From Actinomucor elegans (Eukaryota > Mucoromycota > Mucoromycetes > Mucorales > Mucoraceae): a stretch of DNA of 64,000 bases. Numbering within the stretch: position 1 is the stretch's first letter; each line of letters begins with the position of its first letter. Both the position numbers and the translations under genes were made by a program. This document shows, piece after piece, positions 1 through 64,000 of the stretch. The DNA lies in NCBI GenBank assembly GCA_026027325.1, contig JAMSLZ010000007.1:1-64000 (forward strand), in the 5' to 3' direction. The notes beneath the pieces were generated by a model. It was not told the origin of the DNA. It made no database searches and worked only from the letters and a program-made list of their open reading frames with translations.

Positions 1-2718
1 TCCTCGGATCAAACCTTTTCACCAATACGGAATTAAATAGCATCCAATTGAGAGATATTTGCGACACGTATGGTATTCCTCGAGAGGCTCAAAGAGAACT
101 TGTCTATCTAATGCGTACCATAATCAAAAACAATGAAGAGAGCCGTAAACCGATGGATTGGGTATGTATCTATTCAAATAGAGTTAAAAAAAAAGTACTT
201 ATCAGCTTTTATTCCCATTATATATAGGTTACCTACCATCCACTCTCATGTTCCCTGATACCTTGGATCGTACTCTTAAAGCAAAAACCAATATTCAATG
301 TCATTTTCATGATGTCTGCGTCAATGGTTGCATGCTGTTTGAAAAGGAAGATATAGAGACTATTCAATGTAAAAACCCTGCTTGTAAAGAAAATCGCTTT
401 GATGATCATGGTAAACCTCGTCGCTCTATGAAGATGCTTCCTATTGGTGAACAAGTCGCTCAAATGCTTGCGAATGCAAAGACAAGAGACTTGATGAAAT
501 ACCGCTACAACTATAAATCAACTGACGGTGAATATAAAGATTACTTTGATGGTGCAGCATACAAGTACTTTAAGGATAATAGCATTCTGTTTTCCGGTGA
601 AGATGATGTCGCAATGGTTCTTTTTGTCGATGGTTTCTGTACTAGCAAGAATCATAAAGGGGACAAGTTAACAATCATCCATCTCTTGAATATGAACATT
701 CCCCCAGAATACCGCTACCAAGACGAATACATGCTTCAATTGGCGATCTTGCCAGGTCCAAACTACCCAAAGTACATGCATACCTTTTTAAAGCCTATTA
801 TTGATGAGTTTCATGCTCTGTCTACCAAAGGCATGCTTGTACAAAGGATGGTGTAATTGTTTGTCAAGCTAAAGTCAACTTGGTGATGGCTACTGGTGAT
901 CTTCCTGCTGCAGCTGAGCTTGCAAATCATATTGGTCATATGGCTACGTTTGGTTGCCGTATTTGTCGTGTCCAAGCTGAACGTCATGATTATCATAATT
1001 GTTTTTTAACGATCGACAATGAGATCAGAAGCAGAAACGATTTCATTTCCCCAGATGCAGCGAATGTAAGTACTATAATCAGCATTAATCTTTACAAGTT
1101 TTTAACATTTCTTTTTCTTTTTACCTCATAGAGCTACAGTATCAAGTCTGCAACACCATTTGCAATACTTCCCAGTTTTACTGGCGCTACTTTTTTTGGT
1201 TTAGACGAAATGCATCTTCTCGGACAAGGTATCGCTCAACACGTATTCAATATGCTGACAGTCGACATGGGTAAAGAGTACAATGCAGCAAGAAAAACTC
1301 GATATAAGCCCAATGAAGATGAATTGAGTGATGCCCGATTGAAGTCTGCTGATGAATGGCCGTATACTTTCTATATTCCAAAATTATCGCTCATCAAAAT
1401 TGGTAAACTTGTTGAAGCTTCTAGAGCCACTGTACCGACATCCTTTTCATCCAAATGGGAAGATCCAATTATCAAGAGTGGTGGCAAACGTGCTGTTGAC
1501 TGGATTGATATTTTCTTATATATGATTCCCACCTTGTTCGTTCCTGAATTGATTCAAGAATCCGCTAAGAAACCATTGATTCATCTGACAAAAGCTGTCG
1601 CATTGGCTCTTAAATGGGAACTTTCTATTGAAGACCTTATTCTGATGGAAAGGTAAATATATTTTTTTTGTACTCATAAATCTAGTTTACTTACATACTT
1701 TCCAAAGATATATCAAAGAATGGCAAGAATTTTTGTTGGCAGAAATCAAGGCAAAGCGTATTCATTCCGGTGTATTCAAGCCTGTTCAACACTACCTTTC
1801 GCATATAGTCTATATGATCAAACAACAAGGTGTGTTGAGAGCATATTCCGCCCGATCAATGGAAAGAAGCATCGGAAAATACAAAAAGCTCATCAAGTCA
1901 AAGGTTGATGCTGGCGCAAACGCTGGTAATATCTTGGAAAGACTCATAACGCGTAATCATATAAACAGCCAGACTTGGGATGTTCATACTGAGCTTGACC
2001 TGATCACTCCTCGAAAATACAGCGAATCCACTTTCAGGAATAACCCTTCTGGTGATGCTAGTGATCCACAATTATGGGCTCCCTTTAGTAATATTTCAGT
2101 GGATACTCTTCCCTTTGGTGTCTCCACTCAAACTTTTTTGAAGGCGCTATTGCATTACTATCGCCGTACTGAAGCAAATGGTGTAAATATTGCTGAAATT
2201 GATTCGTTGAATAGTATTTCCATCGCTGGTCGTGCCTGGGCATATGGCAATGTATATACGTCTACCATGTATAAAAGCCATATAAATGAATATCGTCGAG
2301 GAAACAATTACGTGATGATCACTGCCAGCTACTTGAAGTAAGTAATTAGCTCAAGAACAAAAACCTCTTTGATTAACCAACCTTTGTTAATAGTCGAAAT
2401 AATTCCATTCGTGAAAGCTGGTTCATTGGTTCTATCGTTTTCTTTTTCGAGCATTCATTCAATGGTAGACCACAGTATTTGGCTTTGGTTGATTTAGCGA
2501 AAAAGAATGCAACTACCAAATATGACAAGACTATTGCTTTGGTTGAGCTGCACAGTAGCGGTGCACACAGTTACGCTGTCTGTCGGTTTGAAGATATTGT
2601 TGCCAGTGTAGGTCTTGTGCGTTCAAGTGAATCTAATGAGAAAGAGTTCAAGATCATCTCTCATCATATATTTAAACAAGATCTAGAGCAAAATGCTGGC
2701 ATATTAAGTCGTTTGTAA
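1..2718 (+). pseudogene. Tnp2-like (CACTA/EnSpm type) transposase, 5'-truncated and frameshifted
   Basis: Unrecognised by name, but the block order matches Tnp2-family DDE transposases: a Cys-rich start (NIQCHFHDVCVNGC), a VDGF block (about 627-638), an IPP..RY..E segment followed by LPGPNYPKYMHTFLKP and IIDEFHAL, then GDLPAAAELANHIGHMATFGC with CRIC, then LDEMHLLGQGIAQHVFNML. I see introns at 161-227, 1066-1131, 1653-1707 and 2338-2393; the last three keep phase. The reading frame breaks by one base near 841-847: a CAAAGG where CAAAAGG would keep frame, so translation stops at 854-856 while the homologous frame continues. The phase also fails to match across the first intron. The 5' end lies outside the window. 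It is probably a dead transposon copy; a sequencing error at the break is the alternative. No terminal inverted repeats were identified. The stop is at 2716-2718. Confidence 0.7.
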
Positions 2719-4302
2719 ATAGCATGAAGACAAGAGCAAAAAGCGTTTTATTTTGAAATAAAATTGTTCTCTGAATTGATTATGTATTTAAACCACCGAA
2801 AATAATATAAAGCTTCCCTCCAAAAGGACTTCATCATAATATAGCAAAAGTAAAATAGGTATTTACACTTTCTGTAGTAGATATAAACTATAGATAATTT
2901 AACTCGTTTTTATATATCATGTTATTAATTCGAGAGAAAGGTATTAGCAATCTTGCAACAGAATGTAAAAACATTTCTTAATCAAAAATTTAACCCATTT
3001 CCCTGATGTTTAAGAAATTATTTCATAATATCAGAAATATAGAACCAGGATAACCCAAGTTATACAGTTCTATATTCATCATTCAATAATGTTAATTGAC
3101 TATTTAGTTGCTCCAGTTAATCTTTAAAACCAAATGTAAAATATGATTAATGCTCTTGTTTATCTTTATAGTAAAATTAGTTTATTATCAAGCAATGCGG
3201 ATTAATTTTCCAACAGACAGCAAAAATGTTCATCGATTGTAGTTTTCTAGCACCTAAAAAAACGTGCATGTTTTTGAAGCTTTCGATCGTCATTAAGAAT
3301 TCTATCATAATCATCAATTACTCGAAAGTCCAAAAACGAACGCGTTTTTTTTGTAGTTTGAGAAGTGGATATATGATTTTGACAATAAATCATCTAGTTA
3401 AATAACCGCCTAGCAATAATGACTAAGATTACTGGCAATTAATAATCGCTACTTGACCTATTTTTTTTTTTACACAATAATTTATCTCTTTTTTTACGCA
3501 ATATATTTCTTTTTTTTTACGCAATGTATTTCTTTTTTTTTTAACGCAATGTATTTTCTTTTTTTCTTTCTTTCTTTCTTTATTCTATAATTTTACTAAA
3601 CATAAAATTGAGTAAATTAGACACTTAATGGCAGCTCATTCTTAATGTCATTCAGCATTTTAAATACACAGCTATTAGCCAAAGGCTAAATCACGGCAAT
3701 GAAAGTGCTCAGCTTATTAAATGGAACTAGCGATTCGTTCTTGTTTCCAAAAGAGTAATTTACAAGAGAATTTTTTGCAACCTGACCTGTATAAGAGACT
3801 TTTCAACGAATAATAAACGCATTTGAAAGACAATTGTTCAACATTATTTTTGACAAACGTTGAAATTAAACGTTTCTAGGAATTTACATAAAAGATCGTT
3901 GAAACGAAAAGCAGAGTTCATTTTAGTAAATAAAATAAACGAGGATTATGTTGTTGCGTACAAGCATCAGAATTTCATGTACTCATTTATAAGAAGTTTG
4001 CAAGATTTGGCTTTCATCGGCAAAAGACAAGAATACATAAAAATTGTTTGCAAATAAAATGGAGTTCAGGCTTTTCTTTCTTATTGTCAATTTATGTTAT
4101 AATATTGACTAAACCCATAACATTATTGTCTGCTTTCCACTAATATTAGGAGTAACCACTAATAAATGAGCAAAGCACTGTTAATTGCGCAGCCATAGAA
4201 AATAATTGCTCTAATTTCATTGGTTCGCAGATTATTATTAGTAGGTAAATCTATAGTATTAGTAGGTAAATGATAATAAAATCGTCGTTTTACCACATAA
4301 TA
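2719..4302. other. AT-rich intergenic region
   Basis: No convincing gene. A 65-codon ORF at 3860-4057 has no recognisable feature and I do not call it. The stretch holds a T-rich tandem repeat (3461-3563), a CTTT microsatellite just after it, and a 15-bp direct repeat (TATTAGTAGGTAAAT at 4236-4250 and 4257-4271) close to the end of the Gag-like ORF. Confidence 0.6.
3461..3563. repeat. Tandem repeat, unit about 23-26 bp (T-run + ACGCAATGTATTTC)
   Basis: Four degenerate units, each an 8-12 base T-run followed by ACACAATAATTTATC, ACGCAATATATTTC, ACGCAATGTATTTC and AACGCAATGTATTTTC. The third and fourth units are almost identical. A short CTTT microsatellite follows directly. Confidence 0.75.
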
Positions 4303-5499
4303 TTATGGGTAGCACACAATATTTTCGCCATAGTGAGGAGGGCGTTCAGCTCTTCTCTTAGCGAGAAAACAATCCTTGGTGTCATGGGTCGCATTGTTAC
4401 CATGATGGATGCACGAAAAGGGTTTCGCCACCTTACTCGCCTTTTGCACCCGACGAGCTGCATTCTTGTGATGATGGTGATAGGGGGCCTTTTCTTTGCG
4501 TCGCTCAACAACAGGCGCACCAGGAAGAAGAGAAACAGCCTCATTATACGACGTATGGTCGTCACCAAGAATATCACGACCAATCTGTGCGATTTGATCG
4601 ACAGTGTATTCAGCATTCTCACCAGAAGATCCAGCCTTCACTGAATTCATTGCAACTCTGATCAGCGTCTGAACAGGTTTAGTCAGCGAGGCCAAAAAAC
4701 GATCAGCTACTCTAGGACACTCTCTAGGTAGGCCTGCATCAAACATTGCTGTTTGAAAACGCTTAGCATAGTCGCCCACCGACTCATTGTTTTCCATTAC
4801 CATGGTAAACACAAGGTCAGTATATCTTCTCAACACAAGGGAAGAACCGTGCTGCTTCTTAAACTCTCTACGAGCATCTGCCCATAGGGTACAACCTCTA
4901 CTCAGCTCATCTTTCACCCATGCTTTATCGCCATGGGGAAGGCAAAGGGGTAAGAAGTTCTTCCACACCTCATCAATGGACATGGAAGAAGACTCAACTA
5001 CATCCTCAAATTCTCTCAAAAAATGCTCAACAGACTCGAAGGCTTCGTAACCTGGAAAAGGTTTGACAGCCGAGGTCAAGAGTTGGAACTTGGGCAAGTC
5101 GCGACGATTCAATGTCAAACCAGTAGGTGGCTTAACACGATCAACCTCACCGATCAATGAACTGCACTCTTGGATCTCACGGAGCATCCTCTTGGAGCGT
5201 TCAAGGGCCAACAAGGCTTCATCAGCCGCTACGTCATCTCTGACTACACGAGCACGACTAAACGCTTGAAGGTATCGGGTAATATCTGCACGGAGCCCGG
5301 CGATATTTGTGTCAATCAGTTGTGGGTCAGTCATGTCAGCAACAGCATGCTCAGCCGACTCAGACAACAAAGAACTAGCACCAGGAGACTTGATAAACTC
5401 ATCAAGGTTGCTTGACAAGGTCGATTCATCAAACATGGGGGTGTCAGGGTTAACACCACAGTTGGCAGAAGAAGAACCAGAAACGTTGTTGGAAGCCAT
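4303..5499 (-). CDS. Orphan Gag-like protein (Ty3/Gypsy-type capsid), 398 aa
   Basis: Single uninterrupted ORF starting ATG (MASNNVSG). The middle (about residues 150-290) has the features of a retrotransposon Gag capsid: YEAFESVEHFLREFEDV, W.NFLPLCL, a W.DARREFKK block, a SVGDYAKRFQ segment and an R.ADRFLASL motif. The basic C-terminus ends in a CIHH..NATHDTKDC cluster, a Cys/His arrangement like the short zinc finger that ends many fungal Gag proteins. No protease, reverse transcriptase or integrase follows, and I found no LTR pair, so this is either a remnant of an element or a retained Gag gene. The intact 398-codon frame argues against an old neutral remnant. Host function, if any, is unknown. 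Confidence 0.75.
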   Translation of the reverse strand: MASNNVSGSSSANCGVNPDTPMFDESTLSSNLDEFIKSPGASSLLSESAEHAVADMTDPQLIDTNIAGLRADITRYLQAFSRARVVRDDVAADEALLALERSKRMLREIQECSSLIGEVDRVKPPTGLTLNRRDLPKFQLLTSAVKPFPGYEAFESVEHFLREFEDVVESSSMSIDEVWKNFLPLCLPHGDKAWVKDELSRGCTLWADARREFKKQHGSSLVLRRYTDLVFTMVMENNESVGDYAKRFQTAMFDAGLPRECPRVADRFLASLTKPVQTLIRVAMNSVKAGSSGENAEYTVDQIAQIGRDILGDDHTSYNEAVSLLPGAPVVERRKEKAPYHHHHKNAARRVQKASKVAKPFSCIHHGNNATHDTKDCFLAKRRAERPPHYGENIVCYP

Positions 5500-6032
5500 A
5501 TCGATAAAAGTAAGGAAAATAGGACAGTAATTAAAAGTAAAAAATGTTGTAAAGGTGGTAGATAAAGATTTTGGAAGATAGAAATACTTTTAAAACTGTG
5601 GATAGTTTTTTATTAGAGATCAAGAATTGATTAACTGGTCAAAAGGTGATAAAACGCATCTCTTATATACTTTTTCTCGGTCGGTACTTGATTCTAAATT
5701 CATATTACGATTTGCCAGGAACAAGGTTGGACTGCGTATAAAGAAGACCAGGGATAATAACCAAATGAGCGGACCAAGATTAGCGGCGAGGAGTGTCGGG
5801 ATCAATATATCCAAAGGTAATAGTATTGAATGTAATATTTGGTGTGAGAGATAGTATTTATCAATTAGCGTCTACTTGCTCAGAGTGATATATAAATAAA
5901 GATATTTTAACATAATCAAATACAGTCATTTACATTCTGGTTCTTGGTAATAATGCTTTATACACTTCTGCAGCTATATATAAGGATATCTATACGATTT
6001 TCTATCTGTACAGTATTCTCTTATTAATATAA
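5500..6032. other. AT-rich spacer between the Gag ORF and LINE copy A
   Basis: Upstream region of the Gag-like ORF and the region beyond the 3' end of LINE A. No ORF of note. Homology with LINE copy B ends around 6051, so most of this stretch is not recognisable LINE sequence. Confidence 0.5.
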
Positions 6033-9000
6033 TTATGAGCGTTTACAACAAGGATGACACAGCGTGTCAATCACATAGAGAATCTCAAGGAGTGCAGACC
6101 AGAAAGGCGGTGGACCATTGGATGCTTTCAAGGGCAACAAGTTCAGGGCATGATCAATGCGATTGACATCTGGCGGAGCAGCAGGTAATTGGCACAGAAG
6201 GCGAGGATCAATGCCACGGCAATTGAACACAAAGTGATCTCGAGAGAGCCGGCAACCAGTGAAACAAGGACACAATTCATCACGGTTAGCGAAACGGCCT
6301 AAGCGCCATCGAACAAGACGACTGCGAGCAGCGCGAGTCATAGGCAGGTACAGTATTGGATCAGGCTTTGAAGTAGAGGGCCGACAAGCACGCAAAAGAA
6401 CCGATTTACCAGTGTGAGCAGCAGCAGCCATTTGCTTGTCAAAGAGGTCTTGCCAGTAGCCAGAGAACCAGGACTTGAGACGAGAGGCTGTAGGTACAGG
6501 ATTGGGCAATGCCATATGCATAGGATTGAGGTATAGGAGCTTGTTCAATCGAGTGTAGCCAAGACCAGAAGGAGAATTGTCTCGAGAAGAGTTCAGCAAT
6601 GATATCAAGCAATCATCCGGAAGCCATTGCGACCGTAGGGCATACTTGGTAACCAGGACATTGTATCGATGCTTCATGGAAGGGATACAAGTGATGTGCT
6701 TCGTGACATTGAACCATCGGGAGCCAACAAACATACCAACTAACCGGTTCTGAAGGTTATCCAAAGCAGTAAAGTCAGCAGCAGAGAGCCTAGATATAGC
6801 AAGACCGTACTCAAACTTGGGCCGAATGAAGGTAGTATATAACCGAGAACAGAGCAAGAGAGAGAAACCATTACGGTTGACACCAACCGAATTCAGTAGA
6901 GCCATGGTTTTGACTGCACCACCAGACCGTTTAGCCAGGATACCCGGACCATCAAGACCTTTCTTGTTGAATGGCATACCAAGATACGTGAACTCGTTCA
7001 CTGCAGGCAGAGGAACATCATAGAGACTCAGTCTAAAGTTGGTAGACGTAGAGGAGGTCACAGAAGGAGCGTTCAGGACAGCACACTTGGTAGGGTTCCA
7101 ACGATAGCCCAGTACTCTTGAATGATCAGCAGCTAAGTTCAACATATTTTGCACCTCATGTTTGGAGCCAAAGATTGCCACATCGTCGGCAAACAGAAGA
7201 CAGTTAATGGCCACAGCCTCAGCAGATCCAGGAGGAGACACTACAGCAGTAGTATCTGAAGCTTCAGACCGAAGGAGCTCAGGCAAGGAGTTGATGTACA
7301 AAGAATACAAGTGAGGACTCAACACCGAACCTTGGAGTACACCAGTGGCAGGAGAGAAAGAGGAAGAGATGTGGTTGGCAATCAACACGGAGATGGATAC
7401 ATCATCAAATAGATTGACCAGCAGACCAAGGAGAGGCCGAGGCAGAGATGAATTCTCAAGAGCATTCCAGATCACACATCGATCAACAGTGTCATAGGCA
7501 GCCTTAATATCCAGAAAAGCAACAACAGGATAGTGGTGATGAACCAAGAAGTAGTTGTGCATCAGGTCGTGCAGACAGAGGGCTTGATCCAGAGGACTAC
7601 GCATAGGACGGAAGCCACCTTGTGCGAGATCTAGAGAAGGCGAATGGTCATAGACGCTTTGTGCAATGGTAATCTCAAACAACTTACGCATCACCGAAGT
7701 CAAAGAAATTGGCCTGTAGTTGGCAGGATCAGAAGCATCACCTTTCTTGAAGATAGGAAAGACCTGGGCTTGACGCCATAGAACCGGTGTATAGCACCAT
7801 TGGTAACAAACCTGGAATAGCAAAGAGAGGACAGGAGCAAGTAAATCAGCAACAGCCTTGAGCATTTCAGCTTTTAGATGATCAGGACCAGGAGCTTTGC
7901 GATTCGGCAACTGTTTGATATGCTCAACCAAGGTTTCCACCGAGAAAATCCAAGACACTTCTTCATCAGACACCAGGAAAGGCACTTCTAAACCAAAGTC
8001 AGGAGCAGCCAGGGGACGAGAAGCAGTTGACAAAAGAGAACCATCATACACTGTAGCCAGGTGAGTAGCCATAGAATCGACTGATGCTTGAGGGCCATCA
8101 GGATGAGCATACGTAGCAGAAGTTTCTTTCCGGCGTTTCAGCCTAGACATGGTGGCAGTGGCCTTGGCAAAGTCCTTTTGGAGTGACATGCAAAAGTTCT
8201 TCCAGGAGAGTCTTTTTGCAGCAGCAACAGCACGACGAAACGACTTGTGAGCTTGCAGATGGAGATGCCAGTAATAAGCCTTGTCAACACCAAATGAATG
8301 ACGCCAACGGCAATAGAGGCGATCACGTTCTCGAGCAGCAGCTTCCAGATCAGCTGTCCAGTACTTCTTCCAATGACCAGGACGGGGAGCCTTAGACCCA
8401 ATGGATTCATCCATCGCCTGATAAAGACACTCATTCAGAGATGTATTGAGTGAATCTATAGGTGGACGACTATCCGGAGGAGAACCAACCAGACCAGCAA
8501 GAGTATCCTTCAAAGGAGCAACCAGACACCGAAACCGAGTATGGAACAGAGCCAAAGGCTCAGACTCAGCCAGCCGACTGAGGTTCCATGTCCTACGAGG
8601 AGCCAGCACCGAAGAGTCACCTACACCAGAAGAGCCACCAGAAACAGCAATGTACTTGAACCCCAACTGAAGCAGCCGATGATCAGAGCCCAAAGACAGA
8701 TCGGATGCCACAGAAAGAGAAGGAGACACCATACCAGAACCACCAATGTTGGTCAAGAACAAGTCAATGATACTGCTCGCCACAGCACCATTTCTGAAGG
8801 TACAGTATGTATCAATACCATACGCCAAGGAAGCATTCAACACTGACAGATTGCGTTCTTCAATCCAAGGAAGCAGAGCTAGACCACGAGGATTTGTTGC
8901 AGAATCACCAGTAAGATCACCAAGGCGTGTATTGAAGTCACCGCAGATAATAGTATCAGTGTGAAGAGGCAGTGAGTTGAGAGAAGAGAGCACCAGATCA

Positions 9001-9377
9001 CGAGAGAGACTGGGTGGAAAGTAGACACAATGTACATTGACTTTGTCAACCTTGATCGACAGAGTATATGCATTGTAAGACGGAAGTTGAGAGACAGTAA
9101 AAGGACAGTGAGGAGAGATGAGAGCAGTGACACCACCTGAGCCACGTCCATTGGCATTAGTGACAGTTTGACCGTACAGATGATATTGAGACCAATCGGT
9201 AGGGATCAACCCAGAGGTAAGCCAAGTTTCAGTAATCAGGAGGATATCACAAGAGAGAGCATGAGAGAGTACATCATGGATGGTAGTGACCCGAAGGCCA
9301 TTGGCATTCCACAATGCAAGAGAAAAGGAGCGGACGGGGGTATCAGAAGGAGTGAAAGGAGGGACTGAAGATGTCAT
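6033..9377 (-). CDS. LINE ORF2, copy A: APE endonuclease + reverse transcriptase, 1114 aa
   Basis: Intact ORF that nicks target DNA and reverse-transcribes the element RNA. N-terminal APE-type endonuclease (about residues 20-245) with LWNANGL, ITETW, CGDFN and SDHRLL, the Asn, Glu, Asp/Asn and His positions of the fold. Reverse transcriptase (about residues 470-790) with FPIFKKGDASDPANYRPISL, GGFRPMRSPLDQ, AFLDIKAAYDTVDR, GVLQGSVLSPHLYSLYINSL and the catalytic FADD. A C-terminal Cys/His knuckle (CPCFTGC...H....C) follows. The start ATG overlaps the ORF1 stop as TAATG. The last residues (CCKRS) differ from copy B, which ends in a longer tail. The first ~395 residues are almost identical to copy B, while the rest is clearly more diverged. 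Confidence 0.93.
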   Translation of the reverse strand: MTSSVPPFTPSDTPVRSFSLALWNANGLRVTTIHDVLSHALSCDILLITETWLTSGLIPTDWSQYHLYGQTVTNANGRGSGGVTALISPHCPFTVSQLPSYNAYTLSIKVDKVNVHCVYFPPSLSRDLVLSSLNSLPLHTDTIICGDFNTRLGDLTGDSATNPRGLALLPWIEERNLSVLNASLAYGIDTYCTFRNGAVASSIIDLFLTNIGGSGMVSPSLSVASDLSLGSDHRLLQLGFKYIAVSGGSSGVGDSSVLAPRRTWNLSRLAESEPLALFHTRFRCLVAPLKDTLAGLVGSPPDSRPPIDSLNTSLNECLYQAMDESIGSKAPRPGHWKKYWTADLEAAARERDRLYCRWRHSFGVDKAYYWHLHLQAHKSFRRAVAAAKRLSWKNFCMSLQKDFAKATATMSRLKRRKETSATYAHPDGPQASVDSMATHLATVYDGSLLSTASRPLAAPDFGLEVPFLVSDEEVSWIFSVETLVEHIKQLPNRKAPGPDHLKAEMLKAVADLLAPVLSLLFQVCYQWCYTPVLWRQAQVFPIFKKGDASDPANYRPISLTSVMRKLFEITIAQSVYDHSPSLDLAQGGFRPMRSPLDQALCLHDLMHNYFLVHHHYPVVAFLDIKAAYDTVDRCVIWNALENSSLPRPLLGLLVNLFDDVSISVLIANHISSSFSPATGVLQGSVLSPHLYSLYINSLPELLRSEASDTTAVVSPPGSAEAVAINCLLFADDVAIFGSKHEVQNMLNLAADHSRVLGYRWNPTKCAVLNAPSVTSSTSTNFRLSLYDVPLPAVNEFTYLGMPFNKKGLDGPGILAKRSGGAVKTMALLNSVGVNRNGFSLLLCSRLYTTFIRPKFEYGLAISRLSAADFTALDNLQNRLVGMFVGSRWFNVTKHITCIPSMKHRYNVLVTKYALRSQWLPDDCLISLLNSSRDNSPSGLGYTRLNKLLYLNPMHMALPNPVPTASRLKSWFSGYWQDLFDKQMAAAAHTGKSVLLRACRPSTSKPDPILYLPMTRAARSRLVRWRLGRFANRDELCPCFTGCRLSRDHFVFNCRGIDPRLLCQLPAAPPDVNRIDHALNLLPLKASNGPPPFWSALLEILYVIDTLCHPCCKRS

Positions 9378-9882
9378 TATTGTGACATTTCAGTATCGCT
9401 ATCACCGGTAACGTCTTCACCAGATGGCAAAGCACCAGAACTACGGAATGCAAAAGCAGCCTTCTTGGGATCCTTTTCGGCAAGACGAGAGCGAGCTTCC
9501 TTAATGGCTTGATCAAGATCACCATCATCAATCCATCCAAGTTCCACAAAGGAGCGACCAACAGAAGGGACCATCACTGGTCGAATGAACGCCAGAGTGC
9601 TGATACAGCGAGAGTGAACGAGGTTAGCCATCTCGTTTTCACGAGCATTGGCTGAGAGAGAAGCATACTTGGGGTCAGCAAGATGGGCTGGGTTTAAAGG
9701 ATCAAAATCCTTAATGAACTCAGCTTCAGCCGTAGTCATAAGCTCGGTAAACTTTTCAACATACTGCGTATGTATCAGGACACCAAGGACACCAGTAGCA
9801 GGGAAACAGACATCTAACACACGACCAGTGTCAACACCAGCGCGACGTAACCGAGAGCGGACTTCAGTACGATCAAGTTTGC
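6051..9882 (-). mobile_element. LINE (non-LTR retrotransposon) copy A, truncated at 5' end and possibly 3' end
   Basis: Minus-strand element of the same family as copy B (9897-14742). It contains the end of ORF1 and an intact ORF2. Its 5' end breaks inside ORF1 at an Arg codon (CGC, 9883-9881), directly against the first bases of a tRNA-Ala sequence. Its 3' side diverges from copy B at about 6051 (copy B 10277), just after the shared TLCHP codons, so the copy-B-type C-terminus and 3' UTR are missing. No target duplication was found at the low-coordinate end, as expected if the 3' end was lost by rearrangement. Confidence 0.85.
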
Positions 9883-9883
9883 G
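9377..9883 (-). pseudogene. LINE ORF1, copy A, C-terminal fragment
   Basis: The frame runs from the 5' break of copy A to a TAA at 9379-9377, about 168 codons without a start. It corresponds to the C-terminal half of the copy B ORF1 (shared RLRRAGVDTGR, DVCFP, HTQYVEKFTELM, AEAEFIKDFDPL, GRSFVE, DPKKAAFAFR, DSDTEMSQ) with roughly three quarters of residues the same. The N-terminal coiled-coil half is missing. Confidence 0.85.
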
Positions 9884-9896
9884 GGGATGTAGCTCA
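9883..9896 (+). repeat. Left copy of a 14-bp target-site duplication (5' end of tRNA-Ala)
   Basis: GGGGATGTAGCTCA, identical to the first 14 nt of the intact tRNA-Ala at 14743-14756. It lies between LINE A (5' break) and the 3' end of LINE B, as expected for a duplication made when LINE B integrated at the start of the tRNA gene. The remaining tRNA sequence is absent here. The first G may be shared with LINE A. Confidence 0.85.
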
Positions 9897-10210
9897 GTTT
9901 AAAGATTATATTTTATTTATAAGTAGTTATATGGGCAAACTCTATAGAGCATCTAGCCTAACTATATGAAAAGTGTTTAAAGTAAACATAGAAAAAAGTA
10001 TAAAAAACCCTGAGACCCACAAGGGAGAAAAAGGTTGAAGACAAGTTAGAGAACCAGTAGACTATTGCAGCTCTGAGTGATCCAAAAGGCAGGCCAACAG
10101 CTGGGAACTTTGATAATCACTTACCACCGTGGCTGCGCAGTTGAAAGACAAACAGGCTGGTTCATCAATAGAACAGAGAGAAAGAGTGGCTCAATAAACC
10201 AAGGAGAGGT
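9897..10210 (-). other. 3' UTR of LINE copy B
   Basis: About 314 nt between the ORF2 stop and the left target duplication. No long ORF. On the element strand it ends in AT-rich sequence (...AATCTTTAAAC). This tail is not found beside copy A. Confidence 0.7.
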
Positions 10211-13200
10211 TTATATGGCAGGAGTAGCAGCAAACCAAGCATCACCTGGATCTGGATCATGAACAAGTGTGGCAAGAGGATGACACAGCGTGTCAATCAC
10301 ATAGAGCAGTTCAAGAAGAGCAGGCCAGAAAGGAGGTGGACCAGCAGAGGCTTTGGTAGGCAAGCAATTGAGAGCATGATCGATGGCATTGACATCCGGA
10401 GGGGTATCAGGCAGTTGAGAGAACAGGCTTGGGTCAATACCGCGGCAATCAAAGACAAAATGGTCTCGAGAGAGTCGGGAGCCAGAGAAACAGGGACACA
10501 GTTCATCACGGTTGGTGAACCTACCAAGACGCCATCGAACCAACCGACTACGTGCAGTGCGAGACATTGGGAGATACAAGATTGGATCAGGCCGAGAAGT
10601 ACATGGTCGACAAGCACGCAGGAGAACAGATCTACCAGATGTAGCAGCAGCAGCCATTTGGTCATCAAACAAGTTTTGCCAGTATTGTGAAAACCAAGAG
10701 CGGAGACGCGAGACTGTTGGAACCGGACTAGGGAGTGCGAGATACATGGGATTGCATTTTAGAAGCTTTTCCAGCCGAGTATACGGGATACCAGAATCAC
10801 CTGAATTCAGCATGGACACCAGGCAGTCATCAGGAAGCCACTGAGAACGCAAAGCATACTTGGTCACAAGAACGTTGTAGCGGTGCTTCATCGAAGGGAT
10901 ACAAGTCAGATGCTTTGCAACATTGAACCAGCGAGAGCCAACGAACATACCAACAAGACGATTCTGGAGCTGATCCAGGGCAGTAAAGTCAGTAGCGGAC
11001 AGTCGAGAGATGGCAAGCCCATATTCGAACTTGGGTCGAATAAAGGCTGTATACAACCGAGCACAGAGCAACAGAGAAAAGCCATTCCGGTTCACACCGA
11101 CAGAGTTCAAGAGAGCCATAGTCTTGATAGCACCACCAGATCGTTTTGCCAGAATACCGGGACCAAAGAGACCTTTCTTGCTAAAGGGCATGCCAAGATA
11201 AGTGAACTCGTCAACAGATGGTAGAGCAACCCCGTAAAGAGTCAATCTAAAATTTGTTGAAGTGGAAGATGTCACGGAAGGAGCGTTCAGAACAGCACAC
11301 TTGGTAGGATTCCAGCGGTAACCGAGAGATTTTGAATGGTCAGCAGCCAAATCAAGCATTTCTTGCACCTCATATTTCGAGCCAAAGATTGCCACATCAT
11401 CAGCAAACAAGAGGCAGTTGACAGGAACATAGCTCATGGTACCAGGCGGAGACACTTTACTTGCAGTAGCAGAGGCAGTTGAGCGCAGTAAACCAGGCAG
11501 AGAGTTAATGTACAAGGAGTACAGGTGTGGACTTAACACCGAGCCTTGGAGAACCCCAGTAGCAGGTGCAAATGCAGCCGAAGAATGGTTGTTGATCAAT
11601 ACTGAAATAGATACATCGTCAAACAAGTTGACTAGCAAACCAAGAACAGCACGAGGCAGAGAAGAGTTGGCAAGAGCATCCCAAATAACGCGTCGATCCA
11701 CAGTATCATATGCAGCTTTGATATCCAAGAAAGCCACCACAGGGTAGTGATGGTGGGCCAAGAAGTAGTCATGCATCAAGTCATGCAAGCAGAGGGCTTG
11801 ATCCAGAGGACTACGCTGAGGACGGAAACCACCTTGTGCAAGATCCAAAGCCGGAGAGTGCTCATACAGACATGAAGATAACGATATCTCAAAGAGTTTT
11901 CGCATAACAGAGGTCAAGGAGATGGGTCTATAGTTGGCTGGATCATCTGCATCACCTTTCTTGAAGATCGGAAACACTTGAGCCTGACGCCAGATCAACG
12001 GTGTATAACTCCATTGGAAGCATACCAGAAACAGCAGAGAGAGTACAGGAGCCAGAAGTTCAGCAACAGCTTTGAGCATTTCAGCCTTGATGTGATCCGG
12101 ACCAGGAGCTTTGCGATTTGGAAGCTTCTTGATGTGAAAGACCAATTCCTCCACGGAGAACAAGCTATCGGCAACCTCATCATCAACCATGTATGGTGTT
12201 TCAAGAGCAAAGTCAGAATCAAAAGAAGGTCGAGAAGCAGTAACCAACAGAGAACCATCATATACGGAAGCCAAGTGACTAGCCATTGTATCCACAGAGG
12301 CTTGGGGACCATCTGGGTGGCTATATGTAGCAGTAGATTCTTTGCGACGCTTGAGACGAGCCATGGTTGCAGTAGCTTTGGTGAAATCCTTTTCCAGAGA
12401 AGCACAAAAGTTTTTCCAGGATAACCTTTTGGCAGCAGCAACAGCACGACGAAACGACTTGTGGGCTTGTAGATGGAGATGCCAGTAATAAGCCTTGTCA
12501 ACACCAAACGAATGACGCCAACGGCAATAGAGACGATCGCGTTCTCGAGCAGCAGCTTCCAGATCAGCAGTCCAGTACTTCTTCCAATGACCAGGACGGG
12601 GAGCCTTAGACCCAATGGATGCATCCATAGCCTGATAGAGACACTCATTCAGAGATGCATTGAGTGAATCTATAGGTGGACGACTATCCGGAGGAGAACC
12701 AACCAGACCAGCAAGAATATCCTTCAAAGGAGCAACCAGACACCGAAACCGAGTATGGAACAGAGCCAAAGGCTCAGACTCAGCCAGCCGACTGAGGTTC
12801 CATGTCCTACGAGGAGCCAGCACCGAAGAGTCACCTACACCAGAAGAGCCACCAGAAACAGCAATGTACTCGAACCCCAACTGAAGCAAACGATGATCAG
12901 AGCCCAAAGAGAGATCAGAAGCAACAGAAAGAGAAGGAGACACCATACCAGAACCTCCAATGTTGGTCAAGAACAAGTCAATGATACTGCTCGCCACAGC
13001 ACCATTTCTGAAGGTACAGTATGTATCAATACCATACGCCAAGGAAGAGTTCAACACTGAGAGACTGCGCTCTTCAATCCAAGGAAGTAGAGCTAGACCA
13101 CGAGGATTTGTTGCAGAATCACCAGTAACATCACCAAGGCGTGCATTGAAGTCACCGCAGATAATAGTATCAGAATGAAGAGGCAGTGAATTCAGAGAAG

Positions 13201-13609
13201 AGAGCACCAGATCACGCGAGAGACTGGGTGGAAAGTAGACACAATGCACATTGACTTTGTCAACCTTGATCGACAGAGTATATGCATTGTAAGACGGAAG
13301 TTGAGAGACAGTAAAAGGACAGTGAGGAGAGATGAGAGCAGTGACACCACCTGAGCCGCGTCCATTGGCATTAGTGACAGTTTGACCGTACAGATGATAT
13401 TGAGACCAATCGGTAGGGATCAACCCAGAGGTAAGCCAAGTTTCAGTAATCAGGAGGATATCACAAGAGAGAGCATGAGAGAGTACATCGTGGATGGTAG
13501 TGACCCGAAGACCATTGGCATTCCACAATGCAAGAGAGAAGGAGCGGACAGGATTGTTCAAAGGAGTGACAGGAGTAGCAGAAATGAAAGGAGGGACTGA
13601 AGATGTCAT
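10211..13609 (-). CDS. LINE ORF2, copy B: APE endonuclease + reverse transcriptase, 1132 aa
   Basis: Same enzyme as copy A ORF2 and complete. APE endonuclease with LWNANGL, ITETW, CGDFNARLGD and SDHRLL; RT with FPIFKKGDADDPANYRPISL, GGFRPQRSPLDQ, FLDIKAAYDTVDRR, GVLQGSVLSPHLYSLY and FADD; C-terminal CPCFSGSRLSRDHFVFDC, where one Cys of the copy A knuckle (FTGC) is Ser (FSGS). The C-terminus extends about 20 residues past the point where copy A diverges, ending FAATPAI. The start codon overlaps the ORF1 stop (TAATG at 13611-13607), which suggests termination-reinitiation as the way ORF2 is translated. No RNase H domain was recognised. Confidence 0.95.
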   Translation of the reverse strand: MTSSVPPFISATPVTPLNNPVRSFSLALWNANGLRVTTIHDVLSHALSCDILLITETWLTSGLIPTDWSQYHLYGQTVTNANGRGSGGVTALISPHCPFTVSQLPSYNAYTLSIKVDKVNVHCVYFPPSLSRDLVLSSLNSLPLHSDTIICGDFNARLGDVTGDSATNPRGLALLPWIEERSLSVLNSSLAYGIDTYCTFRNGAVASSIIDLFLTNIGGSGMVSPSLSVASDLSLGSDHRLLQLGFEYIAVSGGSSGVGDSSVLAPRRTWNLSRLAESEPLALFHTRFRCLVAPLKDILAGLVGSPPDSRPPIDSLNASLNECLYQAMDASIGSKAPRPGHWKKYWTADLEAAARERDRLYCRWRHSFGVDKAYYWHLHLQAHKSFRRAVAAAKRLSWKNFCASLEKDFTKATATMARLKRRKESTATYSHPDGPQASVDTMASHLASVYDGSLLVTASRPSFDSDFALETPYMVDDEVADSLFSVEELVFHIKKLPNRKAPGPDHIKAEMLKAVAELLAPVLSLLFLVCFQWSYTPLIWRQAQVFPIFKKGDADDPANYRPISLTSVMRKLFEISLSSCLYEHSPALDLAQGGFRPQRSPLDQALCLHDLMHDYFLAHHHYPVVAFLDIKAAYDTVDRRVIWDALANSSLPRAVLGLLVNLFDDVSISVLINNHSSAAFAPATGVLQGSVLSPHLYSLYINSLPGLLRSTASATASKVSPPGTMSYVPVNCLLFADDVAIFGSKYEVQEMLDLAADHSKSLGYRWNPTKCAVLNAPSVTSSTSTNFRLTLYGVALPSVDEFTYLGMPFSKKGLFGPGILAKRSGGAIKTMALLNSVGVNRNGFSLLLCARLYTAFIRPKFEYGLAISRLSATDFTALDQLQNRLVGMFVGSRWFNVAKHLTCIPSMKHRYNVLVTKYALRSQWLPDDCLVSMLNSGDSGIPYTRLEKLLKCNPMYLALPSPVPTVSRLRSWFSQYWQNLFDDQMAAAATSGRSVLLRACRPCTSRPDPILYLPMSRTARSRLVRWRLGRFTNRDELCPCFSGSRLSRDHFVFDCRGIDPSLFSQLPDTPPDVNAIDHALNCLPTKASAGPPPFWPALLELLYVIDTLCHPLATLVHDPDPGDAWFAATPAI

Positions 13610-14553
13610 TATTGTGACATTTCAGTATCGCTATCACCAGAGATGTCTTTACCAGAGCGACGGAAGGCAAAAGCAGCCTTCTTAGGATCTTGTTCAGCAA
13701 GCCGGCGACGAGCATCCACCATGACATGGTCAAGAGTTTCATCATCCATCCATCCTTTCTCAACAAAGGAGCGACCAACAGAGGAGACGAGCAAGGGACG
13801 TACAAAGGACAATGTATTGATGCATCGAGAGTGAACGATTTTGGCCATTTCATTAGCCCTAGCATCCAGTGAAAGAGAGTCATAGCGTGGATCAGCTAAA
13901 TGGGCAGGGTCCAATGGATCAAAATCCTTGATAAATTCGGCTTCGGCAATAGTCATAAGCTCAGTGAACTTTTCTACATACTGAGTATGTAACAAGATAC
14001 CAATGACACCAGAGGCGGGGAAACAGACATCAATCACACGGCCAGTGTCAACACCAGCACGACGGAGACGGGACCGGACTTCCAAACGGTCAAACTTGCG
14101 AGAGCGGCCAAGATACACGTAGGTAAAACCTTGTGGGCCTTGGGCTTCTGCGGTCTTGAACACACGGGCTGCAGCAATGCGTTTCTTAAGCGAAACAGAA
14201 CCAGAATTCTTACTCTTTTGGCGAGTAGGAGCAGCGGCAACAGAAGCAAATGTGGGTTTAGCCACTTTTACTTCAGGGGAGACTTGAGAATTAACCAATG
14301 GCTGATCGACATTGGCAATGGGATTTGAGATTTTGGACATTAGCTTTGAGATCTCGGTACGTAATTGCTGGTTTTCATCAGCAAGGGCTTGTTTTTCTGA
14401 CTGTAGGGTTTGAATTGTGTCTTTCAAAGCTTGAAGCTCTTGAAAAACAGTTTGGTGTTGTTGCACTTGTTGAACGACAGAAAAGACCATTTGCTGCAAT
14501 TGCATTTGGTCAATTAGGCCAGATGGCTCAGATGCATGTTGAACATTGGACAT
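13609..14553 (-). CDS. LINE ORF1, copy B: coiled-coil RNA-binding-type protein, 314 aa
   Basis: Starts ATG (MSNVQHASEPS). Residues about 15-82 are a strong coiled coil, rich in Gln, Leu and Glu (VVQQVQQHQTVFQELQALKD, then SEKQALADENQQLRTEISKL). A basic linker follows (TRQKSKNSG..LKKRIAAAR), then a globular region (about 145-240) starting FTYVYLGRSRKFDRLEVRSRL, likely the nucleic-acid-binding part. The plan (N-terminal coiled coil, basic C-terminal half) is that of LINE ORF1 proteins that coat the RNA as multimers. I saw no CCHC knuckle. The gene ends in the TAATG overlap with ORF2. Confidence 0.88.
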   Translation of the reverse strand: MSNVQHASEPSGLIDQMQLQQMVFSVVQQVQQHQTVFQELQALKDTIQTLQSEKQALADENQQLRTEISKLMSKISNPIANVDQPLVNSQVSPEVKVAKPTFASVAAAPTRQKSKNSGSVSLKKRIAAARVFKTAEAQGPQGFTYVYLGRSRKFDRLEVRSRLRRAGVDTGRVIDVCFPASGVIGILLHTQYVEKFTELMTIAEAEFIKDFDPLDPAHLADPRYDSLSLDARANEMAKIVHSRCINTLSFVRPLLVSSVGRSFVEKGWMDDETLDHVMVDARRRLAEQDPKKAAFAFRRSGKDISGDSDTEMSQ

Positions 14554-14742
14554 TTCGAAATGGAGAAAACTTCAAGATGTCGAAAACTTGATGGAATGTT
14601 CTGAAAAAAAAACTGCAGATAGTACTTGGCGAGGCGAAGATGGATGTGCAATTTTTATAGATGGATGTATAGTAGTTGTTGAGATATTCGGCTTTGAAAA
14701 AGTGGATTTTTGAAAAAAGTTTTCAAAAGCGAAAGAAGAGTG
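14554..14742 (-). promoter_or_regulatory. 5' UTR and presumed internal promoter region of LINE copy B
   Basis: 189 nt between the tRNA 5' end and the ORF1 start, containing no ORF. LINEs normally carry their promoter in the 5' UTR; no specific motif is recognised here. Because the tRNA-Ala gene is divergent and adjacent, its Pol III machinery lies within 200 bp of the LINE start codon. Confidence 0.4.
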
Positions 14743-14815
14743 GGGGATGTAGCTCAAATGGTAGAGCGCTCGCTTAGCATGCGAGAGGCACTGGGATCGA
14801 CGCCCAGCTTCTCCA
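14743..14815 (+). tRNA. tRNA-Ala (anticodon AGC)
   Basis: 73 nt, no intron. Acceptor GGGGATG pairs with CTTCTCC, including the G3:U70 wobble that identifies alanine tRNAs, with one T-T mismatch at 6:67. D arm GCTC...GAGC, anticodon arm CTCGC-TTAGCAT-GCGAG with anticodon AGC, T arm CTGGG-ATCGACG-CCCAG, discriminator A. The A box (TAGCTCAAATGG) fits consensus. Its first 14 nt also occur at 9883-9896 as the other half of the LINE B target duplication, so the insertion left the tRNA intact. Confidence 0.95.
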
Positions 14816-14820
14816 TTTTT
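14816..14820 (+). terminator. Pol III terminator of tRNA-Ala
   Basis: A run of five T directly after the discriminator base, the usual RNA polymerase III stop. Confidence 0.8.
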
Positions 14821-14947
14821 GCTTCTTTTGTAGAAGACTTTTTTTGTATTATTCTTTTGTAGAAGACGTTTACATTCTCATGTATTCGCGGATTTTGCCT
14901 GTGTCAGGCACATACAGATTTGCTGTGCGTAAACTTTTAATGAGTGT

Positions 14948-15203
14948 CGTGTGCAGAGCTATATATTTTTGGAGTAGAGTGAAATAAGTTTATACAAAAG
15001 ATTATATATGGGATAAAAGGATGTCTTTTATTGTTTTCCATTTCATTTGATATTTATAATTGATTGAAGGTAACACATAAGTCTGTGTGTACCTGACATT
15101 AGCATAAATGCCGAATGAATAAATATTATCTTTTATCTCATATATAATCTTTTGTATACATTTATTGGACTCGACTATAAAACATATGTCTCAGCGCACA
15201 ATA
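14948..15203. repeat. Long imperfect inverted repeat (MITE-like)
   Basis: The best-matched arms are 14991-15021 and 15128-15158; each contains TATACAAAAGATTATATATG in one orientation or the other, with very few mismatches. Weaker pairing extends outward to about 14948 and 15203 (GTGTGCAGAG against the reverse of CTCAGCGCAC). There is no ORF between the arms. No clear target duplication was found, so the element limits are uncertain. Confidence 0.6.
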
Positions 15204-15312
15204 TTATACTCATACTTTTTTATAGCTGTGATGGAATCCATTATTGTGGGTTGTTTTTGTAACTTAAAATAATAGAATAATAAAACTATGATTAAACAAA
15301 TACAATGTTTGC

Positions 15313-15482
15313 GTTATATCCAGTACTAAAGGCGAAGGATGTAATTCAAATTAAACAAGATAAAATAAAAGAATAAATATTAAAATAATTTTTACTGTCA
15401 AGATAGCTGACTCCATTTTTTAATGCCTATTCATTTTATTGTATTTTGAATTATATCCCTCGTTTTTAGCACTGGATATAAC
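15313..15482. repeat. 170-bp MITE-like element with about 53-bp terminal inverted repeats
   Basis: The left arm starts GTTATATCCAGTACTAAAGG at 15313 and the right arm ends with its near-reverse complement at 15482 (...TAGCACTGGATATAAC). Over about 53 bp roughly four of five positions match. The internal spacer of about 60 bp is AT-rich and non-coding. No obvious TA or longer target duplication flanks it. Confidence 0.75.
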
Positions 15483-16629
15483 ACTCTACATTAAATATAT
15501 CTTATTACCCTTGGAAAGCGAATATAAACATCCGTCACATTTAACATATTTCTGTCTTTTTATTTGCAGTGGTATATACTAACTTGAGGATATAAAAAGG
15601 CGTGTGGATATTAGCTGACAGTTTTGGGAGGTAATTAAAATACGATATTTAATGTGAGCGGGTATCTAGTCGATAATATGCGATGTCAAGATATAAGCAC
15701 TACACATATTCAGGATCTTAGTTCATCTAATCTGGTACTCAGTAATAATACAACGTTTTTTAATAGATCTCAAGCTGTGTAATATAGAGACCTTGGTCTT
15801 TCTTTTACATTAATAAACAAACCACATGTTCAGCGTGATCGAATTGTTATAGCCCCTTTTGTAGTAGAAACTATCATTTTATATTCCATATAACTCTCAT
15901 TATCAAGCTTTTTTTTTTAAATTCTTCTTGAAGTTGGTTAGGACGAGATGGGATGAACATCAAATCTGATGGCTATATCCAAGTCCCACTACTCTATAAT
16001 GTATGGTTTCAGAAGTTTAATAACATAAAAAAATTGATCGCGTAAACAGAGCCTAAAATATTAACTTTTAGTTGTTAGTAGGTTAAGGTGGGGTAAACTA
16101 ACAAATCATTCACTTGGTATTTTCGGTTCCTTCTGTTTTTTTTATTGTTGATCATTGCATCTTGTCTCTTAGATTTTGATCAGATGTCACATCTAAGCAG
16201 TGCTTTATATTCAAAATGAGTTGCCATATAATAAAGCCTTTATTGATTACATCTCGAAGAATACTACAACTATTATGTTTATAATTAGTATATGATGAAT
16301 AATCCATTAAACGAGAAACCTTGGACAATCTCGATTAAAAGTTGCATTTATCAATAATTCGTAGTCTAGATGAAGCATTCCACATCGAATGAAATATCAA
16401 AATCAATGATAGAGTATATAAGCATATCCAAATTAGTGATCTTTAGGAATCTTGAACTGTAGATTTCAATTACGATCAACTATATATAAACTTTGGGAGT
16501 GAAGAAAGTTTTTATTTTATTTATTTATTTTTTTAAAAAAAAGAGAAAAAGGATGTATACATAGCTAAAGAGAAGAGTGATATAATATTTATACAAGTGA
16601 AATGAAAATGAAAAGATGAGGATCTACAA

Positions 16630-18083
16630 TTAATTTTTCTTGGATAACCAAGTCTTCAAAAGGCTGATTTGTTCCAACACTGAAGACTTAGCAGTTCCAC
16701 CAGGGGCATTACGATTCTCGATAGAAGTTTCAAAACTCCAAACAGAAGCGACGTCGTCTTCAAATGAAGGATGAAGGGTCTTCAGATCAGCTACGGTCAA
16801 ATCACTCAGAGAACCATTACGGTCTTCAGCCATCTTGACAGCAGCACCAGAGATATGATGGGTTTCACGGAATGGCACACCCTTACGTACCAAGTATTCA
16901 GCCAGGTCAGTAGCCAACATATCAGCACTCAAACTAGCGCGCATCTTGTCGGGAAAGATACTCATAGTACTTAATACACCAGCGGTGATTTGAAGAGAAC
17001 CAGACAGAGTATCAGCAGCGTCAAACATGGGTTCTTTATCTTCTTGAAGATCTTTGTTATATGTGCTAGGGATACCCTTATAAGACATCATGAAACCAGA
17101 CATCTATTTTGAATCAAATATTTAATAAACAGCACCCTTGTTTATTTCCAAACTCGAGTACTTACACTGCCAAAGACACGTCCACATTTACCACGCAATA
17201 ATTCCAAACTATCAGGATTCTTCTTTTGAGGCATCAAACTTGAACCAGTACTATAGGCATCGGCCAACTTGACAAAGGAAAATTCACCACTGGAATAGAT
17301 GATCAAATCTTCAGCAATGCGGGAAATATGAGTCATGGTCAAACTAGACCAAAACAAAAACTCGGCAACGAAATCACGATCACTCACGGCATAGAGAGAG
17401 TTATGAATATAATCACGGAATCCTAGCTCTTTTGCCAAAAAGTCACGATCAATATTGAAAGCATGGCCAGCTAAAGCACCACTTCCCAAAGGTAAGACGT
17501 TGAAACGATCAATCAATTGTTCCAAACGATCAGCATCGGATTGCCATAACCAAGCATGAGAAAGCAAGAAATGAGACCAACGGATAGGTTGAGCGCGTTG
17601 CAAATGAGTATAACCAGGCATAATCACATCGATTTCCTTTTCAGCGCGACTGACAGCAACAGCAATCAACTCCTTGACGTGAGCAAGGATCTTGGTAGCC
17701 TCATCACGAAGCCAGAGACGCATATCAGTAGCTACTTGATCGTTACGGGAACGACCAGTGTGCAACTTGCCTGCAACGGAACCAATAAGTTCACCAAGAC
17801 GGCGTTCATTTGCAGTATGAATATCTTCATCACCCGCCTTAATGACAAATTGACCGGAAGCCCATTCTTCCATCACCGATTGGAGACCTTTGACAAGTTG
17901 ATCACGTTCGGATTCGCTAATAATGTTGTTTTTGGCCAAGGCTTTTGCGTAAGCAATGGAACCAACACAATCGGCTGCATACATACGTTTGTCAAAATGA
18001 ATAGAAGCATTGAAAGCATCCATGAGAGGATCAACAGCGCCAGAGAAACGGCCACCCCAGAGCTTTTTAGGTGCGTCGGTCAT
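16630..18083 (-). CDS. ARG4: Argininosuccinate lyase, 463 aa, 2 exons
   Basis: Splits argininosuccinate into arginine and fumarate, the last step of arginine synthesis. Exon 1 is 18083-17166 and exon 2 is 17103-16630; the 62-nt GT-AG intron joins Ser306 to MSGFMM in phase 0. Length is normal for the family. Diagnostic segments are visible: LWGGRFSG near the N-terminus, [10 protein letters not shown] (108-117), [10 protein letters not shown] with the catalytic His at 160, and the superfamily signature [11 protein letters not shown] (280-290), whose Ser is the general base. All catalytic blocks are intact. There is no targeting peptide, so the enzyme is probably cytosolic. It lies tail to head with the next gene, about 170 bp apart, and there is no sign of co-regulation in the sequence. 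Confidence 0.97.
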
Positions 18084-18251
18084 TTTTAAGTATATAAAGT
18101 AAAGAAGAAGAAAATATCGTGTGATAAACTCTTTATTTATAAGAAGCTTCTGGTTCTATGACAGTTAAAAAAAAATCTAAAGTGATGACTCACATTTCTT
18201 CATAACTTAATATTTTTGAATCTCAGTAGTTGTGGGGGCAGAAACAATAGG

Positions 18252-19665
18252 TTATAGCTTGGAATTATGGGTAGAATTATCAGCTATAGCGCCAGTCTTT
18301 AAAAGAGTCTGGATTTCATTGGATGGGATACCAAATTCAAGTAAAACTTGAACTGAATGCTTTCCTGGTTCAAGAAAAGGGGTTTGGGTAGGATCTACAG
18401 ATTTGGCAGGTGTTCTGGATAACAGAGGAGCGGGTTGAGGGTACTTTGCCTGTCTGGGCCATTGGTTTGTATTACTGGTGGATGTTGAATTAGGTATAGG
18501 ATCTTTAAAAGATAAGATAGGCGTGACACAAGCGTCCGATCCATCGAAAATTAAAGTCCACTCGTGTTGTGTCTTTGTGGAGAAAATAGTTTGAAGCTTG
18601 ACCTTCATTTCCGGCCAACTCTCTTGATCTAATTGGTCTGGTAACTCCGAAGGATTCAGCTCAAGTTTTTCCAATAAACAAGCATAGAATTGAGGTTCAA
18701 TGGCGCCACTAGATATTAGTGATTAATAACATAAATCATACTTGATTAAATAAGCTTACACAGCCATGTATTGATTATCTTTCGTCTTATAAGTCTCATA
18801 AAAGTGAGCACCGCCATCCAGCATATTTGCACCTCTCTCACTGTCCCATATTAATCCATACTGCTGCATCAAGAACGGGAAAGTGGTTAAGTAAGATGTT
18901 CCAGCTGTCTAGTGTCACATTTGTCAACTGGGTTCATAAGAAAATCACAAGCTTTCTTACCAGGTTCGCATCTATCACTTGACCTAGACCAGATCTGGCT
19001 CTTTCAATCAAGGCCATCAATATACCCATAACACACATGAGTCCACCTCCAGCAAAATCAGCTATGAAACGGTTAAGATTATTTGATGTAAAACACTATC
19101 AGTAATACCTGCCCAAAATATTGGCGGGGAAGAATGGTTTTTCCCCTTGACGGCCAAACATCTATTCAAAGTTAGATACACTCTTATCAAAATGTGTATG
19201 TATATTCCTACATCTAAAGTGCCAGCAATAGCCAAATAGTTAATGTCATGCCCAGCAGCTTGTGAACCAGGTCCAGATTGTCCAAATCCACTTAAACGCG
19301 CATAGATCAATCGAGGATTCAATTTTAAAAGAACATCAGGGCCAAGGCCCAATTTTTCCATGATACCTGGGCGAAAAGGATCAAGCAAGACATCGGCCGT
19401 TTTAAAAAGTTCCAACAAAGTTTTGATTGCTACCGGGTTTTTCAAGTCCATAGCAATAGATCGTTTGTTTCTTTGTTTCTTGGTTAGCTTGAGAAGTGTT
19501 TGTTTGTTAATGATATTACCTCGTTAAAACATCAGTACTAAAACCTTTAGACCTATCAACACGTATAACGTTGGCTCCAAAATCGGATAGGATTAGACCT
19601 GCAAATGGAGCAGGTGCAAGTCCTGCCATTTCAAACACTTTGATATTTGATAATGGTAGAGTCAT
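18252..19665 (-). CDS. Alpha-methylacyl-CoA racemase / CaiB-BaiF family, peroxisomal, 386 aa, 6 exons
   Basis: CoA-ester racemase or class III CoA-transferase family. Exons: 19665-19520, 19470-19212, 19161-19113, 19061-18961, 18908-18760, 18708-18252; all phases agree. Family blocks: [86 protein letters not shown] and [19 protein letters not shown] acts on 2-methyl-branched acyl-CoAs before beta-oxidation. The C-terminus is SKL, a perfect type 1 peroxisomal signal, which supports AMACR over a bacterial-type CoA transferase role. Intron 3 (19112-19062) must use a GC donor: the nearby GT would give an in-frame stop, while GC gives NILADFAGGG. The promoter is shared with the divergent ArfGAP gene 172 bp away. 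Confidence 0.92.
19062..19112 (-). other. GC-AG intron in the AMACR-like gene
   Basis: The donor is GCAGGT at 19112 on the minus strand and the acceptor is CATAG. Using the GT three bases downstream shifts the next exon into a TGA. The GC donor restores the conserved ADFAGGG block, so it is required by the protein. Confidence 0.85.
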
Positions 19666-19837
19666 ATTTGACGAAGAAAAAAGAAAATACAAAAGAAAAA
19701 TCTCACTAACTGCCCTCTTTATGCCAGCCGGACAACAAAAAGTCGCACAAGTGAGATTTAACGATGTACAAACTAAAAAAAAAAATAAAAAAAAAAAATA
19801 AACTCTTTTTTCGCTTTTTCTTTTCCCTTTGTTCAAT
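19666..19837. promoter_or_regulatory. Divergent promoter between the AMACR-like and ArfGAP genes
   Basis: Only 172 bp separate the two start codons. Long A-runs (19768-19801) lie next to the ArfGAP side. No specific factor site is recognised. Confidence 0.6.
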
Positions 19838-20839
19838 ATGCGTGAAAAACAGTCAAGAATTACTCAAGAAAAACATGACCGTATGCTTAAAGAGCTGTTT
19901 AAGCTCCCTGGCAATGATCAGTGTGCTGACTGCACAGCGAAAAGTAAACACCTATTTCTCTTCAAAGTCAAATACTCATCTCTTTTTACTTGATTCAATA
20001 GATCCTCGATGGGCATCTTATTCACTTGGTGTATTCCTTTGCATTCGCTGTGCCAGTCTGCATAGAAAAATGGGTACTCATATTTCCAAAGTAAAATCTG
20101 TGAGTATGGACTGTTGGACACTACAAGAAATCCAGGTTAAAGATAGTACTTCCGAGAAAAAAAAATGCAGTTAAAAACTTACTTTAGTTTTTGGTGTAGA
20201 ATATGACAAAAGCCAATGGAAATCAAGCAGTAAACACGCAGATCAATTCCAACCCCCAAAAAATACTTTACCTATCACACTCGATGATGACAAGTAACAC
20301 ACATAACTGTAGTTATAATAGCAATCAACTAACCCGGTTTTTATAGTTTAATGGAGAAATACATTCGTGATAAATGGGAGAAAAAAATGTTTGTCGAACA
20401 GGCTTACTTCACCCAAGAGCCCTTATTACTATCGTCACAGGAAGATTTAAGTGCATCTTCTCAAGAAGATCTAGTGCCAACGCCTACACTGAGCAGTACA
20501 AACAGTTCTTTTATCGTATCATCACCTGTTGTGGCTCCACTCGCTGGTCGAGTTACTGAACACACCATGAATCCTTTTGCTAATCCTATCAAGAGTCATA
20601 ATCCATTTGCTACTCAAAATCCATCTTTACCATCTATTGGGGGCAAGTTGTGTAAACTAAATGAATCTTAGATAGAAACTAATTATATTTCCTGTAAACT
20701 AGTTGCACAGTCTAGTAGTAGTAGTAACCCATTTTTACGGTTAAACCAGCAACAGCAGTATCATTATTACTCAAATAATAATCCGTTTTTACAGCAGCAA
20801 CAGCAGCAGCAGCAGCATTATCAAGAGACCCCATTCTGA
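19838..20839 (+). CDS. ArfGAP-domain protein (AGE2/SMAP-like) with NPF motifs; one unresolved frame step
   Basis: GTPase-activating protein for Arf GTPases in vesicle traffic. Exon 1 19838-19943, exon 2 20002-20135, a third exon starting near 20188-20200 and ending 20293, exon 20347-20651, last exon 20703-20839. The zinc finger is canonical: Cys29, Cys32, Cys49, Cys52, with arginine finger Arg57 (CIRCASLHR) and [16 protein letters not shown]. The C-terminal part carries four NPF tripeptides ([30 protein letters not shown]), ligands of EH domains in endocytosis, and Gln runs. Exon 2 ends in phase 0, but the frame needed for LPITLDDDN and [12 protein letters not shown] is off by one. Either a base is wrong (the CCCCCAAAAAA run at 20257-20267 is a suspect) or the gene is damaged. 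The stop is at 20837-20839. Confidence 0.82.
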
Positions 20840-21839
20840 AATCAGTATTTACCTTACATGAATAAATAGGAGAATGTTATTTTTTCTTCCTATTGTTATA
20901 AAAGCCATTGAGAAAATCACCTTATAATTTGAGTAACTACCTTAAGCAGCAGCAAGTCAAACATTCACGAGCGTCTAAGCGGTGCTTCAGTCGATGCATT
21001 ACCTCATTGAGTTGCGGTCACTGAAAAATCGAATTATTATTATTATTACACATTGAAGATCTTAGTGCTGTATTCGCACAACACAATGATAAAAAAAACT
21101 ATAGAATATTTTAACAACAATTGAAACGAATTGAACTGCCCATCAAATACAACAAAACTTGCTTTAGTTTCTCTGTTAGAGCTTGAAGTTATCTGTCTTT
21201 TGTCACCAATATTCTAAATTTTTAATTCAACAACAAATCTATTTTCAAATTCTATATATATATATATAAAATGCAAAAAAAAAGAGAATGTATAGTTTCA
21301 AATGATAATTATATCATGCAATCGTAGACGATTTTTTAAAAATACCATTTATGCTATCAAAAAGCAAACGCTTAGTTACGGACGGGGCCGTCCAAGGTCA
21401 GCCCCTCCTGCTTCGCTTTTATTTAAATTTTTATTGGCTAACGGGCATGAATTAATCATTTGTCGCTCAGGGTTGGCTGCGGAGAGTAAATAGTTTTTAA
21501 TGCCCAAATTCTCTTGGAACGCGTGCATTTTAAGCAAATCAAGTAATCCGGGCCATTCTTCTATTTGATATATATGAATCAAACCAAAATCTATTATCAA
21601 AACACGTCCCAAAAGGAAAGCCAAGACTTGTTTCAGCTGTATAACATCTTGCGCCACGAATAGTGGTGTACAATGTAGCATCTGACCTGCATTTAGTTAT
21701 AGGCAAATGAGCAGCTATTGACGTATAGCTTGTGTTCCTATTACTATTACTCTTTTTATACTCCGTGCTGCCCGTTTAACAGAAAACTTTTAAAAAGGCC
21801 AAGACTTCCTGTTTCCTCTTTCTTTCTCTTTATCTTTAA
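20840..21839. other. Intergenic, with one unassigned 101-codon ORF
   Basis: Mostly AT-rich. A segment near 21376-21500 is more GC-rich than its surroundings (GGACGGGGCCGTCC). The minus ORF 21681-21376 (ATG start, 101 aa, hydrophobic N-terminal third, ending GRPRP) is unrecognised and may be a transposon fragment. Confidence 0.4.
21376..21681 (-). CDS. Unrecognised 101-aa ORF
   Basis: Starts MLHCTPLFVAQDVIQLKQ and ends GGADLGRPRP. A hydrophobic stretch (LAFLLGRVLIIDFGLI) is followed by a Trp/Leu-rich part. There is no known motif and no neighbour context. The GC content of its 3' end is higher than the surroundings, which may reflect foreign or transposon origin. It could easily be a chance ORF. 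Confidence 0.2.
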   Translation of the reverse strand: MLHCTPLFVAQDVIQLKQVLAFLLGRVLIIDFGLIHIYQIEEWPGLLDLLKMHAFQENLGIKNYLLSAANPERQMINSCPLANKNLNKSEAGGADLGRPRP

Positions 21840-24800
21840 ATGTCAAACCCTATTGCAGATACAGCAGAGTATTTTTCAGAGAAACGAAACAATTCAAAAC
21901 CGAATCTACGTATTTTCCCATCCCAAGATCTCCAATCGTCCTCTCCTCATGACCTGATATCCCCCGAGTCACCTGAAAGTCGACGCCGTCCTCATATACC
22001 TTCACACATGTCTGACTTTGATCCCAAATTACAGTGGCAAAAGGTGTTGAAACGTCTACCAAATAGACATGAAAATACACAAGAATCGGATTCGGACCAT
22101 AGCAGCAACAATGATGAGGCACAGCCCACTGGACAAGACAGTTATCGGATGAGACGCCGTTCTAAAAAACAGCAACCTTACTATGATGATCGAGATGATG
22201 TGTTGCCCGATACAGAAGACTTGAATCAACAAGAAGAAACGGATCAAAGTGACATTATGCCTGCTATGCCTCAACCTGAGCAGCCAAAACTCGAAAATTA
22301 CTTTGTCAATCCGTTTCAATCCAGCAGTACAGGTACCAATAGTAGCGATGACATCTCGAAGACTACAGCAGATACATCAGTTAAACCTGATAATCTGGAA
22401 CCGTCTACTAGCAAGAAGCTTAAAAAGAAGAAGAAGAAGCAAATTAAAGAAGGTGCAGATCATGAGCATATGGTCAGTAGTTCCACTAGTGACAGCAGTA
22501 GCGATAATGACAGCCAGCATACACCTACTGCTGCTACTGCTACTACTACTACTATGAATGAGGGTATGGGTCGAGCTAGGAAACACTGGGGCAAAACATT
22601 GGATAAAGTACGATTGATTGCCAATTTACATACACTGCCTCACCAACCCAAAAAGATCGTTCATTCGACACCTTCTTTGGCTCCTTATTATCCACCCTTG
22701 TTTGATCCTGTATTTATCGCTCTATCTAAAGATCAACATGGCAGGCCCTGGGTAAGTTATTTACACAGAGATAGAGTCCTATATTTAACCGTTTCTTTTT
22801 GCCCCTATAGCCACCTGTTTTACTTCCTTTTTTAAAGGTAAGCACCAAGGCAGACTACTCAATGCGTATTCATCCGTTTTCTATAATAGGTCGCTATTAC
22901 TGATTCAGAACTCTCCACACAAGGAATTAACCAATGGGTCTTTCGCATTGAATTACAATACGGTGATATCAAATGGGTTATTAAGCGCACCATTGCTGAT
23001 TTCGTCAGCCTCCATTATACACTCAAATTCAAATCCAGTCTCAGTGATGCTGTGCCCAGTCCTCCCAGTTTTCCTAGTCAACTACGATCTTGGCTCAATT
23101 CAGCCAAAGGCACGATCCGCATTGATGCCGAGCATGACATTGAGTTTGAAGGCGAAAAGTATTTGATTGCGCTCAAACGACGTAAAGCTCTCACCAAATA
23201 CTTGCGTAAACTACTGTTAAAGGCACACATGATGGCCAATTACGATATTTGCGAGTTTTTCGAGATTTCTGCAGTGAGTATTGTGGAGGATATGGGCTGG
23301 AAGGGTAAAGAAGGGTTCTTGGATCATAAAGTGAACTTTGTTGTGCCTCGTTTATGTCAAGTTTTGAAGCCTCATCTATGGAACAAACAATGGGTTTTAC
23401 TGAGAGATTCTTATGTGGCATTTATCTCGGATATTGCATCGACAAAAGTCAATGATGTGTTTTTGTTTGATAAATCCTTAGTGGTGCAAGATAGGACCCC
23501 AGGATTGTTTGGCAAATATCATAATCATATCACACTGGAGAACCAATTTAAACGCATCGAGATCAAAGGTAGTCGACGTGAAGTAGAAGAATGGATGGAG
23601 AGTATTCAACGTGTTTTGAGTGATAGTCCATGGGTCAAAAATCATCGGTTTGGTTCATTTGCACCTATAAGGCATAATTCAAAAGTAAGATGGTTCGTGG
23701 ATGGTGAAGATCATTTCAATGCGGTTGGAGAAGCTATTCTATCAGCTAAATCAGAGATTTATATTGCTGACTGGTGGTTATCTCCAGAATTGGTACGTAC
23801 ACAATAGAAGCCAAACAATCAATGGACATAACACGTGTTTGATAGTATTTGAGAAGACCTCCAGAGAAGAACGAAGAGTTTCGATTGGACCGGTTACTGA
23901 AGCGAAAGGCTGAAGAAGGCGTCAAGATCTATATCGTTGTTTACAAAGAGATGGCTGTTGCTCTAACAATCAACTCTGCTCATACCAAGCTATGGTTACA
24001 AGGGCTTCATAAGAACATTATTGGTATATTTAGATCAACGTGTTTCCCGTATAATGTGCTGACTTATTTGTTAGTGGTGCGACATCCTGATCACCGTTCT
24101 ATCGACAATAACGTACTATTCTGGTCTCATCATGAGGTATGTTTTAAAAAAAAAAAGAATAGCCCAGCCCTAGCCTTACATTTCTATATAGAAAATTGTA
24201 GTAGTGGATAATCGCTTGGCTTTCCTTGGAGGACTTGATTTATGTTGGGGGTAACGCTATACACTTCTGTTGCAGTGAACAACATTTACTGATCCCTATA
24301 TATAGCCGCTATGATTCTCAATCGCATCGTTTAACCGATTATCCGGCAGAAGGCCATAGTGACGAAGTTTTTCCAGGTCAAGATTATTCTAATCCTCGGG
24401 TTAAAGATTTTTCAAATGGTAAGGCACAACACCGAGGCGGTTCCATTTGCTAATCTATTAATTCAATCCAGTGATTCGATATGATCAAACATTGGTAAAC
24501 AGAAATACAACACCTCGTATGCCTTGGCATGATATGACTGTAGGTATGGTGGGCCCTATCGCCCGAGATGTTGCACGTCATTTCATCCAACGCTGGAATT
24601 TCCTTAAAGCCAGCAAAGGCATGCATCGTCCTACAGTGCCTTTCTTGATGCCCAAAGGTGAATACGTTGCTGCTCGCGATGAGTCTGCTTTCAAAGGCAC
24701 CTGTCGAGTACAATTACTTCGCAGTTCTTCTAAATGGAGTTCTGGTATCGAACGCGAACATTCTATCTATAACGCTTATATGGAATGCATCAGTAAATCA

Positions 24801-26292
24801 AAACACTATGTTTATATCGAAAACCAATTCTTTAGTAAGTCATATACATCAAGTTCAAGCTGCAGGGACTTATCAAAATAATCTAGTTAGTACTACTACG
24901 CAAGACAAACTGCTTCGCAACAAGATCGCTCAAGCCTTGGTTGAACGCATTAAACGAGCTCACAAAAAGGGCGAGAAATACAAAGTTTTTATCCTCATCC
25001 CTCTTATCCCTGCTTTTGAAGGAGATTTAGCTACTAAAGATGCAGCTGCAGCACGTAATGTAATGCACTTTCAATACATTACCATCTCTCGTGGTGGCAA
25101 TTCGATTATTGAAAAATTACGAGAAGCAGGTATTGAGCCGTCTGATTATATCGGTTGGTATAGTTTGCGTAATTGGGATAAGCTTGTACCGCCGCTCAGC
25201 AATAAGAAACAGCAACAACAGCAGTCCAGAAAAGGTAGCCCATCGCCATCAACTACTCCACCCACAAAATCTGTGGATACGTCGTCTGCTACGACTTCCA
25301 TTGATCCTTCCTCCTTTGCTTCTGCCGCTACTACCGATCTCCCTGATGACCCTTCACCTTCTGCTACACCTGTTCCTAGTAGTTCTGAAAAGTCCATCTG
25401 GGATGACGATGATCGTGAACATTATGTGAGTGAGTTGGTCTATATCCATGACAAGATCCTTATTGTCGATGACCGTATTGTCTTGATCGGATCAGGTAAT
25501 TAATAATCAGTTGTGTAAATCCCCATATTGCTTACCTTTCATTCTGTAGCCAATATCAATGATCGTTCTCAACTAGGCAACCGAGACTCGGAGATTGCTA
25601 TGCTCATCGAGGATACTGATATGGTACCCTCTTTTATGGATGGCAAAGAATACAAAGCCGCCAAATTCGCACATTCGCTGCGCATGCAACTATTTAAAGA
25701 ACATCTGGGGTTGTTGGACTTTACCCAATGGGATCAATTAATTAAAGGACAAACACCTACTACTACTACTACTACCACCTCCACCAAAAACGCTTCAGCG
25801 TTAGCCGAGGGAAATCACCATACCCATCAACAAACGACCAAGGAAGAGATTCGCACTTTTGAGTCGGCTGGACCGGCTATGGTACTCGATTATCAAAAGC
25901 GATCTGGTGCCAGCACGATCGACTCTTCCGATTTTGGTACTATGGCAGTCCGTCTGGATGCTAAAGCTTTGGATCCATTGGCAGATCATTGCTGCAATGA
26001 TCTATGGAATGCAACAGCTGAGAAAAACACGCTGATTTATAGGGATTTGTTTCGCTGTGTACCTGATGATACAGTGCATACGTTTGAACAACATCGCAAG
26101 TTTTTGCCTGATCCAGCTAAGGTACCTCACGGCCATGTAGCAGATCCAAATCTGCATGGTAGGGAGATTAAACTGAGGTTGGCCAAGGTGCGAGGTCATT
26201 TGGTACAATTCCCAACGAACTATTTGAAAGATGAGAATATGCTGGGATCATTGATTCGTGAGACGGTCACTCCCATGGTCATCTTTACTTAA
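21840..26292 (+). CDS. PLD1: Phospholipase D (PX-PH-PLD, SPO14/PLD1 type), 1322 aa, 10 exons
   Basis: Hydrolyses phosphatidylcholine to phosphatidic acid and choline; family members are activated by PIP2 and work in secretion and sporulation. Exons: 21840-22751, 22811-22837 (27 nt), 22890-23792, 23846-24023, 24075-24136, 24192-24250, 24306-24418, 24472-24834, 24887-25495, 25550-26292; phases all agree. The N-terminal 300 residues are acidic, Ser-rich and probably disordered. A PX domain (about 314-430) and PH domain (about 445-580) follow. Catalytic HKD motif 1 is split by an intron: His693, Lys695, Asp700 (HEKIVVVD). Motif 2 is His1060, Lys1062, Asp1067 (HDKILIVD), followed by GSANINDRS. YIENQFFIST is also present. 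A low-complexity insert (poly-Gln, Ser/Pro/Thr) of about 85 residues precedes motif 2. Both active-site halves are intact. Confidence 0.96.
22811..22837 (+). other. PLD1: 27-nt microexon of PLD1
   Basis: Encodes PPVLLPFLK between two introns of about 55 nt. It is in phase 0 on both sides, so skipping would delete nine residues just before the PX domain without shifting frame. Confidence 0.75.
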
Positions 26293-26753
26293 TTATATTA
26301 CTTAATACTTATTGTTATTCTACATACATACATCATATATATAGATCATTAGCATTAATTTCTCTTGTTACAATATATTCTCATAAAATACTATTATTCA
26401 TTATAGATGTGAGTGTTGTTAAATATCAACTATCCTATTATCTTATAAAGTGTATTCCACTCAAATCATTCCAGACATCAGAATCCATTTTAGTACATAA
26501 TATAGACGCATCAAAGGGGGAGGAGGGGGGTTATCGATATCCAACTTTAGTAACTGATTCATTTTCATTCCAGTGGTCTTTGTACTCACAAATGCCTAGT
26601 GCTTTTCCGCACATTTATACACTCTTGAAGCTGTCATTGAAAATTTGACACATTGTCTTTTATTTCGAACGCGTTTTTTCAGTTTGACAAAATAATTGCT
26701 TTTCATTCCTTATTGATTAAACCTCGATATTTACATTTCATTATAATACAGTA

Positions 26754-27164
26754 GTGTCCTATTTATTAGTAGAATGTAGCAAAATAAAAAAAAAAACCCA
26801 GCAACTTATATTACACACCTTGCCCAGTATTCATTATAAAGAACTCTTACTGCAAATTCCCAATAGTTCTGTCATTATTGTTTCCAAGGCAGAAATAAGC
26901 AAGAACGAAAAAAAAAAAAACAAGTATAAAACCCAAACCGAAGTAGCAGCACCCTCAAAAGTTCAGAACACACAACTAGCGCTGCTGCCTCAACCTAAAA
27001 CAGATAAACACATCAATCAGATTTTGCATGATGTCTTTTCTACTGCTGCACTACCCAAAGTAAAAGCTCGCTATAAGGGTGATTCTAGAGTCTTTCGATA
27101 CCACAAAAAAAAAAAAAAAGCTACTGACCGCCAAACAAAACAGATCAATGCTAATGGATTATAA
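26754..27164 (+). CDS. Possible exon or small gene, unrecognised, Lys-rich
   Basis: 137-codon open frame with no ATG near its start; it opens right after a TACAG that could be a splice acceptor (26750). The product is Lys-rich, with KKK runs and a segment ILHDVFSTAALPKVKARYKG of ordinary composition. The stop is at 27162-27164. It may be the last exon of a gene whose 5' exon I cannot see, or a chance ORF. Confidence 0.25.
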   Translation: MSYLLVECSKIKKKTQQLILHTLPSIHYKELLLQIPNSSVIIVSKAEISKNEKKKNKYKTQTEVAAPSKVQNTQLALLPQPKTDKHINQILHDVFSTAALPKVKARYKGDSRVFRYHKKKKKATDRQTKQINANGL

Positions 27165-29260
27165 ATTATTCAAATTATAGTAATCTATCACTACTATTGT
27201 ATTATTTTCCTTCCTTCGTTCTTCTTTTTATTATATTCTAACAATGGAATCAACACGAATGCCTTCCATTTCAAATCACTTTTCAATAGCTTCAAGCTCA
27301 TTTTCAATACTATACGTTTTTAGTGACATACAATACCATGCAATTGACTTGGATCAAATTTTCCTTTTTGATTGTCAGCGTCATTGTCAGCGCCATCGTC
27401 ATCTGCGGCCACAGAGATCACTAGTATATTATCCTAAAAGGATACTATTGCGGGTTGCTCAGTTCTTCAATCGAGCTTTCTCTAGTTATGAAATGCAACG
27501 CATTTTTTTTATTCTGATCTCTCTCATATATTCACTTTAAAATAAATTAAAAACGCTTGTTTTCTTTTTCCAAACAAAAATAATAGTATGCGTTTTGTCT
27601 AATCATAGGTACATGTGAATGAATTTTAGAATACCTAAAAATACAGGAGGAATATCTCACTAGTTGCTGGAATATAAATATACTTTGACTTGGCACAGAA
27701 GCATGTCTATTTAAAAGGAAAAAGGATACCAATTTTCAATAGATTAACTTTTCAATTAGCGAATACCTATCTAACGATTGATACAAGTTTTTCATAACAA
27801 ATGAATCATTAAATGAGCATGCTTGACAGGCCCTTACATGCCCTCAAAGCTCTTTGGTATCATTTTTGATCATAATATCAGCCCAGTCAGGTGCGTCAAT
27901 TCAAGATGCTATTGTGAAGAAGTTTCCTCCTATTTTTACCTTCATCAATCTTTGACGCTAAGCGAATAAAGTGGTACTTACCTTGGTGATAATAAAAAGC
28001 GACTCTATAAATGGCTTATAATTTTTTTTTGAAAGGTAATTCACATTTGTAAAACTAGTATTAAAGTTTGATAAACACACAGTAACTGGGCTACAAGAAA
28101 AATAAGGTTAAATGAAGAGCATGTAATCGTTTGCATTATTCAGTATTGACTAATACAGTATATTGGTTGAGTCTCAGTTAAACAAATGTCTTGAACAGTG
28201 TAGTAGCTCATTTGCGCGTATGGAGTACTTATCAGCAGCATTCAGCGAGGACCTAACAAAAGGTCTATCAATTTATTGATCTACTACAGCTGGAATAGAT
28301 GTAACTGATTGTTTATCATTCATGTAGAGCTTGTTTGTAACATTTTATTGAAGTAGCAGTTCTGATAAATATGGTAGTCCGTTCTGAAAAAACGCTACAC
28401 ATCTGACACGATATTAAATGAGCATCAGTTAATAATTACGGATATACAGGATATAACGTGTTTTTTTTCAAATTAATAGAAAGAAAAACTTCGATATGTA
28501 TTCTTAGGTACTTTCTTTAGACTCTGTCCAATCTTTGATAATTGTTTTAAGGCAATAAACATCATTTTTGAGGCGTGGATTTTAAATAATATAGGTCGGT
28601 TATGTCTGCAAGTATACAAATATGTTTTTTGCATATTTTATTTAATACAAAATACTCAAGTTATTACTAGTGGTTTTCCAAAGCATCTAACAAGCGAGTT
28701 TTATTAAATCAACTTAATGAATTGACTGAAATACAAAGAGCTAAATGCACTTTGTGATATTCCATGGTTTTATACGTAAAGCTTGTTAACACATATTTTG
28801 TCTATCGACAATGTATTTTTGATAGTTTTTATTATTATTATTTTCTTATTGCCGGTTTTTGAGTTAAGATGTAATGAATTTCAAATATCGGATTTTACTA
28901 ATGATGAATTGATCAATTGGCAAAAATATACTATTGCCTTTAAACCAATTGATACTTCATTCAATCTACAAATTTTGCTAAAACACGTTGTGCCTATTAG
29001 GGACAGTTTGTAATTGAAAAAGTGGATTAGGTTTCTTTCTAAATTTTAAGTACCTGACTTCAAAGGAGTACGCCGAGGAAGTACTTTTTTCGGCTTCCAA
29101 TAACAATCGAAGAAACCTCTTGGTGGTGATAGTGGCATATATTTCGAATCACTTTTTTTCAGGGTACTAAAAGCATTTTAAAATCATTATTCATAATGCA
29201 GCTTTGTTTACTACATTTTGAAGCATATATAGGTGCTGTGGCTTTCGCTTGGAAATGAAT

Positions 29261-29292
29261 GGGCCCCGAGTTATCATTTGTAAGCGGGGCCC
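29261..29292. repeat. GC-rich perfect hairpin
   Basis: GGGCCCCG (29261-29268) and CGGGGCCC (29285-29292) with a 16-nt AT-rich loop, inside very AT-rich DNA. It could be a cruciform or the tip of a transposon end. No T-tract follows. Confidence 0.6.
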
Positions 29293-31690
29293 CAGCCACC
29301 CACATGAAGCGCAAACCAGCATTTGATCCGAAGACTAACGAGCCATAACGGTAGGTTGGAGTGTGTATGTTTTTTTATATAACAATTCCGTGACACTCCT
29401 TGCCGTTGATGGTAACCTTTCGACGTGCCTTTTGACCCTTTGCCCTTTACTGAGGCATATATTGACGCTTCATAGACTGAAGCCTCCATTGATCAGCATC
29501 ACTCCTCATATCAATATCTAATAATATTTATCAGACCAAGATAGAAACGCGACCAAGAAATCTATCCATAGGGGAGAGGGGCGCATCCATAAATCTTGAT
29601 ACAAAAGAAACCATATGTATATCTTCCTATTGTAGCACTTTGCTTTCTTTATGCAATTTGATGTTTGTAAAGTACATTAAACTCGGCATTAAATCCGCAG
29701 CACATATGTAATACGGCAGTACGCATATTTAGTGATAATTAATATAGTGTTATTTGATTTAGTTAATGATACACTAAACTATTGCTTCCAGCCACAGATA
29801 CGACACCATTCGGCCATGTAATGGATAATTACATGTCTAACATACATCAATATTTTTAAGCATAAAAACAAAAGCGAGGCCCAACAGCAGATGCAGTAGC
29901 ATATCACGAAGCATAAACTACTCATCGTATGCGATGTTTGACCGAGATCTACCGAAATTTCTTGTGGTGATTAGCGCGCCATACCAATATTGTAACGAAA
30001 TAGTTTCTGAGGAAGCTACAGAGCCTGAAAACTTACATTAAAATTGAAAATATTATCGTACAGTATGATGAACGTAAATTGGCACTTTATGGATTTAATG
30101 TAGTTTGTAGAACATTTGATTTTCTTTCAAATGAGATGCATTTGAATAAGACAACAGATAGAAAAGTTTTGCTACAGAAGATAATAATCAACAATGTCTT
30201 TTGTTAGTTTATGCTTTCTAGTATGCTTTGAAGCTACGAATGCTTAGATACTACAAATAATACAATCTTTTCTATGTATTTCCCGATAATCAGGAATGGA
30301 TTTCAGTTTATTGTTGCTCCAGGCACCATTTAATAGTTTAGCCACTATTAACGAGCCCCTTTTGATGGAGGAGGAGGACATATATTTGTAATCTCAGCAG
30401 GCCAATAAAAATGATTTACTATTGAAACTGATTTTCGCAATGATCTTTCGAAAGTTAAATTTATGATCATAAAAAGTGACAGTTGTAGGTTTTGTTCTTG
30501 ATTGTTAATAAAAATATACAGAGGATACAACGATGCTTGAATAATACAAACTTTATAGTAAATCAAAAAAGAGAATCTTTCTCTAGAGATGACAAACGGT
30601 TTATTTTCGGAGCTTCTTCAAATAATTCTTAATCAGCTTGACAGTTAGTTGGCTTGAAAGTAATGTATTTGCTTTATATAGTTTCTGAAACTTAAAGCCC
30701 TGCTTTCAATCAAGCATTGAAATAGACTCAATTGTTTTATTCAAGATTTTTCTTATCAACGGTTACAGTGGGGTGATAATGATCTCTGCTTGAATGACTG
30801 ATAACCAATGAGGTATGTGTACTGAATATTTACTGCTTTGTATCAGTTAATCTTTTTAAACACAACCCAGCAAGAAGAAATCAATACAGACAGGCATAGA
30901 GAGGTTTTAAAGAAGCCAAATAGTCCCTATTAAATAGGCAGAGCAGCACATTGCATAATGCAGTTGATACGCCATGCTGAATCTAGTGAGTATCACACTG
31001 ACCCGGATATGCAAGGATAGAGATAAACGTTTCAGCCAACCTTAGACAGTGACAGTCGGGTTTTATTATGCATAATGTACGCTATAATTGGTTTATATGT
31101 GTATAATAATCCCGCCCAAAGAAGAGTCGTGCTCTCAAGTGGGGTTACCTGTGACATCATGAGTTTAGTGAGCCACTACTACTGGTACTAATTTAAGGTT
31201 GGTTTCATTGCGGCACTAAATTTACACAGGCACAAGTTTCTTAAATTGCCTCAGCCAAATAACTAACAATCAATTGGGCGTTATAAAGAGTTACATTAGT
31301 ATATCTTCTGCAGCAACGTGTGTTACATTCGTTTCATACGAACGTGGAGATCTATACGTATGGTAGACTACGTTTATCGGAAAATGTACAGCATGGTAAA
31401 ATAAAACGCCTCCACCTCCTGTAGTGCACATAGCTCTACTTATTGATATACTCCTTATCAGACACTGAGAGTGTACAATGTGTTACCTAACTATAAATCG
31501 ATGGGGATATATTTCTCCTAATCACCCACTGTAAACACCCAGAGTGAGAATCTAATGTCACTTGATAAGTAAAACTTAAACAATCAACAACAATGTGTGT
31601 AGTATGAACAAGAAAGAAATGATATATTTTATTTAGATAATAATATAGATTTCAAAACGAAAAAAAGAGAGGAGAGTGTATATATATATT

Positions 31691-32845
31691 TTAGAGCCAC
31701 CAAGACTCTTTCTCACCACTATGAACAAACATATCAGTGTCTTCATCATCGTAATGAGAAATAGAGGGAGAGTAATCATCATCATTGGATTTGCGAGCCA
31801 AAGCTTCATCTTCTTCAACCATATCAGACCAAGAAGCACCACCACTAAAGAAGGCAGAATCAAAGGAAGTGATATCTGTGTATTTGGAAGTAGCAGAGGG
31901 AATAGATACGGGTTGATCGACATCGTATTCTTCATCATCCTCATCTACGTAAAGACGATCCAAAGCCAAAAATTGTTCCTTGATATCAGATACAGAAGGT
32001 CGATCAGCACCATCGACGGCCAAGATTGATTCCAAAAGACGATAAGCACCCATGGACAATTCGGGAAACAATTGTTCTTTGAGCATCATTGGACTACGTC
32101 TAAATTCGCAAAAGGCAGCATCAGCCAAAGAAGCTTCCTGCCAAGGATTGCGACCAAACATGAGAGCCAACAGCAAGACACCGAGGGACCAGGCATCCGA
32201 AGCGGCTGCATCATAAGGAATCAATTCAGCCTGCTTGTCGTCGTCAAAATGTTCAGGTGCTAAATAAGAAGTAGAACCACAGCCAAACTCGATAGAGTAG
32301 CGTTCACGAGTAGCGAGACCAAAGTCGGCTACTTTGCAAGTGATATCGTCTTCATCCTCATCGTCTTCGCATTTCAATAGTACGTTTTCGAGCTTGAGAT
32401 CACGGTGATAGACACCGCTGGCATGCATGCTTTCGACACCTTCCAAGATTTGTAAAAAGAGCTTCTTGACCAAATGTTCAGGACGAACAGAGTTGACATC
32501 TTGATCACGGATAACAAAGTCAAAGAGATCGCCTTGGTCGCAGAGTTCCATGACCATGTAAATATAATCGGTATCTTGAATAACGCGATGAAGAGCCAAG
32601 AGATTGGGATGTTTGAGGGAGGTTTGGATATCGATTTCGAGTTGTTGAAGTTGAAGTTGTTGAAGGTCGAGTCCAGATTTGGTAAGGACCTTGACCGCCA
32701 CGTAGTTGTTATTCTTGACTGATTGACCCAAGAAGAGGCAGCCGTAAGCACCGTGGCCAAGAACTTCCAAGAGTTGGAATTCTTCACCAACAATCTTGTC
32801 GACCATGGAGGCAGAGAGTTGAGACCAATAGTTATCTTGATTCAT
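31691..32845 (-). CDS. Ser/Thr protein kinase, Ran1/Sks1/Ksp1-like, 384 aa
   Basis: Single exon. The true ATG is at 32845. Kinase domain about residues 23-293: Gly-rich loop GHGAYG (30-35), catalytic Lys52 (VAVK), HRDLKLEN with Asp149, DFG at 174-176, and FGCGSTSYLAPE. The FGCGS...PE activation segment and YHRDLKLENVLL fit the Ran1/Pat1, Sks1, Vhs1 and Ksp1 group, which links nutrient status to growth or meiosis. An acidic insert (DDEDEDD) lies between the HRD and DFG motifs. The C-terminal tail (about 295-384) is acidic and Ser-rich, likely unstructured. All catalytic residues are present. Upstream lies a GTA-type triplet repeat. The exact orthologue cannot be assigned by eye. Confidence 0.88.
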   Translation of the reverse strand: MNQDNYWSQLSASMVDKIVGEEFQLLEVLGHGAYGCLFLGQSVKNNNYVAVKVLTKSGLDLQQLQLQQLEIDIQTSLKHPNLLALHRVIQDTDYIYMVMELCDQGDLFDFVIRDQDVNSVRPEHLVKKLFLQILEGVESMHASGVYHRDLKLENVLLKCEDDEDEDDITCKVADFGLATRERYSIEFGCGSTSYLAPEHFDDDKQAELIPYDAAASDAWSLGVLLLALMFGRNPWQEASLADAAFCEFRRSPMMLKEQLFPELSMGAYRLLESILAVDGADRPSVSDIKEQFLALDRLYVDEDDEEYDVDQPVSIPSATSKYTDITSFDSAFFSGGASWSDMVEEDEALARKSNDDDYSPSISHYDDEDTDMFVHSGEKESWWL

Positions 32846-32854
32846 ATTCAAAAT

Positions 32855-32902
32855 AGTAGTAGTAGTAGTAGTAGTAGTAGGAGTAGTAGTAGTAATAATA
32901 GT
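32855..32902. repeat. Trinucleotide repeat (AGT)n upstream of the kinase gene
   Basis: About fourteen units, mostly AGT, with a GGAGT interruption at 32880-32884 and AAT units near the end. It lies in the kinase 5' leader, 10 bp from its ATG. A GAGA tract lies 55 bp further on (32953-32968). Confidence 0.8.
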
Positions 32903-35136
32903 TTCAAAAAAAAAGTTTGGTTATGTTGCAAAAATTGAGTTGTGTATATAGATCGAGAGAGAGAGAGAGTTAAGTTGATGATATGACAGAGTCGTATAGT
33001 AATGCCAGAATTGGGCTATTTCGTTGTACAGGTTGATTTAACATATTATAAAGGTGTATATTTTTTTTGAGAATTATAGTACCAGATTGAAGGTATTGTA
33101 TAATAATATTGCTTGGTTAAAAGTAATAAGAGTATAGTTCAGTTCGCTTTGTGGGAGCAAATCAGTAAGAAGCCATGATGAATAACAAAATGTATATATA
33201 GAAGGGGGAAAATGAAGGAAGTTTTTTTTTTAACCAAAGAGTAAAGAAAGAAACAGAAAAAGAGAGAGGAAAAACATTCGTATTTATACACAATCCATGA
33301 ACTGGTTCTTTCTCGTGCTTTCCTTTTTCTTTGATTGGTTAATAATAATGATATGACGAAATCTAAAAGTAGAAATTTCTGACCTGCAGTCCAGACGCCT
33401 TTTAAGCTGGGCTTGTATCTTATGAACGGGTAAAACCTCTTGCTCCTAATCGATCCTATGCTGTTCCTATAGTCAAGGGTAAATATGTTGCTCCCTTTAG
33501 ATGTATCACGGAAGATGCAAATATTGTAAATTTTTGACGCTGTACGAGTCAATTGAAATCAGGCCTTTTCATTGGTAACTCGTCTTTTCAGCGTGGGTAA
33601 GATATGTAAATTTTTCTTATTTTAAGGTGTCAAGAAACTAGATTAACAAATAATTGGCAAGTAGGTAAAATTGTTATTTCTACTACCTGGATCATGAAAT
33701 ATTTCATAAAATGACAAGCAAAAATGACCAAATCGTAGTCTCTTTTGATTGGCTATCTTCTTATTTCCATTCTGTATGACTCAAACGAGATTACTATCTG
33801 CGCCTCTTAAATCCTCTTACTTTGTCATAATCATTCACCATGTAGAAAAAGAAAAGAGTCAATCAAGTATAGAATGCTTTGTTTACTATAAACAAGTTGA
33901 AATTGATATTTTATGCTAAGTGATGAATAATGGCTTCATAACGGTAATTCAAAAATTGAATGGAAATTAATAATATGCAACCCAAGTTTATTAAGATTTC
34001 TCTGAAAGATTATCAATCACACAATAGTTTCAGCATGAATGCGTCTAAAAAGAAAATCCGTAGCCAAACAAAACGGGGCTCAAATGGCTTGGCTGATTGG
34101 TTTCTCCGCTTTCTACTGGTTTAAACTAGAGTAAAGGAGGGTCCAGAATTACCCCATCTGCACTAAATCATAATAATTAATTCATTGGTGAGCGGCTATC
34201 TAATCGTGTGCAGCCTAGCAATTTACAAAATTGGCTCTAAATCAACAATAATTCCATACTCACTTGTAATTTTTGAAAAAAAAATAGACAGTGAAATACA
34301 GTATTTTCAATACTACAACACAGGATCATTGATGATCGTTAGAGACGGATATACCTTGACTGTCGGAGTATACATCGTCATTGTAAATGCCATTTTATTA
34401 TCTACATAAAAACCGCATCTTTGACGAACAATAAATTGTAATACACACCTAAATTTTCGGGAAAATGATAGATCAAAATATGTATTGTTTAATGAATCAG
34501 ATTTTATTGTAATATCGCTTTACTGACATGTGCTAGATACTCTCTACATAAGTAATCAGAAGAGTGTAGCGGCAGCCAAAATTAGCGACGCGTGATACCC
34601 CATTTTCTTTACAAAAAAAAAAAAAAAAAAAAAAAAGGTCTGCTTTCCTCAATCCACCGAGATATCTCGAAGATTTCCGGGCAAATCAGAGATCAGACTG
34701 CGCACTTCCCAATGAGCCAACTTTAACAGGGATATACTTGCATAGACAGGAGAATCAAACTATGATCACTCTCAATTACTTGCCTGATTATAAATCTATT
34801 ATCGGCGTCACTTGCAGCTTATAAAGAAAACTCCTATTTGCACACAAAATGGCGTGTTTCATCTAGAATTTAATTTATTTCGTCCCATGATGCCCCTTGT
34901 ACACGCACGCATAAGGTGATTTTTTTGGGTTTTATTTGTGGGGGAAGCAAAACTACAAAAGAAAAGAGGAAAAAAAACCTGATTACTGATTGTTATTCTA
35001 GAACATTACAGAAGAAAAAAAAACTGGGCTGTTGTGTAGGATCTGATAATCAAACCTTTTTTTTGGGGGAGGATTCCAAACGCCCAAAACTTGGTTGTAT
35101 ATATAATTAATATCGCAACAAGTTTTATTATCAAAT
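32903..35136. other. Intergenic region upstream of the kinase gene
   Basis: No gene recognised. It contains the GA tract, several A/T homopolymers (including about 24 A near 34613-34636) and small unremarkable ORFs. Confidence 0.5.
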
Positions 35137-35838
35137 CTAGAAATCAAGCGTCATTTCATTATCTTTCTTGAGCAATTCGAGCATACCAGGAGGCATTAAA
35201 GGCTTCTTGATTGTCTTTTGTTCTCCTTCTTTTGTTGTAATTGTCTTAGTTTCAGCAATATATCTAAAAGGCATCGTAACAGATTCATGGCGAGAAAAGA
35301 AGATCTCTGGGTAATCAATATAAGGAATTTCATCCAAAGGAACTAGCAATCATACACGTCAATTCACTTTTTCTCGACTTTAACTACAAAAAAAAAAAAA
35401 CTTACTGCGATCTTCAACCACTCGCTTTGTCACATTGACAGCTGTATCCGTTGTCATTTGAACAGGACCAAGTCTTCTTCCTGCAAATCCCAATTTACGT
35501 AATTCACCTGTACGATCTCTAGGTGGATGATCACCCAAGATACCACCAAACAAAAAGTACTTGAATTTGTCTCCATCCTCAGGTGAAAGTTCAGAAGTAC
35601 CAGCAGGATCCAATAAACAGATTTCTTCAGGCTTGACGTCGGGTAAATGCATCACATCGATTTGATAACACTTGGCAGTTTTGAGTTCTTCTGGCATACC
35701 TTCATTCAAACACTTGTCGGTCAAAGAAGTGAAATACAAGTGATCGGGACCAATGTTTTGCAACATGTGCTTATATTCCAAAGAACACCATTCATGCATG
35801 GCGTCTTCCATGTGTTCAATAATATAAGATCGTTGCAT
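35137..35838 (-). CDS. SFM1: SPOUT-family protein arginine methyltransferase SFM1, 212 aa, 2 exons
   Basis: In yeast Sfm1 methylates an arginine of ribosomal protein Rps3 (uS3). Exon 1 35838-35406, exon 2 35342-35137, intron 63 nt, phase 1. Length matches the yeast protein (about 213 aa). Hallmarks: YIIEHMEDAMHEWCSLEY at the start, CLLDP, the very conserved YFLFGGILGDHPPRDRT cofactor-knot segment, RRLGPVQMTTDTAV, and YIDYPEI...PFRY near the end. No residue of the signature looks lost. It is a SPOUT (knotted) enzyme, unrelated to the usual PRMT fold. Confidence 0.95.
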
Positions 35839-36123
35839 TTATGTTGTGTATGTGTGTAATCGTTAAGGTGGAATCTACTAAAGGAAAGTATTTTTTTTTC
35901 CTAGTGGCGGCTTGGATTTTTTTTGACGTTTGTGACTTTTTACTTGAATGCAACTTTATGGCTTTATCTGATGTATTTTATCCATCTTGGTCTCGCGTAG
36001 AATCCAAAATAAAGCTATGGATTTTGTATGGATATATATGCATATAAAGCAGTTTCAATAGCTTTATTTCGACATGGATCCTTCCATTTGTAAATTCTCT
36101 AATGAAATTTTATATATGGTACA

Positions 36124-36167
<44 letters not shown>

Positions 36168-37952
36168 ACTATAATGACAAGTGAACAACGACGGTTTTTT
36201 CCAATAGAAGATTACATGAGGCTTTTCTTCTTAGAGCTCTCCAGTGTACTATAGAGGTGATCTTGAATTATAGTTTTGACGTATACCACCGTCTTCTAAG
36301 CGGCAACTAATCAGCTTAGTGTATTTTATTGGCTGATGAAGATTCAACATGAAAATGCTGATTGGGAGAAAAAATCTCATCTAGTGTCATGCGAACCTTA
36401 AGGGCAAAGGGATTGTACCTGAAAAAAAAAATCGAAAAGTAGCGTGATATCTCAAGACTTGGATTAGAGAGATCTCACTAGCACGCATTTTCTGTCGTTG
36501 TATGAGCATGTTGGCACATGTTTTATGACGCGCTCCTGAAACGGATAGCTTTAACGCAATAACTGTTTGCTATTATTTTTTGACCCATAGCCCCAAAATG
36601 CATCCAAAAAGAGTACCAGCTGTTGCTTCTTCATCGAATACAGAGCCAGGTACTTGGAAATGTCCTTCTTTTTCGCTTTCTGAACCAGTACCTATCTCAA
36701 AAGAATCAGACATTTGACACACATCACCAGTTAGGGAAAAATTGAAGGTACAATCCTTTGGTTTTACTTGTATGTCCTCAAGCTGTCGCATTGAGGGAGC
36801 AAGAAGATGGGCTTTCAGATGGTTAACTGATATAATTAAACAATGATGTCATTCTACCACAACAGAGAACGTGGGACACTTGAATGGCAGGACAACCTTG
36901 AAAAGTCTTACGCAAAGGTTAAGGGAGTTCAATACTGGAATGATATATCATTACAGCCATCTTCCATCAAGGTATAATACCTCGAATCCAATCAAGTGCT
37001 TTATGGAGAATGAAATGTTTCACCGCTAATGAATTTAAATATGCACACGATTAAAGCTTTGCAAGGACGGCTGTCTCGGCAATGCCATTCACTCAAGAAA
37101 TAGGTGAAGTGTTCAAGATAAAAGTGTAGATTCTTTGCCTATCAGTTGTAAGTGTCGGCCATCACATTTTGCTAGACATCACTCCAGGTTTTGGATTAAA
37201 ATATGTGGGCTTGTGAAAGAGTAATGCTCGCCAGGTTTCATCCTGGTGGAGGAAAGGCCGTTAGCAGAGAACTTGTTCATGATACGACGCCAGAAAAATT
37301 TAGGTTAATATGCATAACTATAGCTTTATTTGCCTATAAATTGATCATAATCAAGACGAGTAGTATTAGAGGATCAAAAAGAGATGCTTAGGCATGAAGA
37401 GAGGTAAGTTTGGATGATTGTCTGAATACGTATCTGATTTTTTATATAGGAAGAGAGCAATAGATGCTGGAAAGAGAAAGATTAAAATAGAAGTGTTGGG
37501 CTGGATTAAACTATTACCAAGGCACTCAAGAAAAGTGGGTAAAAGATGAAGGGTAAACGTAGAAGCTGTGGATGAGGAAACCAGAAAGACGTTAAACCAT
37601 TTGACGAAATAGATTTGCTATGAATAAAAATACATCGCAATCACTTTTACTCTTTATTTCTTTGGATATTGAGATGTAGCCATAGGGTAGTTTTTTTGTA
37701 TTATGTTTGACATTTACACATAAAGGAAAGGTAGTACGATGGAAATGTCTGGGAAAATAAAATGAATTCAAGTTTACCCGATTTGCGGGAAAAACGTTGC
37801 ATAAAGGGAAGAATTAATGTTGACTTGCGATTTACTCAAAAATTAAGTTAATTTGCAATTCACTTTACTTTTACATGGTTTTTAAGTGAATATTAATGAC
37901 CTCAATGTCTTTGATTATAACCATATATAAGTAAAATAAAACATGTGCATAT
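35839..37952. other. Intergenic, long poly(A) tract and one weak ORF
   Basis: A tract of about 37 A lies at 36128-36165. A minus ORF 36791-36573 (72 codons, ATG, ending CILGLWVKK) has ordinary amino-acid composition (MRQLEDIQVKPKDC, SDSFEIGTGSESEKE) and could be a last exon behind a CAG acceptor at about 36828, but no partner exon was found. Otherwise nothing recognised. Confidence 0.4.
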
Positions 37953-38599
37953 ATGGTAGTTTCCAACAAAAGAATAATGCATAGCGGTGAAAACTGTCCA
38001 GTGTGCCAACAATGCTTTACTAAAAGAGAAATCAGAAAGAATATAAACAAATGTAGGTTACAACGCGCATTAAATATATATAATAAAGTTGGACGAGGGC
38101 TCACGGTATCTCTCTACAAGGTAATTCCTCATCGACAAATGTTTTGTCAGAAAATAGAAGGCAGCCTCAATTCAGTTCTAATGTTGCAAACACCACTTCT
38201 ACAGGTATTTCATCGATAAATGGTAATGGTCTCAGTGAGACTATAGATACTCACAGTCTAGATGGATATTCTAACGTCGAATCCGATTGCACAGCGAATG
38301 ACGAAGCTTCGCGAATAATTGAAACTAAGAAAGAATATCGGCAAGCATATGGAATAATAGAAGAGAGCACAACAACAAAAGCCACTGTAGAAGACATCAA
38401 CCTCAGGTTACATAAATTGAAAAACACCATTGTTCATCCTAGTCTCGTTAAAATCAAGGATGATGATAAACAGTACATGGATCTGTTAAGTCATCAAGAG
38501 AGAACAAGTCATCGATTGAAGTCTCTTTCGAAAGAGAATAGTGTACCAAAAAAGTACAGCCGAAAAGATATTCAAGCTCTTCAATGGATATTTAACTGA
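37953..38599 (+). CDS. Putative small protein with a UBZ4-like finger; frame not continuous
   Basis: Two overlapping frames. The first (ATG 37953) has ENCPVCQQCF...INKC: Cys-x2-Cys-x11-Asn-x3-Cys, the exact spacing of a Rad18-type UBZ4 finger (C-x2-C-x11-H-x3-C) but with Asn where His should be. The second (38144-38599) is hydrophilic: SENRRQPQFSSN, VEDINLRLHKLKNTIVHPSL, LLSHQERTSHRLKSLSKE, ending QALQWIFN. A short intron around 38107-38151 is possible, but neither donor gives the right phase. It may be one gene with a base error, or a decayed gene. Function unknown. Confidence 0.35.
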
Positions 38600-39634
38600 A
38601 ACTGATAACAGTATAATGATTAACTTCAGCTTGTTGTTTTACTGCTACAGGTGTGCTTACTATTATATATATTTATGTTTATAGAGAATTTGAAGCTTAT
38701 CAACTCTTACGAATGCGAAAACATTAATAATCATCATCCAATCCCTCTTCAAACAGGCAAGTATGATGTATAACCTGAGGGATGTTATATATAGGTCAAG
38801 CCATGGTATATATCACTATAACCATCATCATTTTCCGTAATAGAAGCAAAGGCCGAATATCACCAATTGCAAAATGTATATTACATGGAAGCCTTGTTAA
38901 AACAAATATAAATACAAAATTATCTCATACTGTCAATACCGTCTTATGTTCATCGAAACCGAAAGTTCCGCTTTACTGCTTGGATGAGCGCGTAATTTAC
39001 TCAAATTAATCCTATATTCACTCCAATTGGGGAGCATGAAAAACCATGAAAATAAAAACTAATATGTATTAACTTGATTTCCCAAGTTACCATGTATTTC
39101 ACTTTAAATTCAGGAGAAAGCACTGATTCACTCGAAATTCACTTAGTTTTGCCATGAATTCACCCTAACTCGCTTTATTTCTCTCATAGTGCTATAGTGA
39201 GATACTTGAACACTGTCAGCCAATCAACGCACAGTGGCGAAGATCAAAAACTAAATTTGTTGGTTTATAGTGGCTGCTGGTGGGTGAGCAAATGCTAGGC
39301 GTGTAACCAGTCATTTACAGTGACTGCTAGAGACGCGCTAAGGTTGTAATAAACCATGATGTACTTTGAACTTTTATATACAAGTCACCAAAAAAAAAAG
39401 GCATATATGCTTACCACTACTATTATTTTTAGCAAACATTTTGATATTAGATATTATGTCTTGATAATAACATATCCACAACTAAAAAGCTTTGGCCCAA
39501 GTCCTCCAGTTTTCAACCTAGATGAGAATTATTTAATACCCGCTAACCTTGAGAAAAACAGTGCATTAAATGAATACCAGTGTTTTACTTTTTCTTTTTT
39601 GAACCGAAAACACCAACATATACCAAATAGAATC
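38600..39634. other. Intergenic
   Basis: AT-rich; no gene recognised. Near 39080-39170 there are several loosely repeated ATTTCACTT/AATTCACT words, with similar words near 37840-37870. Confidence 0.4.
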
Positions 39635-40122
39635 ATGACCTCGAAAGCTACACAAGAATATCGCTCTTCATTTATCACATTAATATCCCAATTGTCAGAA
39701 ATTGAACAAAAAGGAAAAGAGTTTTTTGACAAAATGTACAATGAAGCATCCCATTCCAGATCGAAAACCTTTGATTAATGACTTGCATTGTAATAGTGAA
39801 AGATCTGCATTTACGCCCTATGAACCAACCACGGCACAAGGTGAGTTTTTTTTTATCGACCAAGCCGATCAATCAAATTCATTGCTAATTCTTTGGCACT
39901 TGTGCAGCTGATTTTGAGCATTTAATGAATTCCTTGCAAAATTTAGAGACACATGCGCGAAGCTGTGGACTACTAAGTATATCTGGACAAACTGATGTTC
40001 AAAACGCGCGTAATCTCGCCACGCGTAATGCTGAAACTTTACAAGCAGTGGATTCCTTTTTCCAAGAAAAAAACCGTTTACTCCAGAACATTCGAGCCGC
40101 AATGCATGCTTCACAAAAATAA
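39635..40122 (+). CDS. Hypothetical small helical protein, two exons, one frame step unexplained
   Basis: First part from ATG 39635 (MTSKATQEYRSSFITLISQL, then EIEQKGKEFFDKMYNEASHS). A second frame carries DRKPLINDLHCNSERSAF..PYEPTTAQ up to a GTGAG donor at 39841, then after an intron ending CAG at 39907 comes ADFEHLMNSLQNLETHARSC, ending AMHASQK at 40122. The last exon is strongly helical (NARNLATRNAETLQAVDSFF). The step between the two frames of the first part (about 39734-39770) would need a 24-nt intron or a one-base error. I do not recognise the family. It ends 156 bp before the ER Hsp90 start. Confidence 0.5.
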
Positions 40123-40278
40123 TAAATATGCAGCTCCATCCATTCATAGTAAACCTGTTTTTTTTTTTTTTTGTGTACCTTATAGATCTCATCCAATGAT
40201 CGCTTGCCAACTAATAAAAGCTTTGAAAAAGTCTATTTGGTTGCTTGTTTCTTCTTTGCTTCCTTCATTTCAAAAACC

Positions 40279-42644
40279 ATGAAGATCAAAAGCTTGTTGT
40301 TTTTTACAACACTTTTCGTTTTCCTGTCTTGTGTCCTTACTGACTCGAATGAACAGCATCCTGTGCGTGTTGCAACTCCAGGTCATACCACTGCTAGTGC
40401 TGGTTTGCCTGTCGATATCTCGCCCGAACAATTAGAATCCATCGATAACGAAAAGTTTACTTTCCAGGTACCTAATCGCTTTATTTTATTTTTATTTTTG
40501 AATCTAAGATCACTCATTCTCTATGATAGACTGAAGTATCGCGTTTAATGCATTTGATTATCAACTCGCTGTACAAGACGCGTGAAATCTTTTTACGTGA
40601 ACTCATCTCGAACGCCTCAGATGCTCTTGATAAAATCCGTTTCTTATCCTTGACAGATCCTGAAGCCATTGCTGCTCACTCTCAACTGGAAATTACCATC
40701 GCTGCTGACCAAGAAAAGAAGGCGTTGATCATTACGGATTCTGGTGTTGGTATGACGCGTCAGCAACTTAAAGAAAATTTGGGCACTATTGCCAAGTCGG
40801 GCACCTCCGAGTTTTTAGCCAAGCTTGAGACGAACAACGATGCCATCACTCAGATTGGACAGTTTGGTGTAGGCTTTTACTCGGTGTTTTTGGTAGCAGA
40901 CAAGGTCACTGTGGCTTCCAAATCCAATGACGATCCTGATCAACATGTTTGGATGAGCACAGCTGTAGATGATTTTACGATTGCCAAAGATCCTCGCGGC
41001 AACACGTTGAAGCGTGGTACGCAAATTACATTGTATTTGAAGCCAGACGCCTATCGTTTCTTGCAAGAAAAGAAATTGAAAGAATTGGTGCACAAGTATT
41101 CGCAATTTATTACGTTCCCTATCAAGGTCTGGAGTGCCAAGGAGGTAGAGGTCCCTGTAGATGAATTATTGGACGATGATTTGATCGAGGAAAGCATGGA
41201 TGAAAAAAAGCCCAAAACAGAAAAACGCGTTGTGCATGATTGGGAACACGTCAATGTACAAAAGCCTATTTGGATGAGAGACCCCAAGGAAATCACGGAT
41301 GAAGAACACAAGGAGTTTTACAAGTCCTTTTCGCGTGAACGTGCTGATCCTTTAGCTTGGACTTTGTACAAGGGCGAAGGCGAGATCGAGTTCCGTTCTT
41401 TATTGTACATACCTCCTGTTATTTCAGACCTCTTTTATCAAAATGTCAAGTCAGATCAATCCAACAAACCTATCAAACTGTTTGTCAAGCGTGTATTTAT
41501 TTCAGATGAAGTGGAATTGTTGCCCAAATGGCTTTCCTTCCTTAAAGGTATTGTGGATGCAGATGATATGCCCCTCAACGTCTCTCGCGAAACCCTTCAA
41601 AAGCATCGCAGTTTGCGTGTCATCACTCGTCACTTGATCAAAAAGGCCTTGGATATGTTTACTACCCTCAGCCAAAGCGATCCCAAGGCATATGCCAAAT
41701 TCCTCGGTCAATACAGCGGCATTTTGAAATACGGCGCTATTGAAGAACAAGCCTATCGCAAGAAAATCACCAGTTTATTACGATTTTCTAGTTCTTTCAA
41801 CACAGAGGCCTTTTCAAGCAGTTTAGATGATTACATCGATCGTGCTAAATCCGAACAAGCCAGCATATATTACATGACTGGCAGCAGCATTGCCGAAATT
41901 GAACAATCACCTTTTATTGAAAGCTTGTTGGCCCGTGGTTATGAGATTATTTACTTTACGGATCCTATCGATGAGACTTTTGTCGAGAACATTCCTGGCT
42001 ACAATGGAAAGCAATTTGTCAATATTGCCAAAGGTGATTTGACGTTTGCTGATGATGACGTGATGAGCGATCAAGCTCTGGAAGTCAAGTTCAAGCCCTT
42101 GACAGATTGGTTGGTGGACACGTTGAAGACCAACGTAGAAAAGGCCGTGATTTCGCGTCGTTTGACTACTTCGCCTTTTGCTATTATTACGCCCAGAGAC
42201 GGCTTGAGCGGTCATGCTCAACGTGTATTGGATGCGCAAGGTGTGAACCACAAGAATCCCAACATGGAGTTCATCTTGGAGTCTATGCGTCAGCAAAAGA
42301 AGATTCTAGAGATTAATCCTAATCACCCAGTCATTGAGAGTTTGTTGGGATATGTCGAGGAAGACAATATCACTGAAGAAATGAAGAATTTGATTCAATT
42401 GATGTATGAAACCACGGCTATTCGTAGCGGATTCCCATTAAAAGACATGACTCAGTTTGCTGGTCGTGTTGAAGGTTTGATCCGTAAAGCAGTTGGTGTT
42501 TCCATCTTGGAAGAAGCCAGAGTTCGCGTCAAGAAGGCTAGCGAAAAGACAGAAGCCGAGAGAAAGGCAGATGAAGAGATGAAAAAGACCAATATTATAT
42601 ATGAATCTGAAGAAAAAGACGATATTGATCATGATGAACTTTAG
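40279..42644 (+). CDS. ER-resident Hsp90 (endoplasmin/GRP94-type), 767 aa, 2 exons
   Basis: ATP-driven chaperone of the secretory pathway. Exon 1 40279-40467, exon 2 40530-42644, phase 0. It begins with a signal peptide (MKIKSLLFFTTLFVFLSCVL) and ends in HDEL, the ER retrieval signal, which separates it from cytosolic Hsp90 (MEEVD end). Hsp90 signatures: REIFLRELISNASDALDKIR, DSGVGMT, LGTIAKSGT, IGQFGVGFYS in the ATPase domain; an acidic linker around SMDEKKPKTEKRVV; WTLYKGEGEIEFRSLLYIP and PLNVSRETLQ in the middle domain; then the dimerisation domain with an acidic tail. Yeast and most Dikarya lack this paralogue, so its presence fits an early-diverging fungus. I see no recognisable UPR element in the short upstream gap. 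Confidence 0.95.
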
Positions 42645-43015
42645 TTTAATTAATAAACTGTGTGATGTGTTTTATAAATAGATATTTTTATTTTTATAAA
42701 AAAAAAAAAAAAAAAAATGGTGAGGCTTGGCAGTAAAGAGAGAAGCCCTTCCTTTTTATCCCAACGACAATAACAAGCACAGCCATGATTCAATATTGCT
42801 TGTCATTACCAAGGTTTATTCTAGAGAATAAGATTGTTTCAACACTACTTTATGAACAAAAGCACAGAATATATAAATGTTTAGTACTCTTCCCTATTTA
42901 GGTTACTGAAAATATATATACCAAGCCAAGCTTTGATTTCAATCAATAAAGGTACCGAGAACTCCTAGACTTTCTTTCTTTTCTTTTCTATCATAAACAA
43001 AACTATTTCCAGTTC
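42645..43015. other. Spacer between the ER Hsp90 and M50-like genes
   Basis: Contains an A-run (about 42699-42717) and a pyrimidine-rich stretch shortly before the next ATG. No gene. Confidence 0.5.
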
Positions 43016-43937
43016 ATGGCACCTTTAGACTATCGAAGCTACGAAAACTACTTGGTTGCGCGTCAAGTAGTTGCCGATTCTGCTGCTGATCGACTTACAC
43101 CCACTGAAGATCAGAAAATTATACTCATCATTATTGGCGTTTATACAGCTGCGATTTTGATTTTATGGAATATGCCAATAGCCAAGATTATCTTGTCTCC
43201 ATTCAAGGTATATTAATTCATGAGTATAATGCGTCTCCAATAACAACTAACCTGGTTGAATCAGCTACTTACTGTAGGTCTACACGAATTCTCACATGCG
43301 TTTGTAGGTTGTTTAACCTGTGCCAAAATCGAAGCTATTGAAATTGATCCAGATGAAGGCGGTGTTACTCGTATGGTAAGCTACCTTGGCAAAATATAAG
43401 TATTAATGCAATCTAATGTAATTTGATTTCCAGCGAGGCGGTATTCCAATGTGTACCTTGCCAGCAGGCTACTTGGGCTCTTCATTGATTGGCGCCATCC
43501 TAGTCATGTGTGGATTTAATATCATGGCATCCAAAATTGCTAGTATCTTTTTAGGCGTCTGTCTGCTATTTACATTATGGTGGGCCAAGAATTGGTTGAC
43601 GCGTGGTATTGGATTCCTGTTTATTGGAGTCATTGTCTTTTTGTGGTGGCTGGCGCATGGTGTGGGCTTGAAATACTTTGTTTTGTTTATTGGTGTCATG
43701 TCCTGTCTATACTGCCTATGGGATATTTTGGATGATCTCGTGTTTAGGAAAATACACGAGTCTGACGCGTCCAAATTTGCCAAATTGTGCGGTTCCTGCA
43801 TGTCCAGTCGCGTCTGGGGTGTCTTGTGGTTTATTATCAGTTTGGTGTTCTTTGTGGCTGGCATTTTGATTGGTTTGGTTGCTTTTAAAGAAGATCAGCA
43901 AACACAGCAACAGCAAGCTCAAGGATTTGGTTGGTAA
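43016..43937 (+). CDS. Peptidase M50B-like zinc metalloprotease, multi-pass membrane, 268 aa, 3 exons
   Basis: Exons 43016-43207, 43265-43375 and 43434-43937; phases agree. A first membrane segment (about 34-58, IILIIIGVYTAAILILWNMP) is followed by LHEFSHA, a HExxH zinc site with His71, Glu72 and His75. The GG/GGIPMCTLPAGYLGSSLIGA segment and four or more further membrane helices follow, as in the fungal M50B-like family. Such proteins cleave within or next to membranes; substrate unknown. The C-terminus is a short Gln-rich cytosolic tail (QQTQQQQAQGFGW). The third metal ligand was not pinned down by eye. Confidence 0.88.
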
Positions 43938-45460
43938 CTATCGACTAAAATTATATATCATGTACATACAATTCCTTCCTATATAATTTCATTATCTAAT
44001 AAACTTCGTATTTCAAATGATAATAATAATAATAATAATGTTGTTGAATTCGTACAGAGAAGGTTTCATGCAATATACAAACAGAAGCAGCCCTTTTGCA
44101 TAAGAATCTAGACTAGGAAGCGCATCTCTTTTTTGTATTTTAGCTGAATAGCAGTTTTAAAAAAAATGGAATTGTTCGTTCCGCGTATGAGTTAATAACC
44201 AGATCTGACATTTCACCGAGATTAGGTAAAAAGAAGAATTATCCATAGATAGATCAATGCTGATTGACAGTCCATCATGAAGACTATGAATCAGTAATGT
44301 GTGCAAGTTTATTGCTGTGATAAAGTATACCTAAGACTTTAGTAGATGCAGTAATTCATCCTACACGAAATGTGTACTATACAAAAACGACATTTGACCG
44401 AGATCAGCGAAATCTAATTCGGTATAGGTACGACTGTAGTTTATTAACACTCATTATTAATATGACTATGGTATATTTCAGTTATAATTCCATTAGTGAA
44501 CGGGTATTGCCACAATTGACCTGTTGTGATCTTTAGGGAAAAAAAAAACTGTCTTCAATCGCAGACATGTCATTTAAATCAATACTTAACCAAGAGATGC
44601 ACTTTAAGCTTGGAGAGCAGATAGCACTAAGCAAGTTCTAATATATGATATATATTTTGACAGCTATAAATAGGCAGTAAAATGAACTAGATAACTCCGA
44701 AATATAGTATCTTTACCGTTGAAGACAAAGCTTTCCTGTTTGTTTACCTACAAAATATATACCACTCAAGAGAGAATTTAAACTTCAACAGCTTTAAAAT
44801 GTTGATAAAAAATGTACACTCCCCCTTTTTTTTTGCTTTCCTACATAGATCTGAAAATTCAATAAATTCTCAGCTCAGAAAATTGGTGTGGAGCATGAAT
44901 CAATGCTAGAAATCTCGAACGATTTCGGACCAATGTCACATCGGACAAGTACCTCCTCTTGTTCAGAATGCAATGTTGCATCGGATGACACCTCAAATAG
45001 ACATATATGCTTATAAGGCATCTAGCCAATGCTTATTTTCAGTAGCCAAATGACTCATTCTTGTCTTCCTGGAACCGAGCGACTTTTTATTCAATTAAAT
45101 GGAGAGCCGACTGTATTATGGGTACCCGAGTTTATGGATTGCTTAATGAATGTTTCCCTTATTAATAAACAAAAAAACGATTAATGAAACAATGCAAATT
45201 ATGCTGTATGGATTAGAAAGGTCAAAATAAAAAAAAAATAAAAAAAGATCCCACGTGAAGCACCACATAAATGACCCGGACCTATCTCACTTGTGCTTTA
45301 GGTAACATGGCGCAATAATCTCTCGTTTTATCTTTGACTTTTTTTATTCTTATTTTTATTTTTTTGTTTCTCTTTTTTTTTTTCTTTTTTTGCTTTTGCT
45401 TTTCTTTCACGCCGATATTTAGTGTAGTTTGAGACTATTGGAGGATAAATACAGTCAAGC
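43938..45460. other. Intergenic
   Basis: An (AAT)n microsatellite lies at 44021-44039. Two degenerate matches to the dispersed repeat occur: one in reverse near 44384-44420 (TTTGACCGAGATC) and one forward near 44912-44990. A T-rich tract (45340-45415) precedes the VAC7-like start. No gene. Confidence 0.5.
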
Positions 45461-47287
45461 ATGAGTTCGACTGCAGAAGACCGTTTGTCGTTATATAAAA
45501 AGAGAAAACAGTATGCGGATACAATTCCGCCGTTAAGGAAGAGTCTTTCGCGAAATACCATACTTTATAATAATAATTCAAATAATTCTTCTCCAACGAG
45601 ACTGTTATTTCATGGTAATCCACAACAGCAACGACACGCTGAAACTGTAGTATACCCAGATTCGCCCCTGTTTCATCATCTACCACAAGACACATTAAGC
45701 AAGAGATCAAGTAGTACACCCCTCTCAATTCAGGTATTTAACATTTCACATTTTGGTAACATAACAAATAATATATTTTTTTCAAGGGTGATGCCCGTAG
45801 TGTTATCTCTGCTAGCGAATCAACACGTTCTATGTCCACAAAGCGCAAAAAGAAAGCCAACATGGCCTCTAGCTTTGTTAATCCAACCGATATCTTTGCT
45901 CAAAACTTGAGTGATGCTGTGATGGATGCTGATGGTAACGCAAAAAAAAAGTATAAACCTGTCAAATAAACTAACTTTTGGTAGATTCAGACGATGCAGA
46001 ATCTTATGTATATCGCGATAAACCCAACCCTTCTTATACTATCTCCCCATGGACCTACAACAGCGACAATTTCGATAACCCTAACGCAGCAATACCTTCT
46101 TACTACGACCGTCATTATTCTTCTACGGGCACCGAAAGTAACACAGATGGTTGTGCCGATAATTACAATACAAAAGAAAAGTATTTCTCTTCCCGAAGGC
46201 CTGTGCTTCGGTCCACGGTGTCTGAAATCCGACCCACCTCTTCAAGAAAGCTGAGACCTTCTTACAAATGTCATGCATATTATGGAAATCACCCCAGCGA
46301 TGAAGAATTCACGCCTTTGGTAAGAAGTAGACCACCCCGTAGGAGAAAAGGAACCAGCAGTCACCATGGAAGCAATAGCGGTAAAAAGTAGGTGATATAG
46401 AAACTCAAAAGACACCGATGATGACTAAACCTGCCAAGTCAAACCGCAGGATGTAGAACATGCTGTACCTTTTTGTGCGTGATCTTTTGTTGCTTCTTAG
46501 CGCTTTGTTTTGTTTGGGCTTTGATTGTTATTTACGCCAGTCCGTTAGCTGATGTTGAAGTAGTGGGTATCAGTAACGTACTAGGCACTCAAAAAGAACT
46601 GATATTCAACCTTCAAGTCAGAGCGAGGTACTTCCCCCCTTTTTTTGTAGGTTTACTAGCTATATGCTAATGGTAACGCTTTTTTCTTTCTTCTTCTATT
46701 ACAGAAACAGCAATTGGTGGACGATACGAATGACAAATACCGCTTTCAGTGTATTCGCCTCCAGCCATTATGTACCTACAGCTCTCATGTCAACTGATAA
46801 TAGTACATCGCCATTAAATACCAGTACTTTTGGTATATAAAGCAATTTGTTGTATTTTAGAATACCATTTTTATGTATAATATATATTATATACTCTATA
46901 GGAGCCGATCCGGCCGAATTCTTGGGCACCATTTATCATCTCGAAGATCCCTTAATCTATCAATCAGGTGGACTATTTACCCCAGTCGTGAGTACTGCCA
47001 CTAGTCAAATTCAAATCAAGAATCCTGGTTCGACCAAAGATGATAACAGTGGCAATGAACGATGGTCACTGTTGATTCGATACCCTTACGAGCTTACCGT
47101 GCGCGGTGTACTCAAATATCAAATTCTTCCCTATTTACCTTCCTTGACTCAGTTACATTCGGTACGTGTATGTAAAATGTCACGTATCGATCCTGCTACA
47201 GGCAAAATATCTGATGATGTTCCTATACCCGAGAAATCTATATGTGATGATCCTTCACCTGTTGAAGGGTCCAATATTAACTACTAG
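45461..47287 (+). CDS. VAC7: VAC7-like vacuolar membrane protein, 502 aa, 6 exons
   Basis: Yeast Vac7 stimulates the Fab1 kinase that makes PI(3,5)P2 on the vacuole. Exons: 45461-45733, 45787-45934, 45985-46380, 46450-46627, 46705-46832, 46902-47287, with consistent phases. The first ~270 residues are hydrophilic and low-complexity, with ESYVYRDKPNP and YSSTG segments. One membrane span (about 280-303: FLCVIFCCFLALCFVWALIV) is preceded by a Cys-rich GCRTCC. The C-terminal lumenal part has NLQVRARNSNWWTIRMTNTA and SVFASSHYVP, an LEA-14-like beta domain, then SLLIRYPYELTVRGVLKYQI. This layout (long acidic N-terminus, single TM, C-terminal beta domain) is that of VAC7. The related TAG1-type proteins are an alternative. 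Confidence 0.75.
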
Positions 47288-48313
47288 ACCATAATAATAA
47301 ATTTGAATTGTATACCCATCCCCTTTCCCCTTATCTCTCCAGGTCCTTATCTGGCCAAGGGTTTAAATGTATTAACGAGGAAAAAAAAGTCTGAGCTTTT
47401 TCTGTTGGATTATTTCTTTTGTTTTGGATTTAATGATACTAAAAGAAGTAAAAAAAAAAAAACACGCAAGTGTCACGCATTATCAAAGGAAAGCAAAAGA
47501 AAACATCTTGCTTTAACAGTGAGAGATATCATATTTTCAGAGTTGTCAAGTCCAAGTTCATGTTTATTTGATTTTATACTTTCTTTTTTTAATAAAATAG
47601 AACGCTATTTGTTCTATATGTATGCATGTATATTCTAAGTTTGGGACCTTTTCCTTTGCTGCTTCTATATCTATACTCAATTGGAAGGTTTTGTTGTTGA
47701 CATTCATTTTAATCGTCGCCAATCAAAAAAAAAAAAAAAAAAATTGCGCTTATTTCCTATAGAATCAATATTTTTCGTTTAAAATTGATATTTTAATTAT
47801 TGAAGACGATGAATACAGGACTAGGCTTTAGAGTAGTAATACAATGTAGAGATAATTAAGCTCTAATTTGACCAGTTTAAATTTTGTAAGACAAGATATT
47901 GAATTGTTAAATTCAAGGTTTTTTTATTATTATTATCAGGTGAACCTTCCTTACAGTCTCCGTTGTCCAATAAAATTCTTACTCTCGTATAGTATTATTC
48001 AGCCCATCAACGCCCAGCGTTTACGAAAAAAGAATCGATTTAAGCAACTGCAAATTTATAAACATCATAGGCACATATATACACACACACACACATATAT
48101 ATATATATACCATAGAGTGTATAATAAGAGTAATAGGCTGATAAATAATTTGGTACAGGAATCATTTACAGCCTCATTGTAAAAAACACTTGTAGTAGTG
48201 CGTGTAGTTAATGCGGCTCGTAAAATATTTTTTTCGGCACACCCCTCCATATATTCAAATTGACCCTTCTCACTTTTTTCTTTCTTACTGTCAAGAGTGC
48301 ATTCCTTCTGATC
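47288..48313. other. Intergenic
   Basis: A/T-rich with poly(A) runs (47452-47462, 47724-47743) and an (AC)n/(AT)n microsatellite at about 48073-48110. No gene recognised. Confidence 0.5.
48073..48110. repeat. Alternating purine-pyrimidine microsatellite (AC)n(AT)n
   Basis: ACATATATACACACACACAC followed by (AT)n, an uninterrupted alternating tract of about 37 bp. Confidence 0.85.
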
Positions 48314-49240
48314 ATGTCTGTTTTATCTTTGAGTACGTTCATGCGAATGACACTTGTTCAATTGCTTCAAGTTGATTCTCGATCTAACCCATTTTGATAG
48401 CCTCAGCTCTCAAGGGATTCCAACCCTTCAAGCAATGTACAGCTTTCAACAGCATGCGTGCCTTACAATCGAGGTAATTAATCATTTTCTCAACCCTATC
48501 CAAATGCTTTAACCCCTTTATGCTAGTTTCTCTACCACAGCTATTCGATCAGCTGAACAACCCACACCCGAAAGACCTCAAATCGGTGCTTCTTCTTTGT
48601 TTGATAATGTTCAAGTTGAAGCTGAAGAGAAATTAGCACAGCACGATCATAAATTGGCCGAGAAACAAGTAAAATATACAACAGCCTAGATTAGCAAGAC
48701 GATAATTGACCTAACTTGTTACCTTTTGTAGTATCAATTCTCTTCAGCCAACTTCAAAACAAGTCCACGTAAATTAAATATGCTTGCACGTCAGATCCGC
48801 AACCTTCCTGTTGAAGAAGCTATTCGTCAAATGGAATTCTCTGATAAGCGATCCGCCAAGAAGATTTTGCACAATTTAGCTTTTGCTAGAAAGAACGCTT
48901 CTGAGCAAAAGGGCATGCAAAACATGGTTGTTTGTAAGTCAAGTTGCAAGCAAACCATACACAAAATATTGATCCTTATTTTATTTTTTTTGGTTTAGCA
49001 CAAGCATGGGTTGGAAAGGGTAGATATATTAGACGTGTTAACCCTCATGGTCGTGGTCAATTTGGTATTTTGCACCATAAGGAAGCTCATATCAAGTTTT
49101 TGTTAAAGGAAGCTGCTCCTGTTTCAGATGCTAAAACTGACAGAAGAAACATTCGCGGTTGGAAGGAACCCAAAAAGACTTGGACTCAATTGAACGAAAC
49201 CAAGCCTATCTATAACGCAAAGCCATTTTACAACTGGTAA
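48314..49240 (+). CDS. MRPL22: Mitochondrial large-subunit ribosomal protein uL22m, 225 aa, 5 exons
   Basis: Protein of the mitochondrial ribosome; L22 lines the exit tunnel. Exons: 48314-48332 (19 nt), 48401-48473, 48527-48668, 48732-48933, 48999-49240; phases close. The N-terminus (MSVLSLTSALKGFQPF, then MRALQSSFSTTAIRS) is rich in Ser, Arg and hydrophobics without acidic residues, a typical mitochondrial presequence. The L22 core is clear: FKTSPRKLNMLARQIRNLPV, EEAIRQMEFS, KRSAKKILHNLAFARKNA, then VGKGRYIRRVNPHGRGQFG. Length and tail (WTQLNETKPIYN) fit fungal mitochondrial L22. Confidence 0.93.
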
Positions 49241-49336
49241 AAAGGAAAAAAAAATGTATAGTTATTACAAAACCCTCCCCCATTTATTTCACGTTAGAAA
49301 AAAAAAGCATATGATGCGCTGTTAATAAAAAGAGAA

Positions 49337-50227
49337 TTATACAAAGGCTTTCAAGAGTTCCTTTTGTTCATCCGTAGGATCCATGAGAGGAGGAGGACAG
49401 AATCCAGCAGGAACACCACGCTCACGCAAGATAAATTTGATAGCTTGCAAATCACCAGCTTCGGCCAAAAGCTTGTACTTGGCTTCCAATGTCGAAAAGA
49501 CCTGTTTAGCTTGATCAATTTGACCTTGGGCTACATATTTAACAATATTGGCTACATCTTCAGCAAAGACACCACCATAGACAGTAGTAAGACCGTTGAA
49601 GTCATATTGAGTGATACATTCAATGTACTTGTCATCGAATCCAGTGAAATACGTTTGTTCTTGATCCAAACTTTCGCCCAACAAGGCCTTGATCTTCTTG
49701 ACGTTGGCATCATGACCTGTTTCTTTGATGCCCTTGACATTCTTGTTCTTGGCGGATTGGACTATATGAACATATGTCTCGGGTTCGATTTGGCATCCGT
49801 TACGAGAAGGATTGTTATAGACAAAGATGGGGATCTTGATGGCATCAGCAACTGCAAGCACATAGTTGGATAGTTCTCTTTGAAAAGGAGTGCGATAAGG
49901 TGGAACACCCAACATGATACCAGCATAGCCAGAATGTTCGGCGGCTTGAGCGAGCTCAATGGCATCGCTGGTCTTGAAAGCAGCTACACCAGCATACAAG
50001 GTAAAGCCCTTGGGCACAGCATCGGCGACAGCTTGGTAAAGTTGCTTGCGTTCATTAACAGACATACAATGCTGTTCACCTGTACTACCGCTGACTAAGA
50101 AACCTGGTGCCTTGACTTGCTCGAGGTAGTACTTTACGACGCCAGGGACAGATTTGAGGTCTAAATTACCAGCTTGAGTGAAAGGAGTTACAATAGCATG
50201 GCAGTAGGGAAGAAAGGCTTTAGTCAT
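49337..50227 (-). CDS. DapA/N-acetylneuraminate lyase superfamily aldolase, 296 aa
   Basis: Single-exon class I aldolase of the dihydrodipicolinate-synthase family. Visible residues: GSTGE (47-51) that binds the keto-acid carboxylate, Tyr137 in VYNNPSRNG, and the Schiff-base Lys168 in VKGIKET. Length is standard for a TIM-barrel member. Fungi make lysine by the aminoadipate route and do not need DapA, so the substrate is probably another pyruvate-type aldol (for example 4-hydroxy-2-oxoglutarate, 2-keto-3-deoxy sugar acids or a sialic-acid-like compound). The usual substrate-specificity residues are not decisive by eye. The absence of introns, unlike almost all neighbours, may hint at a bacterial origin. 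Confidence 0.9.
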   Translation of the reverse strand: MTKAFLPYCHAIVTPFTQAGNLDLKSVPGVVKYYLEQVKAPGFLVSGSTGEQHCMSVNERKQLYQAVADAVPKGFTLYAGVAAFKTSDAIELAQAAEHSGYAGIMLGVPPYRTPFQRELSNYVLAVADAIKIPIFVYNNPSRNGCQIEPETYVHIVQSAKNKNVKGIKETGHDANVKKIKALLGESLDQEQTYFTGFDDKYIECITQYDFNGLTTVYGGVFAEDVANIVKYVAQGQIDQAKQVFSTLEAKYKLLAEAGDLQAIKFILRERGVPAGFCPPPLMDPTDEQKELLKAFV

Positions 50228-52623
50228 CTTGGCAATTGATTGATTGGTATTAAAGGAGTGTTCAGTTTATTTTCGTTATTTATACGCATAATCAAAACCG
50301 TGAGTCATTGGGTTTACACGGTATCACTAATAAAGTTTCTTTTGAAAGTAAGACAATACATTATTTAGAAATACTTTTCATAAACGGTCAGTTGCCACTT
50401 ACCAAATACTGATGTGAAAACCGTACATAGATGACTAATAGTACTTCTTGGTCCCTACATCTACCATCTCAAGATTTTGCAGGACTTCTATCTAACATCT
50501 GTTATATGGGCAATTATGCCCGTGAATCCGGAGTATCATTGTGTGACGAGCATGATAGCGTATGTTTTTTTGTTTATTACTATATATGTTGGATAGTTCT
50601 GTCGAATCATTATAGATATGACAAATATCTATTTTTTGTCCATCACTGTTATAGAAGAACTCCCTATTATTGTCCATCGTTTGGTGACTGATAGATCTAG
50701 TCCCTTATAGACGGCTATTAGTCTTTAGATATAACAAGGCCACGTTAAGAGATATCTTCTTATGTGCCAGTTTCAAGATGATGTACATATTAGCAAGTTA
50801 AAGATCGATCAAATTTCTTATCAAGACAGCATATGCTCTTGCCAAGCTCACTACTGTTGTATCCTATGTTTCCATAGTATTATAAGATCACTTAAGATGT
50901 AAATTTGTACAGAACACCATCCGCAGCAATTTTAGCAGGCTATAGGAGCTCTGGGGATAAACATTCAATCAAACTACAGGCTTCTGCTTTTACAGAAGTG
51001 AGTTGAAACATGTTAAATCACTAAAAAATCTACTCCTAAATACAGATTTTAGTGGATGTTATGTAGATGTAATTTTTGACAGAGAGATCGGGCCAGAGAT
51101 CTTGAGAAGATTGAATATGCATACTTTACTGCTAATCTTGATACCAAATATAGCATCCTAAATGCACACCAGTTAATGATTCTAAAGGCTGTAACGGTCC
51201 ATTTGGAACAAGTCAGGTTCATTCAGATGCGAAATTAAACTACGATTGATTAAGCGATCTACAGACCATTATGTCCAGTTCCTATAAAATGTATGTCATT
51301 TAAATTAGTGCCAATCAACTCACAGCGTTTTCATTCAGATAATGGTCCATGTAGATCTAGTGACTTCATTCTATACATGCATCGGTCACAACTAGAGCTT
51401 GAAAATGCCCTCCTTTGGATTTTTGGTCTGGAGCCCCAAAGTCTACAAGATTGCATAAAGGCATAAATGGATCATCTTTTAAATCTTCTTTGTAGCGGCT
51501 GAAAGTAAAACAACAGAGAATGAATTGTATTTTATTAATTTCATCTAGCCTCCATATGTTCTTTTGTCATCCAAAAATTACTAATAACCATTAAAAAGTA
51601 GCATTAAGCCTGGGCCGTGCAAGAGATCTATTGCTCATTCATTAGATCTAAGTTGCTTAAAATACATACAAAATATTTATAGTACATTGCCTAAATGCGA
51701 CATAATCATTATACTCCAACCAAATGAAAATGAAAATTTGTAGTTTATTCTAAACCATGTACTGGCTATCCAATATGATGTTAAACCAGGACCGATTGAG
51801 AAAAGTGGCTATGTTAAAAATGGCCTAATTACAAATAATTGCTCGCTCCCCAGGCCTAGATTTCAAGCCGGTTTTTTCTATTAAAAAACAAGTAGCATTT
51901 GAAGAATACATAAAATCAGCTTTGAATCATTAGATGAAACAATTCAAGTTTACACTAGCTATAATAATATTTTTTTTAAAGTACAGACGATGTTTTCTCT
52001 CAAAAAAAAAGTCAATCAAATCTCAAGTCGAAAGTCAAAACGATCCGTTAAAATCTTTGCTGACCAATGAAACATTCGAATGAAACATACAATAGTAGTT
52101 ATAAATATCTTTGTACGGATTTACAACAGTATTAGAGGAACGGTAGAGGTATTTATAATACAATCTGTTTTCTCCATGTTCAAAGCACAGATCCATATTT
52201 TCACTATTTCATAAAAGTAAATTAAAAAAAAAAGATTCTGTAGAAGCGGTGCCGTCAGATGAAGATCATCCCCCTTACCAGATATTTAACAATTTGCAGC
52301 AGTGTCTTTATGCGCGCGCTCTTTAATTCCGCAACACACTATATTATTCACGATGGTTCGGTGTTTAATGATTGACGAATAGTCTTCTATTTTGTGTATA
52401 CAATGTTTAACAAGATTATTAAATAAATCCAGAAGACGTTGGCAGGTATTTTGTGTGATACATGAATCTGTTTATTCATCTCTCGCGTTTCAGAAGCCGC
52501 CTATTGATAAGTATACAAAATGATGAATTGAAAATGATGAGGAGAGAGGAAGAAAAAAAAAAGACTAGATACGTTTTGTTGATAATAGTAATAAGTAAGA
52601 TGATTGGATGTATTTCCTGACCA
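50228..52623. other. 2.4-kb gene-free region
   Basis: Scattered small ORFs without features. A degenerate reverse match to the dispersed repeat lies near 51070-51110 (AGAGAGATCGGGCCAGAGATC). Nothing else recognised. Confidence 0.5.
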
Positions 52624-53661
52624 TTAAATTTGTGTCTTTGTTTGTTCTTCTGATTTTTCATGAGGTACATCAGTAATGGTAGAAGCGGGGGACAAATGAA
52701 TAGTATGATGGTGGTGTCCATTGGAAACAGCTACTGGAGCTGGAGACGCTGGGGAAGTATGATAAAGTTGTCTGTTGGAAACAGTAGCAGGGGCAGGAGA
52801 CATTGGAGCAGGAGACATTGGAGCAGGAGGCATTGGAGCAGGAATGTTGTAAGTGGTATTGTATTGTCCATTGGAAGCAGCACCATTAGCAGGTCCTTGA
52901 GGAGAAAGAGGGACTTGATGTGCTACAGGGTATGTATTCTGAGAAGTGGCTGCGTTAGTAGGTAATTCATGTGAAAGGCCGCTTGTAAGACGTTGATATC
53001 TAGCAAAGGACATGAATTCTGGTTCACCGTTGGGCTTAGCAAAGTGAAATATAATGTAAATGATACCAATGACTGCAATCTATAGAGCAAAGCGTGAATA
53101 CGGCTACTTGAATATCATTTAACATCTTACAATGAAACCACTAATGACAGAAAGTCGGTCAGAGCCCATAGGCATAAGGCCAAGGCTAGTATATTTTTTA
53201 TAGTTAGTACAAAATTGATTAAATATACACTTTCGGTTATAGCATCTTACAAAAGATAGACTGCAGTCACAAAATCACGTTAATAAAATAGTGTATGATA
53301 CATGCTTTGGATGTTACTTACAAAGGCCACGGCCAAGGAAATAGAACATGAAAGAAAATGGTTTAACTAAGCCAGGAGTTTGCCTGAACTCGAGCAAACC
53401 CAAGATGATGACAAGCACGCTATATAGAATAAATATACGATTTGACGTAATTGTTGGTTTGCACTTACAGTTTCAAAATGCCATTGATGATAAAATTCCA
53501 AGCTATAATAGAGATGTAATGACAAAAGGTGAGTGGGATGGATCCAGCATATTCTATTACATAATAGCCCTACAATGATATCTGCGAAAATTGCCTATCA
53601 AGCCAATAACCAAACAGATGCAAGCTATAATGTTAAGGATTTTACAGAGCGTTGGATTCAT
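52624..53661 (-). CDS. COPI-associated / TVP15-like Golgi membrane protein, 246 aa, 6 exons including a 10-nt microexon
   Basis: Exons (minus): 53661-53574, 53502-53469, 53419-53322, 53260-53251 (10 nt), 53185-53131, 53079-52624; every phase agrees. The N-terminal ~115 residues form four hydrophobic segments: CKILNIIACICLVIGLIGNF, WNFIINGILKLVLVIILGLL, FMFYFLGRGLFYLFLGLM, then GFIIAVIGIIYIIFHF. This short four-helix unit with GRGLFYLFLG matches the COPI-associated (TVP15) family of Golgi and late-secretory proteins. The tail (about 120-246) is hydrophilic, Pro/Ala/Ser-rich, with an APMSPAPMSPAP repeat and a HHHHT stretch, longer than in yeast Tvp15. Precise function is unknown. Confidence 0.8.
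53251..53260 (-). other. 10-nt microexon
   Basis: TCTATCTTTT between a GACTGCAG acceptor and a GTAAGATG donor. It restores phase between the flanking exons and gives GRGLFYLFLGLM; skipping it would shift the frame. Confidence 0.7.
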
Positions 53662-54002
53662 TAGAGATTAATAAAAGAGCAAAAGGTTAAGAAAATGGCC
53701 AGATCAAGAAAAATTATCAAATAATCGGGTTATTAAGGTTGTTGTTTGTGATACTAGCCACTGGCAACATTCATTTCAGGCACAAGTTCTCACGATAAGA
53801 CGTAATGACTGTGGCACATCTCTACGGGAAATAGGGATCATGTAGAGTCTATAAAGCCTTTATTTCTCTTTAAAGACTCAATCATATGTGTATATGTATA
53901 TATATATATAATAGTAATCATAGAGGGGAAAAACATTAGGTGTATATAATAGTTTGCCAATAGTAATAGTTAAGGTAAAGTAATTTTTCTGGTAGTTTGT
54001 AT
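53662..54002. other. Spacer between the TVP15-like and PIK1 genes
   Basis: Promoter side of the TVP15-like gene and 3' flank of PIK1. It contains an (AT)-rich microsatellite at 53887-53911. No gene. Confidence 0.5.
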
Positions 54003-57000
54003 CTACAAGATTCCCTATAAGAGCAAGCAAACCGTTTAGTAAGAAAATACAAGCCCTACTATTGACTTACCTGTGAATAGTATTGATATGTATCATATAA
54101 TCTTGTAAACACATTACAACAGCTACTCATAATCAGTTTATCTACATAGGCTTCGACTTGTGGCTCAGTTAAATGCAACTGAAATCTATCTCGAAGCGCG
54201 TTTAAAGCATGCTGTCCTCCGCCCTGGAAACAGGGTAATCTAGAATCTATCGACATCATCTCTGTCAGTAATAAGATGTTATCGCTGTGTTTACGGATAG
54301 CCAAAAAGGCTGTCTTAGTCAGTTGCTTGTACTCGTTAAACTTGTCGCTGTTGACTCCACCCAAGATATCAATGTATTCCTGAGGTAGTTTGAACGGAGC
54401 CATCTCAAATCCAACAGAACCAGGTGAATTGGACAGAATGAAACCAAAATCAATATGAATGATGTGTCCTGCATCATCTATAAGCAAATTGCCGTTGTGT
54501 CTGTCTTTGATTTGCATCAAATAGGATGCAATCGAATATCCTGCTAGACTCCTCATAAATGCGTCTTGGGCTTTCTTGTAACTTTCAGTTTCTGGTGATC
54601 CCCAGCGCTATATAACATTAGTTAGTATCAATACAAAATCAATAAAGTAATGACATTACTCTTTCATAGTAATCTTTGAGTGAAAATACAGCTCCTTCTT
54701 CATTCCATTTCCTCGTATAAGCTTCTTTTTTGATAGAATGGATAGATATCGAGTTCTTTACTGTTTCAATTAAACCAGAGTCATCTGATGTCACCAATAC
54801 GCGAATACTATACCAACAAAAATTAGTTCAATCATTTCTAATGCAATATGTGGCCTACTTTACTATTGAACCCAAACATTAACTCTAGTATCCTGCCAGA
54901 TTTTTTGCATCTCACGTATCAACTGGATAGCAAATTGTTCTTGTCGTAAATCGGCACCATTCTTAACAATCACTGAGATCAAACGCCAGTTAGGCAAATG
55001 GCCATAAGGTGATGCAGCACGAATACGTTCTTTTTTCGTTTCCCAGTTTTCAGAAAACACAGCAGCACTGGGGTCTTCTTTGTTCACAACCATGGCTACA
55101 CGTTTCGCATCATCTAATTTCTTTTCATTGCCTGCTCCTTCGCCACCACCACCACCAACACCTTTATCTACACCCTCCATGGCCATCTTTTCCATACGGT
55201 CATCCTCTAAAGCCATCATTTCAGCAATGATCTTGTGACGAATTCCTTCAGTGCTTGCACGTAGCGTCGTGTTGTCTTGTTGTGGGTGTTCTAGTTGTAA
55301 TTGTGCCAGCAAAATGGCAGCTGTTTTCATCTTTTCTGCAAATTCTTCTGCATCAAACGGATGCTCAGTAGTTTGGGGTGAAGCTAACTGTTCTTTTTCC
55401 ATAGCTGAAGCAATGGTAGGGGTCACAGTTGCCACAGGAGAGCCAATAGTCGATGTGGAAGTTGAACTTTGCATATCCATACTACGAGAACTGGTTGGTG
55501 ATCCTAAATCGCCTAAATCCACTGTATCCATGTCTTGTTTCTTCTTTCTCACACTTGATGTAGATGACAATCGTTTATGACCATTTTTTTTTATCTTGCT
55601 CAGTGATGATTTGAACCCATTTTCAAGACTAAGCTCGTCATCTAATACTTCAATCATGAGCAAATAGGGAGCCTATTCACAATTGGTTAGTGATACAACT
55701 ATTTTCCTTCAACAGGTTGATCCTGACTTACCCTCTCTGCTGAGTTGAGTACCACTGCATCTGTGGGACTGATACGTACAATACGATGATGATAAGGCCT
55801 TTCAGTAGTAGCTGGACACCAGAGCGGCATACAAATCTCTGCTGGTAAATTATGATTCAACAAGGTCAATTCTGCATGCAAAGCGCTAAGTCTAGCTGGT
55901 TTGGGGACAATGACTAGTCGTGTAGCAATATCTACTAATGCCAACAAGAACTGCATTTCAGAGCGGAAATAATTGGAACGCAGAAGTTGGCGACGATCAT
56001 CTAGACTCAACTTAGCTAACGCATACACCTCATCATCATCTGATTCACTGGTACTATTGACCAAATCATCTTCTTCTTGCTGTTGTTGTTTCATATAGAG
56101 TTCCATGGGAGAAGCAGGTGGACTTTGACCGAGTGCCTCTTCAGAAGATGAAAAGGAATGACAAGGTGAGGTGATGGCGGTTGGTGTTGTAGGAGTGGAC
56201 GGTGCTGTGGAAGCGACAGGTACAGAAGACTGAGCCATGGCCTTCATACTGGCTGAATGCATGCCGGCCAATAACTGAGGTGGTGCATTTGCATCATGAG
56301 GAACCAAAGTTGACCTTACTGTATGATTGATTTTTTGCTTGGCTTGGTTCAAATAACGTGATACACTAAATGCTTTGCCTTTATGAAGGTCTTCTAACGA
56401 TACGGTAAAACTGTTATCTCCAAGAATAGCAGCCGAAAAAGCAGAAGAGGCTGAACTGGGCCGGCTTTTCTTTAGTGGTAGATGAGGTTGTGAAGAAGAA
56501 TTCAGAGCAAGTCTTTGATGCAGGGTATCTTCATCCATGGTATTACGACGACTAATGACTGAGGCGTCAACGGAGTTGAATGTCAAGGGTCTTGCTTTAC
56601 GACCTTGGGCAATAGCTACACTACCAACAGGCTTTGTGACAAGAGGTTGACCTATGCCTGCCAAAAGTGCACCCATACCTACAAGTGCTGGAAATGCATT
56701 TTCACGAACTCGTTGCGTCGGGTCTAATCTTGTGAGTGTGGTTTCCTCATCGTCTTCTGAGAAAATGATAGCTTGGCATTTATTGAGCACTCTTTTACAT
56801 AGTTGAAACGAAGGATTTTGAGGGTTGACGGAAAGATCGGATAAATAAGCTTGCAGGTACCATAGACTCTATTTATCAATAAAAGTTAATGTTTTAGTGT
56901 CTAAAAATCCGCGTCTAAATTACCATGACTGCAATATGGGTGGATTTTTCACATGCGTCTATAATATAACATTCGAGCGCTACAGATTCTGTGGGGCGAG

Positions 57001-57238
57001 TGATTAAAAGATGCCTAATAAATGAATTAGTTTTTTTGTGCTACTCTCTTTTCTGTCTTTTCACTTACATGAGTTGAGGTAAAAAGAACTCAATTTCTGT
57101 TATAGGAAACTTTCGTAGTTGCGTACATAAGTAATGTTGAATACCAACGTTATCAGGGTAGCGAAAAATATACGAAATGGCGATCCAAGCATTAAAGTAT
57201 TCGGATGTAAAAAGTCTCAACAATAAAGCATTCGACAT
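54003..57238 (-). CDS. PIK1: Phosphatidylinositol 4-kinase (PIK1/PI4K-beta), 967 aa, 7 exons
   Basis: Makes PI4P at the Golgi and is needed for secretion. Exons: 57238-57069, 57014-56924, 56868-55732, 55672-54864, 54807-54660, 54607-54071, 54014-54003 (12 nt: GlyIleLeu-stop); phases sum exactly. The N-terminal lipid-kinase-unique helical domain shows LLRLFTSEYFNAWIAISYIF, EIEFFLPQLMHLLITRPTES and SLWYLQAYLSD. A long Ser-rich middle (about 130-620) is probably disordered. The catalytic domain begins APYLLMIEVL, continues with ADLRQEQFAIQLIREMQKIW, VTSDDSGLIET and MRSLAGYSIASYLMQIKDRH, and has the catalytic DRHNGN, IHIDFGF with DFG, and FKLPQEYIDILGG. It ends QYYSQGIL, where the last three codons lie on the 12-nt final exon. 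Catalytic residues are all intact. Confidence 0.95.
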
Positions 57239-58599
57239 TTTCGAGAAATTAAGTGACTGATGAGGTGCTTTTTTCAGTAGAGAGTTCTGAGTGGACTAGA
57301 GTACATAAAACACACAAGACTGGGTTGCTAAATATTATCGCTATGAAACACTTGCTAAATTTCAGATCAATATCTTTGATAATCCTCGACTCCAACTTTG
57401 ACGCTGCTATACCAGCCTTTTGCTATTAGAATGACCGTGTGTTTTCGAGATATCTCGAAAAAAAAGAGAAAAGAAAAGAGGAAGAATGATGGTCTATTCC
57501 CGTATAATCACACTTCAAAAAAGAAAAAAAAAATAGAGGGTCGGTGGTTGAATTAAACCTGTGTATAATATCACCCAATTGTAGGAATATTATGAGCTTT
57601 TGGACGGGATAACACTGTATTCATCATAATACTATTAAGCAAAATATGACGATGAAAAAACTCAATGTAGCCGCGCAAGAAAAAGGGTCAGTGTGAATGG
57701 AATTGCATTGAATTATGCAAATGACATGCTCTGTCCTACAAATACAAAAAGCACAGCCTATTTTGTTTACTCATGTTTCTATGTAGGCATCGAAACATGT
57801 AAGGCACGTCAAAAGAACGAGCAAGATTACGAGCATGCCAAGCAACTTTTTTTTTTTTTTTTTTTTAAAAAAAAAACACATTAGCGGGATATAAACTCAT
57901 TAATTGAAGTAACAGCAATGAAAAGTGAAGGACCGATAAGATAAAATTAACACTAAAGCTTCCGGATACTTATGTTTGGCATGATACTACGCTTTAGTGT
58001 ACATGGATAACTATTTTGTACAGCTGCTATCCTAGTGTTTGTATAAAGTAGTGATTTTTTTTAAAATTTTGGTTCCTAGTCCATATCACTGAGAATAATA
58101 CACAAAAGTAGCCACGTATAATCTGAACTAAGATAAACAAAACTGCATTGCAAAGCATGTCTCTAAAGCAATATTTAATACTGTCAAAATAGGATGCAAA
58201 GGCATATCATCACTAGGAAACTATTCCCATTTTTATTGGTTGTCCATGCTTTATCATTTATTTCCAGATGATCGCTCAAGACCTTACACAATGTTTGACT
58301 CACTTTTAATAACGATAATCCGTCGGTATACAAAAATTATCGAGCAAAGTCCGCGTGTAATTGAACTGCGTATTTTTTTTTAATGAATACTTTTTTTTAG
58401 GAACTTTAGAAATGCAGCCATAACTTCAGTGTTATATATCCATAAGAATAAACATATAATATATTTAAACGTTCTTGAATATATAAAACCTACCTTATTA
58501 ATAGATTATGGGCCAAAATGATTATCGTGGTGCTTCAAAAAAAAAAAAAAAAATCGGGCCAAAGATTGCTACCCTTACAATTTTTTTTTCTATTTCAAT

Positions 58600-58850
58600 C
58601 TCTGGCTTATTTCGATCGATTCTGGTTTAATATCGGATATGATGGCTATTCCATACTCGGAATGAGCTAGAAATTTACTACAACCACCATTTTACCGCCG
58701 TACAATTAACATGCTATATTCTTAATAGCTAACCTGTAAATATCATGCATTTCAATAGCCCAGATATAACAATCTATAGATCTCTCTACCGATCTCGATT
58801 TAAAATTTCAGTTGATAGACTAGTGCATACTTAGAAATAAACTACTGAAG
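58600..58850. repeat. Degenerate dispersed repeat, two boxes about 170 bp apart
   Basis: Box 1 near 58613 (TCGATTCTGGTTTAATATCG ... ATACTCGGAATGAGCTA) and box 2 near 58785 (CTACCGATCTCGATTTAAAA). The same box pair recurs at 60490-60740. Confidence 0.6.
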
Positions 58851-60469
58851 CTATTCAAGCTATAACTGAATTATTGCCCTTAATTGGGCCACTTGTCCCC
58901 TACCTAAACTTTCAAACTTAAGTCCCATTAGCTTTTATGGGACAAGCAAAACATCGATACGTACCTTCAAACACGTCCTACAAAACTCTACGATAATCTA
59001 TACCTCCATCATGTCATTAATGCTACAATGCGCTTTCATTTTCTATTGGTGGGTGAAGATCGACCTGGACTTTCAAATTCTCCTGTATCTTTGGTTAGAG
59101 TTTTATGCCGCTTTCAATGGGAAAGAATCGCCAGCCCCTAAAATTTGTAATTAAATAGAATTTGTGTAGAATTTAATCCTGAGCCTTATGACGCAAAATG
59201 TAATTACAGGGCCCTTCAAATGATCAAATTCTCTGTGATGAAAATTTAATTTTTTTTATAATTTAGAAATTTAGTCATAACGAATACTTTATGCAGATTA
59301 CTTTTGTATATTCTTCAGTATACGCAAGCCACACTATATTAATATGCTATTATACATTGTCAATACCGTATTTACATTTTATAAAATAAAATAGCGAATT
59401 AATTTGTTTTTATAATGGAGAAGACCTTTTTGCAGAGCAGAAAGAGAAAGAAACTCATTAGTTTGAATCATAATGGGAATATCTTGCAAATGAAGCATTG
59501 TTGAAAGTTGTCGTGTTGTTGGAGAAGGTAGTACAAACAATGAAGGGTAAAGATGGGCCATTCGGTTATATAGGGCAGTCTTGGTGGCAACTTTATCATG
59601 GGGTAGGTATATACCAGCAGAAGTGTCGACTTTGAGGGAAAACTTCAGAGTGGGGATTGAGTAGTTTTGCGCATGTTACATAGAAGTGTGTAACCGTGAA
59701 TAATTGGAGAACCTATTTAGATTTTGGAGAGAAAGGTTGAGTGAAAGAAAGAGGAAAATGCCGATGAATGGTGATAGGGAGGGAAGGGAAAAAGGATCGC
59801 GGAAGAGAGAGGATAATAGATTTGAAGCAGGTCTAGTGTATGTATTAGGGGAACAGTAAATACCTGTGATAATTTAGGTGCAAATAGTAGACAGGAAGTG
59901 GTTCAGCGTAAAACGAAGATATGGTAGAGAGGGAAATTCAAAAAAGATGCTTGTGGTCGAAGCTTTAGAACCGGGTAGAGCCAGCGCCGTTGAAGTGCAT
60001 TTTGTTAGGTATTGGGGATGGATAACACCTAATCCCTAACTGTCAAGGCGTAGTGATAGAAGGACTAAAAATTTAAATGGATCCCTAATCGATTTTTTAG
60101 AAATCTATTTTCAACATTGCGACATTTATTGACCAATTTCGATTTAAGTTGTTATTCTATAATCATTCCTTGTTTAGAATGCAGTGCAGTGTATACTAAA
60201 CAAGTTTTTGGATAAATGCTTCGATCATGTTCTCTTTAATTGAACGACTATAAATTGCACGCTTCTATTTCCTAATCCATATTGAGATTTGGAATTAATT
60301 CGCAATCATCATCAAATATTAAAATGTTGCTCTTCATTCCTGTTCCTTGTTTTGGCCTATGGTAAATAAGTGAAGCTTCAGAAAACATGGAGGGAGTGTA
60401 AAACCCCTCCTATTTTTGAAGTCCACGGCGTCCAAGCGAGCGTAAGGAGCATAGCATGGGACGGCTTTA

Positions 60470-60745
60470 TATAAATTAGATCTAACGATCAATATGTTTC
60501 TCCACCGATCTCGGTTTAATGTCGCATCTGAACAATGTTCTATACTCAAAAAAAGCTACTAAATCTATCAGTACTTTTGTTTAGTTGAAACACAGCTGGC
60601 ATACCTATTTAATAATGGTCAGTAAATTACTCACTTTTCATGTATATTATCTAGATCCAATGATCCATAGATCTCTCAACTGATTCCGGCCGAATGTAGC
60701 ACTTAACAGATATTCCAGGATCAGAATAAATTGAAAAAATTATTT
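60470..60745. repeat. Degenerate dispersed repeat, two boxes about 180 bp apart
   Basis: Box 1 near 60495 (CACCGATCTCGGTTTAATGT, CGCATCTGAACAATGTTCTA, TACTC) and box 2 near 60675 (CAACTGATTCCGGCCGAATG, then CAGGATCAGAATAA). Box 1 and the 58613 box agree over roughly 60 bp with the same landmarks in the same order. Confidence 0.65.
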
Positions 60746-60984
60746 CAACTTTTAAAAAAGAGTATATTTTGATAAGTAAACTAACGCTTCTGTTTTCATT
60801 CTAGCGAACAGAAACTAATGATTCCCAAAAAAAAACTTCAAAGTATAATTAAAACTTATATACAAGCAACGTTTTTCGAGCTTGGATAAAGAAAATCAAT
60901 AAATATATAATTGATCAAGGCTTTATTATATAAGTATATAGTGTTCGCTTCTTCTTTAAATAATTGACACTCAGGCAAAAAATA

Positions 60985-61987
60985 CTATGGCATACATGGA
61001 TTTGCCAAACTATCATATTGATATCTGCTCTTTAGCTGGCGATTTGAATCAAGTAATCCAAAATGTCCTTCCACGCCCGGCTTATAATCTTCATCAATAG
61101 CAGAAAACCAAATCATATCAATCCCTTGAGAGCGAACCATACAAAGGGTTTTTAATAAAAACCTAATGGTTATGCACATGCACAAAAAATGAAGGAGATG
61201 ATTAGTTTTAGTTTACTATGGAACAACGTCTAGATCATAACTTACTCTTTTTGGTTTTCTGGCGTTGGAACAGACCCACCAAATACATCACCATGGTCAG
61301 GCCATCCCGTTTCAGAAATACGAACTGTCTTTCCTTTTGATACACTTTTTGCCGTCGCATAATGTTCACTTAGCTTAGTAGCCGCACTTCCAATTGTTTC
61401 GCCTTCCCAGTAAATGAAAGCATTCCTGGATTGTATATAGGTGAATGACAGATACATAAAAAAAGTTATCAAACTTACATCATTAAAAAATCAACTGCGT
61501 CAACAACGTCTGGATTAAATTTGTAGTAGACTTCTGAAGTAGTAACTTGAACACCTTTAGGCTTGACCAATCTCTTGACATCCTCAATATGATGGACTAG
61601 TTCAGAAGGCTCCAAATCCCCCCTATACATGACTTCAGATCCCACAATGATTGCTTCCACGTTATAAAAACTGTTGGAAGATACCAATTGATTTAAAGCA
61701 GCAAGTTCTTGATTGAACGAATCAGTTTTATCTACCCACATGCCCAAGTAAACTTTCATCCCATTCGCTTGTGACGCCTTGAGAGCCAGTTCACCAATGT
61801 TACAGTCTTTAAGAGAATAGACACGGATTGTATGTGTATATTGAGACAAGATTTTAAAATCTTTGTCTACAGTTTCGTAGGAAGGGCAGGCATATTTACT
61901 AACGCCATAATTCAATCCATAGAATATATCAGCAGAAACGCTAACTAAAAAACTGCATGATACTAGAATCAATGCTGTGAACTTCAT
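60985..61987 (-). CDS. Secreted GH17 glucan 1,3-beta-glucosidase / endo-beta-1,3-glucanase, 288 aa, 3 exons
   Basis: Cuts or remodels cell-wall beta-1,3-glucan, outside the cell. Exon 1 61987-61479, exon 2 61425-61246, exon 3 61162-60985; phases agree. An N-terminal signal peptide (MKFTALILVSCSFLVSVSA) is followed by FYGLNYGVS, the usual first strand of the GH17 barrel. The acid/base is Glu118 (IIVGSE) and the nucleophile Glu208 (RISETGWP). The end shows WFSAIDEDYKPG...EGHFGLLDSNRQLK, standard for fungal Bgl2/Scw-type enzymes. There is no GPI or Ser/Thr-rich tail, so it is probably soluble or wall-bound without an anchor. Confidence 0.93.
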
Positions 61988-62914
61988 TTTTTTTTTTTTA
62001 GCAAATGAATCAGAAGAAAGTGTTATTAAAATTGGCTTTTGACAGGATTATATAGACTTCGGTGAATTTAAGGGGCCTAATCATCATTCTTTACAGCTGA
62101 TTACCGAGGTCAAGTGCAAATGCATTCAAATCTTTCCTGATCTCTGGAATTTGTTATACCTTTGTCGTTTAAGCCGTCATTGAACATGATCACACTCTTA
62201 ATTGGATGTCGGAAATGGAATAATTGCACTCCTCCAAAACACGTTTTGGAAATCCAAGGTTATCGCTTCTTTACTTCAACACGATTTTCGTATTATAAAA
62301 ATCGTTAGATAGCTAAAATATCTCTAACACACATTATACATGGAAATATTTTGTATTGAATGATTTAATAATTAACATATATTGGCTTGAGTAACTGGAA
62401 GATGCTCTCGATTTTGTAGTATACTAGTTTTATGATGATAACCTGAGTTTATAGCATTTAAAAAAAATCCCCAAAAAATGAATATGTATAGTTTGAAGCA
62501 TTTATAATGTCAATATATACCAGGCATATGAGAAAAAAAGCTGTTTCCATTATAAGTTATCTAGCAACCTATCATGGCGTTTAAACTAGATGACCGATTA
62601 ATCCCTTGTTAGGGCTTCCCCCCGAGAAATCGTTCAGATATGAGTACGATTTTGATTGGCTGAATGGCAGAGAGAAATAATATTCAAAACTACGCTTTGC
62701 GTATTTGACTTCCGATGCCACGTCATTCAAAAGCGCACAGTGTGGGGATTCAAATGACTAGGCAACTGGGGTGAAATAAGGCCCACCGAATAGAAAAAAA
62801 AAATAGGCCAACTAGGTATCAAATCATTCACTAGTGATATTTTTCTCTTTTTTCTCTTCATTACTCAACCCCCAACTCTTAATTAAACCCCTCCCTCCTC
62901 TTTATTTTCGGTCA
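61988..62914. other. Divergent intergenic region between GH17 and NDUFV1-like genes
   Basis: AT-rich; the pyrimidine-rich stretch before the NDUFV1-like ATG (62840-62900) looks like a core promoter or leader. No gene. Confidence 0.5.
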
Positions 62915-64000
62915 ATGTTGAGAACAATTACCGTAAAGCGTGGTAAAGCTTGAAGCAAAAAAAAAAAAAAAAATGTAGAATTTCAATCGAGAATTAATTG
63001 ATTTGATAGCTGCACCTATATTAGCTCGCCAACAAATCCGAGCCATTCCTTCCGTAGCACGTACCTTTGCTACTGAAGCAACTCCCGACCCAAATGCCAA
63101 CCCAATCACTGGAAAGACCACCTTTGGTGACCTCCATGACGATGATCGTATTTTCACCAATTTGTATTTAAAGCACGATTTCCGTTTGAAGGGTGCCTTG
63201 AAGCGTGGTGATTGGTACAAGACCAAAGAAATAGTCCTCAAGGGCCATGAATGGATCCTCAATGAAATGAAGGAATCAGGTCTTCGTGGTAGAGGTGGTG
63301 CTGGTTTCCCTACCGGTCTCAAGTGGAGTTTCATGAACAAGCCTTTGGATGGCCGGTAAAGATAATCCTAAATTTCTAAACCAAATTCCCATTAGGTCTA
63401 ACACGTTCTTTATATAACTTAGTCCTCGTTATCTCGTCATTAACGCTGATGAAGGTGAGCCTGGTACCTGTAAGGATCGTGAGATTCTTCGTGGTGACCC
63501 CCACAAGTTGATTGAAGGTTGTCTCTTGGCTGGTTCTGCCATGAAGGCCAACGCTGGTAATATTTATATAATTGCAAATCTAAACGATGATCATACTTAT
63601 ATATATTATGTGTAGCTTATATTTATATTCGTGGTGAATTCTATCAAGAAGCCAACCATCTTCAAATTGCCATTGATGAAGCTTACAAGGCTGGTTTGAT
63701 CGGTAAAAACGCCTGTGGAACTGGATATGACTTTGACGTTTACATTCACCGTGGTGCTGGTGCTTATATTTGTGGTGAAGAGACCAGTTTGATTGAATCC
63801 ATTGAGGGTAAGCAGGGTAAGCCTAGAATGAAGCCCCCATTCCCCGCCGATGTCGGTCTTTTTGGCTGTCCTACTACTGTCACCAACGTTGAAACTGTTG
63901 CTGTGGCTCCTACTATTCTCAGACGGTAAAAAAAAACAGTCAGCATTTTTGCACTGTATACTAACTTTGCAATTGTAAATTAGTGGTGGAAGATGGTTTG
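62915..64000 (+). CDS. NDUFV1: NADH:ubiquinone oxidoreductase 51-kDa subunit (NDUFV1), 5' part
   Basis: Binds NADH and FMN at the entry of mitochondrial complex I. Exons seen: 62915-62942 (28 nt), 63010-63355, 63423-63556, 63616-63925, and from 63984 onwards; the gene runs off the window. N-terminal presequence ([20 protein letters not shown]) rich in Arg. The flavin/NADH site is plain: [18 protein letters not shown], then [39 protein letters not shown] and [14 protein letters not shown]. The Fe-S cluster part lies beyond the end. No lesion is seen. The absence of complex I in Saccharomyces is consistent with a different fungal lineage here. Confidence 0.96.

Follow-up and report, generated by a model that had tools for sequence, protein, structure and literature searches.

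A LINE family at the 5′ end of tRNA-Ala(AGC) genes in Actinomucor elegans and a short target duplication that leaves the tRNA intact

A family of LINE retrotransposons in the genome of the fungus Actinomucor elegans lies at one exact site of the tRNA-Ala(AGC) genes, bracketed by copies of the first 14 nucleotides of the tRNA. The site, the duplicated word, the structure of the resulting arrays, the empty sites and the intact tRNAs are directly observed features of the genome. The reading that accounts for them, which we hold with a probability of about 0.93, is target-primed reverse transcription at this one exact site, where the tRNA-Ala(AGC) gene begins.

The locus and the target site across the genome

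The window, i.e. the whole 64,000-nucleotide stretch analysed (positions 1 to 64,000 of contig JAMSLZ010000007.1), contains the following features:

6051..9882, minus strand: LINE A, a member of an 81%-identical subfamily
9883..9896, plus strand: distal stub GGGGATGTAGCTCA, the target duplication copy, tRNA-Ala nucleotides 1–14 (exact word match)
9897..14742, minus strand: LINE B, a full-length copy of 4,846 bp whose 3′ end is at 9897 and 5′ end at 14742
9897..10210, minus strand: LINE B 3′ UTR, whose terminal tail and short hairpin (the latter predicted) resemble those of the ORF1-only partner
10211..13609, minus strand: LINE B ORF2, 1132 aa
13609..14553, minus strand: LINE B ORF1, 314 aa
14554..14742, minus strand: LINE B 5′ UTR, whose end, reading CACTCTTCTTTCGCT in LINE orientation, directly adjoins the start of the tRNA
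14743..14815, plus strand: tRNA-Ala(AGC), intact; its nucleotides 1–14 are the proximal duplication copy

An earlier note on this DNA had described LINE B as bracketed by two identical 14-nt copies, and indeed the element fills 9897–14742 exactly between GGGGATGTAGCTCA at 9883–9896 and at 14743–14756, the latter being nucleotides 1–14 of the intact tRNA; no third copy of the word was found in the window. The left copy, said to stand alone, is not surrounded by unique DNA but adjoins the end of LINE A, which is 5′-truncated within ORF1 exactly at the stub, so that the window holds two stacked LINEs. LINE A in turn lacks its 3′ part, having been truncated at 6050 by an LTR-type end. LINE B itself ends in ATCTTTAAAC, without a poly(A).

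Across the 36.5-Mb genome, GGGGATGTAGCTCA occurs in 84 exact copies versus none for the reversed-pattern control, which rules out a chance match of a short word, the outcome that the earlier note had named as a possible refutation. Eleven of these copies continue as tRNA-Ala, 72 as GTTTAAAGATT, which is the element 3′ end as read directly past the stub, and one as GTTTG followed by another stub; thus, the 73 copies outside intact tRNA-Ala genes are stubs directly adjoined by an element 3′ end. The 11 tRNA-Ala(AGC) genes, counted by DNA and pattern searches of the genome, are intact and identical across all 73 nt; eight carry elements and three are empty. An Rfam tRNA search returned no tRNA-Ala among the 63 of 2052 candidates scored genome-wide.

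The flanks of the family copies were then examined genome-wide, as the same note had proposed, by searching element 3′ ends without use of the stub and with up to three mismatches allowed: 68 of 69 adjoin the exact 14-nt stub, and the remaining one adjoins 13 nt of it, apparently split by a later LTR-type insertion. At the opposite end, 42 of 43 5′ ends of the LINE family (family 1) and 15 of 16 of the ORF1-only elements (family 2) lie 0–12 nt from a stub or a tRNA-Ala, the 43rd family 1 end looking like the other half of the LTR-split stub. Furthermore, the matches listed (at least 58 at the DNA level and at least 46 to the ORF2 protein) all fall no more than 15 kb from either a stub or an occupied tRNA-Ala, the three empty genes having been removed from the 84 words for this comparison. 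This outcome strongly favours the targeting proposed in the note, with the copies at one target site, as in site-specific non-LTR retrotransposons. An empty target with a matching flank is also found: the outer flank of the array on contig C27 and that of an empty tRNA-Ala are identical at 78 of the 103 columns of their alignment (a score of 50, against no more than 12 in 500 shuffles), the empty site being paralogous rather than allelic.

One family-2-like 5′ end, with two mismatches, adjoins a tRNA-Met, so that the specificity may be wider than tRNA-Ala. A search of C13:377200-385720 for such a LINE revealed no exact tRNA-Met stub, and, among the references compared, the region matched only a repeat also present inside family 2.

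Proteins and proposed route of insertion

ORF2 carries, above the respective cut-offs, an AP-type endonuclease (PF03372/PF14529) and a reverse transcriptase (PF00078), and its best sequence match in the PDB is the LINE-1 ORF2 protein (71 bits). A CCHC motif lies at its C-terminus: when the query was aligned with 25 of the 98 proteins found (26 sequences in all), C1038, C1040 and H1050 did not vary and C1055 hardly did. On these predicted features LINE B is an APE-type, L1-like non-LTR retrotransposon. The stop codon of ORF1 overlaps the start of ORF2 as TAATG. For ORF1 the only domain matches are sub-cut-off ones to coiled coils, and the predicted model (mean pLDDT 77, pTM 0.54) consists of a long, coiled-coil-like helix (residues 16–75), a small alpha/beta region (143–202) and further helices. 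ORF2 is under purifying selection (dN 0.092 and dS 0.679 between LINE A and LINE B), and three family copies are 100% identical over 4,343 bp, which suggests recent activity, although gene conversion could yield the same identity. Relatives of ORF2 in viral contigs were sought, and none of three pattern matches was confirmed.

From the insertion junctions of this one genome, from which the nick positions were read, we infer the following order of events and mode of recognition. The ORF2 endonuclease would first cut the tRNA-sense strand within the A box, between nucleotides 14 and 15, and the 3′-OH so exposed would prime reverse transcription of the element RNA from its 3′ end, CUUUAAAC. The second nick, in the other strand, would fall at a distance of 14 nt, where the mature tRNA begins, and fill-in would duplicate nucleotides 1–14, leaving the element head-to-head with a whole tRNA and a 14-nt stub at the far end. 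With the two nicks so placed, every insertion would regenerate the tRNA, which would be available again, and repeated insertions would build head-to-tail arrays. Harmlessness to the host gene and open Pol III chromatin, offered in the earlier note as the reason for such targeting, may plausibly have favoured it.

How the position is recognized could be explained differently: the Pol III machinery may tether the element, as has been argued for TRE5-A, so that the exact position is set by the complex rather than by DNA sequence recognition. The location of the site, at the 5′ boundary of the tRNA and its A box, and the family-2-like end at tRNA-Met would be in keeping with this. Moreover, at 14 or more of the 53 other tRNA genes read in the same genome, LTR-like repeats end ~8–11 nt upstream of the gene, which suggests Pol III tethering (in the corresponding BLAST search 52 of the 53 flanks were entered, two identically named tRNA-Phe flanks of L105 being merged, with L109 and L111 left out). 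However, 68 of the 69 independently found 3′ ends lie at the same nucleotide and confirmed copies at tRNA-Ala only, whereas TRE5-A, in the passages available of its description, scatters 23–181 bp upstream of many tRNAs (PMC5391098). Tethering is, on balance, possible but unlikely.

The ORF1-only partner and the arrays

Family 2 is a 1.97-kb element with no coding capacity beyond a homologue of ORF1 and has the target and both end motifs in common with the autonomous LINE. All 18 of its 18 3′ ends lie at the tRNA-Ala stub, its 3′ hairpin and ATCTTTAAAC tail are similar to those of the LINE, and the one complete copy read encodes a 338-aa ORF1 and no RT-sized frame. It thus has the make-up of an ORF1-only non-autonomous LINE (ORF1 kept, ORF2 absent, 3′ tail common with the autonomous element), of which TRE5-A.2 and HAL1 are types, and is most likely moved in trans by the ORF2 of the LINE. 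Units of family 2 of 6 kb were considered as autonomous LINEs, but each of the two that were read proved to be a 1.97-kb unit enlarged by an insertion of other sequence.

The common 5′ and 3′ end motifs and the homologous ORF1 could also be expected if family 2 had arisen from the LINE recently by internal deletion, with no separate lineage involved. Such an origin is improbable, as identity between the two ORF1s is only 29% (E 7e-33) and family-2-type ORF1s are found at 40–69% identity in other fungi, including Mucor velutinosus, M. circinelloides, Parasitella and Rhizopus. For 10 of 49 such matches the longest contig measures 1.89–2.04 kb.

The elements are stacked head to tail in runs of up to ~103 kb, some with near-equal unit spacing (4,870/4,869 on C15; 4,872/4,872/4,869 on C22). 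On C14 the 5-nt insert GTTTG lies between two full stubs, which fits a very early 5′ truncation. Five element groups (C1:15-67k, C7, C15, C21:8-56k and C22:2.13M) lack a tRNA-Ala at the expected end; no tRNA was found in the 3.8–5.0 kb read next to each of the C1, C7 and C22 groups, and the C15 contig ends 3.9 kb past the last stub. Since insertion into a stub would look like insertion at a tRNA, array order need not equal age order.

That the 14 nt might be a fixed part of the element RNA, i.e. a read-through 3′ flank, instead of a duplication by staggered nicks, would agree with the invariant length and sequence of the stub at 68 of 69 ends and with transcription through the arrays as a possible source; it is nevertheless quite improbable, because the word equals the target exactly while the tRNA retains its own copy, and the 5-nt insertion still lies between two full stubs. 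Finally, segmental duplication of a few tRNA-plus-LINE blocks in place of repeated targeted insertion, which the near-equal spacing on C15 and C22 might recall (tandem duplication could give it), is highly improbable and was rejected as the sole cause: the left flanks of the stubs have several different truncation points, two families of unlike length and the 5-nt insertion have the same junction, and the flanks of the filled C27 site and the empty one differ, being 76% alike.

Known systems and significance

No printed description of a LINE at the tRNA-Ala 5′ end was found in the literature searched, the coverage of which did not include the paper defining Grem-LINE1 (Navarro-Mendoza 2019). 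Target-specific LINEs of RNA genes usually interrupt the gene entered, and most exact-site ones are generally considered to break that copy. As far as the available parts of PMC3706591 go, R2, Mutsu, Keno and Dewa likewise each keep to a single site, in a multicopy RNA gene or its spacer (that of tRNA-Leu for Dewa), but none is named there at the tRNA-Ala 5′ end. Dada elements, one family of which enters zebrafish tRNA-Ala, do insert at an exact site inside tRNA genes, but, according to the same partial source, are DDE DNA transposons with short duplications and a different mechanism (PMC3706591).

The likeness to the TRE elements of Dictyostelium, raised in the earlier note, holds as an analogy. 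In the sections available of the two sources, TRE5 and TRE3 are tRNA-associated, with an ORF1, an APE/RT/zinc-finger ORF2 and, as here, an ORF2-less partner with the same target (TRE5-A.2), moved in trans (PMC5391098, PMC5633606). TRE5-A, however, inserts ~47 bp (23–181 bp) upstream of many tRNA genes and TRE3 ~100 bp downstream (PMC5391098, PMC5633606), whereas the LINE B family enters at one exact nucleotide inside one tRNA type, after nucleotide 14, is confirmed only at tRNA-Ala(AGC) and has the gene regenerated. It works like a TRE, yet is no TRE.

Within the Mucorales, Ty3-type LTR elements are likewise tRNA-linked, including in Rhizopus oryzae, but they are LTR elements co-localizing with tRNA genes, and the main text passages of the source state no LINE link (PMC2699053). 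Grem-LINE1 of Mucor lusitanicus is also LINE1-like, belongs to the Mucoromycotina and clusters in certain regions (PMC7377519, PMC7763443, in part); it differs, by description only, in being pericentric and ~5.9 kb long from the coordinates given (PMC7377519, PMC11943222), and the available portions of PMC7377519, PMC7763443 and PMC11943222 state no tRNA link.

As the two nicks are offset by just the span between the first one and the 5′ edge of the gene, insertion leaves the target unaltered and reusable, which makes this family a clean case of a parasite solving its target-supply problem, with the 14-nt stub as a tag that counts insertions. A fungal enzyme with so precise a tRNA-gene target is a candidate for directed insertion, and with the ORF1-only partner the part that ORF1 plays in trans-mobilization becomes testable. 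More speculatively, and less likely than not as a whole, an old Mucorales LINE lineage may hit a single tRNA-gene nucleotide and rebuild the gene each time, so that every tRNA-Ala serves as a self-renewing landing pad on which, together with a co-evolved ORF1-only lineage, long blocks are laid; the pericentric Grem-LINE1 blocks of Mucor may then be the same process at centromere-flanking tRNA genes. If Grem-LINE1 has the same habit, the clustering of such LINEs would be explained.

LINE B and the 14-nt word genome-wide

In the genome examined (36.5 Mb in 27 contigs, here C1, C7, etc.; the window is C25:1-64000), LINE B lies, as the earlier note had stated, between two identical 14-nt words, the right one beginning an intact tRNA-Ala gene at 14743 and the left one (9883-9896) forming an isolated copy of tRNA nt 1-14, the stub.

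Features at the LINE B locus
6051-9882, LINE A, left of LINE B: 81% identical to LINE B, 5'-truncated exactly at the stub
9883-9896, stub: 14 nt, flanking LINE B on one side
9897-14742, minus strand, LINE B: whole element
5' UTR of LINE B, minus strand: 189 nt
ORF1 of LINE B, minus strand: 314 aa, stop overlapping the ORF2 start as TAATG
ORF2 of LINE B, minus strand: 1132 aa, AP endonuclease, RT and CCHC
3' UTR of LINE B, minus strand: 314 nt, ending in ATCTTTAAAC, without poly(A)
14743-14815, tRNA-Ala(AGC), intact: flanking LINE B on the other side, its first 14 nt being the stub word

The predicted model of LINE B ORF1 has a long helix (16-75), then a small alpha/beta region and helices (mean pLDDT 77), and its Pfam matches are to coiled coils, all below cut-off. 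The 3' part of LINE A stops at 6050, against an LTR-type end. Beside the LINE array, fragments at 248-856 and 4303-5499 resemble a transposase of the tnp2 type, with a score slightly below the Pfam cut-off, and a retrotransposon gag protein, with a score equal to it. The window also encodes a GRP94-type HSP90, 84% identical to that of Mucor circinelloides and 83% to those of M. velutinosus, M. ambiguus, Parasitella and Pilaira. Identity rises to 90% in one further relative, and the host accordingly belongs most likely to the Mucoraceae.

That the tRNA-like word might be frequent by chance, the danger recognized in the earlier note, is answered by 84 exact matches genome-wide (53 forward, 31 reverse) versus none for the reversed control. 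The contexts of all 84, the window's two included, were read: 11 run on as tRNA-Ala, identical over all 73 nt; 72 are followed by the element 3' end, GTTTAAAGATT; and a single one runs on as GTTTG, after which comes another stub. At this last site (L047, C14:147392-147424) the 5 nt between two complete stubs are perhaps the shortest insertion seen here. In order to avoid circularity, 3' ends were also searched without the stub (up to 3 mismatches), yielding 51 of family 1, the autonomous LINE, and 18 of family 2, a 1.97-kb ORF1-only element with the same target. An exact stub adjoins 68 of these 69, the outcome that the flank check of the earlier note would take as support for targeting. In the exception (C1:35264) the 3' end adjoins 13 nt (GGGATGTAGCTCA) before which an LTR-type end lies, and the sole stubless family-1 5' end (C1:41409) leads into GGGGAT and then an LTR-type start; from the ends read, the two may be taken as the parts of a single stub, interrupted by an insertion of about 6.1 kb repeating GGGAT. 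Five of the 73 stubs fall outside the 3'-end searches, namely four family-1 ends with small indels and the 5-nt insertion. The finding is confirmed, holds across the genome and shows more order than the first reading could reveal.

Sites, arrays and element ends

An element lies directly upstream of 8 of the 11 tRNA-Ala genes, the empty ones being C21:3401488, C26:772864 and C27:1133232. The native-looking flank at the far end of the C27 array is identical to that of empty C27:1133232 in 78 of 103 columns (alignment score 50 versus a shuffle maximum of 12), and, since the 14-nt word starts exactly at tRNA nt 1 in these flanks, the second cut is placed at the gene's 5' boundary.

All of the at least 58 DNA and at least 46 ORF2 matches listed (lower bounds, the best 38 of 103 and 41 of 263 candidates having been scored) have a stub or an occupied tRNA-Ala no more than 15 kb away, and for at least 53 of the 58 and 35 of the 46 it is within 1 kb. 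When same-strand words are grouped into arrays (gaps up to 60 kb), 13 intervals measure 4,847-4,872 bp, roughly the length of a LINE with its stub, and another nine measure 1,959-1,991 bp, roughly that of a family-2 element with its stub. From farthest stub to tRNA, the C22 run extends over about 103 kb and one C8 run over about 70 kb, with other sequence between units. The tRNA-Ala expected at the end is not visible in five groups (C1, C7, C15, C21, C22); the C15 contig stops 3.9 kb past the last stub, and the 3.8-5.0 kb read beside three of the five (C1, C7, C22) hold no tRNA. Distance from the tRNA is not claimed as age, because insertion into an old stub would look identical.

The 5' ends, searched with up to 2 mismatches (control matches: one for family 1, none for family 2), lie 0-8 nt from a stub or tRNA-Ala in 42 of 43 family-1 cases and 1-12 nt in 15 of 16 family-2 cases. 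At three 5' junctions (L019, L077, L022) a further 6-11 nt of the tRNA 5' end are repeated, as though the RNA started slightly within the adjacent tRNA or stub. The remaining family-2 match, the 16th (2 mismatches), adjoins a tRNA-Met at C13:386382; here 54 aligned positions (L097, C13:386328-386381) are 89% identical to the family-2 5' end, and the 9.3 kb read hold no exact stub of that tRNA-Met. This may be what is left of a related element that targets a different tRNA, and is only a lead.

As regards activity, three copies share 100% identity over 4,343 bp, and among the 46 ORF2 matches listed, 26 span 95% or more of the protein and have no internal stop. Between LINE A and LINE B, ORF2 has dN 0.092 and dS 0.679, and the protein has therefore been under purifying selection.

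The ORF1-only partner

The complete family-2 copy read (1.97 kb) has a single long frame, ORF1, which counted from the first ATG encodes 338 aa; no frame is large enough for an RT. Aligned over 274 aa with the ORF1 of LINE B, this ORF1 shows 29% identity (E 7e-33). The two elements start alike with ACTCTTCTTYCGCT, which LINE B precedes with one extra C, and end with a similar predicted hairpin followed by ATCTTTAAAC. As family 2 has the LINE's target and no ORF2, it is likely moved in trans by the LINE's ORF2, TRE5-A.2 of Dictyostelium being a described case of such movement (PMC5633606). Several Mucor species, Parasitella, Benjaminiella, Pilaira and Rhizopus have relatives of the family-2 ORF1 (40-69% identity), and for 10 of the 49 matches the longest contig is 1.89-2.04 kb, a hint that the ORF1-only element may represent an old and independent lineage.

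Family-2 elements at C8:350612-356733 and C1:61419-67441 contain an inserted repeat (about 4.2 and 2.4 kb, respectively) that is bounded by inverted copies, each about 0.42 kb long; this repeat is found also within C13:377200-385720. A lone 72% match of about 230 bp to the family-2 ORF1 region (L109, C2:1008701-1008930) is on a contig without a stub.

Insertion and relation to known elements

The order of steps can most likely be read off the junctions: the tRNA-sense strand would be nicked after nt 14, reverse transcription primed at the RNA end CUUUAAAC, and a second nick made 14 nt away, at the gene boundary, so that fill-in would restore a whole tRNA, with the element facing it head to head. 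That the position is constant favours direct recognition of the target DNA, while LTR-like repeats, which stop about 8-11 nt upstream of 14 or more of the 53 other tRNA genes read (a non-random sample), make tethering through Pol III factors a possibility. Those repeat ends look like Ty3-style targeting. The repeat-flanked genes are at loci L100, L102, L103, L107, L112, L120, L123, L127, L128, L130, L141, L144, L147 and L150; modules of about 46 bp reappear from one tRNA to another and also at four of the tRNA-Ala stubs (L011, L049, L082, L083).

Of the likeness to Dictyostelium TRE elements drawn in the earlier note, the manner of working stands, yet the LINE B family differs in insertion position and tRNA range and is on these grounds not a TRE: TRE5-A inserts upstream of many tRNA genes, at a distance of about 47 bp (PMC5391098). 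Dewa has its site in a spacer of tRNA-Leu, and Dada DNA transposons insert into tRNA genes, tRNA-Ala included (PMC3706591); Rhizopus oryzae Ty3 elements co-localize with tRNA genes (PMC2699053); and Grem-LINE1 of Mucor, set beside LINE B by description only, is a pericentric LINE (PMC7377519, PMC7763443). The earlier note knew of no such case, and searches of open-licence papers, a body that leaves out many journals, found no description of a LINE at a tRNA 5' end in Mucoromycota. ORF2 relatives (35-87% identity) occur in other fungi and metagenome contigs, and the tRNA-Ala targeting habit is documented for this genome only. Here, LINE B represents a tRNA-Ala LINE that inserts at an exact site, regenerates its target and has an ORF1-only partner; it belongs with the target-specific LINEs of RNA genes.
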